From the NCBI RefSeq assembly GCF_003350205.1, contig NZ_QLLC01000006.1, positions 1 through 64,000 on the forward strand: a stretch of DNA of 64,000 bases. Direction: 5' to 3'. The stretch comes from Brevundimonas bullata (lineage in GTDB: Bacteria > Pseudomonadota > Alphaproteobacteria > Caulobacterales > Caulobacteraceae). A program made the translations under genes and the position numbers. Positions 1-64,000 of this stretch are shown piece by piece. Position 1 is the first letter of the stretch; each line of letters opens with the position of its first letter. The notes below the pieces were generated by a model that saw nothing but the letters and a program-made list of their open reading frames with translations, ran no database searches and had not been told where the DNA came from.

Positions 1-610
1 GTTGCTGGTGGCCATTGCGACCAGGGTGCGGGCGCCCGAGGCGCTGATCCTGTTCGGGGTGGCGCTGTCGAGCTTTGCGGGGGCGCTGACGGCCCTGATA
101 TTCAACCTGTCGCCGTCGCCCATCGCCTCGGCTGAGGTGATGAACTGGCTGCTGGGCTCTGTGCAGAACCGCAGCTGGATCGACGTGGCCTGGGTGTCGC
201 CGGCGCTGGCGGTGGCCGCTGTCTTTGCGGCGGGGGCGTCGCCGGGCTTGCGGATGCTGACCCTGGGCGGGGAAGCCGCGCGGGCGTCGGGTCTGTCGAT
301 GGGACGGATGCGGGTTCTGGCCTTGATCGCCTCGGCGGTAGCGGCGGGGGCGGCGGTGGCCGTGGCGGGGGTGATCGGCTTTGTCGGTCTGGCGGCGCCG
401 CATCTGGTGCGGGCGGCGGTGCGCGGTGATCCGGGGCGGCTGCTTTGGCCCTCGGCGCTGGCGGGCGGGCTGATGCTGGTGCTGGCCGATCTGGCCGCGC
501 GGCTGATGCCGACGGATCAGGAGCTGAAGCTGGGCGTGTTCACAGCCCTGGTCGGGGCGCCGCTGTTCGCCCTGATCGCCTGGCGCGCGGCGCGGGAGTG
601 GCGGCTGTGA
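1..610 (+). CDS. FecCD/BtuC-family ABC importer permease (5' end cut off)
   Basis: Inner-membrane permease of a siderophore, haem or vitamin B12 type ABC importer. Only the C-terminal 200 or so residues are present; the reading frame (bases 2-4 and on) is open at the window edge, so the start lies upstream. The fragment has several hydrophobic helices, the cytoplasmic coupling segment GEAARASGLSMGRMR (about fragment residues 90-104) and the family signature GFVGLAAPHLVRAAV (about 126-140). The stop overlaps the GTG start of the next gene, an ATPase, by four bases, so the two are translationally coupled. The substrate cannot be told from this part; iron-siderophore or cobalamin are the usual ones. 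Fold assignment is firm. Confidence 0.9.
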   Translation, partial: LLVAIATRVRAPEALILFGVALSSFAGALTALIFNLSPSPIASAEVMNWLLGSVQNRSWIDVAWVSPALAVAAVFAAGASPGLRMLTLGGEAARASGLSMGRMRVLALIASAVAAGAAVAVAGVIGFVGLAAPHLVRAAVRGDPGRLLWPSALAGGLMLVLADLAARLMPTDQELKLGVFTALVGAPLFALIAWRAAREWRL

Positions 611-1374
611 GCGCCTTGCTGGAGCTGGACGGCGTCGTGGCGCGCATCGGTGCGGCGACCGTGCTGGACGGGGTCAGCCTGTCGGTCGGGTCGGGTGAAC
701 TGGTCGCCCTGTGCGGGCCGAACGGGGCGGGCAAGTCCAGCGCCATACGCGCGGGGCTGGGACTGACGGCCTTGCACAGCGGCGTGGCGAAGCTGGGCAA
801 CGAGGATGTGCGGCGTCTGTCGGAGCGCGAACGCGGGACGCGGGCGGCCTATCTGCCGCAGGAGCGGCATACCGCGTGGAACCTGCCGGCCATCGAGGTG
901 GCGGCGCTGGGCGCGCCCTTCCTGTCAGGCGCCGAGGCGCTGGAGCGGGCGAGTGCGGCGCTGGACGAGGTCGGGGCGGCCCATCTGGCGGAACGCGGCG
1001 TGGCCGAGATGTCGGGCGGCGAGCGGGCGCGGGTGCTGCTGGCGCGGGCGCTGGTGGTTCAGGCGCCCTTGCTGCTGGCCGATGAGCCGATCGCCGGGCT
1101 GGACCCGGACGCGCAGTTGCTGGTGCTGGAGCGGCTGCGGGCGCGAGCCGATGCGGGCGGGGGCGTGCTGGTCAGCCTGCACGACCTGACGCTGGCGGCG
1201 CGGGTCGCGGACCGGGTGGTGGTGCTGGACGCCGGGCGGGTGGTCGCGGATGCGGCGCCGGTCGAGGCTCTGTCGCCGGGGGTGCTGCGGTCGGTCTTTG
1301 GTCTGGGCGGGGTTTGGGTCGAGGGACCCGACGGGCCGCTGCTGGCGGGGCGGCGGCTTTCCGGCGGCGGCTGA
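607..1374 (+). CDS. ABC importer ATP-binding protein, FecE/BtuD type
   Basis: ATPase partner of the preceding FecCD-type permease, 255 residues, cytoplasmic. The Walker A GPNGAGKSS is at about 37-45, the Q-loop YLPQE at 82-86, the ABC signature MSGGER at 135-140, Walker B LLLADE at 155-160 and the switch histidine in SLHD at about 193. I chose GTG at 607 because it gives the four-base GTGA overlap with the permease stop and because the protein then starts directly with the beta strands of the nucleotide-binding domain; a longer open frame begins at 445 but its extra 54 residues only mirror the permease gene. A repeat element starts 11 bases after the stop. Confidence 0.92.
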   Translation: MSALLELDGVVARIGAATVLDGVSLSVGSGELVALCGPNGAGKSSAIRAGLGLTALHSGVAKLGNEDVRRLSERERGTRAAYLPQERHTAWNLPAIEVAALGAPFLSGAEALERASAALDEVGAAHLAERGVAEMSGGERARVLLARALVVQAPLLLADEPIAGLDPDAQLLVLERLRARADAGGGVLVSLHDLTLAARVADRVVVLDAGRVVADAAPVEALSPGVLRSVFGLGGVWVEGPDGPLLAGRRLSGGG

Positions 1375-1384
1375 GCGGCGGGCT

Positions 1385-1429
1385 GATTGCACTGTGCGGC
1401 GAAAAAAACAGTGCAATTGGTGCAATGGG
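1385..1429 (+). repeat. 45-base hairpin repeat, copy 1
   Basis: The arms ATTGCACTG (1386-1394) and CAGTGCAAT (1409-1417) pair perfectly around a 14-base loop that ends in seven A residues; a second ATTGCAC unit in inverted sense follows. A 29-base block (1401-1429) recurs exactly, on the other strand, at 56886-56914, and the outer GATTGCAC is also kept there. Both copies lie at the 3' end of an ABC ATPase gene. Read on the minus strand the hairpin is followed by a run of seven T, so it could stop transcription in that direction. Function unknown. Confidence 0.7.
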
Positions 1430-1441
1430 CCGCCCTGCCAC

Positions 1442-1551
1442 GCCGTCATTCTCGGGCTTGACCCGAGGATCGGACGGTCCGCCTGCGCGACCTTGGCGAG
1501 GGTGAGCGCGCCCTTGCGCTCGATCCTCGGGTCAAGCCCGAGGATGACGGC
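1442..1551. repeat. Intergenic inverted repeat with 31-base arms
   Basis: The arms at 1442-1472 and 1521-1551 are reverse complements with one mismatch, and each arm carries its own small palindrome (CTCGGG-N5-CCCGAG). The look is that of the dispersed palindromic elements common between genes in alphaproteobacteria. It lies between the convergent ABC ATPase gene and the lytic transglycosylase gene. The remainder of this gap (1553-1771) shows no gene or site that I can support. Confidence 0.7.
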
Positions 1552-1771
1552 ATTTGGGGAAGCGGGATCAGGTTGAGGGTATCGCTAGAGCGGCGTCGGA
1601 GGTTTCGCTGCAATGTCAAAGACCGGGAAGGCGATCCTAGCCCGGGTTCTGAGTGCGGCGCGCTGAAGGCTGGAAATGGGGCTGGAACGCCCGCCGTGGC
1701 TGGATCGGGCCTGCTGAAGATAAAAAGATGGCGGTCGCCCCTCTCGTGATCCGAAAGGGGCGATGCGCGCG

Positions 1772-3820
1772 TTACGGCTGATAGGAACGCGGGCCGCTGT
1801 TGGGCGGGGTGCCGCGGGCTAGGTCGGCGGACGGCGTCAGCGGGGCCGAGCCGCCGTTCAGGCGGGCCCGATAGACCTGCATGTTTTCCATCACCCGCAT
1901 CATGTAGTTGCGCGTCTCGGTGAAGGGCGCGCATTCGATGAAGTCGATGGGATCGACCTGCTGGCTGCGCGGGTCGCCGCAGCGGGCCACCCATTGCGGC
2001 GGACGGGCGGGACCGGCGTTGTAGCCGACCGTCGCCAGCAGGGGCGAACCGCCGAAGTTGTTGGTCAGTTCCGCCAGATGATAGCTGCCCAGACGCATGT
2101 TGACGTCGGGGTCCCACAGTTGATCCGGCGAGAAGGGGAGGCCCATGCGGCGGGCTACGCCCTGGGCCGTGGCGGGCAGGAACTGCATCATGCCGCGTGC
2201 ATCCGCCCCGGAGCGCGCCATGGGATCGAAGCTGGATTCCTGGCGCGTGATGGCCAGGGTGAACTCCAGCGGCGCCGCGCCCGAGGTCTGGGGCGGGATG
2301 CGCACCGGATACATGCGTTCAGGCATGACGAAGCCGCGCTGGCTGGCGGCGCGACCGACCATCATCGAGCCGAACTGGTCGCCATAGCCCTGCATCAGGT
2401 CGAACAGCTGCGACAGGTCGTAGGGCGAGGGCAGGGTGTCGTCGAGGTGATAGGCGAAGACCCGCATCAGGGTCTTTTCACCCGCCGCGCCCAGGATGCG
2501 GGTGGCGCGGACGACCTCATTGCTCTCGAAGCGGTTGACGTCCTCCGGCGTCGGGGCGGGTTCGCCGGGCAGGGTCAGGGTGGTGATCCCGGCCTTTTCG
2601 GCGGCGAGCTGGCCGTAGAAGGTCTGCCAGTGCTCCGCGCCCGCCTGATACCAGCGTTGGGCGCCCGCGCGGTCGCCGCGGGCCTCGGCGGCGCGGCCCA
2701 GCCAGTAGAGGGCGCGCCCCTGGGTGATCGGGGTGGAGGAGCTGTTGCGCAGGACCTCGAAGTGTTGGGCCGCGGTCGCGGGGTCGTTCAGCTTGGTCAG
2801 GGCGACCCAGCCGGCGAAGAACTCGGCGTCCACCTTGCGCTCGCCCGCGGGGAAGCCGTGGCCGTTCATGGCGGCGTAGGCGGCGCGGGGGTCGCCCTGT
2901 TGCAGGGCGTCGAGGAAGTAGTTGCGGCGCTCGCTCCACAGGGTGTCCTGGCCTTCCTTGTGCGAGGGGGCGGGGGGCAGGGCGGACAGCAGGGGGAAGG
3001 CCTCTGACTGGCGACCGGCCGAGCGCAGCAGGCGTGCGCGCTCCAGCACTACGGCCGGGTCATTGGCGACAGCGGGGCTGAGGCCGGCCACGAGGGCGTC
3101 GGGAGAATAGGCGGTGCGCAGGGCCATGACGGCGTTGGCGACGGCCTGACGGTCGGCGGGGACCATATAGACCATGGCGCGGGTCGCCGGGCCGTGCGGA
3201 CCGAGCAGCAGCATGTTCAGCCGGGCGACATGATCGTCGGCGTTCAGCCATCCACCCCAGCGGTTGGCGATCGTGGATTGCTGCGCTTCTTCGAACGAAC
3301 GGGTGCGCCACCAGTCGCGGATCAGGGCCTGGGCTTCGCGGCGCTGGCCTTTTTGCTCCAGGGCGCCGGCCAGGGCGATTGCGCCCTCGGCGGTCGTCGG
3401 GGCCGCGCCGTTGAAGAAGGCCAGAACTGCGTCCGGCGAGGCGTTTGCCATGCCCAGGGCGCGCTCGCCCGCCGCCCGGCGCGAATCACCGCGCGGCCAG
3501 TTGGCGAGGTCGGTTTGGGCGCGGGCCAGATCGGTGAAGGACAGTTGCTTGTCCGAAGTGTCGACCAGGGCCCATTCGACCAGCTTCCTCGCCGTGGGGT
3601 CGGAAATACGGCTCATGATCGACTGCGTGCCGATCACGTCACGGGCGCGGGCCGAGGCCAGACCTTGCTGGAACAGGGCCATGTCCTGGCCGCTGATGAC
3701 GCCGTTCTGGCTGGAGGCATAGGGCGCAGGCGTGCTGTTCAGCACGTCCTGGGTTGGCGGAGTCAGAATCGCCAGGGCGGCGGCCACGGTCGTCGCGATC
3801 ATCAGATGTCCGATCCTCAT
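1772..3820 (-). CDS. Soluble lytic murein transglycosylase (Slt70-like)
   Basis: Periplasmic enzyme that cleaves the MurNAc-GlcNAc bond of peptidoglycan to form 1,6-anhydro-MurNAc. At 682 residues it matches the Slt family. An N-terminal signal segment (about residues 1-22) is followed by a long alpha-helical superhelix of TPR-like repeats, then the C-terminal SLT domain from about 515. The catalytic glutamate is in ITRQESSFDP (E528), followed by GADARGMMQFLPATA and VGYNAGPARP, the classical SLT motifs. It is transcribed divergently from dapA with 98 bases between them. The anhydro-sugar it makes is the substrate of AnmK, encoded near 11.8 kb, after removal of the peptide. Confidence 0.93.
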   Translation of the reverse strand: MRIGHLMIATTVAAALAILTPPTQDVLNSTPAPYASSQNGVISGQDMALFQQGLASARARDVIGTQSIMSRISDPTARKLVEWALVDTSDKQLSFTDLARAQTDLANWPRGDSRRAAGERALGMANASPDAVLAFFNGAAPTTAEGAIALAGALEQKGQRREAQALIRDWWRTRSFEEAQQSTIANRWGGWLNADDHVARLNMLLLGPHGPATRAMVYMVPADRQAVANAVMALRTAYSPDALVAGLSPAVANDPAVVLERARLLRSAGRQSEAFPLLSALPPAPSHKEGQDTLWSERRNYFLDALQQGDPRAAYAAMNGHGFPAGERKVDAEFFAGWVALTKLNDPATAAQHFEVLRNSSSTPITQGRALYWLGRAAEARGDRAGAQRWYQAGAEHWQTFYGQLAAEKAGITTLTLPGEPAPTPEDVNRFESNEVVRATRILGAAGEKTLMRVFAYHLDDTLPSPYDLSQLFDLMQGYGDQFGSMMVGRAASQRGFVMPERMYPVRIPPQTSGAAPLEFTLAITRQESSFDPMARSGADARGMMQFLPATAQGVARRMGLPFSPDQLWDPDVNMRLGSYHLAELTNNFGGSPLLATVGYNAGPARPPQWVARCGDPRSQQVDPIDFIECAPFTETRNYMMRVMENMQVYRARLNGGSAPLTPSADLARGTPPNSGPRSYQP

Positions 3821-3918
3821 TCATCACTGGTTGCGGCCGAGCGGCGAGCAACCTACGCTCTCTGCCTCTTCAAAAGGGCGGCGTGCCGCCCGAAACTCCG
3901 CGCAGGTAACTTGTTTCA

Positions 3919-4803
3919 ATGACCGCCCCCTTGTTCAAGGGCGTGATCACCGCCTTGATCACACCTCTTCGTGACGGAAACGTGGACGAAGGGGCTTTTG
4001 AAAAACTCCTGGAACGCCAGATCGCTGCCGGCGTCCATGGCGTGGTCCCTGTCGGCACGACGGGGGAGAGCGCCACCTTGCGCATGGACGAGCACAAGCG
4101 GGTGATCGAGCAGTGCGTGAACATCGCCGCGGGCCGCGTGCGCGTGATCGCCGGCGCCGGATCGAACGCCACCCATGAGGCCATCGAGCTTTCGGCCTTC
4201 GCCAAGCAGGTCGGGGCTGATGCGACCCTGGTGGTGACGCCCTATTACAACAAGCCGTCTCAGGAAGGCATGATCGCCCACTTCGAGGCGATTTCTGACG
4301 CCGTTCAGATTCCCATGATCCTCTACAACGTGCCGAGCCGTTGCGGGGTTGATCTGTCGAACGAGGCGGTCGCGCACCTGGCGAACAATCCGAACATCGT
4401 CGGCATCAAGGACGCGACCAGCGATATCTCGCGGGTCAGCTGGATGCGCAGCCATATCAACGGACCGTTCGACCTGATCAGCGGCGACGACGCCACCTGG
4501 CTGGGCTATGCCGCCAGCGGGGGCGTGGGCGTGATTTCGGTGACGTCCAATGTCGCGCCGGAAGCCATGGTCGCCATGTATGACGCGGTTGCGGCGGGCG
4601 ACTACGCGACGGCGCGGACCTGGCAGGACCGTCTGATCAGCCTGCACAAGGCCCTGTTCCTCGACAACTCGCCGTCGCCGGCCAAGTACGCCCTGGCGAA
4701 GCTGGGCCTGTGCAGCGAGGAAGTCCGCCTGCCGCTGTCGCTGACCCGCGACGCCGTCAAGCCGCAGATCGACCAGGCCATGGCGGAAGCCGGGGTTAGC
4801 TGA
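3919..4803 (+). CDS. dapA: 4-hydroxy-tetrahydrodipicolinate synthase
   Basis: Condenses pyruvate with aspartate semialdehyde, the first committed step towards diaminopimelate and lysine. The protein is 294 residues, normal for the family. Visible landmarks are [10 protein letters not shown] (45-54), the catalytic tyrosine in LYNVPSR (Y136, with R141 for the carboxylate) and the Schiff-base lysine in GIKDATSD (K164). The stop TGA shares one base with the ATG of smpB (TGATG), so the two are one operon; PBP1A follows closely, which fits the shared need for diaminopimelate in the wall. Confidence 0.96.
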
Positions 4804-5270
4804 TGTCCGCTGATGCGCCCAAGAAGGTGATCGCCGAGAACCGGCGCGCGCGCTTCGACTATTTCCTTGAGGACTATATCGAGGCCGGAATCCAGCTGCT
4901 GGGGACCGAGATCAAGGCGCTGCGCGACGGTCGGGCCAATATCGCCGAAAGCTATGCGGCGGTGGAGGGGCGCGAGATCGTCCTGATCAACTCGGACATT
5001 CCGCCCTACAAGCAGGCCAATCGCTTCAATCACGAGCCGCGCCGCCACCGGAAGCTGCTGCTGCACCGCAAGCAGATCGACAAGCTGATCGGCGCCGTCC
5101 AGCGTGATGGACGGACCATCATTCCGGTCCGGCTGTACCTGAACGAAAAAGGCAAGGCCAAGCTGGAGATCGCTCTGGCCAAGGGCAAGAAGCTGCACGA
5201 CAAGCGCGAGGCCTCGGCTGAGCGCGACTGGCAGCGCGACAAGGCCCGCCTGATGCGCGACAAGGGCTGA
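4803..5270 (+). CDS. smpB: SsrA-binding protein SmpB
   Basis: Binds tmRNA and carries it to stalled ribosomes for trans-translation. 155 residues, with the usual beginning ([13 protein letters not shown]), the core motif [14 protein letters not shown] at about 38-51 and the basic C-terminal tail [20 protein letters not shown] that enters the mRNA channel. The start overlaps the dapA stop by one base. The dapA-smpB order is common in alphaproteobacteria. No ssrA gene is seen in this window. Confidence 0.96.
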
Positions 5271-5347
5271 GTTTGCGGTACCGCTTTGCGGCGGGACCGA
5301 CGCGCGATAAACGACGATTTCATGGGGCGCGTCTTGCGGAGTTCACG

Positions 5348-7759
5348 GTGAAGATAGCCGAACGCTGGTTCGTTATGGCGGGCGTCGCCTTGCTTGGCGG
5401 CATCGCTCTGGCCGGGCTGGTCGTGGCCGTCTATGCGGCCTGGGTTCTGCATGACATGCCGGATGCGTCCGAGCTGGCGGACTATCGCCCGGCGACGGCC
5501 ACGCGCGTCTTTGCGGGCGACGGGACCCTGATAGGCGAATTCTCGGACGAACGCCGAATCTACGTCACCTATGACCAGGTGCCGGAGCAGGTGATCCACG
5601 CCTTCCTGGCCGCTGAAGACAGCCACTTCTTCCAGCACGGCGGCATAGACGTGTCCGGCATCGGCCGGGCCATGTTCAAGAACGTCTTCAATGTCGTGTC
5701 GGGGCGGCGGCTGGAGGGCGGTTCGACCATCACCCAACAGGTGGCCAAGAACGTCCTGCTGACCAACGAATCCAGCCTGAACCGCAAGCTGAAAGAGGCG
5801 ATTCTTTCGAGCCGTCTTGAAGCGACCCTGACCAAGGAGCAGATCCTTGAGCTGTATTTGAACGAGATCTACCTCGGCTATCGCTCCTATGGCGTGGCCT
5901 CGGCGGCCTACAACTATTTCGGCAAGTCGCTGAATCAGCTGACGCCGGATGAGGCGGCCTTCCTGGCGGCCCTGCCCAAGGGGCCGAACAACTATAATCC
6001 GAAACGCCACCCCGAGGCCGCCAAGGGCCGCCTCGACTGGGTTCTGGGCGAGATGGCCGACAACAAGTGGCTGTCGCAGGAAGAGTTGGCGACGGCCCTG
6101 GCGCGGCCGCTGAACACCCGTGCGGCGCCGCGTCGGGCCGAATACGCCGACGCCGACTTCTTCGTCGAGGAGGCGCGCCGTCGCGCCATCGGCCTGTTCG
6201 GTCAGGAAGAGGTCAACCGCGGCGGCTATTACCTGCGCACGACGCTGGACCCCAAGCTGCAGTCCGCCGCGCGCGATGCCCTGATGAACGGCCTGGAACG
6301 CTATGACCGCCGCCACGGCTGGCGCGGCGCCTGGGGCACGACCGATTTCGCACCGGGCTGGCAGGCCGCCGCCCTGAAGAAGAACACCCCGCCGGAACGC
6401 CGCACCTGGCAAGCCGCCGCCGTCGAAAGCGTCAGCGGCAACAATGTGCGCGTCCGTTCGGCCAAGGATGACCGCACGGGTTCGCTGATCGTATCCGACG
6501 CCGCCTGGGCCAACGCCAACCGTCCGCTGAAGCGCGGCGACCTGATCTTTGTCGAACCGCAAGGCGGCCAGTATGCGCTGAAGCAGGTGCCGGCGGTGAA
6601 CGGCGCCCTGGTGGCCATCGAGCCGCAGTCGGGCCGGGTCCTGGCCATGGTCGGCGGCTATTCCTACGCCCTGTCCAGCTTCAACCGCGCGACCCAGGCC
6701 AAGCGTCAGCCGGGCTCGGCCTACAAGCCCTTCGTCTATGCGGCGGCGCTGGAGGGGGACTTCAACCCGGCCAGCATCGTTCTGGACGCCCCGATCAGCT
6801 TCCCCGGCGGCGCCAACGGCGGTCGCTGGACGCCTGAGAACTACAGCCGTCAGTACTATGGCCCCCAGACCGTTCGTCGCGGGCTGGAGCTGTCGCGCAA
6901 CGTCATGACCGTGCGTCTGGCCCAGGCGGTAGGTATGAGGAACATCGTCGATCTGTCCAAGAAGATGGGCGTGGTCGACGACATGTCGCCTAACCTGGCT
7001 ATGTCGCTGGGGGCAGGGGAGACGACGCCCTATCGCATCACCGCCGCCTACGCCGCCTTCGTCAACGGCGGTCGCCGGGTCGATCCCTATTTGATCGAGA
7101 TGGTGCAGGACCGGAACGGCCAGACCATCCACCGCGCCGACCGTCGCCAGTGCCGCGACTGCGGCCGGGGCTTCAGCGGCCAGGAGTCGCCGCGTCTGCA
7201 GGATCGCGGGACCCAGGTCATCGACCCGATCACCGCCTATCAGATGAGCTCCATGCTGGAAGGCGTCATCCAGCGCGGCACCGGGGCCGGGGCGCGCAGC
7301 CTGGGTCCCTGGGTTGGCGGCAAGACCGGCACCACCAACGAATACCGCTCGGCCTGGTTCGTCGGCTTCTCCAGCGACATCGTGGTCGGCGTCTTCGTCG
7401 GCTTTGACGACAACCGCTCGCTCGGCGGCGGCGAGGCCGGTGCGGCGACCGCGGTGCCGATCTTCACCGACTTCATGACGGTCGCCCTGAAGGAACGCCC
7501 CGCGCGGCCCTTCGTGCGCCCCAAGAACGCCGTCTTCCGCACGGTCAACGGCATCGAGGAAGCCTTCCGTCCGGGCACTGAGCGTCAGATCCGTGAAGAG
7601 GCGCCGCGTCCGGTTCAGCCAGTGGGTCCGCAGAACTATAACGACGTGATCCGCCGCGAGCAGGAAGCTGCGCAGGCCCCTGCGGCCGCGGCGCCGGCGG
7701 TCGTCGCGCCCCCGCCGCCGAAGAAGCAGCCCGCCGAGGACTTGAGCGGGCTCTATTGA
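5348..7759 (+). CDS. mrcA: Penicillin-binding protein 1A, bifunctional transglycosylase/transpeptidase
   Basis: Class A PBP that polymerises and cross-links peptidoglycan. 803 residues from GTG 5348, chosen because GGAG lies six bases upstream; the frame is open back to TTG 5273 but lacks a ribosome site there. One membrane anchor at about 8-31 is followed by the GT51 glycosyltransferase domain with AAEDSHFFQHGGID (E90 catalytic) and EGGSTITQQVAKN, then an OB-like insert and the transpeptidase domain with the nucleophile in GSAYKPF (S457), LSRNVM as the SxN motif and GGKTGTTNEY (K659). The C-terminus is rich in Ala and Pro. An intrinsic terminator follows at 7783. Confidence 0.95.
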   Translation: MKIAERWFVMAGVALLGGIALAGLVVAVYAAWVLHDMPDASELADYRPATATRVFAGDGTLIGEFSDERRIYVTYDQVPEQVIHAFLAAEDSHFFQHGGIDVSGIGRAMFKNVFNVVSGRRLEGGSTITQQVAKNVLLTNESSLNRKLKEAILSSRLEATLTKEQILELYLNEIYLGYRSYGVASAAYNYFGKSLNQLTPDEAAFLAALPKGPNNYNPKRHPEAAKGRLDWVLGEMADNKWLSQEELATALARPLNTRAAPRRAEYADADFFVEEARRRAIGLFGQEEVNRGGYYLRTTLDPKLQSAARDALMNGLERYDRRHGWRGAWGTTDFAPGWQAAALKKNTPPERRTWQAAAVESVSGNNVRVRSAKDDRTGSLIVSDAAWANANRPLKRGDLIFVEPQGGQYALKQVPAVNGALVAIEPQSGRVLAMVGGYSYALSSFNRATQAKRQPGSAYKPFVYAAALEGDFNPASIVLDAPISFPGGANGGRWTPENYSRQYYGPQTVRRGLELSRNVMTVRLAQAVGMRNIVDLSKKMGVVDDMSPNLAMSLGAGETTPYRITAAYAAFVNGGRRVDPYLIEMVQDRNGQTIHRADRRQCRDCGRGFSGQESPRLQDRGTQVIDPITAYQMSSMLEGVIQRGTGAGARSLGPWVGGKTGTTNEYRSAWFVGFSSDIVVGVFVGFDDNRSLGGGEAGAATAVPIFTDFMTVALKERPARPFVRPKNAVFRTVNGIEEAFRPGTERQIREEAPRPVQPVGPQNYNDVIRREQEAAQAPAAAAPAVVAPPPPKKQPAEDLSGLY

Positions 7760-7782
7760 ACCTCTAGTTAGGCCCATTAATC

Positions 7783-7816
7783 CGGCGCGCCTGTTCGCAG
7801 GCGCGCCGTTTATTTT
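7783..7816 (+). terminator. Intrinsic terminator after mrcA
   Basis: Perfect 11-base stem (7783-7793 with 7798-7808) closed by a TTCG tetraloop and followed by TTTATTTT. It ends the dapA-smpB-mrcA unit before prfB. Confidence 0.9.
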
Positions 7817-7889
7817 CGTTGCTTTCCCTATCGGTCCGCACGCGGTGCGGCCCTGCTTAAGGGAAGGCGTTGTTTCGCAGGAGATTGCG

Positions 7890-9006
7890 ATGAGACCGGA
7901 TGTCGAGGCCATGAAGGCCGACATCGAGCAGAGCGCCGCTCTGCTCAGGAGGCGTCTTTGACTGGGATGTCTCGCTTCGAAAACTGGATGAGCTGAACGC
8001 TCGGGTCGAAGATCCGACCCTTTGGGACAACCCGGAACAGGCCCAGGCCGTCAGCCGCGATCGCTCGCGTCTGGAAGCCCAGATCAACAGCGTCCGTGAA
8101 CTGGAAAGCGCCCTGGAAGAGGGCGTCATGCTGGCTGAAATGGCCGATGAAGAGGGCGACGAGGCCACCCTCGAGGAGGCTCGTGAACAGCTGCGCGCCG
8201 TGAAGGAACGCGCCGCGCGCGCCGAACTGGAAGCCCTGCTGTCCGGCGAGGCCGACGGCAACGACGCCTATCTGGAAGTGAACTCCGGCGCCGGCGGCAC
8301 CGAGTCCAACGACTGGGCCGGGATGTTGCTGCGCATGTACTCACGCTGGGCCAAGGCCCACGGCTATGAGGTCACGATCGAGGCCATGGAAGAGGGTGAA
8401 CAGGCGGGGGTCAAGTCGGCCACCATCCTGATCGAGGGACCCAACGCCTATGGCTGGCTGAAGTCGGAATCGGGCGTGCACCGCCTGGTCCGCATCAGCC
8501 CCTATGACGCGGCGGCCAAGCGGCACACCAGCTTCGCCTCTATCGGCGTCTCGCCGGTCGTGGACGATACGATTGAGATCGACATCAACCCGTCGGACGT
8601 GCGCACCGACACCTATCGCGCGTCCGGCGCGGGCGGTCAGCACATCAACAAGACCGACTCGGCGGTGCGACTGACGCACATTCCGACCAATACGGTTGTG
8701 GCCTGTCAGGCCGGTCGTTCGCAGCACCAGAACCGCGACATGGCGTGGAAGATGCTGCGAGCCCGTCTGTACGAACTGGAGCTGCAGAAGCGCGAGGCGG
8801 CGGCTCAGGCCCTGGCGGACGCCAAGACGGACATCGGCTGGGGACACCAGATCCGATCCTACGTCCTGCAGCCCTATCAGATGGTGAAGGACCTGCGGAC
8901 CGAGGTCGAGACTTCGGATACGCAAGGGGTTCTGGACGGCGATCTGGACGCCTTCATGGGCGCCGCCCTGGCGGCCCGGGTCGGCGAGACCCGCGACGGG
9001 AACTAA
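7890..9006 (+). CDS. prfB: Peptide chain release factor 2, with programmed +1 frameshift
   Basis: RF2 recognises UGA and UAA and releases the peptide. The gene is split over two frames: ATG 7890 opens a 23-codon segment that runs to CTT TGA (7956-7961), and the protein continues in the +1 frame from GAC 7960 to TAA 9006, giving 371 residues. The internal Shine-Dalgarno AGGAGG (7947-7952) and CTTTGAC form the classic RF2 autoregulatory slippage site: low RF2 lets the UGA be skipped. The peptidyl-hydrolase motif [10 protein letters not shown] is present. The stop-recognition tripeptide reads SPY (in [10 protein letters not shown]) instead of SPF; I believe this is usual in alphaproteobacteria. 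Joined coordinates are needed for correct translation. Confidence 0.95.
7945..7962 (+). promoter_or_regulatory. RF2 programmed frameshift signal
   Basis: AGGAGG, three bases, then CTT TGA C. This is the same arrangement as in Escherichia coli prfB, where the SD-like element pairs with 16S rRNA and pushes the ribosome +1 at the in-frame UGA. Confidence 0.93.
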
Positions 9007-9010
9007 AAAA

Positions 9011-9036
9011 GGGGCGGCCTGCGGGCCGCCCCTTTT
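9011..9036. terminator. Bidirectional terminator between prfB and bactofilin gene
   Basis: Stem GGGGCGGCC/GGCCGCCCC (9011-9019 with 9024-9032) flanked by six A on the left and TTTT on the right, so it can serve both convergent genes. Confidence 0.85.
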
Positions 9037-9056
9037 CATATGTGCGAGGCGCCGGA

Positions 9057-9611
9057 TCAGGCGGCGGGCTTGGCCTCGACTTTGTCGGTTTTGGGGGCGG
9101 CGAGAGCGGCGGGCTTTTCCGGGGCGTCCAGCATGGAGGCGCCGGGCGTGTCGCGCTTGGCCTGGGTGCAGCGGCCCTGGAACCAGGCGCCTTGTTCGAT
9201 GGACAGTTGCTCCTGAGTGATGTCGCCTTCGATACGGGCGGTGGTGAACAGCTTGACCTGCTTGGCGACGATGGCGCCCGAGACACGACCGCGCACATCC
9301 AGAACGTCGGCGTGGACCGTACCCTCGACCGAGCCGCCTTCGCCGATGGTGACGCGCACCACGCGGATGTCGCCCTTCAGCGAGCCGTCGACCTGAAGTT
9401 CGCCTGCGCCCGAGATGTTGCCTTCATATTTCACGCCGGACGACAGGGTCGACAGGCTGGACGAACGCGAGGCGGCGGGGCGCGACGGTTCAGACGCGCG
9501 CGGCGCGGTGGCCGAGGCCGAAGGCGCGGCGGTCGGCGCAGGCTCCGGCGCGGGCGGGATGCCCAACCCGCCGGACGGGCCGTTGTCGAAGGGTTTGCTC
9601 TTGTTGAACAT
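9057..9611 (-). CDS. Bactofilin
   Basis: Cytoskeletal protein that self-assembles without nucleotide into filaments or membrane-bound sheets; in Caulobacter bactofilins recruit the wall synthase PbpC to the stalk base. 184 residues: a Pro/Ala/Ser-rich disordered N-terminus (about 1-55) precedes the right-handed beta-helix DUF583 domain, seen as short repeating units such as GELQVDGSLKGDI, GGSVEGTVHADVLDVRG and GRVSGAIVAKQVKL. An acidic/Ala-rich tail follows. It stands alone, convergent with prfB. I cannot decide between the BacA and BacB subtypes. Confidence 0.9.
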   Translation of the reverse strand: MFNKSKPFDNGPSGGLGIPPAPEPAPTAAPSASATAPRASEPSRPAASRSSSLSTLSSGVKYEGNISGAGELQVDGSLKGDIRVVRVTIGEGGSVEGTVHADVLDVRGRVSGAIVAKQVKLFTTARIEGDITQEQLSIEQGAWFQGRCTQAKRDTPGASMLDAPEKPAALAAPKTDKVEAKPAA

Positions 9612-9738
9612 GGTGCTCTCCGCATCTCGCCAGCAAGGCCGGCCTAATCCTACTGTTAGCCCCTTGGGCGGCAGTTAGGGTCAGGTTGGCGACCGAGGCA
9701 AGCTTGGCCTCAGAGCATTGCGTGGATCAAAGCGCCCG

Positions 9739-10206
9739 TCAGAGAGATTGAGCCGCTTCGAGCACCTGTTCGGCGTGTCCCTTGACCTTGACGTTGCGCC
9801 AGACGCGGCGGACCAGGCCCGCGCCGTCGATCAGGAAGGTGGCGCGTTCGACGCCCATATATTCACGGCCATAGAGCTTCTTCATCACCCAGGTTCCGTA
9901 GGGCTCGCAGACCACGCCGTCCTCGTCCGAGCCGAGAATGACCTTGAGGTCGTGCTTGGCCTTGAAGCGGTCCAGCTTCTTCACCGCATCGCGCGAGACG
10001 CCGATGACGACGGTGTTGGCGGCGGCGAACTGGTCGGCCAGGGCCGAGAAGTCCAGACCCTCGGTCGTGCAGCCGGGTGTGTCGGCCTTGGGGTAGAAGT
10101 AGAGGACCACCGACTTGCCCTCCAGGCCGGCCAGGGTGACGCGGCCGTCGCCGTCGGTGGCGAGATCGAACGCGGGGGCGGCTTGGCCTTCGGTGATGTC
10201 GGTCAT
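9739..10206 (-). CDS. bcp: Thioredoxin-dependent peroxiredoxin, BCP/PrxQ family
   Basis: Reduces hydrogen peroxide and organic hydroperoxides with thioredoxin as the likely donor. 155 residues from ATG 10206, where GGAG lies seven bases upstream; the frame extends further but only through a repeat element. The peroxidatic cysteine is in YPKADTPGCTTEG (C46). The second cysteine usual five residues later in PrxQ proteins is missing (CTTEGLDF), leaving only C100 in DGVVCEPYG, so the enzyme is probably of the 1-Cys kind or forms an atypical disulfide. It lies downstream of tyrS on the same strand, separated by a palindromic repeat. Confidence 0.9.
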   Translation of the reverse strand: MTDITEGQAAPAFDLATDGDGRVTLAGLEGKSVVLYFYPKADTPGCTTEGLDFSALADQFAAANTVVIGVSRDAVKKLDRFKAKHDLKVILGSDEDGVVCEPYGTWVMKKLYGREYMGVERATFLIDGAGLVRRVWRNVKVKGHAEQVLEAAQSL

Positions 10207-10219
10207 TTTTGATCTCCGC

Positions 10220-10339
10220 TCATCCCGGCGGACGCCGGGACCCGGTGAGAGCCCCGACGACGCCGGTTGAGTAATTTGCAGCGAAACCAAGGGCTGCGTT
10301 TGAAGCCAAAGCACTGGGTCCCGGCGTCCGCCGGGATGA
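10220..10339. repeat. Palindromic intergenic repeat, family A copy 1
   Basis: The 24-base arms at 10220-10243 and 10316-10339 are perfect reverse complements, with GGCGGACGCCGGGA in the left arm. The same arm sequence, spacing class and part of the interior (AGAGCC, AGCCAAAG) occur at 19058-19165, so this is a dispersed element. It sits between bcp and tyrS. Confidence 0.85.
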
Positions 10340-10344
10340 ACGGG

Positions 10345-11601
10345 TTAAACGGGGCGCACCAGGACGATTTTCTTCTTGCCGGCGGCCAGCTTGAACACGC
10401 CTTCGGCGTTGACGTCGGCGTCTTCGATCAGGCGCGCGCCGTCGGCGATGGCTTCGTCGTTGAGGCGCAGACCGCCGCCCTGGGCCAGGCGACGGGCCTC
10501 GCCGTTGGAGGTGCTGAGCCCGGCCTTGGTGACGACGGCGGCGATCATGGCGCCGATCACCTCATCACGCGGCAGCTCGACGGTGGGCAGGTCGGCCGAA
10601 AGCTGGCCCTTTTCGAAGGCGGCCTCGGCGGCGGCGCGGGCGGCGTGGGCGGCCTCCGAGCCGTGCAGCATGGAGGTGGCGGCGTCGGCCAGGGCCTTCT
10701 TGGCCTCGTTGATGCCGGCGCCTTCCAGCGTCTCATAACGCTCGATCTGGTCGAGCGGCATATCGGTGAACAGGCGCATGAAGCGGCCGACATCGCCGTC
10801 TTCGGTGTTGCGCCAGTATTGCCAGTAGTCAAACGGCGAAAGGGCGTCGGCATTCAGCCAGACTGCGCCGCCCACGGTCTTGCCCATCTTCTGGCCAGAG
10901 GCCGTCGAGAGCAGGGGCGTGGTCAGGCCGAAGGCCGATTTTTGATCGACTTTTCGGGTCAACTCGACGCCGTTGATGATGTTGCCCCACTGGTCCGAGC
11001 CGCCCATCTGCAGGGTGCAGCCGTAGCGACGGTTCAGCTCCAGGAAGTCGGTCGCCTGCATCAGCATGTAGTTGAACTCGAGGAAGGTCAGCGGCTGTTC
11101 ACGCTCAAGGCGCAGCTTGACCGAGTCGAAGCTCAGCATCCGATTAACGGTGAAATGGGTGCCGTAGTCGCGCAGGAATTCCAAATAGCCCAGTTTTGAC
11201 AGCCATTCGTCGTTGTCGACCATCACCGCATCCGTCGGGCCGTCCCCGAAGGTCAGAAACTTCTCGAACACGCCTTTGATGCCAGCGATGTTTTCGGTGA
11301 TCTTTTCTTCGGTCAGCAGAGGGCGCTGGGTGTCCTTGAACGACGGATCGCCGACCTTGGTCGTGCCGCCGCCCATCAGGACGATCGGCTTGTGGCCCGC
11401 CTGTTGGAGGCGGCGCAGCAACATGATCTGGATCAGGTGGCCGACGTGCAGGCTCGGCGCCGTAGCGTCAAAGCCGATGTAGCCAGTGACCACGCTGGAG
11501 CTGGCCGCCTCGTCCAGTTCGACGGGGTGGGTGATCTGGTGGATATAGCCGCGCGCCTGCATCAGGCGCAGGAAGTCGGATTTGAAGGCTTGGTCGGTCA
11601 T
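10345..11601 (-). CDS. tyrS: Tyrosyl-tRNA synthetase
   Basis: Class I aminoacyl-tRNA synthetase that charges tRNA-Tyr. 418 residues, as expected for the TyrS family. The HIGH-like motif LHVGHL is at 51-56 and the KMSKS-like loop is SGQKMGKT, at about 240. The C-terminal S4 RNA-binding domain begins at about 350 ([16 protein letters not shown]). Transcribed divergently from anmK. Confidence 0.96.
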
Positions 11602-11785
11602 GGACGGCTCCGTAGCAGGGATGCCGGCGGCCGTCTTCCTTACCGAGGAAGTCGCACCGCCAGCGAAGGCGGCACGAGATCGCGGCCGCTCGCTAGCTCA
11701 GCGAACGGTAATACAGGCCGGAAATGGCGCGGGCGGCGATCATGGGCGCTAGCTACGGCGTGCGTGACGTGGCAGTCAACCCGCC

Positions 11786-12928
11786 ATGACGACCTCCTCC
11801 TCGACAAAGACCCTTCGCGTGCTCGGTTTCATGACCGGCACCTCGCTCGACGCCGTGGACATGGCGGTGATCGAAACCGACGGCGAAAACATCATCAGCT
11901 TCGGCCCCGCGGGCGAGATGAAGCTGGACGCCGAGACGCGCGCCATCGTCGAGGACGCCATCGAGGACGCCCTGGACTGGGAGCGTGACGAGGAAGAACC
12001 CGACAGCTTCGAGGACGCCCGCATGGCGGTGGCCGACGCCCACCTGGCGGCGGCGCTCAGTTTCATGGCGGTAAACGGCGTCAAGGCCAGCACCCTGGAT
12101 CTGATCGGGGTGCATGGCCAGACGGTTCTGCACGAGGCGCCGACGCCGGACCTGCCGGGCCGCACGGTGCAGTTGATCGACGCCCTGAGCGTGGCCGAGG
12201 GGCTGGGCGTGCGCACGGCGTATGATTTCCGCAGCGCCGACGTCGCGGCGGGCGGGCAGGGGGCTCCGCTGGCCCCAGTCTATCACGCGGCCCTGGTGCG
12301 GAAATCAGGTCTGTGCGGGCCGGTCGCGGTGCTGAACCTGGGCGGGGTGGGGAACATCACCCTGGTCCGCGCCGATGGGGGGCTGGAGGCCTTCGACACC
12401 GGGCCGGCCAACGGCATGGTGGACCTGCTGGTGCAGTCGCGCGGCAAGAAGCGCATGGACGAAGGCGGCAGGCTGGCGGCGGCGGGGACCGTCGATCAGT
12501 CCGCGCTGGCGGCCTATCTGGCGCATCCGTATTTCGCCTCGACGGGGCCGAAGTCTCTGGATCGGTTTGACTTCTCGCTGGACCCGGTTGCGAGCCTGTC
12601 GCTGGAAGACGCGGCGGCGACGCTGACGGCCTTTGCGGCCGAGGCGGCAGCGCTGGGCGTGGGGCGCTGTTCCGAGAAGCCGACCAAGGTCGTGGCCTGC
12701 GGCGGCGGACGGCATAATCCAGTCCTGCTGGCGGCGATCCGCGAGCGTGCGGGCGTGCCGGTGACGACCGCCGAGGACGAGGGCTGGCGCGGGGATTCCA
12801 TCGAGGCCGAGGCCTTCGCCTTCCTGGCCGCGCGCTGCCTGCTGGGCCTGCCGATCAGCTTCCCCGGCACGACGGGCGTGGCCGAGCCCCTGACCGGCGG
12901 CCGCATCGTGGAGCCCGGCGAGCCGTGA
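11786..12928 (+). CDS. anmK: Anhydro-N-acetylmuramic acid kinase
   Basis: Phosphorylates 1,6-anhydro-MurNAc with ring opening to MurNAc-6-phosphate in wall recycling. 380 residues. Diagnostic segments are the phosphate-binding GFMTGTSLDAVDMA near the N-terminus, LIGVHGQTVLHEAP and NLGGVGNITL, plus VVACGGGRHNPVL near the C-terminus, all typical of the AnmK branch of the sugar kinase/actin fold. The stop overlaps the next gene by four bases. The divergent arrangement with tyrS is known from other proteobacteria. Confidence 0.94.
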   Translation: MTTSSSTKTLRVLGFMTGTSLDAVDMAVIETDGENIISFGPAGEMKLDAETRAIVEDAIEDALDWERDEEEPDSFEDARMAVADAHLAAALSFMAVNGVKASTLDLIGVHGQTVLHEAPTPDLPGRTVQLIDALSVAEGLGVRTAYDFRSADVAAGGQGAPLAPVYHAALVRKSGLCGPVAVLNLGGVGNITLVRADGGLEAFDTGPANGMVDLLVQSRGKKRMDEGGRLAAAGTVDQSALAAYLAHPYFASTGPKSLDRFDFSLDPVASLSLEDAAATLTAFAAEAAALGVGRCSEKPTKVVACGGGRHNPVLLAAIRERAGVPVTTAEDEGWRGDSIEAEAFAFLAARCLLGLPISFPGTTGVAEPLTGGRIVEPGEP

Positions 12929-13875
12929 GCCTGATGCAGTCCCAACGCTTTTGGGGCGTCGCCAGCGGTCTGGCGGCGGGCGCTCTGTGGGGGCTGGTCT
13001 TCCTGGCGCCCAAGGTCGCGCCGGAGGCTTCGCCGATGATGCTGACGGCGGGGCGCTATCTCGCCTATGGCCTGATCGCCGCCCTGCTGATCGCGCCGCG
13101 CTGGCGGCGGGTCACGGCGGCGCTGGATTTCAAGGCGTGGCGGGCGCTGGCCTGGCTGAGCCTGGCCGGGAACATCGTCTATTTCGTCTTCCTGGTGGTC
13201 AGCGTCCATTTCGCGGGGGTCGGGGCCTCGGCCCTGATCGTCGGCATGGTGCCGGTCGTGGTCGCTCTGTGGGGGCTGAAGGACAAGGATTCGCCGCCGT
13301 TGAAACGCGTGGCGCCGCCGATCGCGGTCGCGGCCCTGGCGGTCGGCCTGATCGGCTGGGAGTCCATGAGCCAGGGCGGCGGGGCGGGCCACGACGGGGC
13401 TCAGATCCTGATGGGTCTGGTCTGTGCGCTGGCGGCCCTGTTGTCCTGGTCGGCCTTCGCCATCGGCAACAGCCGCTGGATGGGGCGGCTGCCCGAGGTT
13501 TCTCCTCACGACTGGTCGCTGCTGACCGGGGTGGTGACGGGTGGTTTCGCCCTGGTGCTGGCGGTTCCAGCATTGCTGACCATGGGCGTCTGGTCAGGCG
13601 AGGCCTGGGGGCGGTTTCTCGGCGTCAGCGTGGGCGTGGCGATCTTCGCCTCCATCATCGGCAATGCCTTCTGGAACCAGGCCAGCCGTCTGCTGCCCCT
13701 GACCATGCTGGGCCAGATGATCGTGTCCGAGACCCTGTTCGCCTTCCTCTACGGCTTCCTGTGGGAAGGGCGCGGACCGACCGTGATCGAGATCGCCGCC
13801 ATGATCCTGATGGTGGTCAGCGTCGTCTGGTGCGTTCGCGCGCATCGCCTGGGGGCGATCCTGAGTGAGCACTAG
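12925..13875 (+). CDS. DMT-superfamily (EamA) transporter
   Basis: Inner-membrane carrier of 316 residues with about ten hydrophobic helices arranged as two EamA repeats; the first begins with GLAAGALWGLVFLAPKVAP and the second near ALLSWSAFAIGN. Members export small metabolites such as amino acids or take part in drug efflux; the substrate here cannot be told. GTG 12925 overlaps the anmK stop by four bases; ATG 12934 is an alternative start. Coupling to anmK hints at, but does not prove, a role in wall-sugar recycling. Confidence 0.85.
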   Translation: MSLMQSQRFWGVASGLAAGALWGLVFLAPKVAPEASPMMLTAGRYLAYGLIAALLIAPRWRRVTAALDFKAWRALAWLSLAGNIVYFVFLVVSVHFAGVGASALIVGMVPVVVALWGLKDKDSPPLKRVAPPIAVAALAVGLIGWESMSQGGGAGHDGAQILMGLVCALAALLSWSAFAIGNSRWMGRLPEVSPHDWSLLTGVVTGGFALVLAVPALLTMGVWSGEAWGRFLGVSVGVAIFASIIGNAFWNQASRLLPLTMLGQMIVSETLFAFLYGFLWEGRGPTVIEIAAMILMVVSVVWCVRAHRLGAILSEH

Positions 13876-14001
13876 GATGGAACAGATATTTATCGTCTAA
13901 GATATATTATGCGAAATTGAAGCGTAACAGAGTTCCTCCAGCTGGAACCAAAGCGATCACGGCCCCGTTGGTCGCACGGCTGAGCTGCAAGGGGTTGTGC
14001 G

Positions 14002-15561
14002 ATGAACGTCGACGTCATCGAGGATTTCGGTGCGCTCAGGAGCGTGCGCGACGACTGGGACGCCGCCTATGCGGCCGACCCCGAGGCGAGTTTTTTCATG
14101 TCATGGAGCTGGATCGCGGACTGGCTGGCGGTGCGCCAGACAGTCTGGCTGGTGCTGGCGGCCAAGCCGACCCAGGCGGATGATCGCTATGTCGCCTTCC
14201 TGCCCCTGCGGCTACGAGTGCATTTTGACAAGGCGCGAGGCTTCTTCAACGTGGTCTATCTGGCCGGCAGCGGATTTTCCGACCACGCGGGCGTTCTGAC
14301 CCATCCCGATTTCGAGGCAGAAGCGGTTTCAGCCTTCACTGATTTTCTGCGAAAAAAGCTCAGCTGGACCAAGCTGATCATGAGCAACTTGTGGATGTCC
14401 GACAGGCGCCGCCGGCTCTTTTTGGCGGCTTTTGACCCGCTTCGTTTCGTCCACAAGGATATCGAGTATCTCGACAAGATCACGAATACGGACGTCAGCG
14501 TTTGCCCGTTTGTCGCCTTGCCGTCTGATTGGGACGCCTATCTGACGAAACTGAGCGCCAACAACAGGCAAAAGATTCGCCGCTGGCTGCGCAAGGTCGA
14601 GGCGGGCGAAGAGTACGACATCACCGCGTCCAACGACGAAACCTTTGCCCGCGACATCGACATTCTGCTTGGCTTTTGGAAGACCAAATGGGCGCATCGC
14701 AAGGGCGCTAGAACCGATGACATCGCCCAGTATAATCGCGCCATGCTGATGCGTTGCGCACAGAACGGGACCCTGTTCCTGCCAGTGTTTCGGCACAGGG
14801 GGCGTCCGGTGGCGGCCTTGGCGATCCTGGTCGACGCCGCCAAGAAAACGATGCTCTTCTTCATCGCCGGTCGGGACGAGACCTATGACGAGGCGCCTGC
14901 GGGCTACCTATTGCATGCCTACAGCATCCGCCACGCCATCGCCCAGGGGTACGCCACCTATGATTTCCTGCGAGGCGACGAGCCCTATAAGTACCTGTTC
15001 GGCCCGCAGGAACGGCGATTGAAGGCCTGTTCCGTGACGACCAGAAACGGTCGCAACCTGGGCGGCGTGCCGGACCCGCGCGGTCTGGAGGCCATGCGCG
15101 ACAAAGCGTTCGAATTCGACAAGAAGGACGAGATCGCCGTCGCCGAGCGAGCTTATCGCCAAATCCTGGCCCTGCAGCCGGACGATGCGTTGACGCTTTA
15201 CCGCCTGGGCCGCTTGTTGGCGAGGCAGGGCGATCACACCGAGGCCGCGCGGCTGTTCTCCCGCTCGGTGGCGGTCGAGCCGGCGGGTGAACACGCCTGG
15301 CTGAAGCTGGCGCATTCGCTGCACGCCTTGGGGGATGAGGTTGCGGCGCGCAATGCTTGTCGCGAAGTCCTCCGCTTGCAGCCGAAGAATGAAGAGGCCG
15401 AGCGGCTGATCCTGCAACTCGCCCTTTCTGCTCCAAGGGCGCTCACCATCGCCAAGCCATTGTCGGCTCAAGGCGAGCAGATACCCGTCTGGATGCGCCC
15501 TGCCCCGCCCGTATGGGGCGTTCCTCAATCAGAAATCGTCCGTGCGACCGCAAGGTCTTGA
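14002..15561 (+). CDS. CelD/BcsL-type GNAT acyltransferase fused to TPR repeats
   Basis: 519-residue cytoplasmic protein. Residues about 10-350 match the CelD/BcsL-like acyltransferase fold (Acetyltransf_6), with KLSANNRQKIRRWLRKVE and VFRHRGRPVAALAILVD as recognisable stretches and LRGDEPYKYLFGPQERRL closing the domain. From about 365 the chain becomes TPR repeats (EIAVAERAYRQILALQPDD, LYRLGRLLARQGDHTEAARL, WLKLAHSLHALGDEVAARN). Such acyltransferases usually act in polysaccharide or cellulose modification; TPRs suggest a protein partner. It stands alone with an AT-rich leader (13880-13915). The target is unknown. Confidence 0.75.
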   Translation: MNVDVIEDFGALRSVRDDWDAAYAADPEASFFMSWSWIADWLAVRQTVWLVLAAKPTQADDRYVAFLPLRLRVHFDKARGFFNVVYLAGSGFSDHAGVLTHPDFEAEAVSAFTDFLRKKLSWTKLIMSNLWMSDRRRRLFLAAFDPLRFVHKDIEYLDKITNTDVSVCPFVALPSDWDAYLTKLSANNRQKIRRWLRKVEAGEEYDITASNDETFARDIDILLGFWKTKWAHRKGARTDDIAQYNRAMLMRCAQNGTLFLPVFRHRGRPVAALAILVDAAKKTMLFFIAGRDETYDEAPAGYLLHAYSIRHAIAQGYATYDFLRGDEPYKYLFGPQERRLKACSVTTRNGRNLGGVPDPRGLEAMRDKAFEFDKKDEIAVAERAYRQILALQPDDALTLYRLGRLLARQGDHTEAARLFSRSVAVEPAGEHAWLKLAHSLHALGDEVAARNACREVLRLQPKNEEAERLILQLALSAPRALTIAKPLSAQGEQIPVWMRPAPPVWGVPQSEIVRATARS

Positions 15562-15738
15562 AGGTCGCGGCTGACCAACAATGCCGTGTCCGTGACCGTC
15601 GAACGTTCAAATGACGGTATTGTCGCTCAATTTGAGCAAAGCCGACGGCAACGAACGAATACTGCGCCTGTAAACCGGACGGTAACTTAGGTTGTTAGGG
15701 AGTGTGGCCCTAAAGGGCGACTGCTTAAACAAAGGCAA

Positions 15739-15812
15739 TGGCTGGGGAACTAGGACTCGAACCTAGAATGACGGTACCAAAAACCGTAGTGTTACCATTA
15801 CACCATTCCCCA
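15739..15812 (-). tRNA. tRNA-Gln (anticodon TTG)
   Basis: 74 bases with encoded CCA. The acceptor stem TGGGGAA/TTCCCCA, a short D arm (GTGT/ACAC), the anticodon stem ACGGT/ACCGT around loop TTTTGGT (anticodon TTG) and the T arm CTAGG-TTCGAGT-CCTAG all pair. Confidence 0.96.
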
Positions 15813-15856
15813 GCAGGATCAGTGCGCCGCCGCAGTTCGTTGCGGCGAGGAGCGGT

Positions 15857-15885
15857 GAGATACGCCAAGCTTTTCGGGGATGCAA
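15857..15885 (-). promoter_or_regulatory. Probable promoter of tRNA-Gln
   Basis: On the minus strand TTGCAT (15885-15880), a 17-base spacer and TATCTC (15862-15857), about 45 bases before the tRNA. The tRNA-Pro gene has a very similar -35 element. Confidence 0.45.
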
Positions 15886-15945
15886 CACTGAAAACAAAAG
15901 AATTTTCATTGAGCGGCGACTTTTTAAAAACCACAAATTCCCCGC

Positions 15946-15974
15946 TTGCGAGGTCCGAAACACGTGGCTATAAG
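15946..15974 (+). promoter_or_regulatory. Probable promoter of tRNA-Pro
   Basis: TTGCGA (15946-15951), a 17-base spacer and TATAAG (15969-15974), 50 bases upstream of the mature tRNA end. Confidence 0.5.
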
Positions 15975-16023
15975 CCCCCTCCTCGGCGCAACAACGGCCT
16001 CTGGCCTGCGTCGGGTAAAATGT

Positions 16024-16100
16024 CGGAGTGTGGCTCAGTCTGGTAGAGCACTGCGTTCGGGACGCAGGGGTCGGAGGTTCGAATCCTCTCACTCCGACCA
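16024..16100 (+). tRNA. tRNA-Pro (anticodon CGG)
   Basis: 77 bases with encoded CCA. The acceptor stem CGGAGTG/CACTCCG, anticodon stem CTGCG/CGCAG around TTCGGGA (anticodon CGG) and T arm with GGTTCGAATCC are all complete. A T-run follows at once. Confidence 0.96.
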
Positions 16101-16176
16101 TTTTTCCTCACATCATCAGATGATTTCCCCCTCGCGGGGCCGTGCATTTGTTCGCGCGCGAGCTAAGCTCGGCGGC

Positions 16177-16725
16177 ATGAATACGCTGATTGAACCCGCT
16201 GACGTCGTCGCTTTCTGGATCGAAGCCGGACCCGAAAAGTGGTTCGCCAAAGACGCCGCCTTTGATGCGGCCTTCACTGCGCGATGCCGCGACACGCATT
16301 TCGCCGCCGCCCGTCGAGAACTTGACGCCTGGGCCGAGACGCCTGAAGGCGCGCTGGCCCTCATCCTCGTGCTGGACCAACTGCCGCGCAACGCCTTCCG
16401 CGACACTGCGCATATGTTCGCCACTGATCCGTTGGCCCTGATGTTCGCCAAGGCGGCTATTGCGGCGGGCCATGACCGAGGGGTGGCGGGCGAGCTGCGC
16501 CCCTTCATCCTGATGCCGCTGATGCACTCCGAATCCCTGGCGGATCAGGATGAGCTTCTGACCCTGCTGGACGAGGCCGAGGCGCCCGAGACCTTCAAGT
16601 TCGCCGTCATCCATCGCGACATCATCGCCCGCTTCGGACGCTACCCGCATCGCAACGCCTGCCTGGGTCGCGAAACAACGGCGGAGGAAGCGATCTTTTT
16701 GAAATCCGGTGGGTTTGCTGGCTAA
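16177..16725 (+). CDS. DUF924-family protein
   Basis: 182-residue soluble protein with the conserved features of the DUF924 family: VVAFWIEAGPEKWFAKDAAF near the N-terminus, LILVLDQLPRNAFRDTA, LRPFILMPLMHSE and a closing RFGRYPHRNACLGRETT. The fold is all-helical and TPR-like; biochemical function is unknown. I took ATG 16177, since the longer open frame upstream runs through tRNA-Pro. Confidence 0.9.
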   Translation: MNTLIEPADVVAFWIEAGPEKWFAKDAAFDAAFTARCRDTHFAAARRELDAWAETPEGALALILVLDQLPRNAFRDTAHMFATDPLALMFAKAAIAAGHDRGVAGELRPFILMPLMHSESLADQDELLTLLDEAEAPETFKFAVIHRDIIARFGRYPHRNACLGRETTAEEAIFLKSGGFAG

Positions 16726-16804
16726 ACCGGCAAGACCACGGTTGAAGTTTCCGTATGGCAAAGCTAGAGAAATGAGGCTTTTTCAACAACCATAAGCCAG
16801 AATC

Positions 16805-17959
16805 ATGCCTCATTTTGCACGCGGCCTGACCGCTGTCGCCGCCTTGACCGTCATGCTGACGACGCCGGCCGAAGCGCAGATCTTCGGTCGCCGCAGCAAT
16901 AGCGCGGACGCTTCGGTGATCAACGAGACGCCGCGTTGCACGCAAAACCTGGGCACGGTGACGATCGCCGACACTCAGAGCGCTCTGTTCAGTCAATTGG
17001 GCGTGGGCGCGCCGTCCGAGCTGCTGCGTTATCTGGTCCGCGAATCCGGCTGCTTCACCTTGATCGAACGCGGTCCGGGCATGGACGTGGTTGAGCGCGA
17101 GCGCGGTCTGGGCGCCGCCGGGCGTATCCGCACCGCGGATTTCGTCCTAGTCGCCGAACTGGCCAATCCGATCGAGGCGGACAGCGGCGACAGCGGTCGC
17201 GGGCTGCTCGGCTCCCTGGCTTCCAGCGGCGGGCGCTTGCTGCTGCAAGCCGGCGTCGCGGCGGTCACTCAGGGCCAAGGGGCCGATATGGGAGCCGGCA
17301 TGGCCCAGATGCTCTCCGCAGGCGCCAACGTCGCCGGCAATCAGCTGGATCAGGCGCTGAGCAATCGCACGGTCGACGCCATCAAGGACCTGAAGAAGGA
17401 CCTCGCCAAGGGCAAGGAAGACGCCCAGGTCGTCTTTTCCCTGTCCAGCGTGCCCCTGGCCGAGACGGTCGGCTACACTCGCGCTGTCGCCAACAAGGAC
17501 GACTGGCGCCGCCTGCGCATCCGCGACAATCATTTCGGCGGCCGTGTCGGCGCCGGCTATGAGACCGAGGATGAGGGCAAGACCCTGGCCCTGGCCTTCG
17601 TGCGCGGCTACGCCGACCTCGTGACCAGCCTGGGCGGCACGGGCTCGACCGTCCCGGAAGTCACCCTCGCCAACCGCGAGGCGCTCCGCGCCGAGGCGGC
17701 TGCGCAAGAAGCCAAGACCGCCCGCCCGACCCGTGGAGGTCAGGAACAGCGCAGCGCCGTGCGTCCCGCCGTCACGCGCTACGCACTGGCCAGGGCGTCG
17801 GTCCTGCGCAGCGCGCCAGACGGCGATGTCGTTCGCACCATGGCCGCTGAGGACACCGTCTTCCCGACGGGCGCCCAGGACGGCGACTGGGTCGAGGTTC
17901 TGGACGCCGACGACAACGTCGGCTGGCTCCAGCGCGATCGCCTGGCGACCGAAGACTGA
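16805..17959 (+). CDS. Secreted CsgG-like protein with C-terminal SH3 domain (paralogue 1)
   Basis: 384 residues with a type I signal peptide (about 1-24, ending PAEAQ) and no lipobox. The middle resembles the CsgG/HfaB fold: CTQNLGTVTIAD, a short repeat of strands with SGCFTLIERGPGMDVVERER and ADFVLVAELANP. A Gly/Ser/Ala-rich insert (about 125-190) and a helical stretch follow. The last 60 or so residues look like a bacterial SH3 domain (LRSAPDGDVVRTMAA, GDWVEVLDADDNVGWLQ). It is followed 74 bases later by a paralogue with the same design. CsgG proteins form outer-membrane export pores, but these lack the lipid anchor, so an envelope role is inference. Confidence 0.65.
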   Translation: MPHFARGLTAVAALTVMLTTPAEAQIFGRRSNSADASVINETPRCTQNLGTVTIADTQSALFSQLGVGAPSELLRYLVRESGCFTLIERGPGMDVVERERGLGAAGRIRTADFVLVAELANPIEADSGDSGRGLLGSLASSGGRLLLQAGVAAVTQGQGADMGAGMAQMLSAGANVAGNQLDQALSNRTVDAIKDLKKDLAKGKEDAQVVFSLSSVPLAETVGYTRAVANKDDWRRLRIRDNHFGGRVGAGYETEDEGKTLALAFVRGYADLVTSLGGTGSTVPEVTLANREALRAEAAAQEAKTARPTRGGQEQRSAVRPAVTRYALARASVLRSAPDGDVVRTMAAEDTVFPTGAQDGDWVEVLDADDNVGWLQRDRLATED

Positions 17960-18033
17960 ACACCAAGCACTGAACACCGTCCTGCCCTCTCGCATCAGAG
18001 CGGCAGCGCTTGAATATCCCAGGAGTTTTCCCC

Positions 18034-18981
18034 TTGAATATCCGTATGATGGCCCCTGCCCTGGCCGCGCTCATGGCCGCCTCCGTCCTGCCGACCGCGT
18101 CTGAAGCCCAGGCGCGTCGCAGCGGCGCCCAACGCACCCAGGACGCACAGATGGCGCAAATCCCGCGCTGCGCCCGCAGCCTGGGCACGGTTACGCTGGC
18201 TGACGGCCAGTCCGACTATTGGCGCGAGTTGCAGCTTTCGCCGCCGCAAAGCCTGCTGCGCGTGGTGATCCAGCGCTCGGGCTGCTTCACCCTGGTCGAC
18301 CGCGGCATGGGCATGAGCGTCGCCCAGCGCGAACGTGAACTGGCTTCCGGCGGCGACCTGCAACGCGGCTCCAACGTCGGCGGCGGCCAGGTGCGGGCGG
18401 CGGACTTTGTCCTGGTCGGCGAGATCGCCAGCCAGAACGCGAACTCGGGCGGCAGCGCCCTGGCCGGCCTGGCCGGCGCCGCCATCGGCGGACGCGCCGG
18501 CGCCATCGTCGGCGGTCTGCGCACACGCCGGATGGAGGCCAATACGGTCCTGTCCCTGACCAACGTCCGCACCTCGGAAACCGCCGCCGTGGCCGAGGGC
18601 TACGCTTCCAAGAGCGACATGAGCTGGGGTCTGGGCGCTGGCGGCTTCGGCGCGGGCGCTCTCGGCGGCGGCAGCTACGAGAACACCGAGATCGGCCGCA
18701 TCGTGTCGCAGGCCTTCATCCAGGCCTATACCGACATGGTCATGCAGATGGGCGGGCTGGAAGGCGGCTCGCCGGCTCAGGAAGCGCCGGTCCAGACCTA
18801 CACGGTCCAGCAGGCCGCCACCCTGCGCTCCAGGCCGAACGGCGGCTCGGTCGTGCGCGCCCTGCCCGCGGGCCTGCGCCTCTATCCGACCGGAAATCGC
18901 GACGGCGTCTGGTGGGAGGTGCTCGACGACAACGACAACCTCGGCTGGGTGCTGAACGAGCGTCTGGCTCCCGGTCGCTGA
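18034..18981 (+). CDS. Secreted CsgG-like protein with C-terminal SH3 domain (paralogue 2)
   Basis: 315 residues from TTG 18034, picked because AGGAG lies eight bases upstream; the frame also has ATG 18046. The signal peptide ends near SEAQ. It repeats the architecture of the upstream gene: CARSLGTVTLADGQS, SGCFTLVDRGMGMSVAQRER, ADFVLVGEIASQN, then a Gly-rich segment with glycine-zipper-like GAAIGGRAGAIVGG, and an SH3-like end (LRSRPNGGSVVRALPAG, WWEVLDDNDNLGWVL). The two genes are a tandem duplication that has diverged strongly. A strong terminator at 19008 closes the unit. No function is proven. Confidence 0.65.
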   Translation: MNIRMMAPALAALMAASVLPTASEAQARRSGAQRTQDAQMAQIPRCARSLGTVTLADGQSDYWRELQLSPPQSLLRVVIQRSGCFTLVDRGMGMSVAQRERELASGGDLQRGSNVGGGQVRAADFVLVGEIASQNANSGGSALAGLAGAAIGGRAGAIVGGLRTRRMEANTVLSLTNVRTSETAAVAEGYASKSDMSWGLGAGGFGAGALGGGSYENTEIGRIVSQAFIQAYTDMVMQMGGLEGGSPAQEAPVQTYTVQQAATLRSRPNGGSVVRALPAGLRLYPTGNRDGVWWEVLDDNDNLGWVLNERLAPGR

Positions 18982-19007
18982 TCCCGGCCGAACCGACCAA
19001 ATGGAAG

Positions 19008-19039
19008 AGCGCCCGCCGATCCCATCGGCGGGCGCTTTT
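19008..19039 (+). terminator. Intrinsic terminator after the CsgG-like pair
   Basis: 13-base perfect stem (19008-19020 with 19024-19036), three-base loop, then TTTT. Confidence 0.88.
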
Positions 19040-19057
19040 CTGTCGCCCTCTCACGAC

Positions 19058-19165
19058 CGCTCATCCCGGCGGACGCCGGGATCCAGTAAGAGCCACTGCA
19101 CACAGAGCCGAAATGACCTGGATGCAGCCAAAGGACTGGATCCCGGCGTCCGCCGGGATGAGCGG
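19058..19165. repeat. Palindromic intergenic repeat, family A copy 2
   Basis: Perfect 31-base inverted arms at 19058-19088 and 19135-19165, the same family as 10220-10339. It lies between the CsgG-like pair and thyA. Confidence 0.88.
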
Positions 19166-19246
19166 GGATAAGGAACCCGACTTTTCTGTGAGCAAGCGAA
19201 TCGGACGTCTGCCCAGCGACACGAATCAGAGGCATCCTCTCTTCCC

Positions 19247-20104
19247 ATGACCGCCGCTCTCGCCCTCGCCGATCTGGAAACCCGCAGCGGGGCGGCCCCG
19301 GCCGATCACCCCGAATGGCAGTATCTCAACCTGCTGCGCGACATCCTCGACAACGGCGTGCGCCGCGACGACCGTACCGGCACCGGCACGCTCGGCGTCT
19401 TCGGTCGGCAGATCCGGTTTGACCTGTCCAAGGGCTTTCCGCTTCTGACCACCAAGAAGCTGCACACGCGCTCGATCTTCATCGAGCTGCTGTGGTTCCT
19501 TCGCGGCGACACCAATATCGGCTGGCTCAAGGACAACGGCGTCGGCATCTGGGACGAATGGGCGGACGCAAATGGCGACCTCGGCCCCGTCTATGGCAAG
19601 CAGTGGCGCTCCTGGGCCTCGCCGAACGGCCAGAGCATCGACCAGATTCAGAAGCTGATCCACGGTCTCAAGACCAACCCCAACAGCCGCCGCCACATCG
19701 TCAGCGCCTGGAACCCGGCTGACGTGGACGACATGGCCCTGCCGCCCTGCCACTGCCTGTTTCAATTCTTCGTCGCGGACGGAAAGCTGAGCTGCCAACT
19801 GTATCAGCGCAGCGCCGACGTCTTCCTCGGCGTGCCGTTCAACATCGCCTCCTACGCCCTGCTGACCCTGATGCTGGCCCAGGTGCTGGGGCTTGAGCCC
19901 GGCGACTTCGTCCACACCTTCGGCGACGCCCACCTGTACCTGAACCATCTGGAGCAGGCCGAGCTGCAACTGACCCGCCAGCCCCTGCCCCTGCCTACCC
20001 TGACCGTCGCGCCCAAATCCGACCTGTTCGCCTATGAGCTGTCGGACTTCGTGCTGAGCGACTACGCGCCCTGGCCGCATATCAAGGCCGCCGTCGCGGT
20101 CTGA
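19247..20104 (+). CDS. thyA: Thymidylate synthase
   Basis: Converts dUMP to dTMP with methylene-tetrahydrofolate. 285 residues, slightly longer than the 264 of Escherichia coli because of an N-terminal extension of some 20 residues. The catalytic cysteine is in [13 protein letters not shown] (C168). [27 protein letters not shown] and [12 protein letters not shown] are the other hallmark segments. dihydrofolate reductase, which recycles the dihydrofolate made here, lies two genes downstream on the same strand. Confidence 0.96.
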
Positions 20105-20109
20105 CCCCC

Positions 20110-20424
20110 ATGAAGATCGCTGACCTCAAGGCGGACGTCCTCCGCATCTCCGACATCTATGCGCGTGAGCATTCCATCGACCGTGACCGCGACTGGGCCT
20201 TGCTGAAGCTGCAGGAAGAACTGGGTGAACTGACCAAGGAGCACCTGAACCTTTCAGGTCGCGCCCGAGGCAAGCCCGACGCCGAGGCCCTGGCCGACGA
20301 AGCCGCCGATGTCCTGGGGATGCTGCTCATCTACTGCGAGCGCGCCGGGATCGACATTGAAACCGCCATGCAACGCAAATGGCTGAAGTGGCTTGAGCCT
20401 GAAGCGCTCAAGACCGAAGCGTAA
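20110..20424 (+). CDS. MazG-like nucleotide pyrophosphohydrolase
   Basis: 104-residue all-alpha protein of the MazG/dUTPase-like superfamily. The metal-binding signature is LKLQEELGELTKEHLNL (EExxE type, about 36-52) with a second acidic helix ADEAADVLGML at about 66-76. Five bases after thyA, so in the same operon. Members hydrolyse non-canonical or surplus NTPs; a role in dNTP pool cleaning beside thyA is plausible but the substrate is unknown. Confidence 0.85.
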   Translation: MKIADLKADVLRISDIYAREHSIDRDRDWALLKLQEELGELTKEHLNLSGRARGKPDAEALADEAADVLGMLLIYCERAGIDIETAMQRKWLKWLEPEALKTEA

Positions 20425-20515
20425 ACTCCCGTAACGCCGTCTGGCGAGCGCCAGAGACTCGGCGCACCCTCCCCTGATCCGCGTTGATGCGGGGGCATGA
20501 AACGGGAGGGTTGTC

Positions 20516-21187
20516 ATGTTGAAGAAGTTTGCGGCCGAACTGGTCGGGACGATGGTGCTGGTGCTGTTCGGGTGCGGGGCCGCTGTGCTGGGCGGGTTCG
20601 ACCATGTGGGGCAGTTGGGCATCGCCCTGGCCTTTGGCTTCGCCATTATCGCCATGGCCTATGGCATTGGGCCGGTGTCGGGCTGTCACGTCAATCCGGC
20701 GGTCAGCCTGGGCGTCTTCGTCGCCGGACGGATGAGCGCCAAGGACATGCTGATCTACTGGATCGCCCAGTTCATCGGCGCCGTCATCGGCGCGGCCATC
20801 CTCGGCCTGATCGCCAAGACCGGCTTCGCCAGCCTGGGGCAGAACGGCTTCGACGCCGGGTCGCCGGGCGGATACGGTCTGCACGCCGCCCTGATCTTCG
20901 AGGTCGTGGCGACCGCCATCTTCATCATCACCATCCTGGGCGTGACCGGGGCCAAGGGCCACGGCGCCTTCGCCGGCGTCGCCATCGGCATCACCCTGGC
21001 CGTCATCCACATCGTCGGCATTCAGGTGACCGGCGTGTCGGTCAATCCGGCCCGCAGCTTCGGTCCGGCCCTGCTGGTCGGCGGCCAGGCCCTGAGCCAG
21101 GTCTGGGTCTTCTTCGTCGCCCCGGCTGTCGGCGCTGTGATCGGCGCGCTCTTCTTCCGCTTGAAACTGTTGGAGCCTGAGGCCTAA
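20516..21187 (+). CDS. aqpZ: Aquaporin Z
   Basis: Water channel of the MIP family, 223 residues, six membrane helices and two re-entrant loops with the NPA boxes in HVNPAVS (about 59-65) and SVNPARS (about 177-183). The arginine after the second NPA and the histidine in VIHIVGIQ fit the narrow water-selective filter of AqpZ, not a glycerol channel. GGGAGG lies a few bases before ATG. Inserted between the thyA-mazG pair and folA. Confidence 0.94.
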   Translation: MLKKFAAELVGTMVLVLFGCGAAVLGGFDHVGQLGIALAFGFAIIAMAYGIGPVSGCHVNPAVSLGVFVAGRMSAKDMLIYWIAQFIGAVIGAAILGLIAKTGFASLGQNGFDAGSPGGYGLHAALIFEVVATAIFIITILGVTGAKGHGAFAGVAIGITLAVIHIVGIQVTGVSVNPARSFGPALLVGGQALSQVWVFFVAPAVGAVIGALFFRLKLLEPEA

Positions 21188-21196
21188 GTCCGATTA

Positions 21197-21224
21197 GGGG
21201 GCGGTGTTCATCCGCCCCCGTCTT
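21197..21224 (+). terminator. Possible terminator between aqpZ and folA
   Basis: Stem GGGGGCGG/CCGCCCCC (21197-21204 with 21212-21219), seven-base loop, then GTCTTT. The T-run is short, so read-through into folA is likely. Confidence 0.5.
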
Positions 21225-21238
21225 TCGGAGCCTGCCCA

Positions 21239-21766
<528 letters not shown>

Positions 21767-21781
21767 ACCGGAGACCCGACC

Positions 21782-22102
21782 ATGATCGTCGCCACCACCA
21801 ATGACCTGACCGGCCATCGCATCGTCCGCCATATCGGCATGGTGCGCGGCGTCACCGTGCGCTCGCGCAACGTCATTTCTGACGCCATCGGCGGGGTGCA
21901 GTCGATGATCGGCGGGCGCGTCGGCGCCTATGTGAAGCTGGCCGAGGCCGCGCGTCAGGAAGCCTATGACGAACTGGTCGCCCATGCGCGCGACATGGGC
22001 GCCAACGCCATCCTGGCCATGCGCTATGACGCAAATGAGATCATGCCGGGCGTGACCGAGGTCCTGGCCTATGGCACCGCCGTGGTGGTCGAACCGGCCT
22101 GA
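21782..22102 (+). CDS. YbjQ/UPF0145-family protein
   Basis: 106 residues, a complete YbjQ-type domain: MIVATTNDLTGHRIVRHIG, VRSRNVISDAIGGVQS, then ARDMGANAILAMRYDANEI and a hydrophobic YGTAVVVEP end. The family forms a pentameric ring; the function is not established, although annotation often says heavy-metal binding. Fifteen bases after folA, so probably in the same transcript. Convergent with metQ with only four bases between. Confidence 0.9.
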   Translation: MIVATTNDLTGHRIVRHIGMVRGVTVRSRNVISDAIGGVQSMIGGRVGAYVKLAEAARQEAYDELVAHARDMGANAILAMRYDANEIMPGVTEVLAYGTAVVVEPA

Positions 22103-22106
22103 CGGA

Positions 22107-22910
22107 TCAGGCGGCGGGAATGACTGCGCCGTCGTACTTCTTGGCGATGAAGTCCTTGACCGCCTGGCTGCGCAGGGCGTTGGCCAGGGCCTGAACGCGC
22201 GGGTCGTTCTGGTTGTCCGGGCGCGCCACCAGATAGTTGACGTAGGGGCTGTCGGCGCCTTCCAGCGACAGGGCGTCCGTCTTCGGCTTCAACCCGGCGT
22301 CCAGCGCATAGTTGGTGTTGATCACCGCCGCATCGACCTGAGGCAGGATGCGCGGGATGGTGGCGGCCTCGACCTCCTGGAACTTCAGTCCCTTGGGGTT
22401 GGTCGCGATGTCGCGCACCGTCTGCAGCGGGTTGGTCGGATCACGCAGGGTGATCAGGCCCGCGCCTTGCAGCAGCAGCAGCGAGCGCCCGGTATTGGAC
22501 GCATCGTTCGGCAGCACCACCTGCGCCCCATTCGGGATCGCCGCCAGCGTCGTGTGCTTCTTCGAATAGATGCCCAGCGGCTCGACGTGGACGCCTGCGA
22601 CCGTCAAGAGGTCGGCGCCACGCGCAATATTGAATTCGTCCAGATAGGGCTTGGTCTGAAAATAGTTCACATCCAGCCGTTTTTCAGCCAGTTGCACGTT
22701 TGGCTGAACGTAGTCGTTGAAGACCTTGATCTCGATCGGCACGCCCTCGGCGGCCAGGATCGGCTTCACCACCTCCAGGATTTCGGCGTGCGGCACAGCA
22801 GTCGCGCCGACCAGGAGCGGGGCGGCGCCCGCCTTCTTTTCCGCCCCCTGCCCGCACGCGGCGAGCATCAGAACGGCGGTGGCGGACAGCAGAAGCGAAC
22901 GGCGGATCAT
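22107..22910 (-). CDS. metQ: D/L-methionine-binding lipoprotein MetQ
   Basis: Substrate-binding lipoprotein of the MetNIQ importer. 267 residues; a signal peptide with lipobox MLAACG (lipidated C19) is followed by the NlpA-type domain with VGATAVPHAEILEVVKPIL, FNDYVQPNVQLAEKRLDVNY and FQTKPYLDEFN. Last gene of the minus-strand run that starts with iscR. Confidence 0.94.
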   Translation of the reverse strand: MIRRSLLLSATAVLMLAACGQGAEKKAGAAPLLVGATAVPHAEILEVVKPILAAEGVPIEIKVFNDYVQPNVQLAEKRLDVNYFQTKPYLDEFNIARGADLLTVAGVHVEPLGIYSKKHTTLAAIPNGAQVVLPNDASNTGRSLLLLQGAGLITLRDPTNPLQTVRDIATNPKGLKFQEVEAATIPRILPQVDAAVINTNYALDAGLKPKTDALSLEGADSPYVNYLVARPDNQNDPRVQALANALRSQAVKDFIAKKYDGAVIPAA

Positions 22911-22924
22911 GGCGTCTCTCTAAC

Positions 22925-23581
22925 TCAACGGTGCGAGACCTTAGCGACCAGACGGTCGCCGATCATCTGCAGAATTTGTACGAGAACCAGCAGCAGAACT
23001 ACGGTCACGACCATGACGTCGGTCTGGAAGCGCTGATAGCCGAAGCGCACGGCCAGGTCGCCCAGACCGCCCGCGCCGACCACGCCCGCCATGGCGGTGT
23101 AGCTGACCAGGGCGATGGCCGTGACCGTGGCCCCGGCGATGATGCCCGGCATGGCCTCGGGCAGCAGGGCCCTCGTCACGATCTGGAAGGTCGAGCCGCC
23201 CATGGCCTGGGTCGCCTCGACCACGCCCTTGTCCACTTCGCGCAGGGCCGTCTCGACCAGTCGCGCATAGAAGGGCGCGGCCCCCACGACCAGCGGCGGA
23301 ATGGCCCCGGCTACCCCCAGCGAGGTGCCGACCAGCAGCACCGTCACCGGCAGCATGACGATCAGCAGGATGATGAAGGGCACCGAACGCAGCACGTTGA
23401 CGATCAGCGACAGCATGGCGTTCAGCACCGGATTGGCCGCCAGCCGTCCCTTGCCCGACAGATAGAGCAGCACGCCCAGCGGTATGCCGAGGATCACGGT
23501 CAGCACCAATGATCCGCCCAGCATCAGCAGGGTGTCCACGGTCGCGCGGCCGATCTCGGCCCAATCTACGTTATCGAACAT
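22925..23581 (-). CDS. metI: Methionine ABC transporter permease MetI
   Basis: 218-residue inner-membrane permease with five or so helices and the BPD_transp_1 EAA loop (EATQAMGGSTFQIVTRALLPEA, split here as about residues 138-159). It begins TVDTLLMLGGSLVLTVILGIP, typical of MetI. The ATG overlaps the metN stop by one base (TGATG). Confidence 0.94.
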   Translation of the reverse strand: MFDNVDWAEIGRATVDTLLMLGGSLVLTVILGIPLGVLLYLSGKGRLAANPVLNAMLSLIVNVLRSVPFIILLIVMLPVTVLLVGTSLGVAGAIPPLVVGAAPFYARLVETALREVDKGVVEATQAMGGSTFQIVTRALLPEAMPGIIAGATVTAIALVSYTAMAGVVGAGGLGDLAVRFGYQRFQTDVMVVTVVLLLVLVQILQMIGDRLVAKVSHR

Positions 23582-24570
23582 CAGGCTGCCTCCACCGTCA
23601 CGCCGCGCGCAGTCAGTTGCGCCACGGCCGCTTCGGCGTCGCCGCCGGTGAAGGCCACGACCAGCTGGCCATAGGGCTCGCCCCGGATGCGGCTGATGCG
23701 ACCCGACAGGATCGAATAGTCCACGCCCACCGTCCGCGCGACGCGGCTCAGTTCCGGCTCATAGGTGGAGCCGCCGCGGAAGGTCAGTTTGGCCATGCGC
23801 GCGCCGGCGGGCACGATCGAGGCGTCGAACGCCTCTTCACCCTCGGCCAGCATGGCGCGGGTCACAGCGTGTTGCGGGTGCAGGAAAACGTCGGCCGTCG
23901 CGCCCTGCTCCACGATCCGGCCATCCTTCAGCACCGCCACGCGGTCGCAGACCCGGCGCACCACCTCCATCTGGTGGGTGATCAGGACGATGGTCAAACC
24001 CAGATCACGGTTCAGCCCGTCCAGCAGGGTCAGGATGTCCTCGGTCGTTTCCGGGTCCAGGGCGCTGGTCGCCTCGTCGCACAGCAGGACGCTGGGGCCG
24101 CAGGCCAGGGCGCGGGCGATGCCTACGCGCTGCTTCTGGCCGCCCGACAGCTGAGACGGATGCTTCTTCGCGTGCTCGGCCAGACCCAACTGGGCCAGCA
24201 GTTCCCCCGTCCGCGCCTTGACCTCGGCCTCGGGCCGTCCCTCCAGCCTCAGGGGAAAGGCGACATTGTCCTCGATGGTCTTGGCGTTCAGCAGGTTGAA
24301 GTGCTGGAAGATCATACCGATCCGACGCCGCGCGGCGCGCAGCTCGGCGGGATTCAGCGCCGTGATCTCCTGGTCGTCGACGAAGATCCGCCCCGCGTCG
24401 GGCGTTTCCAGCCGGTTGATGGCGCGGATCAGGGTCGACTTCCCGGCGCCCGAACGCCCGACCACCCCGAACACTTCGCCGCGCCCGATGGTCAGATCCA
24501 CGGCGTCCAGCGCCGTGCGCTCGCCCGCCGCGCTGCGATAGCGCCGGGTCACACCCTCCAGTCGGATCAT
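23581..24570 (-). CDS. metN: Methionine ABC transporter ATP-binding protein MetN
   Basis: 329 residues: ABC domain with GRSGAGKSTL (Walker A, about 38-47), LSGGQKQRVGIARAL (signature) and VLLCDEATSALDPET (Walker B), followed by the C-terminal NIL regulatory domain (about 255-329), which in MetN proteins binds methionine and inhibits transport. The start lies one base after the sufA stop, so metNIQ appears to ride on the suf transcript; no promoter or S-box can fit in between. Confidence 0.95.
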   Translation of the reverse strand: MIRLEGVTRRYRSAAGERTALDAVDLTIGRGEVFGVVGRSGAGKSTLIRAINRLETPDAGRIFVDDQEITALNPAELRAARRRIGMIFQHFNLLNAKTIEDNVAFPLRLEGRPEAEVKARTGELLAQLGLAEHAKKHPSQLSGGQKQRVGIARALACGPSVLLCDEATSALDPETTEDILTLLDGLNRDLGLTIVLITHQMEVVRRVCDRVAVLKDGRIVEQGATADVFLHPQHAVTRAMLAEGEEAFDASIVPAGARMAKLTFRGGSTYEPELSRVARTVGVDYSILSGRISRIRGEPYGQLVVAFTGGDAEAAVAQLTARGVTVEAA

Positions 24571-24571
24571 T

Positions 24572-24970
24572 CTAGTCGGCGTCCAGGGCGGCGGCGGGGA
24601 TGATGGTCACGCTCTCGCCGCAGCCGCAGGCGTCGGTCTCGTTCGGATTGCGGAAGACGAACTTGGACGCCAGCTTGGTCGTCTCGTAATCGATTTCTGA
24701 GCCGATCAGGAACAGCACGGCCTTGGGCTCGATTAGGATGGTGACGCCCTTGTCCTCGACCACCTCGTCCAGCGGCTCGATCTGTTCGGCATAGGCGAAG
24801 GTGTATTCCTGCCCGGCGCAGCCGCCGTTCTTCACGCCCACCCGCAAGCCGACATAGTCCTTTTCGGCATTGGCCATGATCTCGCGCACGCGCGCGGCGG
24901 CGGCGTCGGTCAGGGTCACGGCCTTGGGCCGGGGCCTGCGAGGTCGGGCGGCGGTCTGAAGCTCGGTCAT
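24572..24970 (-). CDS. sufA: A-type Fe-S carrier protein (SufA/HesB)
   Basis: 132 residues. Carries Fe-S clusters from the SufBCD scaffold to targets. The three cluster ligands are C51 in KNGGCAGQ and C115/C117 in DACGCGES. A basic N-terminal extension of about 18 residues (ARPRRPRPKAV) is longer than in Escherichia coli. Follows sufT after ten bases and ends one base before metN. Confidence 0.93.
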   Translation of the reverse strand: MTELQTAARPRRPRPKAVTLTDAAAARVREIMANAEKDYVGLRVGVKNGGCAGQEYTFAYAEQIEPLDEVVEDKGVTILIEPKAVLFLIGSEIDYETTKLASKFVFRNPNETDACGCGESVTIIPAAALDAD

Positions 24971-24980
24971 CGACGCATCC

Positions 24981-25385
24981 CTAGAACATGTTCAGGGCCA
25001 GCTTGGCCTCGTCGCTCATCTTGGAGGAGTCCCACGGCGGGTCGAACACCAGGTTGGCCCGCGCGGACTTCACCCCCTCGACCTTCTTCACCGCATCCTC
25101 GACCCAGCCCGGCATTTCGCCGGCCACGGGACAGCCCGGCGCCGTCAGCGTCATCTCGATCAGGACGTCGCGGTCGTCGGAGACATCGACCTTGTAGATC
25201 AGGCCTAACTCATAGATGTCGACCGGGATTTCCGGGTCGTACACCGTCTTCAGCGCCTCGATCAGGTCGTCGGTCAGCTTGTCCAGCTCAGCCTGTGACA
25301 AGGCGCTCTTCTGCGGCTCGTCCCAGGTCGCGGCGAAGGCGTCGCTGTCGCTGATGGCGTTGTCGGTCTTGGCGTCCATACTCAT
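24981..25385 (-). CDS. sufT: SUF-associated MIP18/DUF59 protein SufT
   Basis: About 134 residues from ATG 25385; GTG 25388 and ATG 25379 are equally in frame. The MIP18-family (DUF59) core is clear: LIEALKTVYDPEIPVDIYEL, MTLTAPGCPVAGEMPG and the basic end KSARANLVFDPPW. In several bacteria SufT helps mature Fe-S enzymes such as aconitase. Its start overlaps the sufS stop by one base. Confidence 0.9.
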   Translation of the reverse strand: MSMDAKTDNAISDSDAFAATWDEPQKSALSQAELDKLTDDLIEALKTVYDPEIPVDIYELGLIYKVDVSDDRDVLIEMTLTAPGCPVAGEMPGWVEDAVKKVEGVKSARANLVFDPPWDSSKMSDEAKLALNMF

Positions 25386-26638
25386 CACACGAAGAAGTTC
25401 CGCGCCTTGATCAGCGCATCCACGAAGGCGTCTGTATCCTCCACGGTGTTATATAGGGCGAAGGAGGCGCGCGTGCTCGAGGTCACGCCCAGTCTTTTCG
25501 CCAGGGGTTCGGCGCAGTGCAGACCGGCCCGCACGGCCACGCCGTAACGGTCCATGATCTGGGCCACGTCATGGGCGTGGGCGCCCTCGACGGCGAAGGT
25601 CAGCAGCGCCCCCTTGCCCTCGGCCTCGCCCAGGACCCGCAGCCAGCCGGCGTCGGCCAGCCGCGCCCGCGCGTGGTCATAGAGCGCCATCTCGTGCGCG
25701 GCGACGGCTTGCTGGTTAAAGCCCGACAGCCATTCCAGCGCCGCGCCCAGACCAATAGCCTCCAGGATCGGCGGCGTGCCGGCTTCGAACCGATGCGGCG
25801 GCGGCGCGTAGGTCACGCGCTCCTTCTCGACCGTCTCGATCATCTCGCCCCCGCCCTGATAGGGCGGCAGGCTCTCCAGAGCCTCGGTCGTGCCGTACAG
25901 GACGCCGATCCCGGTCGGCCCGAACAGCTTGTGGCCGGTGACGACGTACCAGTCGCAGCCGACCGCCTGAACGTCTGGCGTCGCGTGAACCGCGCCCTGG
26001 CAGCCGTCGACCAGCACCCGCGCCCCGGCCGCATGGGCCAGACGGGTGATCTCGGCGATCGGGTTGATGGTGCCCAGCACATTCGACATGTGGGTGACGG
26101 CGACGATCTTGGTCCTAGGCCCCAGCAGTTCGGCGAAGGCTTCCATGTCCAGCGAGCCGTCGTCCTTGATCGGCGCCCATTTCAGCACCGCGCCCTTGCG
26201 CTCGCGCAGCAGGTGCCAGGGAACGATGTTGGAGTGGTGCTCCATCTCAGTGACGATGATCTCGTCGCCCGGCTCGATGCTCAGGCCGATGCCGTTGGCG
26301 ACCAGATTGATCGCCTCGGTCCCGCCCTTGGTCCAGACGATGTTCTCGCCCGATGGCGCGTTCAGGAAGCGGGCGACGATCTCGCGCGCCGCCTCGAACG
26401 CCTCGGTCGCCTCGTTCGACAGGGTGTGCAGACCCCGGTGGACGTTGGCGTAGCTGCCCTCCATCGACGCGACCATGGCGTCGATCACCGCACGCGGTTT
26501 CTGCGCCGAGGCGGCGTTGTCCAGATAGACCAGCGGCTTGCCGTTCACCTGTCGCGACAGGATCGGGAACTGCGCCCGCGTGGCGTAGGGATCAAAGGGT
26601 CTCACAGACACGCCTTTCAGAGTCTGGCCGTCAGCCAT
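25385..26638 (-). CDS. sufS: Group II cysteine desulfurase SufS
   Basis: PLP enzyme that takes sulfur from cysteine for Fe-S assembly. 417 residues. YLDNAASAQKPRAVID near the start, the PLP lysine in VVTGHKLFGPTGIG and the persulfide cysteine in VRAGLHCAEPLAKRLG (RxGHHCA type) mark it as SufS. The ATG overlaps the end of sufD by 22 bases. No sufE is seen in the window. A second, different desulfurase lies upstream at 30334. Confidence 0.95.
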   Translation of the reverse strand: MADGQTLKGVSVRPFDPYATRAQFPILSRQVNGKPLVYLDNAASAQKPRAVIDAMVASMEGSYANVHRGLHTLSNEATEAFEAAREIVARFLNAPSGENIVWTKGGTEAINLVANGIGLSIEPGDEIIVTEMEHHSNIVPWHLLRERKGAVLKWAPIKDDGSLDMEAFAELLGPRTKIVAVTHMSNVLGTINPIAEITRLAHAAGARVLVDGCQGAVHATPDVQAVGCDWYVVTGHKLFGPTGIGVLYGTTEALESLPPYQGGGEMIETVEKERVTYAPPPHRFEAGTPPILEAIGLGAALEWLSGFNQQAVAAHEMALYDHARARLADAGWLRVLGEAEGKGALLTFAVEGAHAHDVAQIMDRYGVAVRAGLHCAEPLAKRLGVTSSTRASFALYNTVEDTDAFVDALIKARNFFV

Positions 26639-27635
26639 GCGCGCACAACCTCCTTCGCCGCCTCATCCTCGATGCGGTCGATGACCTCGAACAGGAAGGC
26701 CTGGACCAGCAGGGCGCGGGCCTCATCGGCCGGAATGCCGCGCTGCTGGATGTAGAAGAGCGCGCTCTCGTCCAGCGTCCCGACCGTATTGCCGTGGGCG
26801 CACTGCACGTCGTCGGCATAGATGATCAGCTCGGGCTTAGCGTCGATCTCGCCGCGCTCGGACGTGATCAGGGCGTTGTGGGCCATGCGGGCGTCGGTGC
26901 CGTCAGCCCCCCGCTCGACGATGATCTTGCCCTGAAACACGCCGCGCGCCGTGTCGTGAACGACGCCCTTGGTCAGTTGGCTGGTCGTGCCGTCGGCGGC
27001 GCGGTGATCGACCACGGTCGTCAGGTCCGCATGGCGCGACCCCTTCAACAGATAGAGACCGTCCAGACGGGCGTCTGCGCCCTCGGCTCCGTGGCTCAGC
27101 TGCGTCTCGATGCGTTGCAGCTTGGCGCCGGTCGTGACCACGGTCTGACGATAGCGCCCGCCGGCCTCCAGCCGCACCTCGGCGTTGACCACCGAGATAG
27201 CGTCCTCGGGCTCATCGATCAGGACGATACGCGTGACCTCGGCGTCGCGGGCCACGTCGATCTCGACCTTGTTGTGAGCGACATAGGCCGAGCCCTTGCC
27301 CTCGTGCGTTTCCAGCAGCAGCAGGCGCGAGCCTGGGCGAGCGACGATGCGGGCCGCCGCCGTGTGGCCGGTTCCGATCGCATCCGACAAGAAACGCAGG
27401 CGCAGGGTCTGGACGCCTGATGCGATGAAGTCCGTGACGCCGACCGGACGCCCGTTGGCGAAGACGATCGCCTCTCCGCCCAGGTCGTAAAATGGCCCCG
27501 GCGCCCCGACCAGCGCCGTGCCGGAGGGCTCAGGCGCTTCACGAAGCCAGCGCTTCAGGTCGCTGTATTTCCACGCCTCCGTGCGCCGCGACGGAAAGGT
27601 CTCGGCGTTGGTAAGGTCGATTTGCGGCGCCGCGC

Positions 27636-27639
<4 letters not shown>
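26617..27639 (-). CDS. sufD: Fe-S assembly scaffold protein SufD
   Basis: 340 residues; partner of SufB and SufC in the SufBC2D scaffold. The N-terminus begins FPSRRTEAWKYSDLKRWL and the beta-helix core holds HNALITSERGEIDAKPEL and YADDVQCAHGNTVGTLDE, the SufD signature, ending in the helix-rich RIEDEAAKEVVRAWLTARL. Start ATG overlaps the sufC stop by four bases. Confidence 0.94.
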
Positions 27640-28390
<751 letters not shown>

Positions 28391-28391
<1 letters not shown>

Positions 28392-28863
28392 CAATCAACG
28401 ATTGCAAATGGGTCCCGTTCAAACGTAGCCGTTTGCCCGGAAGCGCTTGTTAGCGTGAGGATAGAGCCATCAAGCCCGGTTAACTTGCCGCCATCCGCGA
28501 CCATCGTCCGAAGCTGGGCCAGGTATTCTATGTCCTTGGACGAACACGTCCGATTGGAAGGCGATGGATCGCGCAACTGCTTGATCACGCCGTCAGCCTG
28601 AACGGCCCCAAAGCCGCAACCCGACTGAACTTCGACGCCACCTTTAGTCACCCAAATATTGATCCGACCCGCCAATCGCGCATCACGGGTCTCAGAGGAT
28701 GACAGCTCTGGTCGAACCGGGGTGCCGCTGATCGTAAGTAAAGTCCCCATGAAGAGATCACGATCGACATGCTCGGACTGTGAACCTTCAGGAGCAGAAG
28801 CGGCCTCAGAGCAGGCCGACAAGATACCGATCGCCAAGATTGAAACGAACTGACGAAGCGCCC

Positions 28864-28867
<4 letters not shown>
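28391..28867 (-). CDS. Small META-like lipoprotein inserted in the suf operon
   Basis: 158 residues. A signal peptide with lipobox ILSACS (C19) is clear. The mature part has the outline of a META/HslJ-like domain: [19 protein letters not shown] with a cysteine, a helix [14 protein letters not shown] and final strands [17 protein letters not shown]. It overlaps sufB and the sufC region at its two ends (ATGA and TGATG), so it is translated within the operon, yet nothing like it belongs to canonical SUF systems. Its base composition is visibly less G+C-rich than that of its neighbours, suggesting later acquisition. The META reading is tentative. Confidence 0.75.
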
Positions 28868-30330
<1,463 letters not shown>

Positions 30331-30333
30331 GAC

Positions 30334-31470
30334 TTACGCGACTTCCTTCACGCGCTCAGACAGGCGCGCTTGATGCTTGTTCCAGGCTGTAATCCAAGCC
30401 TCGGCGAACCGATCCCAGTCGCCCTGCGTCGTGCCCCAGCCCCCGGAAACGCGCACGCCCCCGGTCGCCAGGTGATCCAGGCCCATGGCGCTGATCGTCT
30501 TGGACGGCTTCACCTTGCCCGACGAACAGGCCGAGCCGGCCGAGACCATGACCCCGACCAGATCCAGGGTGATCAACTGCTGCGGGCTGTCCCAGCCCTC
30601 GACGGCCATGAACAGGGTGTTGGGCAGACGCGGCGCCGCGCCGCCGATGATGGTCGCGCCCGCCGCCTTGACCTTGGCCTCAGCCGCATCACGCCAGGCG
30701 GCGTGCGCCATGGCCGCGTCCAGATCGCGTGCGGCGCAATCCGCCGCTGCTCCGAATCCGGTGATGCCCGGCACGTTCTCGGTCCCGGCGCGCAGGCCGC
30801 GCTCCTGACCCGCGCCATGCAGGATGCGCACGGCGGCGACGCCTTCCTTGAGCACCAGAGCGCCCACGCCCTGCGGTCCGCCCAGCTTGTGCGCCGACAG
30901 GGTCAAGCTGTCCGCATCCAGCGCCCGCATGTCGACCGGCACCTTGCCCGCCGACTGGATGGCGTCGACGTGCAGCCAGCCGCCCGCCGCGCGCACCAGA
31001 GCCGCCGCCTCGGCGATAGGCTGGATCACGCCGCTTTCGTTGTTGGCATGGTGGATGGCGACCACGGCCCGGCCCGGCCGCGCCAGCGCCTGGGCCAGCC
31101 AGACCAGATCGACCACGCCGTCTTCATCGACGGGCAGAACCTCGACCGGCGCGCCGCTGACGGCGGCGGCTTCGGCCACGCACGGATGCTCTGTCGCGCC
31201 GACGATCAGTCGCTCGCAACCCGCCGCAAGCGCGCTGACGATGGCCTGGGCGTTGGCCTCCGTCCCGCCAGAAGAGAAGACCACGGCGGTCGGGTCCGCC
31301 CCGACCAGTTCGGCCACCTGGGCTCGCGCTGTCTCGACCCGAGCCCGCGCCCGACGCCCGGCGGCGTGGACCGCCGACGGATTGCCGTTGTCGGCCAGGG
31401 CCTTGGCCATGATTTCCTGCACTTCGGGCCGCACCAGACCCGAGGCGTTGTAGTCGAGGTAGATGCTCAC
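30334..31470 (-). CDS. Cysteine desulfurase, NifS/IscS type
   Basis: 378 residues, group I PLP-dependent desulfurase. It opens IYLDYNASGLVRPEVQEIM; the PLP lysine is in LTLSAHKLGGPQGVG and the active cysteine loop is SAGSACSSGKVKPS. The GTG start overlaps the iscR stop by four bases (GTGA). Having an IscS-type enzyme directly after iscR and a SufS-type enzyme further down is the usual alphaproteobacterial mix of ISC and SUF parts; which one feeds SufBCD is not clear from sequence. Confidence 0.92.
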   Translation of the reverse strand: MSIYLDYNASGLVRPEVQEIMAKALADNGNPSAVHAAGRRARARVETARAQVAELVGADPTAVVFSSGGTEANAQAIVSALAAGCERLIVGATEHPCVAEAAAVSGAPVEVLPVDEDGVVDLVWLAQALARPGRAVVAIHHANNESGVIQPIAEAAALVRAAGGWLHVDAIQSAGKVPVDMRALDADSLTLSAHKLGGPQGVGALVLKEGVAAVRILHGAGQERGLRAGTENVPGITGFGAAADCAARDLDAAMAHAAWRDAAEAKVKAAGATIIGGAAPRLPNTLFMAVEGWDSPQQLITLDLVGVMVSAGSACSSGKVKPSKTISAMGLDHLATGGVRVSGGWGTTQGDWDRFAEAWITAWNKHQARLSERVKEVA

Positions 31471-31937
31471 GCCGCCGCCTCCATGCCGACCGCCGCGGGG
31501 GCCGCGCCCATGCGCGCCTGACCCGTGCGGTTCTGGATCACGTCATCCAGACTGACGCTGGCGAGATAGCGGTGAATCTCCTGCCCCAGGTCTTCCCACA
31601 GGTGGTGGGTGATGCAGCGTTCGCCCTTGATCATGCAGCCCTTGGGCGACCCGGCGCCGACGCAGCGGGTGGCGCGGATCGGCTCATCGACCGCCAGAAC
31701 GATCTCGGCCACCGCCGTCTCATGCGCCTCGCGCGCCAGGCGATAGCCGCCGCCGGGACCGCGTACGCTCTTGACCAGACCGCTTTTGCGCAGCCGCGCA
31801 AACAGCTGCTCCAGATAGCTGAGCGAGATTTCCTGACGCGTCGCGATCTCGGCCAAAGACACCGCCCGGTCCGCGCCATTGCGCGCCAGATCGGCCATCG
31901 CCATCACGGCGTATCGTCCCTTTGTCGACAGGCGCAT
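31467..31937 (-). CDS. iscR: Rrf2-family Fe-S-sensing regulator IscR
   Basis: 156 residues. N-terminal winged helix MRLSTKGRYAVMAMADLA with recognition segment ISLSYLEQLFARLRKSGLV, followed by three cluster-binding cysteines (C92, C101, C108) with H111 nearby in ERCITHH, the IscR pattern with slightly wider spacing than in Escherichia coli. First gene of the suf-met run, therefore likely autoregulatory; a matching operator is proposed at 32029-32053. Confidence 0.93.
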   Translation of the reverse strand: MRLSTKGRYAVMAMADLARNGADRAVSLAEIATRQEISLSYLEQLFARLRKSGLVKSVRGPGGGYRLAREAHETAVAEIVLAVDEPIRATRCVGAGSPKGCMIKGERCITHHLWEDLGQEIHRYLASVSLDDVIQNRTGQARMGAAPAAVGMEAAA

Positions 31938-32020
31938 AGAAAGCCCTCAAAAATTTCACGCTTTTCGGGGCTCTTGTGTTAGAACCCGCGCCCTCGCAGA
32001 CAAGTGCGCAACGCTGGCTC

Positions 32021-32053
32021 GACTTAGAAAGTCCTACTGCGTTGGTCAAGTAT
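32021..32053 (-). promoter_or_regulatory. Putative iscR promoter overlapped by an IscR-type operator
   Basis: On the minus strand ATACTTGACC (32053-32044) continues to AGTAGGACTT, like a type 1 IscR box; TTGACC is also a good -35 element, with a weak -10 TAAGTC (32026-32021) after 17 bases. The region is shared with the divergent hydrolase gene at 32099. Confidence 0.45.
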
Positions 32054-32098
32054 TGTCCGCCCGCGAAACGACAGTTGAAGACAGGATTCCGCTGATCC

Positions 32099-32749
32099 AT
32101 GCCTGAAGTCATTCTTCCCGGCGCCTCGGGCCGCATCGAAGGCCGCTATTCGCCCGGCAAGCGTCCGAACGCGCCGATCGCCCTGATCCTGCATCCGCAC
32201 CCCAAGGCGGGCGGGCATATGAACAACCCGGTGGCTGTGACCCTGCACCAGCTGTTCGTCCAGCGTGGCTTCGCCACCCTGCGCTACAACTCGCGCGGCG
32301 TCGGCAAGTCGCAGGGCGAGTTCGACAGCGGCATCGGCGAACTGGCCGACGCGGCCACCGCTCTCGACTGGCTGCAGGCGAACAACCCCGCCGCCACCCA
32401 GACCTGGGTCGCCGGCTATCAGTTCGGCGCCTATATCGGCATGCAACTGCTGATGCGCCGCCCGGAGACGGACGGCTTCATCTCGGTGTCGCCGCCGTCG
32501 AACATGTACGACTTCAGCTTCCTGGCCCCCTGCCCGGCCTCCGGCCTCTTTCTGCACGGCACCAACGACACCGTCGTGCCGCCGGTCGAGGTCGAGCGCG
32601 TGGTCAACAAGCTGCGCACCCAGAAGGGCATCGTCATCGACTACGAACTGGAAGAGGGCGCGAGCCACTTCTGGCAGGACCACATCGGCGCGGTCGAGCG
32701 TCGCGTCGGCGCCTATCTGGACAAGCGTCTGGAAGAAAACCCGGCCTGA
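32099..32749 (+). CDS. Alpha/beta-hydrolase-fold protein lacking the nucleophile serine
   Basis: 216 residues of the COG2945-like alpha/beta hydrolase group: ALILHPHPKAGGHMNNPV, RYNSRGVGKSQGEFDSGIGE and VSPPSNMYDFSFLAP are typical. In the nucleophile elbow the usual GxSxG reads GYQFG (Q108 in place of serine), whereas the acid (D158 in HGTNDTV) and histidine (H190 in GASHFWQDH) remain. It is therefore probably not a standard serine hydrolase. It is divergent from iscR and convergent with terC. Confidence 0.85.
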   Translation: MPEVILPGASGRIEGRYSPGKRPNAPIALILHPHPKAGGHMNNPVAVTLHQLFVQRGFATLRYNSRGVGKSQGEFDSGIGELADAATALDWLQANNPAATQTWVAGYQFGAYIGMQLLMRRPETDGFISVSPPSNMYDFSFLAPCPASGLFLHGTNDTVVPPVEVERVVNKLRTQKGIVIDYELEEGASHFWQDHIGAVERRVGAYLDKRLEENPA

Positions 32750-32756
32750 TAAGGCC

Positions 32757-33734
32757 CTATGTGTCGATCCGGGTTTCGGCCCGGGTCTTCCACAGCGACC
32801 ACACGACGCCTCCGATCAGGATGGCGGCCGTCACGCCGAGCGAAATCGCCGGCGGAAACTTCTCCAGCCCCATCAGCGGCGCGGCGATGACCTTCCCTCC
32901 GATAAAGACCAGCAGGATGGCTAGCGCCTGCTTCAGATAGGCGAAGCGGTGGATCACCGCCGCCAGCGCGAAATACAGCGCCCTCAGGCCCAGAATGGCG
33001 AAGATATTGGACGTGTAGACGATGTAGGGGTCGGTCGTGATGGCGAAGATCGCCGGCACCGAATCCACGGCGAAGATCACGTCGGCGAACTCGATCGTCA
33101 CCAGGGCCAGGAACAGAGGCGTGGCGTGCCAGATCATTCGCCCCGCCGCATTGGGCTCTCGCACGAAAAACTTCGAGCCGTGCAGTGCCTCCGTCACGGG
33201 CATATGCTGCCTCAGCCATTTGACGAGACCCTGCCCCGTCGCCGCCTCCTCCGTGGGGCTGGTTGCGATCATTCGGCCTCCGGTGAAGATCAGGAAGGCA
33301 GCGAAGACATACAGCGCCCACTCATATCGGCTGACCAGGGCCGCCCCGGCCGCGATCATCACCGCCCTCAGGATGATGACCCCCAGAACGCCCCAGAACA
33401 GCACCCGGTGCTGATGCAGGCGTGGAATTCCGAAAGCGGTGAAAATCAGTGCGATGACGAAGACATTGTCCATCGCCAGGCTCTTTTCGATGGCGAAGCC
33501 GGTCAGGTAGTCCAGCCCGCTGTCCGCCCCCAACCGCGCCCAGACCCAGGCTCCGAACAACAGGGCGACGCCGATATAGAAGGCTGACAGCAGCAGGCTT
33601 TCCCTCACCCCGATCTCGTGCGCCTTGCGGTGCAGGACGCCCAGGTCGAAGGCCAGCAAGGCGATCACGACCAACAGAAAGCTCGCCCACATCCACGCAG
33701 GCTTGCCCATCCACTCGACCGCCAGCAACTCCAT
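32757..33734 (-). CDS. TerC-family integral membrane protein
   Basis: 325 residues with about nine hydrophobic helices. The acidic signature motifs LTGFAIEKSLAMDNVFVIAL and TIEFADVIFAVDSVPAIFAI (conserved Asp/Glu) define TerC. Relatives (TerC, Alx, YceF) have been linked to manganese export at the inner membrane, including metalation of exported enzymes; tellurite resistance is the historical name. There are no other ter genes here. A 290-base non-coding stretch separates it from the efflux set. Confidence 0.92.
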   Translation of the reverse strand: MELLAVEWMGKPAWMWASFLLVVIALLAFDLGVLHRKAHEIGVRESLLLSAFYIGVALLFGAWVWARLGADSGLDYLTGFAIEKSLAMDNVFVIALIFTAFGIPRLHQHRVLFWGVLGVIILRAVMIAAGAALVSRYEWALYVFAAFLIFTGGRMIATSPTEEAATGQGLVKWLRQHMPVTEALHGSKFFVREPNAAGRMIWHATPLFLALVTIEFADVIFAVDSVPAIFAITTDPYIVYTSNIFAILGLRALYFALAAVIHRFAYLKQALAILLVFIGGKVIAAPLMGLEKFPPAISLGVTAAILIGGVVWSLWKTRAETRIDT

Positions 33735-34025
33735 CAGCGCCTTTCGCCAGCCTGCATCGCCGCTCTCCCAATGGTTGGCGTGCGAGGTTCAGGGATCACG
33801 TCAAAGACTCGCATCGGAACGCTGGATGTGTCCCTCATCCCGACTTCAACATCTGGTCCAAAATGGGGTTCCGCAAAGTCGCCATGATCCTGCCGTGATT
33901 TCGCCAAGGCGTCCCGTACGACCCGCGATGCAACCCGAAGCGCTTTAACGCGATTTAAGGTCAAGCTCGCCTAGACGCGGGCGCGGCGCGTTGCGAAACC
34001 GCACGACTTGAGGGGGACGCCTTCG

Positions 34026-35540
34026 TTGAAGAGATCGGAAGCGAGAGCGCGAGGTCTCTGGCGCCGGAGCGCGGGGCTGCTCGTCCTGACCGCTGCTGCG
34101 TCTGGCGTTTTGACGTCAGCAGCGCAGGCTCAGGATACAGTGCCCTACAGTTTCGAAGCCGCCATGGCCCGGCTGGACGCAACCTCCAGCATCCGCAGGG
34201 CCTCCAGCGCCGACGTGACGGCGGCCGAAGAACAGGCGGCGGCGACGCGCACGCTCAACCGTCCGACCATCGCCGTCGACGCCCAGCTGCTGCGCTATCA
34301 GAAGACCTTCGACATCTCCCTGACCGACGCCTTGGGCCAGGTCGAGGGCGTGGCCAACCAGTTGCTGCCCGGCATCATCGGCGACCTGCCGGGCGTGCCG
34401 GGCGACATTCTCCAGGCCATCAATGACCGGCTGGAAACCGCCCTGCCCGAGTTCTTCGCCAGCCTGCCCGGCAGCGTGCGGCTGAAGACCGCCGACACCA
34501 GTTTCCGCCCCGTCGCCACCGCCGTCATGCCGATCTACACCGGCGGGGCCATCCCGGCCCTTCGCGACGCGGCGGGGGCCAATGTCGACATGGCCCGCGC
34601 CCGTCAGGCCGAGGCCGGCAATCTTCAAAGTGTCAATCTGGTCCGGGTCTATTTCGGCCAGACCCTGACGCGCGAGGCTCTGACCATCGCCCGCGACACG
34701 CGCGACGGCTTCGACCTGCACCTGCGCAACGCCCAGGCCATGGAGCGCGAGGGCTTCCTCAGCGCCGCGCAACGTCTGCAGGTTCAGGTCGCCCGCGACG
34801 CCGCCCAGCGTCAGTTGGATCGCGCCGAGCTGGAGCATGACACGGCGGTCCAGAGCCTGGCCCGGATGCTGGATGTGACGGCCCCCGTCGCCCCGACCAG
34901 TCCCCTGTTCGTCAACTCGACGCCGCCCGGCCCTGTCGACGGCTTCATTGAGGACGGGGTCGCCGACCATCCGCGTGTCGCCTTGGCCGGCGCGGGTCGC
35001 GAACTGGCCGACGCCGGCGTGGACCTGGCGCGGTCGAGACTGCGTCCGTCGGTCTATGCCTTCGGGGCCTACAACCTGAACCGCGAGGACGCTCTCCCGA
35101 CCGAGCCGGACTGGGCCGTCGGCGTCGGCGCCCGCTATACCCTGATGTCCTCGTTGGACCGGGGCCGCATGGTCAGCGCGGCTCGCGCCCGGTCCCAAGC
35201 CGCCGAGCAGCTTCAGCGTCAGGCCCGCGACGAGGTCCGCATCCTGATCATCCGCACCTATAATCTGGTCGAGCTGTCGCGCCGTCAGTTCCTGTCGCTG
35301 GACTCCAGCCTGGAGGCCGCGACCGAGAACCTGCGGGTTCAAGACCTGTCCTTCCGCGAGGGCGAAGCGCCCGCCTCCGCCGTCATCGACGCGCGCAACC
35401 TGCTGGGCACGGCCCGCTTGCAACGCGCGGCGGCGGCCTATGAGTATGAACTGGCTCTGGCCGCCCTGCTGGCCGCCAGCGACCGCAGCGACGAATTCAT
35501 CAGCTACCTGCAACGCGCCGACCGGGTGATCGCCCCATGA
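34026..35540 (+). CDS. TolC-family outer-membrane efflux protein
   Basis: 504 residues from TTG 34026 (AGGGGG lies nine bases upstream; TTG 34008 is the outer limit of the frame). Signal peptide to about residue 36 (TSAAQAQ). Two OEP repeats of alpha-helical hairpins follow, with the phrase AARSQAAEQLQ-like coiled coils and ERLQVQVARDAAQRQLDRAE-type heptads. It would form the outer-membrane duct of a tripartite pump with the HlyD-like and permease proteins encoded next, which overlap it by four bases. Confidence 0.88.
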   Translation: MKRSEARARGLWRRSAGLLVLTAAASGVLTSAAQAQDTVPYSFEAAMARLDATSSIRRASSADVTAAEEQAAATRTLNRPTIAVDAQLLRYQKTFDISLTDALGQVEGVANQLLPGIIGDLPGVPGDILQAINDRLETALPEFFASLPGSVRLKTADTSFRPVATAVMPIYTGGAIPALRDAAGANVDMARARQAEAGNLQSVNLVRVYFGQTLTREALTIARDTRDGFDLHLRNAQAMEREGFLSAAQRLQVQVARDAAQRQLDRAELEHDTAVQSLARMLDVTAPVAPTSPLFVNSTPPGPVDGFIEDGVADHPRVALAGAGRELADAGVDLARSRLRPSVYAFGAYNLNREDALPTEPDWAVGVGARYTLMSSLDRGRMVSAARARSQAAEQLQRQARDEVRILIIRTYNLVELSRRQFLSLDSSLEAATENLRVQDLSFREGEAPASAVIDARNLLGTARLQRAAAAYEYELALAALLAASDRSDEFISYLQRADRVIAP

Positions 35541-36592
35541 CCGAGACCACCCCCGCCGGTGATAATGCCGCTGATCCGGTCCCGCCGCCGCCCCGTCGGC
35601 GCAGCCGTCCGCCGTTAAAGTCCCTGCTGATCGGCGTCGCGGCGCTGGCCGTGCTGATCTTCGTCGTCGTCGGCCTGTTCCTGGCCGCCCGCCCGGCCCC
35701 GCCGCAGGTGCAGGGCATGGTCGAGGCCGAGACATTCACCGTCGCCACCAAGGCCCCCGCCCGTGTCGAGAAGATGCTGGCCTCAGCGGGCGACCGCGTC
35801 GCCAAGGGCCAGGTTCTCGCCATTCTCTCCAGCCCCGAGATCACCGCCGGCGATCAACAGGCCGCCGCCGCCCTGCAAGGCGCTCAGGCCATTCAGGAGC
35901 TCAGCCGCGTCGGCGCGCGGCCCGAAGACATCCGCTCTCTGGAATCCATCTGGCGCAGCGCCCAGGCCGCCGCCCAACTGGCGGCGCAGACCGCTCGCCG
36001 GGCCGAGAACCTGTTCGCCGAGGGCGTCATCTCGGCCCAGCGCCGCGACGAGGCCGTCGCCGCGCGCGCCGCCACCGCCGCCCAGTCCGAGGCCGCCCGA
36101 CAGCAGTATCTGAAGGCCGTGGCCGGGACCCGCAGCGAGGAAAAGGCCATCGCCGACGCCCAGGTCGCCGCCGCCCGCGCCGGGGTGGGCGAAATGGCGG
36201 CGCTGCAAGCCGAAACCCGCCTGATCGCCCCTGCGGCGGGCGAGATCGCCGAACGCTTTTCCAATCCCGGCGAACTGGTGCTGATCGGGGTGCCGGTCTT
36301 CACCGTGGTGGATCTGGATCACGCCTGGGTCGCCTTCAACCTGCGGGAGGACCAGTTCAACGGCCTGAAGATCGGCCACACGGTGCGCGGCGACATTCCC
36401 GCGCTGAACCGCAAGGCCGTGGCCTTCCGCATCAGCTTCATCAGCCCCCAGGGCGACTTCGCCACTTGGCGCGCCACGCGCCAGTCGCGCGGCTATGACG
36501 TCCGCAGCTTCGAGATCCATGCCAAGCCCGTGGCTCCGGTCGAGGGCCTGCGTCCCGGCATGAGCGTCCTGTTCGACTGGCCCGCCCAGTGA
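35537..36592 (+). CDS. HlyD-family periplasmic adaptor
   Basis: 351 residues: a Pro/Arg-rich cytoplasmic start, one membrane helix (about 32-54, LLIGVAALAVLIFVVVGLFL), a lipoyl-like segment with VATKAPARVEKMLASAGDRV, a helical hairpin (about 110-225) and a second half with LIAPAAGEIAERFSNPGELV. Typical membrane-fusion protein linking an inner-membrane permease to TolC. Ends overlap both neighbouring genes by four bases, so the three form one translational unit. Confidence 0.92.
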   Translation: MTETTPAGDNAADPVPPPPRRRSRPPLKSLLIGVAALAVLIFVVVGLFLAARPAPPQVQGMVEAETFTVATKAPARVEKMLASAGDRVAKGQVLAILSSPEITAGDQQAAAALQGAQAIQELSRVGARPEDIRSLESIWRSAQAAAQLAAQTARRAENLFAEGVISAQRRDEAVAARAATAAQSEAARQQYLKAVAGTRSEEKAIADAQVAAARAGVGEMAALQAETRLIAPAAGEIAERFSNPGELVLIGVPVFTVVDLDHAWVAFNLREDQFNGLKIGHTVRGDIPALNRKAVAFRISFISPQGDFATWRATRQSRGYDVRSFEIHAKPVAPVEGLRPGMSVLFDWPAQ

Positions 36593-38934
36593 CGACGCCG
36601 ACCTGCGGCGTCTTCGGTCGCGCCCTGCGCGCCGAGATCGCGCATCTGGCCCGCAGCCGCTGGGACCTGATCCTGCTAATCGTCATACCGGTCGTGCTGA
36701 TGGTCGTGGTCGGGGCCATGCTGTTTCAGGGCGTGGTGCGTGACGTCCCAGTCGCCGTCGTCGATCAGGACCATTCCGCCTTCAGCCACGCCGCCATCCG
36801 TAACATGGAGGCCAGCCCCGGCGTGCGCGTGGTGGCCCAGCCCACCGATCTGGAGGCCGCATGGCCCCTGATGCGGTCGGGCCGGATCTACAGCCTCGCC
36901 TACATCCCGCGCGACGCCGAGAAGAACGCCTTTCGCCAGCCGGATGCCGCGATCGTCTATTACAACGGCGCCTTCCAGACCGTCGGTTCGCTCGCCGCCT
37001 CGGCCCAGACCACGGCCCTGACCGACGCCGCCGCTCCCCTGATCCTGGACCGCGCCCGAGCGCTGGGCGTCCCCGCCGCACGGCTGAAGACCCCCGCCGT
37101 TCAGGTGACTATCCTGGGCAATCCGCAGCTCAGTTTCGAGCTCTTCCTCGGCGGGCTGATCATACCCGGCGTCCTGCATCTGCTGATGGCCTGCGCCGCC
37201 GTCATGGGGGTGGGGCGAGAACTGCGCGGCGGTTCACTGAAGGACTGGTCAACGCGGATGGACGGGCGGCTGACAGCGGCGCTGGCGGGCAAGCTGACCC
37301 CCTATGTCCTAGTCTTCACCCTGTGGGGCGCGGTCTGGGTCGCCTGGCTGTGCGGCTGGCGCGGTTGGGGCGTCGAAGGCAGCCTGCTGATGCTGCTGGG
37401 CGGGTTGTTCGCCCTGATGGCGGCCACGGCCGGCGTCTCGGCCCTGCTGATCGCCCTGACCGGCGACATGGATGTCGGCTTCTCGGCCACGGCGGTCTAT
37501 GCGGGCTCGGCTATCGCCTTTTCCAACGGCACCCTGCCCCTACTGCACGGCCCGGCCTTCGCCCAGGTGTGGAGCGCCATCCTGCCCTTCACCCACTACT
37601 TGCGGCTGCAGAACGAGCAGATGGTGCTGGGCTCGGACGTTGCCGCCTCGCTGGGGCCGCTGATGATCCTGCTGGCTGTCGCGGTCGGGACCTTCGCCCT
37701 GTCCGTCCCCCTCGCCCATCGCCGCGCCCGACGCGCACCCAAGCCGGAAGACCTCAGCCTGCACCTCCCCGCCCGCAGTTTCGGCGGCGCCTTCGTTGGG
37801 ACCTTTGCCGGCATTTTCAAGCACCGCCCCCTGTCCAGCACCATTCTCTTGGCCGTGGTCGCCTACGCCTTCTATTATCCCATGGCCTATGTCGGTCAGA
37901 CGCCGGTCAAGCTGCCGGTCGCCGTCGTCGATCAGGATCATTCGGCCCTCAGTCGCCGCCTGGTGCAGGAAATGAACGCCACGCGCGCGCTGGACGCCTC
38001 GGTCGTCACCGCCTCGCCTTCCGAGGCCGAACGAATGCTGCGCAATGGCGAGGTCGACGCCGTCATGCACATCCCGGAAAAGTTCGAGTCGTCGCTGATC
38101 CACGGCGACGCCAAGGGGGTCGGCCTCTATCTGAACGGCGCCTATCTGGTTCGCGCCACGGCCATGGGCAAGGCGCTGGGCGGCGCGGCCGCCGCCGCGG
38201 CCGAAAAGGTCCTGACCCCGGCGATCGAGGCCACGCGCCTGCTGGAACGCGCGCCGACCGTCGTGCAGCGCCCGCTCTACAACACCACGGACGGCTACGG
38301 CAGCTATGCGGTCCCGGCGGTCAGCGCCATCATTCTGCAACAGACCCTGCTGCTGGGCGCCGCCCTGTTCGCCGGACTGCGTCGAGAGACGGGCGCGCAA
38401 CCGCTGTCGACCCGCAGCTTCCTCGGCCTGTGGGCCGCCCTGACCCTGATCGGCAGCGTCGCCAGCCTCTTCTATTTCGGCTTCGTCTTCTGGTTTCAGG
38501 ACTATCCGCGCATGGGCGACCTGCTTGGGATCATCCTCGCCGTGCCGGTCTTCGCCGCCAGCGTTTCGGCCTTAGGGCTGGCGATCGGCAGCCTGTTCGA
38601 CCGACATGAGCGCGCCATGCAGATCCTGGTCGGAACCTCGGTGCCGCTCTTCTTCCTCGGCGGCGCCGCCTGGCCCCTGTTCCTGATGCCTCAGCCCCTG
38701 GCCTGGCTGGCCCGCCTGTCGCCCTCGACCTCAGCCATTCAGGCCTTCGTCAAGTTGAACGCCGCGGGCGCCAGCGTCGCCGAGGTCGCGCCGGAGTTGC
38801 TGACGCTGGCCGTCCTAGCGGTGCTGTTTGGCGTCACGGCGTGGTGGCGTCTAACCCATCAGAGGCGCGCCGACCGTATGCGCTCAGCCTCGGCCGGCGT
38901 CAGCGGCAGGCGTGCGAAGACGTCGTTCAGATAG
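36589..38934 (+). CDS. Double-length ABC-2-type permease (two fused permease halves)
   Basis: 781 residues from GTG 36589. Two complete ABC-2 membrane units are joined in tandem: each starts with a membrane helix followed by an extracytoplasmic domain opening VAVVDQDHS (residues 55-63 and 444-452) and ends in five or so helices. The closest familiar design is the YhhJ/YbhR type that works with an ATPase, but no ATPase gene lies in this operon, and neither half contains Walker motifs. Export substrate unknown. The last 76 bases overlap the 3' end of the convergent amidohydrolase gene, and the C-terminal tail (RRADRMRSASAGVSGRRAK) is encoded by that overlap. Confidence 0.85.
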   Translation: MTTPTCGVFGRALRAEIAHLARSRWDLILLIVIPVVLMVVVGAMLFQGVVRDVPVAVVDQDHSAFSHAAIRNMEASPGVRVVAQPTDLEAAWPLMRSGRIYSLAYIPRDAEKNAFRQPDAAIVYYNGAFQTVGSLAASAQTTALTDAAAPLILDRARALGVPAARLKTPAVQVTILGNPQLSFELFLGGLIIPGVLHLLMACAAVMGVGRELRGGSLKDWSTRMDGRLTAALAGKLTPYVLVFTLWGAVWVAWLCGWRGWGVEGSLLMLLGGLFALMAATAGVSALLIALTGDMDVGFSATAVYAGSAIAFSNGTLPLLHGPAFAQVWSAILPFTHYLRLQNEQMVLGSDVAASLGPLMILLAVAVGTFALSVPLAHRRARRAPKPEDLSLHLPARSFGGAFVGTFAGIFKHRPLSSTILLAVVAYAFYYPMAYVGQTPVKLPVAVVDQDHSALSRRLVQEMNATRALDASVVTASPSEAERMLRNGEVDAVMHIPEKFESSLIHGDAKGVGLYLNGAYLVRATAMGKALGGAAAAAAEKVLTPAIEATRLLERAPTVVQRPLYNTTDGYGSYAVPAVSAIILQQTLLLGAALFAGLRRETGAQPLSTRSFLGLWAALTLIGSVASLFYFGFVFWFQDYPRMGDLLGIILAVPVFAASVSALGLAIGSLFDRHERAMQILVGTSVPLFFLGGAAWPLFLMPQPLAWLARLSPSTSAIQAFVKLNAAGASVAEVAPELLTLAVLAVLFGVTAWWRLTHQRRADRMRSASAGVSGRRAKTSFR

Positions 38935-39836
38935 GCGTTCAGTGGCCCCGAGAAAGGCCAGTCTGATCCGGCGACAAAGCGATCAATCCCGATGCGCCGC
39001 ATCAAGGCGACCAGCCGCAGCAGGTCAGCCTCCGAGGTTTCCGCGTCGAAGACCTGGGCGAGATCGAAGGACAGGCTCCGGCTCGTTTCCGGGTGCTCTT
39101 CGAGCGCCTCGGCGAAGGCCGTCATGGCGGCCCAGGTATTGTCATCCAACCCGCCCCAGCCCCCTGAATGAGCGATCATGACCGGCACGCCCTGAGCCTG
39201 AGGCAGCACCTGATCAAGGAAGACGCCGACATCCTTGGCCCCATAGTCCTCGGCTCGGGTCCGCATATGGATCATGATGGTCATGTCCCCCGCCGCCGCC
39301 GCGCGGAAGACCCGAGCCAGCGCCGCCACATCGTCGGGATCGCGCAGATTAACGTCGGAATTGGTCAGGTGCAGCTTCACCCCTGCGGCAAAGGGATCAT
39401 CCGCCCAGCGCGCGATTTCTGGGAGGGCTGTCGGCGTCAGCGGGTTGACGCTGACGAAGGCGCTCAGTCGGTCCGGATGGCGGCGCGCCAGATCGACCGT
39501 GAAATCATTGGCTGCTCGGATCAGGTCGGGCGCGTCAGGGTGCGCGGGAACCATCATCGGGCTCTCGGCCAGATAGGCGGTCGACATCAAGAAGGCCCGC
39601 CTCACCCCCGCCGCATCCATGTCGGTCAGCAGGTCATCGACGGTCAGCGGTCGGGTGAAGACCTCGGGACAGGCGCTGATCCTCCCCAGGCTGCCGCAAT
39701 AGGCCGGCAGGAAGTCCAGGATCGCCGGGGAATGGACATGGACATGATGATCCGTGGCCACCGGCTCAGCCATGGCGGGGCCAGAGGCAAGCATCATCGT
39801 GGACGCCGCCAGCGCGGCGGCGAGGTTCAAACGCAT
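38859..39836 (-). CDS. Exported amidohydrolase-family protein (amidohydrolase 2 type)
   Basis: 325 residues with a signal peptide (about 1-23, GPAMA). TIM-barrel metal-dependent hydrolase: HxH in TDHHVHVHSPA, lysine in GVKLHLTNSD, histidine in MIHMRTR and in MIAHSGGWGG, and the closing aspartate in FVAGSDWPFSG. Amide, lactone and acid-decarboxylating members are known; the substrate here is open. It follows the S9 peptidase gene, but an intrinsic terminator (39851-39882) lies between, so it may be expressed only by read-through or from its own promoter. Confidence 0.82.
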   Translation of the reverse strand: MRLNLAAALAASTMMLASGPAMAEPVATDHHVHVHSPAILDFLPAYCGSLGRISACPEVFTRPLTVDDLLTDMDAAGVRRAFLMSTAYLAESPMMVPAHPDAPDLIRAANDFTVDLARRHPDRLSAFVSVNPLTPTALPEIARWADDPFAAGVKLHLTNSDVNLRDPDDVAALARVFRAAAAGDMTIMIHMRTRAEDYGAKDVGVFLDQVLPQAQGVPVMIAHSGGWGGLDDNTWAAMTAFAEALEEHPETSRSLSFDLAQVFDAETSEADLLRLVALMRRIGIDRFVAGSDWPFSGPLNAYLNDVFARLPLTPAEAERIRSARL

Positions 39837-39850
39837 CTCGAAATTCTCGG

Positions 39851-39882
39851 AAAGAAAAAGGGGGCCGGTCAGACCGGCCCCC
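39851..39882 (-). terminator. Intrinsic terminator downstream of the S9 peptidase gene
   Basis: Stem GGGGGCCGGT/ACCGGCCCCC (39860-39869 with 39873-39882) around CAG; on the minus strand CTTTTTCTTT follows. Confidence 0.85.
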
Positions 39883-39897
39883 GTAAACGCGTCGCGA

Positions 39898-41838
39898 TCA
39901 GCGCGGCGTATCGGCCAGAAGCGTCTGTTTCCAGAACTGCAGACTGGTCCAGAAGTAGTAGTCCTCGTTTTCCTTCTTGTGGAAACCGTGGCCCTCGTTC
40001 TGCGCGAGAAGGTGCCAGGCCGTGCCGCCGTTGGCGCGGACGGCGGCGACGATCTGATCGGCTTCCGAGGCCGGCACGCGGGGGTCGTTGCCGCCCGTCG
40101 CCACCAGCAGGGGGATGGTGATCTTGTCGACGCTGGTCAGCGGCGAGATGGCCTGTAGCTGCGCGCGTTGAGCCGGATCACGCTCGTCGCCGTATTCCAC
40201 ACGACGCAGGTCGCGACGATAGGACTGGGTGTTCTCCAGGAAGGTCACGAAGTTGGAGATGGCGACATAGCAGTTCGCCCCCTTCAACCGATCACTGTAG
40301 TGGACCGCCGTGGCGTAACACATATAGCCGCCGTAGGAGACGCCGGTGACCGCGAAACGGTCGGCGTCCAGGCCGGGGTTCTTCTCCAGATTGTCGAGGA
40401 AGGCGCCGATGTCCTTCACCGAATTCTCGCGCTGGAACGGTCCGTTGTCGAGGTTGACGAACCGCGTGCCATAGCCCGACGAACCGCGCACGTTGGGGAA
40501 GAAGATCGCCACGCCCAGTTCGTTCAGCAGATAGTTCTGCGAGCCGAGGAAGTCAGGGCGCGTCTGGCCTTCCGGGCCGCCGTGGATGTCGATGATCAGC
40601 GGACGCTTGCCCGGGAACCTGGTCGCGTCCGGCTGATAGAGGAAGCCGGAGACCGTCTCGCCGTCAAAGCTCTTCACCTCGACCAGGGTCGGCTCGACGT
40701 TGATCGAGGGGTCCAGTCCGCCGGTCTCGCTGTGCGTCCACTGGGTCACGGCCAGGGTCTTGGGGTCGACCGAGAAGGCGTCGCCCGCCACACGCGCGGA
40801 CGACAGGCTGAGGCCGATCGCGCCCCAGGGGGCGATGTCGATGGTCGCGCCTATGCTGTAGGGAATGACGCCGTTGGGCAGGCCGTCCACCGCACGCACC
40901 GCACCGCTCGCCACATCCAGAACACGCAGCTTGGACGCGCCGGCCTCGTTGACGGCATAGGCGATGAAGCTGCCGTCCGGGGCGATGGCGTAGTCGCTGA
41001 CGTCCCAGCGGGCCTCAGTCGACACCGGGCGGAAGTCCCCGCCCTCGATGCGGCCTAGACGCAGGAAGTCGGACCCCTTGTTAGACGCCGCCCAGACGGC
41101 GCCGTTCGGCGCATACTGCGGATCGACATAGGAAACCTGGGCCTCGGGATCGGTCAGCGGCGTCATGCGGCCGCTGGCGATGTCCAGCTCATAGACCGCC
41201 GCATGGTTGATCGACATCCGGTTCAGCACCAGTGCCCTGGACCCGTCCGCCGAGAAGTCAGAGATGTTCCAGCCGCCCCCCGACACCTGGGCGACCAGGC
41301 GGTCGGTCGCGGGATCGCGCGGATCGACGACATAGAGGTCCATGTCCGCACCGTTGCGACGCGAGGAGGCGTAGCCGACACGCTTGCCGTCCCGGCTCCA
41401 GGCGCCGAACCAGTTGCGGCTCTTGCCGTCGGTCACGCGCGTCAGACGACCGTTGGCCAGCGTATAGAGTTGATAGAACTCGTCCCCGCCGTTGTCCTTC
41501 TGGACCAGCAGGACATCGCCAGAGGGCGACGGGGCGCCGGCCATGACCGGCTCGGCCTCAAAGCTGATCTGCCGACGGGCGCCGCCGGGGGCGCTGACCA
41601 CGTGGATCTGGTCCGTGGCGCCGAAGCGGGTCTTGATCAGCATCGACCGATCGGCCGCGTCCCAGCCGACAAAGGCGGCGCGGCGGCTCTGAAGATAGGG
41701 CAAGGTGGCCGCCGCCAGGTCGTCGGGAACGGCAGGCAGACCATCGGCGACGACGGCGGCGGGCTTGGGGATTTCGGCGACGGCAGGCGCGGCGCACAGG
41801 GCCAGGCTCAGCGCCATCAGGGAAACGCGAGAAATCAT
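39898..41838 (-). CDS. Exported prolyl-oligopeptidase-family (S9) serine peptidase
   Basis: 646 residues from ATG 41838 (GTG 41856 would add six residues). A signal peptide ends at about 22 (APAVAE). An N-terminal seven-bladed propeller (WD40-like PD40 repeats such as FGAWSRDGKRVGYASSR) precedes the alpha/beta-hydrolase domain. The catalytic triad is visible: S501 in VTGVSYGGYMC, D585 in ATGGNDPRVPA, H617 in NEGHGFHKKENE. Such enzymes remove short peptides from oligopeptides, often after proline. It lies 107 bases downstream of a TonB-dependent receptor gene, a pairing typical for peptide scavenging in Caulobacterales. Confidence 0.93.
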   Translation of the reverse strand: MISRVSLMALSLALCAAPAVAEIPKPAAVVADGLPAVPDDLAAATLPYLQSRRAAFVGWDAADRSMLIKTRFGATDQIHVVSAPGGARRQISFEAEPVMAGAPSPSGDVLLVQKDNGGDEFYQLYTLANGRLTRVTDGKSRNWFGAWSRDGKRVGYASSRRNGADMDLYVVDPRDPATDRLVAQVSGGGWNISDFSADGSRALVLNRMSINHAAVYELDIASGRMTPLTDPEAQVSYVDPQYAPNGAVWAASNKGSDFLRLGRIEGGDFRPVSTEARWDVSDYAIAPDGSFIAYAVNEAGASKLRVLDVASGAVRAVDGLPNGVIPYSIGATIDIAPWGAIGLSLSSARVAGDAFSVDPKTLAVTQWTHSETGGLDPSINVEPTLVEVKSFDGETVSGFLYQPDATRFPGKRPLIIDIHGGPEGQTRPDFLGSQNYLLNELGVAIFFPNVRGSSGYGTRFVNLDNGPFQRENSVKDIGAFLDNLEKNPGLDADRFAVTGVSYGGYMCYATAVHYSDRLKGANCYVAISNFVTFLENTQSYRRDLRRVEYGDERDPAQRAQLQAISPLTSVDKITIPLLVATGGNDPRVPASEADQIVAAVRANGGTAWHLLAQNEGHGFHKKENEDYYFWTSLQFWKQTLLADTPR

Positions 41839-41883
41839 AGGGCAACACCCTCTCACAAGAGACCCTCAATCAAGAGGAAGGGT

Positions 41884-41927
41884 GTCGCCGGCTCCATATC
41901 GCGAACGATGGGGGAGGAGCCGGCGAC
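41884..41927 (-). repeat. Intercistronic 12-base perfect stem-loop
   Basis: GTCGCCGGCTCC (41884-41895) pairs with GGAGCCGGCGAC (41916-41927) across a 20-base loop, between the receptor and peptidase genes. No T-run follows on the minus strand, so it is more likely to act in mRNA stability or partial termination than as a full terminator. Confidence 0.65.
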
Positions 41928-41945
41928 GGGAACACGGCGCCAGAA

Positions 41946-44654
41946 CTAAAAGCGGTACCGTGCTCCAACCGTGACGTAGCGGCCGATCACATCGTAATAG
42001 GGCGAGAAGAGCGAACCCTCCGGCGGATCACGATCGAACAGATTGGTCGCATTGGCGTAGAGTTCCACGCCGTCCGCGCCGAAGCGCGACAGGTCGGCCG
42101 TCACGCCGAGATCGAAGTAGGTGTAGGCGTCGATCTCGTTGTTCACGATCTTGATGGTCGAGTTGTATTGACCATCCGAGATGTAGCGAGCGCGCAGGTT
42201 GGCGCTGAAGACCTCGCCCTTCCAGCCTGCCGAGGCGTTGAGGCGCAGCTCAGGCACGCCCAGACCGAAGGCATAGCCCTGCGAGCCCACATATTGGATC
42301 TCGGTCACGCCATCATTGGTGGTCAGGCTGTTGGTCCAAGTCCCGACCAGGCGCAGGTTGATGCGGCCCGAGGCATCGGCGAAGAAGCGACCCAGCGGCG
42401 CGGTGTAGGACACCTCGGCGTCAACACCATCGGTCTTGTACTCGGCCAGATTGAGGAAGGTGGACATGGTGCGAACCAGATCACCTGCAGCATCACGTTC
42501 AACCTTGTCGCACAGAGCCTTGTTGCCGTTGAAGCAACGCGTCACCAGGTCCTGCGGCGCGATGGTGGTGATCACGTCGTCGATCTTGATGCTGTAATAG
42601 TCGATCGACATATTCAGACCCGGCACGGACGGCGGCGAATAGGTGAAGCCCAGCGTCAAGGTGTCCGCTGTTTCCGGCGTCAGGTTCGGGTTGCCGCCCC
42701 CATTGTTCAGGACATAGACCGTGGCGTTTTTGACCGGGTCGTTGATGTTGTTGTAGCCCGTGGTGGTCTGAGTATAGAGCTCGCTCAGGTTGGCCGAACG
42801 GATGTCACGCGACTGGGTGATACGACCACGGAAGCCAGGGAAGAACTCATTGGTGGCGCCCACCTTCCACGACCAGATCGATCCGGTAGTGTCATATTCC
42901 GAAACCCGGACGGCGGCGTTGAACTGCAGGTCATTGAAGACCGGCACATCCTTGACCAGCGGCAGCAGGACTTCAGCGAACGCTTCCTTGACCGCAAACT
43001 CACCGGACATGGCCGAGAAGCTGAACGAACGGAAAGCCTTGGCGGCGTCCAGTTCACCCACGGTCTGGTCGATGGACTCCTTGCGGGCCTCGACACCGAA
43101 GGCGACAGAAACATCACCGGCCGGCAGGCTGAAGGGCTCGCCGCGCATGCTGAAGCCCACGCTGTCCAGCTTGGTCGTCGACCGCTGCATCGGCGTGCCG
43201 GTGACATAGTCAACTGCAGCCTGCGACGGGGCGCCCAGGCCGAACAGGTTGATCGGCACGCAGGTGCTGTTCGGATTGGTCAGGGCGTCACGACAGATCG
43301 CCTGGCCCGTGGCCGGATTGATCACCGAGTCCACGGCCTTGGCCCACTCATTCTTCAGAATGAAGCCTGGGGTGTCGATGTCGTTGTTGAACTCGCCGTG
43401 GCTGTAATAGGCGCCCCAGCGCCATTTGCTGCCGAGCTCGCCGTCCAGGGCCAGAGTGGCCTGGGTCGTGACCCGCTCAAAGTCGATGGTGGGGAAGTTG
43501 ATGTCCGAGTTGAAACGACCCATCGTCAGGGTTGTTTCGCCCGCCGCATCCATGGCCGCGCCCACGGCGCCCGGCAGGAAGGCGTTGTCGCGCTTGACCA
43601 CCAGGTTGCCACGGTCGTGATCACCGAACCAGGTATAGGTGTTCCACATCTTCGAGTGGCGCACGTCTGCGGTGAAGCGCAGGTTGTCCTGGAGGTCATA
43701 GGTGAAGCTGGCCAGGGCGGCGTAGCGTTGCTGCGGCGTCACCAGCGGGCTGATGTCGTCGTTGGACGGACCTTCGCCGCCAACGCTCGAGGTGCCGACA
43801 ACCTTGCCATAGTCAAAGTCGCGCAGCGAACCGTCCGGGTTGAAGGCCTTGCCCTTGAGCACGCCCGACATGATCAGGCCGCCATAGGCTGCGTTCGAGA
43901 AGCCGACATCCGGCACATTGACGAAGTTACCCGTGCCGTCGCCGGTCGAAACTTGCGACCAACGACCGACATTGGGACGCGAGGCGCGCGGGATGACACC
44001 CTCGTTGTCCAGGTACTCGCCGCCGATCACCACGTGACCGCGACCATCCAGAATGCTGCGGCCATAGGCCCCTTCAAAGCGGACCTGCTCAGCGTCGTCA
44101 TAGGAAGAAACGCCATACTCGGCGCCCAGCTTGCCGCCCTCGAACTTGCGGTCCAGGGAGACGTTGACCACACCGGCGACAGCGCCCGAACCCCAGGCTG
44201 CCGAGGCCCCGCCAGTCACCACGTCCACACCCTTGATCAGCACGGTCGGGATCGAGTTCAGGTCGTTCTCGCTCGAAACACGACGACCGTCGATCAGGAC
44301 CAGGGTGCGGCTGACGCCCAGGCCGCGCAGGTCAACCGGCGCACCGCCCGCCCCCGTATTGGTGCTGGTGGTCTGGGCCGACTGGGTGGCCCGAAACTGC
44401 GGCATGTCGTTCAGCGCCGCCGCCACATTCAGGCGCGCCCCCACCGACAAGTCTTCCGCCGTCAGGCGCACGGTCGGGGTCGGGGCCGTGAAGCCGGCGC
44501 GATCGATACGCGATGCGGTGACGACGATTTCGTCGATGGTGGTGGGGCTGCCCGCGGGCTCTTCGTCCTGCGACTGGGCGATTGCGCCGCCGGCGCATGC
44601 CAGCAGGGCCATGGCGCTACAGCAGCCGGTCAGATGGAGATGAAATCTAGACAA
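41946..44654 (-). CDS. TonB-dependent outer-membrane receptor
   Basis: 902 residues from TTG 44654, which has AGGA six bases upstream and gives a proper signal peptide (about 1-27, GGAIAQ). A TonB-box-like DEIVVTASR is at about 41-49, then a plug domain (PQFRATQS, GVDVVTGGASAAWGSGAVAG) and the 22-strand barrel, ending in the aromatic YVTVGARYRF. The closest look is to the large receptors of Caulobacter/Sphingomonas type that take up peptides or glycans. The gene sits behind a tandem glycine riboswitch and before an S9 peptidase gene. The ligand is not determined. Confidence 0.93.
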   Translation of the reverse strand: MSRFHLHLTGCCSAMALLACAGGAIAQSQDEEPAGSPTTIDEIVVTASRIDRAGFTAPTPTVRLTAEDLSVGARLNVAAALNDMPQFRATQSAQTTSTNTGAGGAPVDLRGLGVSRTLVLIDGRRVSSENDLNSIPTVLIKGVDVVTGGASAAWGSGAVAGVVNVSLDRKFEGGKLGAEYGVSSYDDAEQVRFEGAYGRSILDGRGHVVIGGEYLDNEGVIPRASRPNVGRWSQVSTGDGTGNFVNVPDVGFSNAAYGGLIMSGVLKGKAFNPDGSLRDFDYGKVVGTSSVGGEGPSNDDISPLVTPQQRYAALASFTYDLQDNLRFTADVRHSKMWNTYTWFGDHDRGNLVVKRDNAFLPGAVGAAMDAAGETTLTMGRFNSDINFPTIDFERVTTQATLALDGELGSKWRWGAYYSHGEFNNDIDTPGFILKNEWAKAVDSVINPATGQAICRDALTNPNSTCVPINLFGLGAPSQAAVDYVTGTPMQRSTTKLDSVGFSMRGEPFSLPAGDVSVAFGVEARKESIDQTVGELDAAKAFRSFSFSAMSGEFAVKEAFAEVLLPLVKDVPVFNDLQFNAAVRVSEYDTTGSIWSWKVGATNEFFPGFRGRITQSRDIRSANLSELYTQTTTGYNNINDPVKNATVYVLNNGGGNPNLTPETADTLTLGFTYSPPSVPGLNMSIDYYSIKIDDVITTIAPQDLVTRCFNGNKALCDKVERDAAGDLVRTMSTFLNLAEYKTDGVDAEVSYTAPLGRFFADASGRINLRLVGTWTNSLTTNDGVTEIQYVGSQGYAFGLGVPELRLNASAGWKGEVFSANLRARYISDGQYNSTIKIVNNEIDAYTYFDLGVTADLSRFGADGVELYANATNLFDRDPPEGSLFSPYYDVIGRYVTVGARYRF

Positions 44655-44670
44655 GACAAATCCTACTCAT
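44647..44670 (-). other. Seven-codon upstream ORF overlapping the receptor start
   Basis: ATG 44670 opens MSRICLV and stops at TAG 44649-44647, running over the TTG start of the receptor gene in another frame. No good ribosome site precedes it. It may be chance, or a second layer of translational control between the riboswitch and the receptor. Confidence 0.3.
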
Positions 44671-44738
44671 GCGACGACGGCGCCCCTCCCCAGGGAAGCC
44701 CGGTGACTGACGCTCTGACGGCGTCGTTTGATAGCCCC

Positions 44739-44918
44739 CGCTGTCATCGGGCCTGAGAGTTTCGGACCGGCGGGTCCTTGCTTCTTCGGCGAGGACGCGC
44801 CCCCGGCGGGTGCGCCCTTCTCTCCAGCGTTCATCCTGCAGCACGGTCCGTTTGCCTGAGCGTTTCCGGGGCGGTTGCGCCTTCGGCGTCGATGCGAGAT
44901 CGAACTCTCCCGCGCTGC
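44739..44918 (-). promoter_or_regulatory. Tandem glycine riboswitch (two aptamers)
   Basis: Aptamer 1 (44918-44838) has P1 GCAGCGCG/CGTGCTGC, GGGAGAG, CGCCGAAGGCGCAA and AAACGCTCAGGCAAACGGAC. Aptamer 2 (44829-44739) has CGCTGGAGAG, CGCCGAAGAAGCAAGG, GAAACTCTCAGGC and closes with CAGCG. These are the conserved core blocks of the glycine class, in the standard order, with a short linker. Bacteria with this design use it mostly before gcvT; here the downstream gene is a TonB-dependent receptor. No T-rich terminator is seen in 44655-44738, so control of translation start or Rho-dependent termination is more likely than an intrinsic terminator. Confidence 0.95.
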
Positions 44919-44947
44919 ATATCCAGTAAGATCGGACCGCACGTCGC

Positions 44948-44953
44948 TGTCAA
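44948..44953 (-). promoter_or_regulatory. Likely -35 element of the riboswitch promoter
   Basis: TTGACA on the minus strand, 30 bases before aptamer 1; TTACTG after 18 bases is a weak candidate -10. Confidence 0.4.
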
Positions 44954-45132
44954 ATGGCTGATTTGCGCAAAATAATTGCACGATTTATAAAATACCGACG
45001 ATTTACGACCGCTCAACCTGAGTGCGGGACGTCGATCCGCGGATCTTGACCGTCAGCGACCACACCGTGACGGCGCGGTGACAGAAATGGGGCGAACGGA
45101 GGGGTCGAAACTTATCCACAGGTAAAGCCCGA
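44954..45132. other. Non-coding stretch upstream of the riboswitch
   Basis: AT-rich around 44955-45005, otherwise without a gene that I can support. It holds one perfect DnaA-box sequence, TTATCCACA, at 45112-45120; a single copy may be chance. Confidence 0.5.
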
Positions 45133-46215
45133 TCATGGCGCTTTTGGATCAGCCGGCGCGCGCGGCGCATCCCCCATGGCCAGTTTCCAGCGGTCAAGCA
45201 GACGTTCGCGACGCACGCGATCCAGATTGGCCAGAAGCCCAGGCCCCACGCGAATGGGCCGGGCGCCCGGCGAAGTTGCTCGCACCGTATCCCCGATGTC
45301 GTCGCGTACAGGCCGTATGCCGAGAACAGCAATGCCTCTCTGCCCTTCTCGCGACAGCAGATAATCGAGGAACAACCTCGCCGTATTCGGATGCGGCGCC
45401 GCACGCGGAATGAAGGCCACTCGGGATACCGACAGGTGATAATCGGAGGGCGTAACCAGCGCCACATCGGGATGGCGCAACGCCCAGCTCTCTCCGAACG
45501 ACTGGTTCATATTATAGGCCAGCACCATCTTGCCCGAGGCGAGTTGCCCCATCATCCGCTGGCCCGACGTGTCCAGCCGCGGACGACTGCGACCCAGGGC
45601 CTCCATCAATTGCCACGCATCAGGATAGATCTGCACGTCCGCCGACAGGTGCATAAGCGCCACCCCGCTGCGTTCGGCGTCGTAGACAGTCGTTCGTCCG
45701 GCGAAAAGCTGGGGGTGGGCTTCCAGCAGGCGCAGCAGTTCCGCATGGCTCCCAGGCACGGCGTTCGCCGGCAGCAGGCGACGATTATAGGCGAAGACAA
45801 TCGGTTCTGCAGTGATGCCGAATCCCTGATCGCGCCACACGGACCCGTCGGGCATGGCCCGCCGATGCGGCGAGCGATAGGCTTGGGCATAGCCGTCGTT
45901 GATCAACTTGATCTGCAGATCCATGGCTGAACTCCAGACCAGATCCGCCTTGGGCCGATTATCCTGCGTCTCGGCCACCACCCGTTCGGCGATGAGGGTG
46001 GAGTTCATGTCCTCCACCCTGACGGTGATGTCCGGGTATCGGCGACGGAAGTCCTCGATCAGAGGCTCCATCAGGCTGGTATTGGCGTATATTGTCAGCT
46101 CGCCTTCCTTTTGCGCCGCCCGTCGCACACTCGCCGACGTCGCCCCGTCCAGCGACTCGCCGCAGCCCGCCAGCAGGCAAAGCCCCGCCATCAGCCCCTT
46201 CAACAGCCAGGCCAT
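45133..46215 (-). CDS. Solute-binding lipoprotein (type 2 periplasmic binding fold)
   Basis: 360 residues from ATG 46215; the longer frame runs into the divergent regulator gene. Lipobox LLAGCG (lipidated C18). The fold is that of AfuA/PgtC-like binding proteins: EGELTIYANTSLMEPLIEDF, DLVWSSAMDLQIKLINDGYA, FGITAEPIVFAYNRRLLP and LFLDYLLSREGQRGIAVLG. No permease or ATPase gene is near; instead a response regulator and histidine kinase are transcribed divergently, as with PgtC, which serves as a sensor component. Ligand unknown. Confidence 0.85.
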   Translation of the reverse strand: MAWLLKGLMAGLCLLAGCGESLDGATSASVRRAAQKEGELTIYANTSLMEPLIEDFRRRYPDITVRVEDMNSTLIAERVVAETQDNRPKADLVWSSAMDLQIKLINDGYAQAYRSPHRRAMPDGSVWRDQGFGITAEPIVFAYNRRLLPANAVPGSHAELLRLLEAHPQLFAGRTTVYDAERSGVALMHLSADVQIYPDAWQLMEALGRSRPRLDTSGQRMMGQLASGKMVLAYNMNQSFGESWALRHPDVALVTPSDYHLSVSRVAFIPRAAPHPNTARLFLDYLLSREGQRGIAVLGIRPVRDDIGDTVRATSPGARPIRVGPGLLANLDRVRRERLLDRWKLAMGDAPRAPADPKAP

Positions 46216-46294
46216 CTTCACCGCCGCTGGTTTCCCGCTATGGTCACGGTATGCCCTCTCATCCCCCGCCCCCGCCCGGACGATTCCCGACGCC

Positions 46295-46957
46295 ATGAGA
46301 GTCCTCGTTGTTGAAGATGACAAGGCGCTGCAACACTCCCTGACCGCCAGCCTTCGCGGCGCCGGGATGCAGACCCGCTGCACTCATCTGGGTGAAGAGG
46401 CCCTGATGCTCGAGGCCGTCGGCGATTTCGACGCCCTGATTCTGGACATCGGCCTACCTGACATTGACGGCTTTGAAATCCTGACGGCCCTTCGCGGGCG
46501 CGGCTCGACGACCCCGATCCTGATGTTGACCGCGCGCGACGCCGTCAGCGACCGTGTCGCGGGGCTGGAACTGGGCGCCGACGACTATCTGGTGAAGCCT
46601 TTCGCTCCGCCCGAGCTGGTGGCGCGCGTTCGCGCCATCGCCCGACGCAACAGGGGCCAGGCCGGCGGGGCCGTGACGATCGGCGCCCTGACCTGTGACT
46701 GGGAAGCGGGGCGGGCGCGTGTCGGCGACCGCGAACTGGACCTGCGTCCGCGCGAATGGGCCGCCCTGCGCGTCCTGATTTCCCGCGTGGGCCAGGTCGA
46801 GGAGCGCGATATGCTCGCCGCCGAAGTCTTCCATCAGGATGAAGCCGCCTCCCTCAACGCGCTCGAGGTACATGTCGGACGCCTGCGTCGTAAGCTCCAG
46901 CCGGACGGCCCCGGCGTCACCAATATTCGTGGTCGCGGCTATCGGCTGGACCCGTGA
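46295..46957 (+). CDS. OmpR/PhoB-family response regulator (TctD/QseB-like)
   Basis: 220 residues. Receiver domain with phosphorylation site D51 in LILDIGLPDIDGFE, LMLTARD and YLVKPFAPPEL (conserved Lys), then a winged-helix DNA-binding domain (LDLRPREWAALRVLISRVGQ, LEVHVGRLRRKL, NIRGRGYRLDP). ATG 46295 is 79 bases from the start of the divergent binding-protein gene. Its stop overlaps the kinase start by four bases. Confidence 0.94.
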   Translation: MRVLVVEDDKALQHSLTASLRGAGMQTRCTHLGEEALMLEAVGDFDALILDIGLPDIDGFEILTALRGRGSTTPILMLTARDAVSDRVAGLELGADDYLVKPFAPPELVARVRAIARRNRGQAGGAVTIGALTCDWEAGRARVGDRELDLRPREWAALRVLISRVGQVEERDMLAAEVFHQDEAASLNALEVHVGRLRRKLQPDGPGVTNIRGRGYRLDP

Positions 46958-48333
46958 CCGCACCCAGGTCGCCTCGTCCTCACAGCCTGCTCAAAAGGCT
47001 GTTCATCGCCCAGATCGCCCCCCTCAGCCTGGTGGCGGTCGTGCTTCTGGTGGCCGGGTCCTGGACGGCGCACCGCGTCGTAGAGCGCACGTCCGATCGC
47101 CTGCTGGCGGGCGCCACTCAGGCCATCCTTGAAACCGTATCCTTCAGCGACGCCCAGGTCACTGTCGATGTATCGCCCTGGTCCCTGGCCCTGCTGGACA
47201 GCCCGGAGCGCGATGCGGTCTTCTATAGCGTGCGCGAGGGCGACCGCCTGATTACCGGCTACGACGAACTCCCCATCCTGAGCGCCACAGGCGTCGACCA
47301 GCCCAGATTCGCCAATCTCACGGTTCGAGGTCTGCCGGTGCGGATGGCGCAACAATCGGTCGAAATTCCCGGCCAACCCTCCCCGGTCATCGTCTCGGTG
47401 GCTCAGAGCCTGGATTCGCGCCAGGCCAGCGTCCGTGAGTTGAACCTCAGCCTGCTGTTGCTGCCGGGGCTTCTGGTCGTGCTCGCGGCCCTCCTGATCT
47501 GGCCCGCTATCCAATGGGGTCTCTATTCCCTGAAGCGGTTAACGCGAGAACTGGCGTCACGCTCTCAAGCCGGCGCCACCGACTTTGCCCCTGCGCCGAT
47601 CAACCTGGCGCCGCGAGAGCTGGCCTCGGCGCTCTCGGCCTTCAACACCTTGCTGGCGAGCCTGGAGAGATCCACCTCGGGCATGCAGCGTTTCTCGGCC
47701 GACGCCTCGCATCAGCTCAGGACGCCGCTCACCGTGGTCGCCGCCAACCTGGATCTTCTGGCGGGCTCACGCCGTCCCTGGTCCAAGGCGGATCGGCGCC
47801 TCTTGAGCGATTCCAAGGACGCCATCGCCGCCATGTCCCGGCTGATCAATCAGCTTCTGTCCACGGCGCGGGCCGACAGCGCTCCCGGACTGAACCAGGC
47901 GGACATCGGGCGGACCGTGCGCATCGCGGTGGAAAGCCTGCGCTCCAGCCTCCCCTGCGACGCCGTGCGTATGCGGCTGCCTGACGGCGTCGTCGCGGTC
48001 CAAGGCGATGAGAACCTGATCGTCGAACAGATGATCAACCTGCTGGACAACGCCTCACGCTACGGCGCGCCGCCTGTCATCGTTCATGTCGCCCGACGTG
48101 AAGGGCAGGTCCGTATCACCGTCTGGGACCACGGCCCCGGCGTCGATGACGCAGAACTGCCTCGCCTGCCCGAACGATTCTTCCGTAGCCGCACGGCGCC
48201 GCGGGCGACCGGATCAGGCCTGGGCCTGTCGATTGTCGCCAGCATGGCCAAGGCCCAGGGCGCCGAATTCCGCCTCGCCAATCGCGCTCGGCGGCCCGGA
48301 CTGGTCGCGACCTTGACCTATCGCTCAGCCTAG
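46954..48333 (+). CDS. Sensor histidine kinase (TctE-like)
   Basis: 459 residues from GTG 46954 (overlap GTGA with the regulator). Two membrane helices (about 17-37 and 165-186) flank a periplasmic 2CSK_N-type domain; the kinase core has the phospho-acceptor H253 in DASHQLRTPLT, the N box in INLLDNASRYG, and G boxes VWDHGPGVDD and GSGLGLSIVASM. Together with the binding lipoprotein it probably forms a three-part sensor. Confidence 0.93.
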   Translation: MTAPRSPRPHSLLKRLFIAQIAPLSLVAVVLLVAGSWTAHRVVERTSDRLLAGATQAILETVSFSDAQVTVDVSPWSLALLDSPERDAVFYSVREGDRLITGYDELPILSATGVDQPRFANLTVRGLPVRMAQQSVEIPGQPSPVIVSVAQSLDSRQASVRELNLSLLLLPGLLVVLAALLIWPAIQWGLYSLKRLTRELASRSQAGATDFAPAPINLAPRELASALSAFNTLLASLERSTSGMQRFSADASHQLRTPLTVVAANLDLLAGSRRPWSKADRRLLSDSKDAIAAMSRLINQLLSTARADSAPGLNQADIGRTVRIAVESLRSSLPCDAVRMRLPDGVVAVQGDENLIVEQMINLLDNASRYGAPPVIVHVARREGQVRITVWDHGPGVDDAELPRLPERFFRSRTAPRATGSGLGLSIVASMAKAQGAEFRLANRARRPGLVATLTYRSA

Positions 48334-48344
48334 AGGGCTCGACG

Positions 48345-48379
48345 GATCAAAAAAAGACCCGGCGCATTTCGCGCCGGGC
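48345..48379. terminator. Hairpin terminator between histidine kinase and lipoprotein genes
   Basis: Stem CCCGGCGC/GCGCCGGG (48358-48365 with 48371-48378). The A-run on its left makes it a good terminator for the minus strand; on the plus strand the T content is poor. Confidence 0.65.
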
Positions 48380-48485
48380 TTAAAGTCGTTCGTTCGGTGA
48401 TGGTGGGTGTCCTCGAAGAAAAGAAGACAGGGCCTTTGATCAACGTGTTTGGTTAATGAAATCTAAATTGTCCTAGATCGGCACA

Positions 48486-49226
48486 TCACAGATCCGGGAA
48501 CCAACTGGTCTGCCGCGCCGACGGCGACAGGGCGCGCGTCAGCCGCCATCCCGATCCCGACCGCTCGACCACACCAAGGCTCGCAGCGCCTGCCGGCCCC
48601 GGATAGGCGAAGGTCGCCTCCCCGACCGTGATGTCCATCGGTCGATCGCCCACGCCCGAGAGCGCAGCCGTCCAGCGACCGCTCGCGTCGGCGACAGCCT
48701 CGACCGCCACGCCGCCGTCTGCGGAAATGGCCACCCGTGCGCCAGGCTGCGCCCGTCCGGAGACCAGCAAGCCTCGCCCGTCGTCATCCACCGAATCCAG
48801 AACCGGACCGGCGGACAACCGACGACTGGCTCCGCCCTCGATCAACAGCGCCGCCAGATCGCCTCCGTCGCTCGCCAGGATCAATCGCTCGGGTCCTGGC
48901 GCCGGAAACTGACCGATCTGAACCTCAGGCGTCAGCAGCATGGCTGTCGGCAAGGCGCCGACGCGCAGTTCGAAGCGCCCTGCGGCGTCCGTTCCGGCGG
49001 CAAAGGCGACATCCTGATCGCCTCGCAGCACCACGCGCGCCCCCGGCGGCGCATCGCCGCGGACGATCAGACCCGCGCCCTGACGCACGACGGCGCTGAT
49101 GCGCGGCGACGCCGTCCACCCGCCGTCCTGGCGGGCTTCTTCGCCCTTGTTGCGCTCGACCGGCGCGCTGCACCCTGCAAGAGCCAGCGCGACGCCTGCC
49201 CATGCGACGACAATCCGACGTTTCAT
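48486..49226 (-). CDS. Lipoprotein with two Ig-like repeats
   Basis: 246 residues from ATG 49226. Lipobox ALAGCS (C19). Two similar beta-rich repeats: GLIVRGDAPPGARVVLRG with GTDAAGRFELRVG, and GLLVSGRAQPGARVAISADG with VADASGRWTAAL, as in bacterial Ig-like (Big) or carboxypeptidase-regulatory-like modules. The C-terminus is GWRLTRALSPSARQTSW. Probably an envelope lipoprotein; no more precise function is visible. Longer upstream frame (to 49424) overlaps the divergent LOG gene and is unlikely. Confidence 0.75.
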   Translation of the reverse strand: MKRRIVVAWAGVALALAGCSAPVERNKGEEARQDGGWTASPRISAVVRQGAGLIVRGDAPPGARVVLRGDQDVAFAAGTDAAGRFELRVGALPTAMLLTPEVQIGQFPAPGPERLILASDGGDLAALLIEGGASRRLSAGPVLDSVDDDGRGLLVSGRAQPGARVAISADGGVAVEAVADASGRWTAALSGVGDRPMDITVGEATFAYPGPAGAASLGVVERSGSGWRLTRALSPSARQTSWFPDL

Positions 49227-49308
49227 CCTGACCCGCGTAGCGATATGCCTAGGTCCATCAGATAGCGCGGCGGACGCTGCCCTGTCTTCCTTCCTGTATC
49301 GAGGCCCC

Positions 49309-49914
49309 ATGTCTTTGCCGCCCGCCACCATTGCTCCCTTCGACGGCCGTTCGGTCTGCCTGTTCTGCGGTTCGTCGGACGGAGCTGATCCGCAGTACGT
49401 CCAGGCCGCCAGCGCCTTCGGCAAGGCGACGGCCCAGGCGGGCTGGCGGCTGGTCTATGGCGGCGGCGGCGTCGGCCTGATGGGGGCCTCGGCGCGTGCG
49501 GCGCATGAAGCCGGCGGTCGCGTCGTCGGCATCATGCCGGCCTTCCTGCGCAGCCGCGAGCGCCTGTTCGACGACGTCGAGACCGTGGTCGTCACCTCGA
49601 TGCATGAGCGCAAGCAGCTGATGTATGATCAATCCGACGTCTTCGTCGTGGCGCCCGGCGGCATTGGCACCCTGGAAGAAGCCATCGAGCTGTTGTCGTG
49701 GAAGCGGCTGGATCTGCACGCCAAGCCGGTCATCTTCCTGAACCTGAACGGTTTCTGGGAAAACTATTTCGCCCTCATCCGCCACAGCGTGCATGAAGGC
49801 ATGACCCCGGCCAGCTTCCTCGACGCCTACATCAGCGTCGATACGGTCGAGGAGGCCGTCATCGCCATGAAAAAGGCCGACGAAACGCCGCACTTGAAAC
49901 ATGATCATCGGTAA
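49309..49914 (+). CDS. LOG-family (TIGR00730) nucleotide phosphoribohydrolase
   Basis: 201 residues from ATG 49309. Rossmann-fold lysine-decarboxylase-like family with the signature VAPGGIGTLEEAIE and the GGGGVGLMG loop. Members (LOG, YgdH, Cg2612) cleave nucleoside 5'-monophosphates to base and ribose phosphate, activating cytokinins in plants. It has no lysine-decarboxylase activity despite older names. Single gene with a short leader. Confidence 0.92.
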   Translation: MSLPPATIAPFDGRSVCLFCGSSDGADPQYVQAASAFGKATAQAGWRLVYGGGGVGLMGASARAAHEAGGRVVGIMPAFLRSRERLFDDVETVVVTSMHERKQLMYDQSDVFVVAPGGIGTLEEAIELLSWKRLDLHAKPVIFLNLNGFWENYFALIRHSVHEGMTPASFLDAYISVDTVEEAVIAMKKADETPHLKHDHR

Positions 49915-49959
49915 GTAAACGTGGGTCAGTAAACGCCGATCCGTTGCCTCGAAACCGCA

Positions 49960-49988
49960 TTGACAGTTTCCAAAGAAAACGGACTATG
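49960..49988 (+). promoter_or_regulatory. Possible promoter of the small secreted protein gene
   Basis: TTGACA (49960-49965) with a weak -10 ACTATG after 17 bases, 44 bases before the ATG. Confidence 0.35.
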
Positions 49989-50031
49989 GCGTCACAAGGG
50001 CGTGCGCCCTGCCCATTTCGGAGTCTTGTCC

Positions 50032-50328
50032 ATGCGTGCTCTTCTCGTCGCTGCAGCCCTGTTTGTCGCTGCCCCCGCCTTCGCTGCAGACGCCCCGGCC
50101 ACCAGCCTGACGCTCGCGGACGCAGCCAAGGCTCCGGCCGGCCGCGTCATCGTCGACGGCGCCGCCTGGCGTTGCGAAGGCGCGTCCTGCACCGCCACCG
50201 GCGGGTCCAGTCAGCCCGCCGCCCGCGCCTGCCGCCGCGTCGTCGCCAAGCTCGGCCCGGTCACGGCCTTCAGCTACAAGGGCGAGGCTCTGGACGAACA
50301 GGCCCTGGTGACCTGCAACGCCGGCTGA
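50032..50328 (+). CDS. Small secreted cysteine-containing protein
   Basis: 98 residues with a clear signal peptide (MRALLVAAALFVAAPAFAA). The mature protein has AAWRCEGASCTATGGSSQPA, then ARACRRVVAKLGPVTAFSYK and a last cysteine in ALVTCNAG, i.e. four cysteines that could form two disulfides. I believe similar small exported proteins recur in Caulobacterales and sphingomonads (named CC_3452 family by some annotators), but I am not sure; no function is known. ATG 50032 is preferred over upstream starts because of the signal peptide. Confidence 0.75.
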   Translation: MRALLVAAALFVAAPAFAADAPATSLTLADAAKAPAGRVIVDGAAWRCEGASCTATGGSSQPAARACRRVVAKLGPVTAFSYKGEALDEQALVTCNAG

Positions 50329-50354
50329 TCCAGCCGCCATAGCGCTGAAAACGA

Positions 50355-50389
50355 AAAAGGCCGCCTTCGCGACAAGGCGGCCTTTCTTG
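50355..50389. terminator. Bidirectional terminator between secreted-protein gene and gltX
   Basis: 12-base stem AAAGGCCGCCTT/AAGGCGGCCTTT (50356-50367 with 50374-50385), A-rich on the left and TTTCTTGT on the right; serves two convergent genes. Confidence 0.88.
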
Positions 50390-50413
50390 TATCTGGCTTG
50401 GAGCTTGAGGGGC

Positions 50414-51748
50414 TCAGCCCGCCTCGCCCTTCAGGCGACGCACGATGGCCTCGCGCCCGATCAGCGGAGCCATGGCCGCCATGTCCGGTCCGTGCGCCTG
50501 CCCTGTCAGGATCAGGCGCAGCGGCATGAACAGCCCCTTGCCCTTGGCGCCGGTCTTTTCCTTCACCGCCGTCGTCCAGGCCGACCATGCGCCCGCGTCG
50601 ATGACCTCGGGCAGGACTTCCAGAGCCGCAGCCGCAAAGGCCGGGTCCTCGATCACCGGCGTGACCGGGCCGGTGACGATCCGCGCCATATCGGCCACGT
50701 CCGCGAACTTGTTCAGGTTGCCGCGCACGGTGTCCCAGAAGACCTCGCCCAGATCGACCCCCAGCCCCGCCAGACGCGGCTGCGCCTCGACATAGGTCAT
50801 GGCGTGCAGGGCCTGGGCGTTCAGGCGGTCCAGGTCGGCGGTGTCGTAACGCGCTGGCGAACGCCCCATCTTGGAGAAGGCGAAGGCCTGGCCCAGGGCC
50901 TCGACCGAGGCCGCGATCTCCAGATTGTCCGAGGTGCCGATCTTGCCCAGGTGGCTGGTGATGGCGATGGGCTCATAGCCCTGATCGCGCATGTCGCTGA
51001 TCGACAGCGAGCCCAGACGCTTGGACAGGGCCGCGCCGTCCGCGCCGACCAGCAGCGGCATGTGAGCGAAGCCCGGAACCTTGGCGTCCAGCGCTTCGAA
51101 TATCTCGATCTGCGCCCCGGTGTTGGTGACGTGGTCCTCGCCCCGGATGATGTGGGTGATGTCCATATCGATGTCGTCGACGACCGACGGCAGCGTATAG
51201 AGGAACAGGCCGTCCTCGCGGATCAGCACCGGGTCCGACATCGAGGCGGTGTCCACCTCGGCGTGACCGCGCGCCAGATCTTCCCAGGCGACGCGCTTGC
51301 CGTCCAGCTTGAAGCGCCAGTGGGGACGACGACCTTCGGCCTCATAGGCGGCCTTCTCGGCCTCGGTCAGTTCCAGTGCTGCGCGGTCGTAGATCGGCGG
51401 CAGACCGCGCGACAACTGCACCTTGCGGCGGCGATCCAACTCGTCCGAGGTTTCATAGCAGGGATAGAGGCGGCCCGACGCCTTCAGGCGCGCGGCGGCC
51501 TCTTCATAGCGGTCGAACCGCTTGGACTGGTTGTAGCGCTCGTCCCAGACCAGACCCAGCCAGGTCAGGTCGGTCTCGATGCCGTCCTCGAACTCTTGCG
51601 TCGAACGCGCCAGATCGGTGTCGTCGATGCGCAGAACGAAAGAGCCGCCCTGCCCCTTGGCGAACAGCCAGTTCACCAGAGCGGTGCGGACATTGCCGAC
51701 GTGCAGCTTACCCGTGGGAGACGGAGCGAAACGAACCTTGACGGACAT
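50414..51748 (-). CDS. gltX: Glutamyl-tRNA synthetase
   Basis: 444 residues, class I. The HIGH-like motif is LHVGN (15-19) in FAPSPTGKLHVGNVRTAL and the KMSKS-like loop is ALSKRLGSLSI. It is at the short end of the family range, like the GluRS2 type of alphaproteobacteria, which prefers tRNA-Gln for the GatCAB pathway. A tRNA-Gln gene is in the window; no glnS or gat gene is. Which type this enzyme belongs to needs tree comparison. Confidence 0.93.
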   Translation of the reverse strand: MSVKVRFAPSPTGKLHVGNVRTALVNWLFAKGQGGSFVLRIDDTDLARSTQEFEDGIETDLTWLGLVWDERYNQSKRFDRYEEAAARLKASGRLYPCYETSDELDRRRKVQLSRGLPPIYDRAALELTEAEKAAYEAEGRRPHWRFKLDGKRVAWEDLARGHAEVDTASMSDPVLIREDGLFLYTLPSVVDDIDMDITHIIRGEDHVTNTGAQIEIFEALDAKVPGFAHMPLLVGADGAALSKRLGSLSISDMRDQGYEPIAITSHLGKIGTSDNLEIAASVEALGQAFAFSKMGRSPARYDTADLDRLNAQALHAMTYVEAQPRLAGLGVDLGEVFWDTVRGNLNKFADVADMARIVTGPVTPVIEDPAFAAAALEVLPEVIDAGAWSAWTTAVKEKTGAKGKGLFMPLRLILTGQAHGPDMAAMAPLIGREAIVRRLKGEAG

Positions 51749-51832
51749 GGGGGATCAACGACCTCGATAGGAAGGCGGCTTGGTCGCGCCGCCGTCCGCT
51801 CAAGTCAAGTCGATCCGCCCAATCAGTGCAGA

Positions 51833-52282
51833 TCAGTCGTCGCGATGGACCCGTTCGCGGCGTTCGTGCCGCTCCTGGGCCTCGACCGACAGGGTCGCCG
51901 TCGGCCGCGCTTCCAGTCGGCCCAGACCGATCGGTTCGCCCGTGTCCTCACAATAGCCGTAGGACCCATCCTCGATCCGGCGCAGCGCATCCTCGATCTT
52001 GGAGATCAGCTTGCGTTGCCGGTCACGGGTCCGAAGTTCCAGCGCCCGGTCGGATTCCGACGAGGCCCGGTCCACCAGATCCGGGTGGTTCTCGGTCTCG
52101 GCTTTCAGATTAACAACAGTGCCCTTGGATTCGCGAAGGATCTCATCCTTCCACGCCAAGAGCTTGGCCTTGAAGTAGGCCAGCTGCCGCTCGTTCATAA
52201 ACGGCTCGTCGTCGGTAGGACGGTAAACCACCGTATCCCCCTCGATCACAGACGCTAATGCGTTCATCGCACTCACGCTCAT
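51833..52282 (-). CDS. dksA: RNA polymerase-binding transcription factor DksA
   Basis: 149 residues from ATG 52282. Coiled-coil hairpin (about 35-105) with the aspartate-rich turn TENHPDLVDRASSESDRALE, followed by the globular end YGYCEDTGEPIGLGRLEARP. Of the four zinc cysteines of Escherichia coli DksA only C111 remains, so it is a zinc-independent form as usual in alphaproteobacteria. Located after fliX on the same strand, the Caulobacter arrangement. Confidence 0.92.
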   Translation of the reverse strand: MSVSAMNALASVIEGDTVVYRPTDDEPFMNERQLAYFKAKLLAWKDEILRESKGTVVNLKAETENHPDLVDRASSESDRALELRTRDRQRKLISKIEDALRRIEDGSYGYCEDTGEPIGLGRLEARPTATLSVEAQERHERRERVHRDD

Positions 52283-52452
52283 TTGTCTGCGCCCCCCTGC
52301 GGCGCAATGGCCGTATAGGCAAGCCGGAGAGTCGCGGCAATGGTGTTCGCGTCTCCGTGATATGGCGCAGCTAAACAAATGCGGCGGCAGTGTGGCAAAA
52401 TGTCCTCACCCCGCCCGACCAGGCCGATTTTCAGCCCAGTATCCCGAGACGT

Positions 52453-52878
52453 CTAGGCGCGCGCCCGCGCCGCTTCCGCCTTCGCCATTTCCACGGAGGC
52501 GCGCAGATCAATCTGGTCCAGCACGCCCTTCAGCCCCGGATCGGCATCATCGGGACGTTCCTCGCGCAGGCTGCGCGCCAGTCGCTCCAGCGCCGGCGCC
52601 CCGTCCTGACCGTTCAGCAGCGCTAGTTTCAGTTCATCCAGCCGATCCAGCAGTCCGCCGCCGCGCCTGATCGCCCGACGACGACGCTCTGTGGCGTCCT
52701 CCACGCCTTGCAGGGCCATCAGAGCGGACACCCCCGCCACGCTGGACGCCGACGAGGTCGCAGCCGCCGAGGCCGGGCCCGAAGCCCCACCGCTGGCCGG
52801 CAGGCTGAAGCCGCCCGTCGAACGCGTGGGACGCGAGCCTTGCGAGGATGTTGTGCCCGAGGGGCCGGTGACCTTCAT
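52453..52878 (-). CDS. fliX: Flagellar assembly regulator FliX
   Basis: 141 residues. FliX couples assembly of the class II flagellar structure to the activity of the sigma-54 activator FlbD in Caulobacter. Features are a Ser/Gly/Ala-rich N-terminus (about 1-45) with MKVTGPSGTT and a helical C-terminal half with VSALMALQGVED, RRGGGLLDRLDELKLALL and VDQIDLR-like helices ending in an Ala/Arg tail. Divergent from flgI, as in Caulobacter crescentus. Restricted to this lineage, so it supports the taxonomic call. Confidence 0.9.
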   Translation of the reverse strand: MKVTGPSGTTSSQGSRPTRSTGGFSLPASGGASGPASAAATSSASSVAGVSALMALQGVEDATERRRRAIRRGGGLLDRLDELKLALLNGQDGAPALERLARSLREERPDDADPGLKGVLDQIDLRASVEMAKAEAARARA

Positions 52879-52939
52879 GATCCATGCTCCCGATCAGCCT
52901 GGACCATCGGGCACGACCGTCACCGCTTGGTTAACGCCT

Positions 52940-52954
52940 CGGCAAATTCTGCCG
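52940..52954. promoter_or_regulatory. Probable FlbD-binding (ftr-like) element
   Basis: Imperfect 15-base palindrome CGGCA-AATTC-TGCCG between fliX and flgI, about 53 bases upstream of the sigma-54 promoter of flgI. It fits the position and rough sequence of Caulobacter ftr elements; the assignment rests on similarity of layout. Confidence 0.5.
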
Positions 52955-52987
52955 TTAGGCAAGGCGCAGAAACCTGACGGGCGCTGA

Positions 52988-53000
52988 AATCAAAGACTTT
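52988..53000 (+). promoter_or_regulatory. IHF-like site
   Basis: AATCAAAGACTTT matches WATCAANNNNTTR at 12 of 13 positions and lies between the ftr-like element and the -24/-12 promoter, where IHF would bend the DNA. Confidence 0.5.
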
Positions 53001-53006
53001 TTCTTA

Positions 53007-53022
53007 CGGCACGAACTTCGCA
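53007..53022 (+). promoter_or_regulatory. Sigma-54 promoter of flgI
   Basis: CGGCACGAACTTCGCA: GG (53008-53009) and GC (53020-53021) are separated by ten bases, the strict -24/-12 spacing, and GGCACG is the consensus -24 block. The start of flgI is 38 bases on. Confidence 0.75.
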
Positions 53023-53059
53023 TGGTTAATCGCGAACGCCTCAACAGGACGTCTGTCGT

Positions 53060-54178
53060 ATGCAGAAGTTGCTCACCGCCCTCATCGCCTCCGCTTCCGC
53101 CGCCCTGATTCTGGCGGCGGCGCCGAACGCGGCTGAGGCTCAGTCGCGCATCAAGGATATCGTCTCCATCGAAGGCGTCCGCACCAACCAGCTGGTCGGC
53201 TACGGCCTGGTGGTCGGCCTAAACGGCACCGGCGACTCCTTGCGCAACTCGCCCTTCACCCGCCAGTCGCTGGAAGGGATGATGGAGCGTCAGGGCGTCA
53301 ACATCCGCGGCGCCAACCTGAACACCAAGAACGTGGCGGCGGTCATGATCACCGCCGACCTGCCGCCCTTCGCCACGCCGGGTTCGCGTCTGGACGTCGC
53401 CGTCTCGGCCATGGGCGACGCCAAGAGCCTGCTGGGCGGCACGCTTCTGGTCACAGCCCTCCAAGGCGCCGACGGCGAGATCTACGCTGTGGCCCAAGGG
53501 TCCGTTCAGACCGGCGCCGTCTCGGCTTCGGGCGGCTCCGGCTCCTCGGTGACGCGCGGCGTCCCCACCGCCGGCCGCATCGCCTCGGGCGGCGTGGTCG
53601 AGCGCGAGACCGGCTTCGACCTCTCGGCCATGCCTGTCGTGCGCCTGACCCTGCGCAACCCCGACTTCACCACGGCCCAGCGCGTCGCCGCCGCCATCAA
53701 CCAGTCCTATCCCGAGAGCGCCTTCGCCGAGAACGGCACCGTCGTCGCCATCCGCGCGCCCCAGACCATGGGCATGGCCGGCTTCGTTAGCCGCGTCGAG
53801 AACCTGCCGGTCCGGGTCGACACCCCGGCCAAGGTCATCATCGACGAGGTCAACGGCGTCATCGTCATGGGCGACGCCGTCCGCATCTCCACCGTCGCCA
53901 TCGCCCAGGGCAACCTGACCGTCTCGGTTCAGGAAAACCCCCTGGTCAGCCAGCCCGAGCCCTTCAGCCGGGGCGGCCAGACCGTCGTCGTGCCCCAGTC
54001 GAACATCTCGGTCGAAGAAGAAACCGGCCGCCAGATGCGCATCGTCAACGGCGGGACCTCGCTCTCGACCCTGGTCAACGGCCTGAATGCGCTGGGCGTC
54101 AGCCCGCGCGACATGATCAGCATCCTGCAGGCCATCAAGGCCGCCGGCGCTCTGCAAGCCGACATCGAGGTGATGTAA
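53060..54178 (+). CDS. flgI: Flagellar P-ring protein FlgI
   Basis: 372 residues. Exported to the periplasm (signal peptide about 1-27, NAAEAQS) and assembled into the P ring around the rod at the peptidoglycan. SRIKDIVSIEGVRTNQLVGY, GLVVGLNGTGDS and TARNVAAVMITADLPPFA-type strands are diagnostic, as is the closing ISILQAIKAAGALQADIEVM. Stop and the next ATG share one base. Driven by a sigma-54 promoter with FlbD- and IHF-like sites. Confidence 0.96.
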   Translation: MQKLLTALIASASAALILAAAPNAAEAQSRIKDIVSIEGVRTNQLVGYGLVVGLNGTGDSLRNSPFTRQSLEGMMERQGVNIRGANLNTKNVAAVMITADLPPFATPGSRLDVAVSAMGDAKSLLGGTLLVTALQGADGEIYAVAQGSVQTGAVSASGGSGSSVTRGVPTAGRIASGGVVERETGFDLSAMPVVRLTLRNPDFTTAQRVAAAINQSYPESAFAENGTVVAIRAPQTMGMAGFVSRVENLPVRVDTPAKVIIDEVNGVIVMGDAVRISTVAIAQGNLTVSVQENPLVSQPEPFSRGGQTVVVPQSNISVEEETGRQMRIVNGGTSLSTLVNGLNALGVSPRDMISILQAIKAAGALQADIEVM

Positions 54179-54483
54179 TGGACGCCCTGCCCGTCGCCAC
54201 CGGCTTCCTGCGCCCCGCCGACCCGACCGCCAAGCGCGGCCAGTCGCCGGAACAGATGCGCGAAACCGCCCAGGCCTTCGAGGCGAGCTTCCTGTCGCAG
54301 ATGCTCAAGCCCATGTTCGAGGGCCTGGAAACCGACGGCCCCTTCGGCGGCGGCGAGGGCGAGGCCACCTGGCGCAGCTTCCTGATCGACGCCATGGCCA
54401 AGCAGGCCGTCAAGGCCGGCGGCATTGGTCTGGCCGACACCGTCATGTCCGAAATGCTCAAGATGCAGGAACAGCCCACGTGA
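54178..54483 (+). CDS. Rod-binding protein (FlgJ N-terminal/CheL type)
   Basis: 101 residues corresponding to the N-terminal rod-binding domain of FlgJ without the peptidoglycan hydrolase half. AQAFEASFLSQMLKPMFEGL and GGGEGEATWRSFLIDAMAKQ are the family core. In Caulobacter the matching gene after flgI is called cheL. ATG overlaps the flgI stop (TAATG). Confidence 0.88.
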   Translation: MDALPVATGFLRPADPTAKRGQSPEQMRETAQAFEASFLSQMLKPMFEGLETDGPFGGGEGEATWRSFLIDAMAKQAVKAGGIGLADTVMSEMLKMQEQPT

Positions 54484-54920
54484 CCCCCGACGTCGAGACC
54501 TCCACCCTTCGCGCCCAGCAGCTGATCAACCTGACCCAGGCCCTGACCGCGCGCCTGAGCGCCGAAAGCGCCGCCTTCCGCGCCCATCGCGCCCAGGACG
54601 TCGCCGCGGGCATGGCCGAGACCCAGGAACTGGCCAACCTCTATCGTCGCGAGTCCGCCCAGGCCAAGGCTGCGCCCGCCTTCCTTCAGGTCATTCCCGC
54701 GGCCGAGCGAGACGCCCTGCTCGCCGCGACCGAGGCCTTCGAGGCCGTCCTGTCCGAACACGCCTCGGTCGTCGACGCCGCCCGTCAGGTGTCCGAAGGC
54801 CTGGTCCGCACCATCGCCGCCGCGGTCGCCGGCGCCCGCGCCCAGGGCGTCGGCTACGGCGCGTCAGGCCGCGCCACCGAGGGCGACGGCCGCGCCGTGG
54901 CGCTGAACCGCAAGGCCTGA
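54480..54920 (+). CDS. flbY: FlbY-like flagellar protein
   Basis: 146 residues from GTG 54480, overlapping the previous stop by four bases. Almost entirely helical: RAQQLINLTQALTARLSAES, ETQELANLYRRESAQAKA and AATEAFEAVLSEHASVVDAA, a FlgN-like coiled-coil pattern. Position after flgI and cheL equals flbY in Caulobacter; I name it mainly by context, so the symbol is less sure than the flagellar role. Such proteins may act as chaperones for hook-associated proteins. Confidence 0.75.
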   Translation: MTPDVETSTLRAQQLINLTQALTARLSAESAAFRAHRAQDVAAGMAETQELANLYRRESAQAKAAPAFLQVIPAAERDALLAATEAFEAVLSEHASVVDAARQVSEGLVRTIAAAVAGARAQGVGYGASGRATEGDGRAVALNRKA

Positions 54921-54975
54921 CGCAAGCCTGTCGCGATCCGTGGTTTATTAACGCCCCGCGGCGCATGCTTCAGCC

Positions 54976-56565
54976 ATGAGCCTGAAATCCCGCCTCCTTG
55001 GCTTGGCCTTCGCCGCCGCCGACGCCCTGATCGAGGTCGACGGCGCCGGTCAGATCGCCTTCGCCCTGGGGTCCGGCCCGGTCGCCGGGCAAGGCTCCGC
55101 CGCCTGGATCGGCCAGCCGCTCAGCGCCCTGTTCGCCCCCGCCTGCCGCGCCGCTGTCGTCGAGGCCGCAAGCGCCCTCTCGGCGGGCGGACGTAGCCAG
55201 CCTATGGAAGTCCTGGTCGATTGCGGCGACGGTCGCGTGCGGCGCGCCATGTTCCGCGCCTTCATGCTGCCGGAACTAGCGCCGGCGGTTTCCTGCGCCT
55301 TCATCTATGAAGGCGCGCCTTTCGAGATCGCCGCTGAAGCGGACGCCTCGCCGATTTCAGATTCCTCAAGCTTCATGGACAGCGCTCGCGAGGGGCTAAG
55401 CGGCAAGTCCGGCGCCGCCCTGCAAAAGCTCGCCCTGGCCTTCATCGAGGTTCAGGGCCTGGCCGCCGCCAATGACGCCGCGAATGAGCGCATGGCGGCC
55501 CGCCTGGGCGCGCGCCTGCAACGGGTGTCCCACGACGGCGCCAGCGCGGGCCGGCTGACGCCGAACCGCTACGCCCTGATCAAGGACGCCGGGGACGGTC
55601 GCGACCTCGAGGCCGAGGTGCGCGAGGCCGGTCTGGCCGAAGGCCTGACCCTGACATCCCGCTCCAGCGAATTGGCGATCGGTTCGGACCCCTTGTGCGC
55701 CCTGCGCGCCATGCGTTTCGCGATTGAAGCCTGCCTGAAAGACAATGCGGCCCAGCCTGAACTCAGCTTCGCCGATTCACTGTCGCGCACGCTGAAAGAC
55801 GCAGAGCGGTTCCGCAACATCGTCCGCAACCGCGAATTCTCGATGTTCTATCAGCCCGTGGTCGATCTGAAGACGCGCGCCGTGCACCACTTCGAGGCCC
55901 TGACCCGCTTCGGCCAGGGCAGCGGCCCCGCCTCCGCGATTCGCATGGCCGAGGAACTGGCCCTGATCGAGGACTTCGACCTCGCCGTCGCCGAAAAGAT
56001 CGTCCACCGCCTGCGCCAACCTGGCTCCGGTCTGCTCAAGATCGCCATCAATGTTTCGGGCGCCTCGCTGGCCAATGACGCCTATGTCGAAGCCCTGCTG
56101 AAGATGACGGCCTCCGAGCCGGACAACCGCCGCCGCCTCATCGTCGAAGTGACCGAAACCGCCGCCTTGGCCGACATCGCCGCCGCCAACCGCCGTCTCG
56201 GCGCCCTGCGCAGCGCGGGGATCAAGGTCTGTATCGACGATTTCGGCGCCGGCGCCGCCGCCTTTGATTATCTGCTCGGCCTCTCCGTCGATACCGTCAA
56301 GATAGACGGCGCCCTGGTGCGCGGCATCGACAGCGATCCTCGTACCCGCACCCTGATCGGCCATCTGGTTGATCTATGCCGCTCACTCGACATGACCACC
56401 ATCGCCGAAATGATCGAGACCGAGGAGGCCGCCCAGGCGCTTCAGACCCTCGGCGTCGGCTACGGCCAAGGCTGGCTGTTCGGCCGCGCCGAGGCGGAGC
56501 CCGTCACCATCGCCCCCTCATCCCCACGCGCCCGCCGTCAGGGCGTGATCGACGGCTGGAGCTGA
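54976..56565 (+). CDS. EAL-domain cyclic-di-GMP phosphodiesterase (probable)
   Basis: 529 residues: a PAS-like N-terminal domain (about 10-110), a middle segment with the outline of a degenerate GGDEF domain (about 145-260), and an EAL domain (285-520). Catalytic residues look intact: E307 in HHFEALTRF, N in AINVSGAS, E in VEVTETAAL, DD in CIDDFGAGAA, K in TVKIDGALV, E in TTIAEMIETEEAA and Q in GYGQGWLFGRA. It would hydrolyse c-di-GMP to pGpG. The gene follows flagellar genes, so a link to the motile-sessile switch is plausible. Confidence 0.88.
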   Translation: MSLKSRLLGLAFAAADALIEVDGAGQIAFALGSGPVAGQGSAAWIGQPLSALFAPACRAAVVEAASALSAGGRSQPMEVLVDCGDGRVRRAMFRAFMLPELAPAVSCAFIYEGAPFEIAAEADASPISDSSSFMDSAREGLSGKSGAALQKLALAFIEVQGLAAANDAANERMAARLGARLQRVSHDGASAGRLTPNRYALIKDAGDGRDLEAEVREAGLAEGLTLTSRSSELAIGSDPLCALRAMRFAIEACLKDNAAQPELSFADSLSRTLKDAERFRNIVRNREFSMFYQPVVDLKTRAVHHFEALTRFGQGSGPASAIRMAEELALIEDFDLAVAEKIVHRLRQPGSGLLKIAINVSGASLANDAYVEALLKMTASEPDNRRRLIVEVTETAALADIAAANRRLGALRSAGIKVCIDDFGAGAAAFDYLLGLSVDTVKIDGALVRGIDSDPRTRTLIGHLVDLCRSLDMTTIAEMIETEEAAQALQTLGVGYGQGWLFGRAEAEPVTIAPSSPRARRQGVIDGWS

Positions 56566-56912
56566 CGTTCCATCCTAGCTCGACGCGCCAATCCCAAGGA
56601 TTTTCAGGGATTGCGAAGGCTTCGCCCTGTCTCGCTCGCCTTGGTCACATCTTGAGCCACATTACGGACGGTCTTTGACACGTCGATCTTCCTTCCCTCT
56701 CCCGCTGGGAGAGGGCTTGAGCCTCCAAGAGCGTAGCGATTGGCCAGGCAAAAGGGTGAGGGTTCAACCTTTCCATCGGCGCGAGCCGCAGCGCAACGGC
56801 TTGCGCCGACATCGCCCGAAGACCCCTCATCCGACCCTTCGGGCCACCTTCTCCCATCGGGAGAAGGACAGAAATCTCCGCCCTCCCCATTGCACCAATT
56901 GCACTGTTTTTT
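56566..56912. repeat. Gene-free gap with dispersed intergenic repeat
   Basis: The part 56693-56870 has the look of a widespread alphaproteobacterial element: CTCTCCCGCTGGGAGAG at the left, a GGTGAGGGTT centre and CTTCTCCCATCGGGAGAAG at the right, both ends forming hairpins. No gene is supported. The second copy of the 45-base repeat begins at its right border. Confidence 0.65.
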
Positions 56913-56930
56913 TCACGACCCCGTGCAATC
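56886..56930 (-). repeat. 45-base hairpin repeat, copy 2
   Basis: Same element as 1385-1429, on the opposite strand: the 29-base block is identical (56886-56914) and GATTGCAC is preserved at its far end; only the eight bases between differ. The ABC-F stop codon (56913-56915) and the last few codons lie inside it. A seven-T run on the plus strand could terminate transcripts coming from the left. Confidence 0.7.
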
Positions 56931-58505
56931 CGGCCGCGCCAGCCGAACCTCCCGATCCACGCCGACATTGTCCATGAAGTCGCGATCATGGGTGACGATC
57001 ACCAACGCCCCGTCATAGGCGGCCAGCGCCGCCTCGATGGCCGCGATGGAATCGAGGTCCAGATGGTTGGTCGGTTCGTCCAGGATCAGCAGTTGCGGCG
57101 GCTTCGCCCCCGTCATGACGCAGGCCAGGGCCGCCCTCAGCCGCTCGCCGCCTGACAGCGTCCCGACCGTCCGGTGCGCCGCCGTATTGCGGAACAGAAA
57201 CCGCGCCAGGGCCGCATGGGCGTCATTCGGCGTCCCATCCGGGTTCAGCCGCCGCCAGGCCTCGATCAGCGTCTCGTCAGGCTTCAGGATCGCCGCCGTT
57301 TGATCCAGCAGCGCCGCCGTCACAGGCCGTTCGATCCGCCCCGCCGTCGCCTCCAGTTCGCCCGCGATCAGCTTCAGCAGCGTTGTCTTGCCCGCCCCGT
57401 TCGGCCCAGTGATCGCCACTCGCTCCGCCCCGGTCAGGCGCAGCGTCACAGGCCCGACGATCAACCGCCCTTCAGGACTGCGCCATTCAACGCCGTCCAA
57501 CGCCAGCACGGCCTTGCCCGCCGCCAGCCCCGTGGAGGGCATGGGCACGGACAGCCGCCGCGCTCGCTCGACCTGCTCGCGCGCCTCCGTTAGCCGCGCC
57601 TCGACCTCGGTGCGGCGGCGCTCCGCCAGCCGCCCTTCCCGCGCGCCTGATTCCTCGGCCCGCTGCGCCTTGGCGTCGAGCATGATCTTGGGATCGGAGG
57701 TCCCCGTCCGATGCGCCCGTCCGGCCTTGTCGCGTTTCGCCTTCTTCTCCAGCGCCGTCTGCGCCTCTCGCGCCGCCCGCCCGACCTCGCGCTCGGCGCT
57801 TTCCAGATCGCGCTCCGCCGCCGCCCGCTCAGCCTCGCGCCGCTCGACATAGAGGTCCCAGCCGCCGCCGTAGACGCGCGCGCCCAGGCTCGACAGCTCC
57901 ACGATCCGATCCATCCGCCGCAGCAGCCCTCGGTCGTGACTGACGGTCAGCACCCCGCCCGGCCAGCGCCCGACGACATCGGCCACCAAGGCCCGCGCCT
58001 CAGCGTCCAGATGGTTGGTCGGCTCGTCCAGCACGATCAGATCGGGCGCGGCCAGCATCAGCCCGGCCAACCGCAGCCTTGTCTGTTCGCCCCCGCTCAA
58101 ACTGGCTGTGAGGCGGTCCAGCGCCAGCCCCGTCAGCCCGACCTGGGCCAGGGCCTCATCCAGTCGCGCCTCCAGCGTCCAGTCCGCCTCGGCCATGTCC
58201 TCGACCGAGCCCTCGCCCGCCAGCACCCGCGCCAGCAGGGCCAGAGGCTCCGTCGCGCCCAGGGTCTCGGCCACGGTTTCGCCCGGCGCGGGCTCATAGG
58301 TCTGCGCCAGCCAGCCGACCGTCCCGGCGCGCGCTGCTGTTCCCTCTGCGGGTTCGGCCAGACCGGCGACAAGGCGCAGCAGCGTGGTCTTGCCCACGCC
58401 GTTGCGGCCAACGACGGCCGTGCGCTCGCGCCCGAAGGCGAGGCTCAGATTATCGAATAGGGAATGTCCGTCAGGCGTGCGGGCCGCGACGCTGTTGAGC
58501 GTCAC
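56913..58505 (-). CDS. ABC-F family ATPase
   Basis: About 530 residues from GTG 58505 (TTG 58550 is the outermost start). Two ABC domains in one chain and no membrane part: Walker A GRNGVGKTTLLRL and GPNGAGKTTLLKLIAGEL, signatures LSGGEQTRLRL and LSGGERLRAALA, Walker B LIVLDEPTNHLDAE and LLILDEPTNHLDLD. The linker with many Arg/Glu (about 215-315) is the P-site-reaching hairpin of translation factors. Members either tune translation or protect the ribosome from antibiotics; this cannot be told here. A 45-codon ORF overlaps its start. Confidence 0.9.
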   Translation of the reverse strand: MTLNSVAARTPDGHSLFDNLSLAFGRERTAVVGRNGVGKTTLLRLVAGLAEPAEGTAARAGTVGWLAQTYEPAPGETVAETLGATEPLALLARVLAGEGSVEDMAEADWTLEARLDEALAQVGLTGLALDRLTASLSGGEQTRLRLAGLMLAAPDLIVLDEPTNHLDAEARALVADVVGRWPGGVLTVSHDRGLLRRMDRIVELSSLGARVYGGGWDLYVERREAERAAAERDLESAEREVGRAAREAQTALEKKAKRDKAGRAHRTGTSDPKIMLDAKAQRAEESGAREGRLAERRRTEVEARLTEAREQVERARRLSVPMPSTGLAAGKAVLALDGVEWRSPEGRLIVGPVTLRLTGAERVAITGPNGAGKTTLLKLIAGELEATAGRIERPVTAALLDQTAAILKPDETLIEAWRRLNPDGTPNDAHAALARFLFRNTAAHRTVGTLSGGERLRAALACVMTGAKPPQLLILDEPTNHLDLDSIAAIEAALAAYDGALVIVTHDRDFMDNVGVDREVRLARPDCTGS

Positions 58506-58608
58506 GAGTGCGGATGCGGACGGGTTGTGGCTTGGGTTGAACGAGGGCAAAGGCGAGCACCAGCAGCGGAGCGGAAAGGGCGAAACCGATTTCCAAAGCG
58601 CTGATCAT
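58471..58608 (-). CDS. Short ORF (45 codons) overlapping the ABC-F start, possible leader or small membrane protein
   Basis: ATG 58608 is preceded by GAGGAGG ten bases upstream, by far the best ribosome site here, and opens MISALEIGFALSAPLLVLAF, a single membrane-like segment, then a basic tail QPKPQPVRIRTRDAQQRRG and TGA 58471. It ends 34 bases inside the ABC-F gene in another frame, so ribosomes finishing it could restart on GTG 58505. It may be a regulatory leader peptide, as known for several ABC-F resistance genes, or a small membrane protein in its own right. Confidence 0.55.
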   Translation of the reverse strand: MISALEIGFALSAPLLVLAFALVQPKPQPVRIRTRDAQQRRGPHA

Positions 58609-58664
58609 GATCGTCGTGCCTCCTCGTCAAATACGTTGGCTTGATGAAAGGATGGGTGCTGATC

Positions 58665-58677
58665 TTGCGCAGCGCAA
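58665..58677. promoter_or_regulatory. Small perfect palindrome before the haemoglobin gene
   Basis: TTGCGC-A-GCGCAA, 57 bases upstream of ATG 58734 and in the region shared with the divergent ABC-F leader. A possible operator of unknown owner. Confidence 0.3.
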
Positions 58678-58733
58678 CCCCAATTCTCCTCCTGCGCTTT
58701 TGCAACGCAGCGCGGCGCGCCTATGTTCCAGCC

Positions 58734-59255
58734 ATGACCGCGTCTGACCGAACCGTCGCCTTCCACATCGACAAGCCCCTGCCCGACCGCGCTGAAGCCG
58801 CCGTTCGCCGCGCCGCAGCCGTCCAGCGGATCCGGGACGAGACCGGCATCGACGAGGCCCTGATCGACGCCCTGGTCGAGGGCTTCTACGCCCGCGTCCG
58901 CGATGACGACTTCATCGGCCCGGTCTTTGCCGAGCGCATCTCGGACTGGGGGCCGCACCTGGAACAGATGAAGCTCTTCTGGTCCTCGGTCGCCCTGTCC
59001 ACCGGCGTCTATCAGGGCCGGCCCATGCCCAAACACCTGCCCCTGCCCATCGACGCCCGCCACTTCGACCGCTGGCTGCAGATCTTCGAGGCGACCGCCC
59101 GCGACCTCTGCCCGCCCGCCGCCGCCGAACATTTCATCACCCGCGCCCGCCGCATCGCCGAAAGCCTCGAACTGGGCGTCGCCAACGCCAACGGGGTCCT
59201 GGTCGGCCCCGGCGAACGCTACACACGCCCGCAGCCCGCGTGGAAACCCGACTAG
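58734..59255 (+). CDS. Group III truncated haemoglobin
   Basis: 173 residues from ATG 58734. The two-on-two globin fold is seen in [44 protein letters not shown] and the proximal histidine H110 in [10 protein letters not shown], with W115 close by; these features and the missing glycine pairs place it in group III. Proposed roles are oxygen or NO chemistry and peroxide handling. The N-terminus is about 20 residues longer than in the Campylobacter protein. Confidence 0.88.
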
Positions 59256-59263
59256 CGCAAAAT

Positions 59264-59278
59264 GTTCCCACATTGTTC
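59264..59278 (+). promoter_or_regulatory. LexA (SOS) box of uvrA
   Basis: GTTC-CCACATT-GTTC, a perfect direct repeat GTTC-N7-GTTC, the alphaproteobacterial LexA operator, 80 bases before ATG 59358. Confidence 0.9.
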
Positions 59279-59357
59279 TTGCTGAAAAGCGCGAATTGAT
59301 CCCCATATAGCGTCGTCGCCCCGGACCGTTCCGGGGTCTCCCGCGTTCCCGGATTCC

Positions 59358-62290
<2,933 letters not shown>

Positions 62291-62297
<7 letters not shown>

Positions 62298-62316
62298 CCG
62301 GATCGGTCAGGCGTCT
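62291..62316. terminator. Hairpin over the uvrA stop codon
   Basis: Stem CGCCTGACCG/CGGTCAGGCG (62291-62300 with 62304-62313) around GAT, followed by TCTC; no long T-run. It also lies at the end of the convergent membrane protein gene. Confidence 0.5.
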
Positions 62317-62323
62317 CGCCTCA

Positions 62324-63217
62324 TCAGGCGTGCGGCGCGCCCTTGAGCTGCAGATAGGCGGCCGAGAACGGGGCGTACATGATCACGATCTGGGCCGCCG
62401 ACAGGACGGCTTGGACCACCAGCGAAACCGCCAGCATGGGCCCAAGGGCGCTCAGCAGGCTGGGAACGCTGGCGCCTTGCATGGCCACCAGCTGTTCTGA
62501 GCCGCCCACCATCAGACTTAGCGGGGCGGCCACAGCCGAGCCCAGCAGGCCGACCAGCATGGCCATGATCCCGGCGATGATCGCCGTGCCCAGCAGCGGC
62601 CAGAAGACCTTCTTGCCCGTCATGGCGAAGGCGGGCTTTAACATGATCCGTCCCTCGGCGAACGTGCTCGGCACGACCAGGCTGAGCCGAACCGACAGCC
62701 AGATCAGCAGGCCGATAATCGCCAGCGACAGCACAACCACGACCAGCCACAGCGCCGGAAGGGCCATGGCCCCCGCGGTCGCCAAGGTCACAATCATGAA
62801 GCCGGCGAACGTCACGGCGAACATGATCAGGGATACGAGCAGGCTGGCCCCCAGCACCCGAAGTTCGTCCTTGCCGACGCGCAGGTAGCCGAACCTGCGG
62901 TCTTCCGGGCGAATGACCGAGCGAGCGATGGCGGTGCTGATCACGGCGCTGAACAGCAGCCCCAGCGGCATGGCCCAGCCGATGATGACGCCATAGGCCT
63001 GTGCGAGCCGCTCGACATCTTCTGGCGAAGGCTCTGTCTGCCCCTGCGCCTGCATCTCGGTGATCACCGACAGCACGGTGACGAAGTGCGGTCCGACCAG
63101 CAGGAACATCAGCCCGATGAAGACGGCATAGGCCGCAGCCCATGACAGGACGGCCAAGGGCGCGCGTCGCGTCAGGCGAAAACCTTCAAAGGCGCAGTCG
63201 GTAGCGGGAAAAGTCAT
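62324..63217 (-). CDS. Polytopic inner-membrane protein of unknown function (paralogue 1)
   Basis: 297 residues with six to eight hydrophobic helices. A short hydrophilic N-terminus (CAFEGFRLTRRAP) is followed by LAVLSWAAAYAVFIGLMFLL, a cytosolic loop containing RRFGYLRVGKDELRVLG and later helices rich in Gly/Ala/Ile. The loop motif (L/K)VG(K/M)DE(L/V)RV is shared with the next gene upstream, so the two are paralogues 21 bases apart. I do not recognise a named family with certainty. Confidence 0.75.
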   Translation of the reverse strand: MTFPATDCAFEGFRLTRRAPLAVLSWAAAYAVFIGLMFLLVGPHFVTVLSVITEMQAQGQTEPSPEDVERLAQAYGVIIGWAMPLGLLFSAVISTAIARSVIRPEDRRFGYLRVGKDELRVLGASLLVSLIMFAVTFAGFMIVTLATAGAMALPALWLVVVVLSLAIIGLLIWLSVRLSLVVPSTFAEGRIMLKPAFAMTGKKVFWPLLGTAIIAGIMAMLVGLLGSAVAAPLSLMVGGSEQLVAMQGASVPSLLSALGPMLAVSLVVQAVLSAAQIVIMYAPFSAAYLQLKGAPHA

Positions 63218-63238
63218 GCAGTCGTCCTTGATTCCCGA

Positions 63239-64000
63239 TCAGTCTAGCCCAACCGCACGCGTTTCGTCCTGCGGCGCTTGCGCCAACAGCGACCGACAGG
63301 CTTCGGCATAGGGCGCCATCATCACAGTGCTCAAGAAGCCTTGCAGCCAGGACAGGGGTATGAAGGCCGCCAGCGCCCAGGGGATCAGCACGCCCCAGTT
63401 CACCGTCGGCGGCGCGCCGTTTTCCAACATGGCGGCCAGACTAAAGACATTGATCCCGGCGACAAGGAACAGAACCACAGCGATGATCGCCAGCAAGGCC
63501 AGTTCGATGGCCAGAACGATCCCGACGATCGCGAGGCTCAGCCCCAGCAGTCGCAGCACCTGCCCCTTTGACAGCCTCCACCCCGCCACAAAGGCGAAGT
63601 CGTTCAAGGCCACGCTGGCGGGCATGATCAGGCAGGCCCGCAGGATGACGCACCAGACGGCCACTCCCGCCACTAAAGCCGTCAAGAGGCCCAGCATAAC
63701 CGCGGCCATCTCTGAAACGAACCACAGACCCGCGCCGATGGCGAAGGCCAGCAGCCCGATCACGATAGCGGCGGCGTAAAAACCTACGATCATGGCCAGT
63801 CCGACAACAGCAACCCGCACCTCGTCCATGCCGACCTTCAACCCGGCGAAGGGCGCCGGACGCTCGGGGAAAAGCACGGCCCGGAAGATGGCGGCTGTCA
63901 CCACGACCCAGATCAGCGCCTGCACGATGTTCGCCAGCCCCGACAAGGCCTGGAACTGAATTATCTGCCCGATAACGGCGGCGGAGGGCTCGTGCGAAGC
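63239..64000 (-). CDS. Polytopic inner-membrane protein of unknown function (paralogue 2, 5' end cut off)
   Basis: 254 codons are visible and the frame is open to the window edge, so the start lies beyond 64000. The design repeats that of the downstream gene: IVQALIWVVVTAAIFRAVLF, loop FAGLKVGMDEVRVAV, then MIVGFYAAAIVIGLLAFAIG, LIMPASVALNDFAFVAGWRL and more helices. Together they look like a duplicated membrane protein operon. Confidence 0.75.
   Translation of the reverse strand, partial: ASHEPSAAVIGQIIQFQALSGLANIVQALIWVVVTAAIFRAVLFPERPAPFAGLKVGMDEVRVAVVGLAMIVGFYAAAIVIGLLAFAIGAGLWFVSEMAAVMLGLLTALVAGVAVWCVILRACLIMPASVALNDFAFVAGWRLSKGQVLRLLGLSLAIVGIVLAIELALLAIIAVVLFLVAGINVFSLAAMLENGAPPTVNWGVLIPWALAAFIPLSWLQGFLSTVMMAPYAEACRSLLAQAPQDETRAVGLD

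Follow-up and report, generated by a model that had tools for sequence, protein, structure and literature searches.

Among described systems, the tandem glycine riboswitch of the gcvT operon (RF00504) shares both its aptamer class and its tandem layout with the element reported here. Inner-membrane glycine/alanine transporters are also targets of glycine riboswitches. These, too, are uptake genes, and the available portion of one report describes them as turned down by glycine (PMC6944388). Metabolite riboswitches also precede TonB-dependent receptors (TBDRs), as excerpts of two papers describe for the cobalamin riboswitches before GOX_RS06220 and ZMO0979 (PMC5756330, PMC5770649). Catalogued targets of the glycine class, as far as the excerpted catalogue covers them, belong to glycine metabolism, glycine transport and serine metabolism (PMC3766115), and the TBDR and S9 peptidase (by Pfam) that follow the switch in Brevundimonas bullata fall outside these classes.

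The window analyzed here is a whole stretch of 64,000 nucleotides from B. bullata, in which a tandem glycine riboswitch had originally been predicted at 44739-44918. Searching the minus strand with the RF00504 covariance model recovered the tandem, with its 3' end lying slightly farther on, at about 44731. Aptamer 1 occupies 44834..44922 (72.1 bits, E 4.4e-13 in a whole-window search) and aptamer 2 occupies 44731..44837 (51.3 bits, E 1.6e-9 in a whole-genome search), both above the Rfam gathering cut-off of 32 bits; they share 4 bases, and the tandem spans 44922-44731 (-). The window search kept the single best of overlapping matches from the same clan and omitted one, presumably aptamer 2. 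That the second aptamer is missing is ruled out by its presence in the whole-genome and family genome searches. By covariance score the two aptamers are members of the glycine riboswitch class, and they are predicted to bind glycine. The rest of the B. bullata genome contains one further tandem glycine switch, upstream of gcvT (PF01571, E 1.2e-83).

The structure of aptamer 1 is well maintained within the genus. Across a Brevundimonas alignment of 9 rows (6 distinct), its 21 pairs are formed in 126/126 cells, and 4 pairs have changed on both sides; both P1 and P2 contain compensatory changes. None of 500 shuffles scored as high on four of five covariation measures, and 194/500 did on the fifth. 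The 13 rows of Caulobacter and Phenylobacterium type include five with A.C at one P2 pair and one with A.C at another. The outer pair of aptamer-2 P1 is mismatched in one further Brevundimonas leader, L074 (genome G202).

As predicted, a receptor and then an apparently exported S9 peptidase follow the switch on the same strand, each with Pfam matches. The receptor, TBDR-A (41946..44654, minus strand; 902 aa, TTG start), has plug (PF07715, 1.1e-16) and beta-barrel (PF00593, 1.1e-28) domains above the Pfam cut-off and an N-terminus that by eye resembles a signal peptide. Its AlphaFold model, of moderate quality (mean pLDDT 65.9), was compared with the PDB for clues to the substrate, which neither sequence nor fold reveals; the matches were generic siderophore and B12 receptors (PfeA, BtuB and Cir). 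The S9 family peptidase (39898..41856, minus strand; 652 aa; PF00326, 108.5 bits, E 4.4e-31) looks exported, judging by its N-terminus. Its closest solved chain is the amino acyl peptidase 5l8s (E 9.7e-41), with which its GxSxGG, D and H motifs align; we take these predicted catalytic motifs to supply Ser, Asp and His. Genes for lasso peptide isopeptidases are also found near TBDRs. The model for that family (Atxe2 family, NF033523) weakly matches the same alpha/beta hydrolase part of the S9 protein; the score of 34.7 bits, where 400 are required, rules out this identity.

A weak, 5-pair terminator-like site lies between the receptor and S9 genes (41878-41863). The terminator expected after the S9 gene corresponds to a GC-rich hairpin at 39860..39882 on the minus strand (10 pairs, 9 of them GC, loop of 3) with the T-run tail TTTTTCTTTC. 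Beyond it lies an Amidohydro_2 family protein (38859..39836, minus strand; PF04909, E 4.5e-16), which the original prediction had included in the system. Its downstream position is as described, and its membership of the regulated unit is doubtful because the terminator-like hairpin precedes it and because, on contigs long enough, it is present in 10/15 orthologous loci and missing from 5/15.

A putative promoter read from the sequence, with TTGACA at 44953-44948 and GATCTTACT at 44933-44925, occupies 44925..44953 (-) and ends about 7 nt upstream of aptamer 1; a sigma-70 scan of the window did not return this site. The motif ATCTTACT is present in 9/9 Brevundimonas rows compared to 0/8 other rows, and TTTGAC occurs in 13/17 leader rows. 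The segment from aptamer 2 to the start codon (44655..44730, minus strand) is the probable expression platform, with a hairpin that pairs CCC with the purine-rich GGGGAGGGG. Excised at 27-28 nt, this hairpin folds in 9/9 Brevundimonas leaders, the tenth (L074) having been left out when the pattern failed. A terminator scan that returned 8 sites in the window (3.7 expected) placed none of them on the minus strand in the interval from aptamer 2 to the receptor gene, so control of translation is the likely mode of regulation. Complementarity between a CUGUC element and aptamer-2 P1, noticed by eye in Caulobacter leaders, was dropped because the element is not constant.

A survey of glycine riboswitches before TBDRs, suggested along with the original prediction, showed that the arrangement is not peculiar to B. 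bullata. In our sample of 249 Caulobacteraceae genomes, the tandem lies directly upstream of TBDR-A on the same strand in 17/17 close orthologues; two distant TBDR-A homologues (51% identity, G231 and G290) have no switch (0/2). Three further TBDRs, one of them from another alphaproteobacterial family, also follow glycine switches. At least four aptamers are present in 17/19 genomes with TBDR-A versus 2/230 without it, a difference whose p value of 3e-22 is overstated because the genomes are related. The two genomes with four aptamers and no TBDR-A match are G102, in which the switches belong to gcvT and serine dehydratase, and G195. The tandem could also be read directly in the window and in 16/16 other Caulobacteraceae loci, which overlap the family sample, and the S9 gene follows the receptor in all 15 loci that reach far enough. 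Outside the Caulobacteraceae, 0/8 TBDR-A orthologues have the tandem switch, and an S9 peptidase adjoins 6/8; of the exceptions, L045 lacks it and the L038 contig stops 556 bases past the receptor. These observations support a stable attachment of a glycine-class switch to the TBDR-S9 unit, and we consider it very probable that the switch controls this unit.

Attachment by itself might reflect a duplicated gcvT leader that has lost control of the receptor. The gcvT leader is the same RNA family with a near-identical aptamer-1 core, and G195, which carries a degraded leader copy and a short gcvT-like remnant before yet another TBDR, may be such a case. For TBDR-A, however, the aptamer-1 core is invariant across 22 leaders, the compensatory P1 and P2 changes in Brevundimonas point to maintained structure, and promoter-like motifs are retained in most rows. 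Moreover, TBDR-A leaders form their own clade (98/96), separate from gcvT leaders, in a tree that omits L074 (TBDR-A) and L068, for which the end pattern failed, as well as TBDR-D and the other class loci; a protein alignment omits L037 (in-frame stop). Together with the recurrence of the switch at other TBDRs, this makes an evolutionary leftover very improbable.

That recurrence involves three different receptors with other hydrolases adjoining. TBDR-B has a neighboring M19 dipeptidase in 9/17 loci, and the M19 gene is absent from the fetched stretch in the other 8/17. TBDR-B leaders are long, at roughly 260-400 nt from aptamer to start, and control of this receptor would therefore be less direct. 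Among close TBDR-B orthologues, 2/21 are without the switch (G273 and G201); at 76% identity or below, it was found in 0/14 upstream regions examined among the 32 matches listed. TBDR-C adjoins a penicillin-amidase family enzyme in 2/2 loci, and TBDR-D, from another alphaproteobacterial family, adjoins a tricorn protease in the single locus found. We also inspected 60 loci from the class outside the family survey, where other glycine-switch targets include gcvT, serine dehydratase, FAD oxidase and malate synthase.

The recurrence with different TBDRs and hydrolases favors a role in peptide or amide scavenging, and TBDR-A probably takes up a substrate of this kind. Alternatively, the receptor could import a siderophore-like, aromatic or organic acid compound, with glycine a mere nutritional signal. 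The receptor's fold comes closest to those of siderophore and B12 receptors, the amidohydrolase shows a weak relationship to decarboxylases of resorcylate and carboxyvanillate, and a solute-binding protein adjoins the unit in 16/16 Caulobacteraceae loci (0/8 outside). In the window, this protein lies with a response regulator and a sensor kinase (2CSK_N), a group that we take to resemble carboxylate-sensing sets. Non-peptide import is nevertheless unlikely, given that the S9 peptidase consistently accompanies the receptor, even in most loci outside the family, and that the hydrolases found beside the three other switch-associated TBDRs are a dipeptidase, an amidase-family member and a tricorn protease. 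The glycine-sensing, peptide-scavenging reading of the original prediction is partly supported, by switch attachment and by recurrence with hydrolase-adjoined TBDRs, and its amidohydrolase part is doubtful.

We propose, as a somewhat favored overall account, that the tandem glycine switch controls TBDR-S9 for peptide or amide scavenging. The leader would begin at the promoter just upstream of aptamer 1, and the two aptamers would sense cytoplasmic glycine. Their ligand state would be passed to the short leader, whose hairpin could mask the purine-rich sequence upstream of the start codon, with control most likely exerted at translation. Peptides or other amides would reach the periplasm through the receptor and be cleaved by the S9 peptidase, and the products may enter the cytoplasm through other transporters.

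The sign of the switch is a separate question. We lean toward an ON switch because the other switch targets in the class mostly serve glycine and serine use; rising glycine would then signal protein-derived food and turn scavenging on. The conservation of TBDR-A leaders (0.793 for aptamer 1 against 0.738 for aptamer 2) hints at the same sign, since it resembles the pattern given for gcv-type switches in the accessible part of one report (PMC6944388). Aptamer 1 is the more conserved in 3/3 sets tested, including the gcvT set, and this hint may therefore reflect a lineage habit. An OFF switch, with sufficient glycine shutting down the receptor and peptidase and the operon acting as a supply line in glycine shortage, is less likely. 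Uptake genes under glycine switches are lowered by glycine in the report excerpted above (PMC6944388), and although the hairpin covers GGGGAGGGG in 9/9 Brevundimonas leaders, either ligand state could favor it. The mostly catabolic nature of other switch-associated genes in the inspected class loci and the gcv-like aptamer-1 conservation argue against OFF. Folding of 17 leaders did not discriminate between the signs or yield the platform mechanism: forcing or forbidding aptamer-2 P1 in the energy model left access to positions -15..-4 nearly unchanged.

That glycine switches govern a regulon for scavenging peptides or amides at the outer membrane is, in our view, a well-grounded hypothesis. 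Our search of open-license papers found no description of a glycine switch controlling TBDR/peptidase scavenging. On balance, we slightly favor the broader view that Alphaproteobacteria possess an unrecognized regulon of this type, with at least four receptors and various hydrolases, in which cytoplasmic glycine reads out protein-derived food. Its switches comprise at least two lineages (A, and B with C), plus D outside the tree. Such recurrent attachment to TBDRs and peptidases or amidases would carry the glycine regulon to the cell surface, and a glycine switch would hint at the substrate of receptors whose ligand is unassigned. The TBDR switches would also be a natural case for studying the role of tandem architecture and switch sign in scavenging, and the B. 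bullata locus suggests that scavenging of outside peptides is tied to glycine level.

The riboswitch class is known and the target class is new. Compared to the gcvT riboswitch, the TBDR-A switch has an outer-membrane receptor and an exported peptidase as its target, and its leaders occupy a separate clade with a different downstream leader. Glycine/alanine transporters act at the inner membrane and move free amino acid, whereas the TBDR-S9 unit is predicted to combine TonB-dependent outer-membrane import with hydrolysis. At the cobalamin-controlled TBDRs, in contrast, the ligand class is B12, and the excerpts describing them name no peptidase partner (PMC5756330, PMC5770649).

The Rfam glycine riboswitch model (RF00504, cut-off 32 bits) matches twice in a row on the minus strand of the window, with aptamer 1 at 44922-44834 (72.1 bits) and aptamer 2 at 44837-44731 (51.3 bits; a 4-base overlap), confirming the tandem switch of the original prediction. 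Aptamer 2 is absent from the window-only Rfam listing, which keeps one match per overlapping clan group, and is listed in the whole-genome search. Also as predicted, three minus-strand genes lie downstream: a TonB-dependent receptor of 902 residues (TBDR-A, 44654-41946), an S9 peptidase of 652 residues with a signal-peptide-like N-terminus (41856-39898) and, beyond a 10-pair hairpin with a T-run (39882-39860), an Amidohydro_2 protein (39836-38859). The closest solved structure to the S9 protein is the amino acyl peptidase 5l8s. One more tandem glycine switch in this genome lies upstream of gcvT. In 8/8 Brevundimonas relatives an ATG stands 15 nt upstream of the conserved TTG of TBDR-A, in frame; in the window (44670-44652) the distance is 16 nt, which puts the ATG out of frame and leaves the TTG as the only in-frame start.

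RF00504 matches occur in 59 of 61 Brevundimonas genomes, five of which (G000, G008, G020, G027 and G047) have a second tandem ahead of TBDR-A. A sixth, G032, has two tandems with gcvT behind both, and translations place gcvT downstream in 17/17 other fetched tandem loci (L005 and L010-L025; Pfam assigns the L005 protein to GCV_T). Scanning a genome contig collection with the receptor gave 24 loci, and a tandem is readable upstream of TBDR-A in all 16 from Brevundimonas, Caulobacter and Phenylobacterium. Among the eight outside loci (Novosphingobium, Sphingomonas, Stenotrophomonas, Luteimonas, Rudaea and an unnamed Lysobacterales bin), none has both core motifs together in the kilobase upstream of the receptor; by coordinates, the RF00504 matches in these records fall beyond the fetched stretches or, in L045, on another contig. 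The S9 gene follows TBDR-A in 15/15 Caulobacteraceae loci with a long enough contig, 10 of which have the amidohydrolase gene. The S9 gene is also found in 6/8 of the switch-less outside loci, showing that the receptor and peptidase unit is wider than the switch.

The family sample comprised 249 Caulobacteraceae genomes; RF00504 matches occur in 241 of them, and TBDR-A (E <= 1e-200) is encoded in 19. At 69% identity or above, the tandem lies on the receptor's strand, ~70-170 nt before it, in 17/17 genomes, including G008, whose receptor is split across two contigs; homologues of 51% identity have no tandem upstream (0/2 genomes). This 17 cannot be added to the 16 contig-collection loci, because the two sets overlap (e.g. 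G212). Four or more aptamers occur in 17/19 genomes with TBDR-A versus 2/230 without, although p = 3e-22 overstates independence because the genomes are related.

A survey of glycine riboswitches before such receptors, proposed with the original prediction, upheld the link to TBDR-A and uncovered three different receptors, TBDR-B, TBDR-C and TBDR-D. The finding is real and more general than originally stated. Among 23 further Caulobacteraceae loci, TBDR-B (~800 residues) sits behind the switch in 17, all of one genus (g22), starting ~260-400 nt downstream, with an M19 membrane dipeptidase gene adjacent in 9/17. TBDR-C does so in two loci of a second genus (g6), both followed by a penicillin-amidase-family gene. 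The remaining four are L068 with serine dehydratase, L070 with gcvT, L067 with a weak match close to gcvT, and L080, a degraded array that we left out of the count of receptors under glycine switches. In L080 (G195:C158, from an 83% complete genome), a degraded switch copy precedes a short gcvT-like remnant (37% over 35 residues, E 0.005), a fifth receptor (5674-8565) and an intact tandem with gcvT (56%); this may capture a receptor in the course of being placed behind a gcvT leader, or be no more than a relic. Family-wide, TBDR-B occurs in 52/249 genomes; at 77% identity or above the switch is present in 19/21, and 0/14 more distant homologues examined have one. Identity among the four receptors TBDR-A to TBDR-D does not exceed ~32% in any stretch of at least 200 residues.

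RF00504 was found in 243 of 387 genomes searched in the class. We fetched 60 loci, 34 from 16 genomes with at least three aptamers and 26 single-tandem ones; the latter were picked from the matches listed, those with the best scores, so the loci do not sample the class at random. Downstream genes were gcvT in 41 loci, serine dehydratase in 8 (and in one more behind a PhyH-family gene), an FAD-dependent (DAO) oxidase gene in 4, a glutamine-synthetase-like gene in 3 and malate synthase in 2. The last locus holds the receptor TBDR-D, with a tricorn protease gene behind it. The oxidase genes (L095, L102, L113, L114) perhaps serve glycine or D-amino-acid oxidation, and the glutamine-synthetase-like genes (PF00120; L106, L109, L110) come from three genomes of one genus (g52).

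The aptamer 1 core is invariant over 22 TBDR-A leaders. In Brevundimonas, 126/126 aptamer 1 cells are paired, with four pairs changed on both sides; in 13 other TBDR-A rows P1 pairs apart from a single bulged base, and A.C replaces one P2 pair in five rows and a different P2 pair in one. By eye, aptamer 1 of TBDR-B and TBDR-C (L050-L066, L069, L071) has a double P3 change, GCC/GGC to GCU/AGC, and that of TBDR-B a core GAAA for GCAA; these changes may alter affinity. In a maximum-likelihood tree of 71 tandem leaders, short sequences whose deeper branches are weak, single clades are formed by the 22 TBDR-A leaders (98/96), the 17 TBDR-B leaders (100/98), TBDR-B plus TBDR-C (100/98) and the Brevundimonas gcvT leaders (98/95). 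The TBDR-A switch was thus most likely inherited with its operon, not retaken from each local gcvT leader; a tree with TBDR-A and Brevundimonas gcvT leaders forced into a single clade is statistically acceptable (p 0.35).

Close upstream of aptamer 1, TTTGAC occurs in 13/17 rows and ATCTTACT in 9/9 Brevundimonas rows and 0/8 others, so transcription likely starts before the switch; a consensus promoter scan of the window did not call this site. A hairpin downstream of aptamer 2 masks a GGGGAGGGG stretch in 9/9 Brevundimonas leaders (GGGAGGGG in the L029 leader), and no terminator was found on the minus strand between aptamer 2 and the receptor. At 45133-48333, a solute-binding protein gene (minus strand) adjoins a response regulator and a 2CSK_N sensor kinase (plus strand). 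The binding protein gene is beside TBDR-A in 16/16 Caulobacteraceae loci, with its orientation reversed in L030 and L044. The set, presumably analogous to TctDE and citrate, could provide a second input at the transcription level.

The presence, position and conservation of the switch at receptor genes, and its recurrence there, are direct observations. From these we propose that the tandem would bind glycine and control the receptor at the translation level, and that the receptor may import peptides or amides to be cut in the periplasm. Scavenging of glycine peptides, as originally suggested, is a plausible hypothesis. We lean somewhat towards an ON switch for two reasons: most genes it accompanies in the class loci serve the use of glycine and serine, and aptamer 1 is better conserved than aptamer 2, as the available text of PMC6944388 describes for gcv-type switches. 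The same text has glycine turning uptake genes down, as an opposite, OFF switch would, and aptamer 1 is the more conserved in the TBDR-A, TBDR-B and gcvT sets alike, which weakens that hint for ON.

The available text of PMC3766115 sorts glycine regulons into three groups (glycine metabolism, glycine transport and serine metabolism), and its main text contains neither 'tonb' nor 'outer membrane'. The original prediction knew of no described system of this type, and our search of accessible open-licence article text likewise found no glycine riboswitch described before a TonB-dependent receptor or exported peptidase. In the two papers found to mention both, the available text ties the receptor to a cobalamin riboswitch (PMC5756330, PMC5770649). 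The window's switch belongs instead to the glycine class, an established type of riboswitch for which receptors of this kind are a new and recurrent group of targets.
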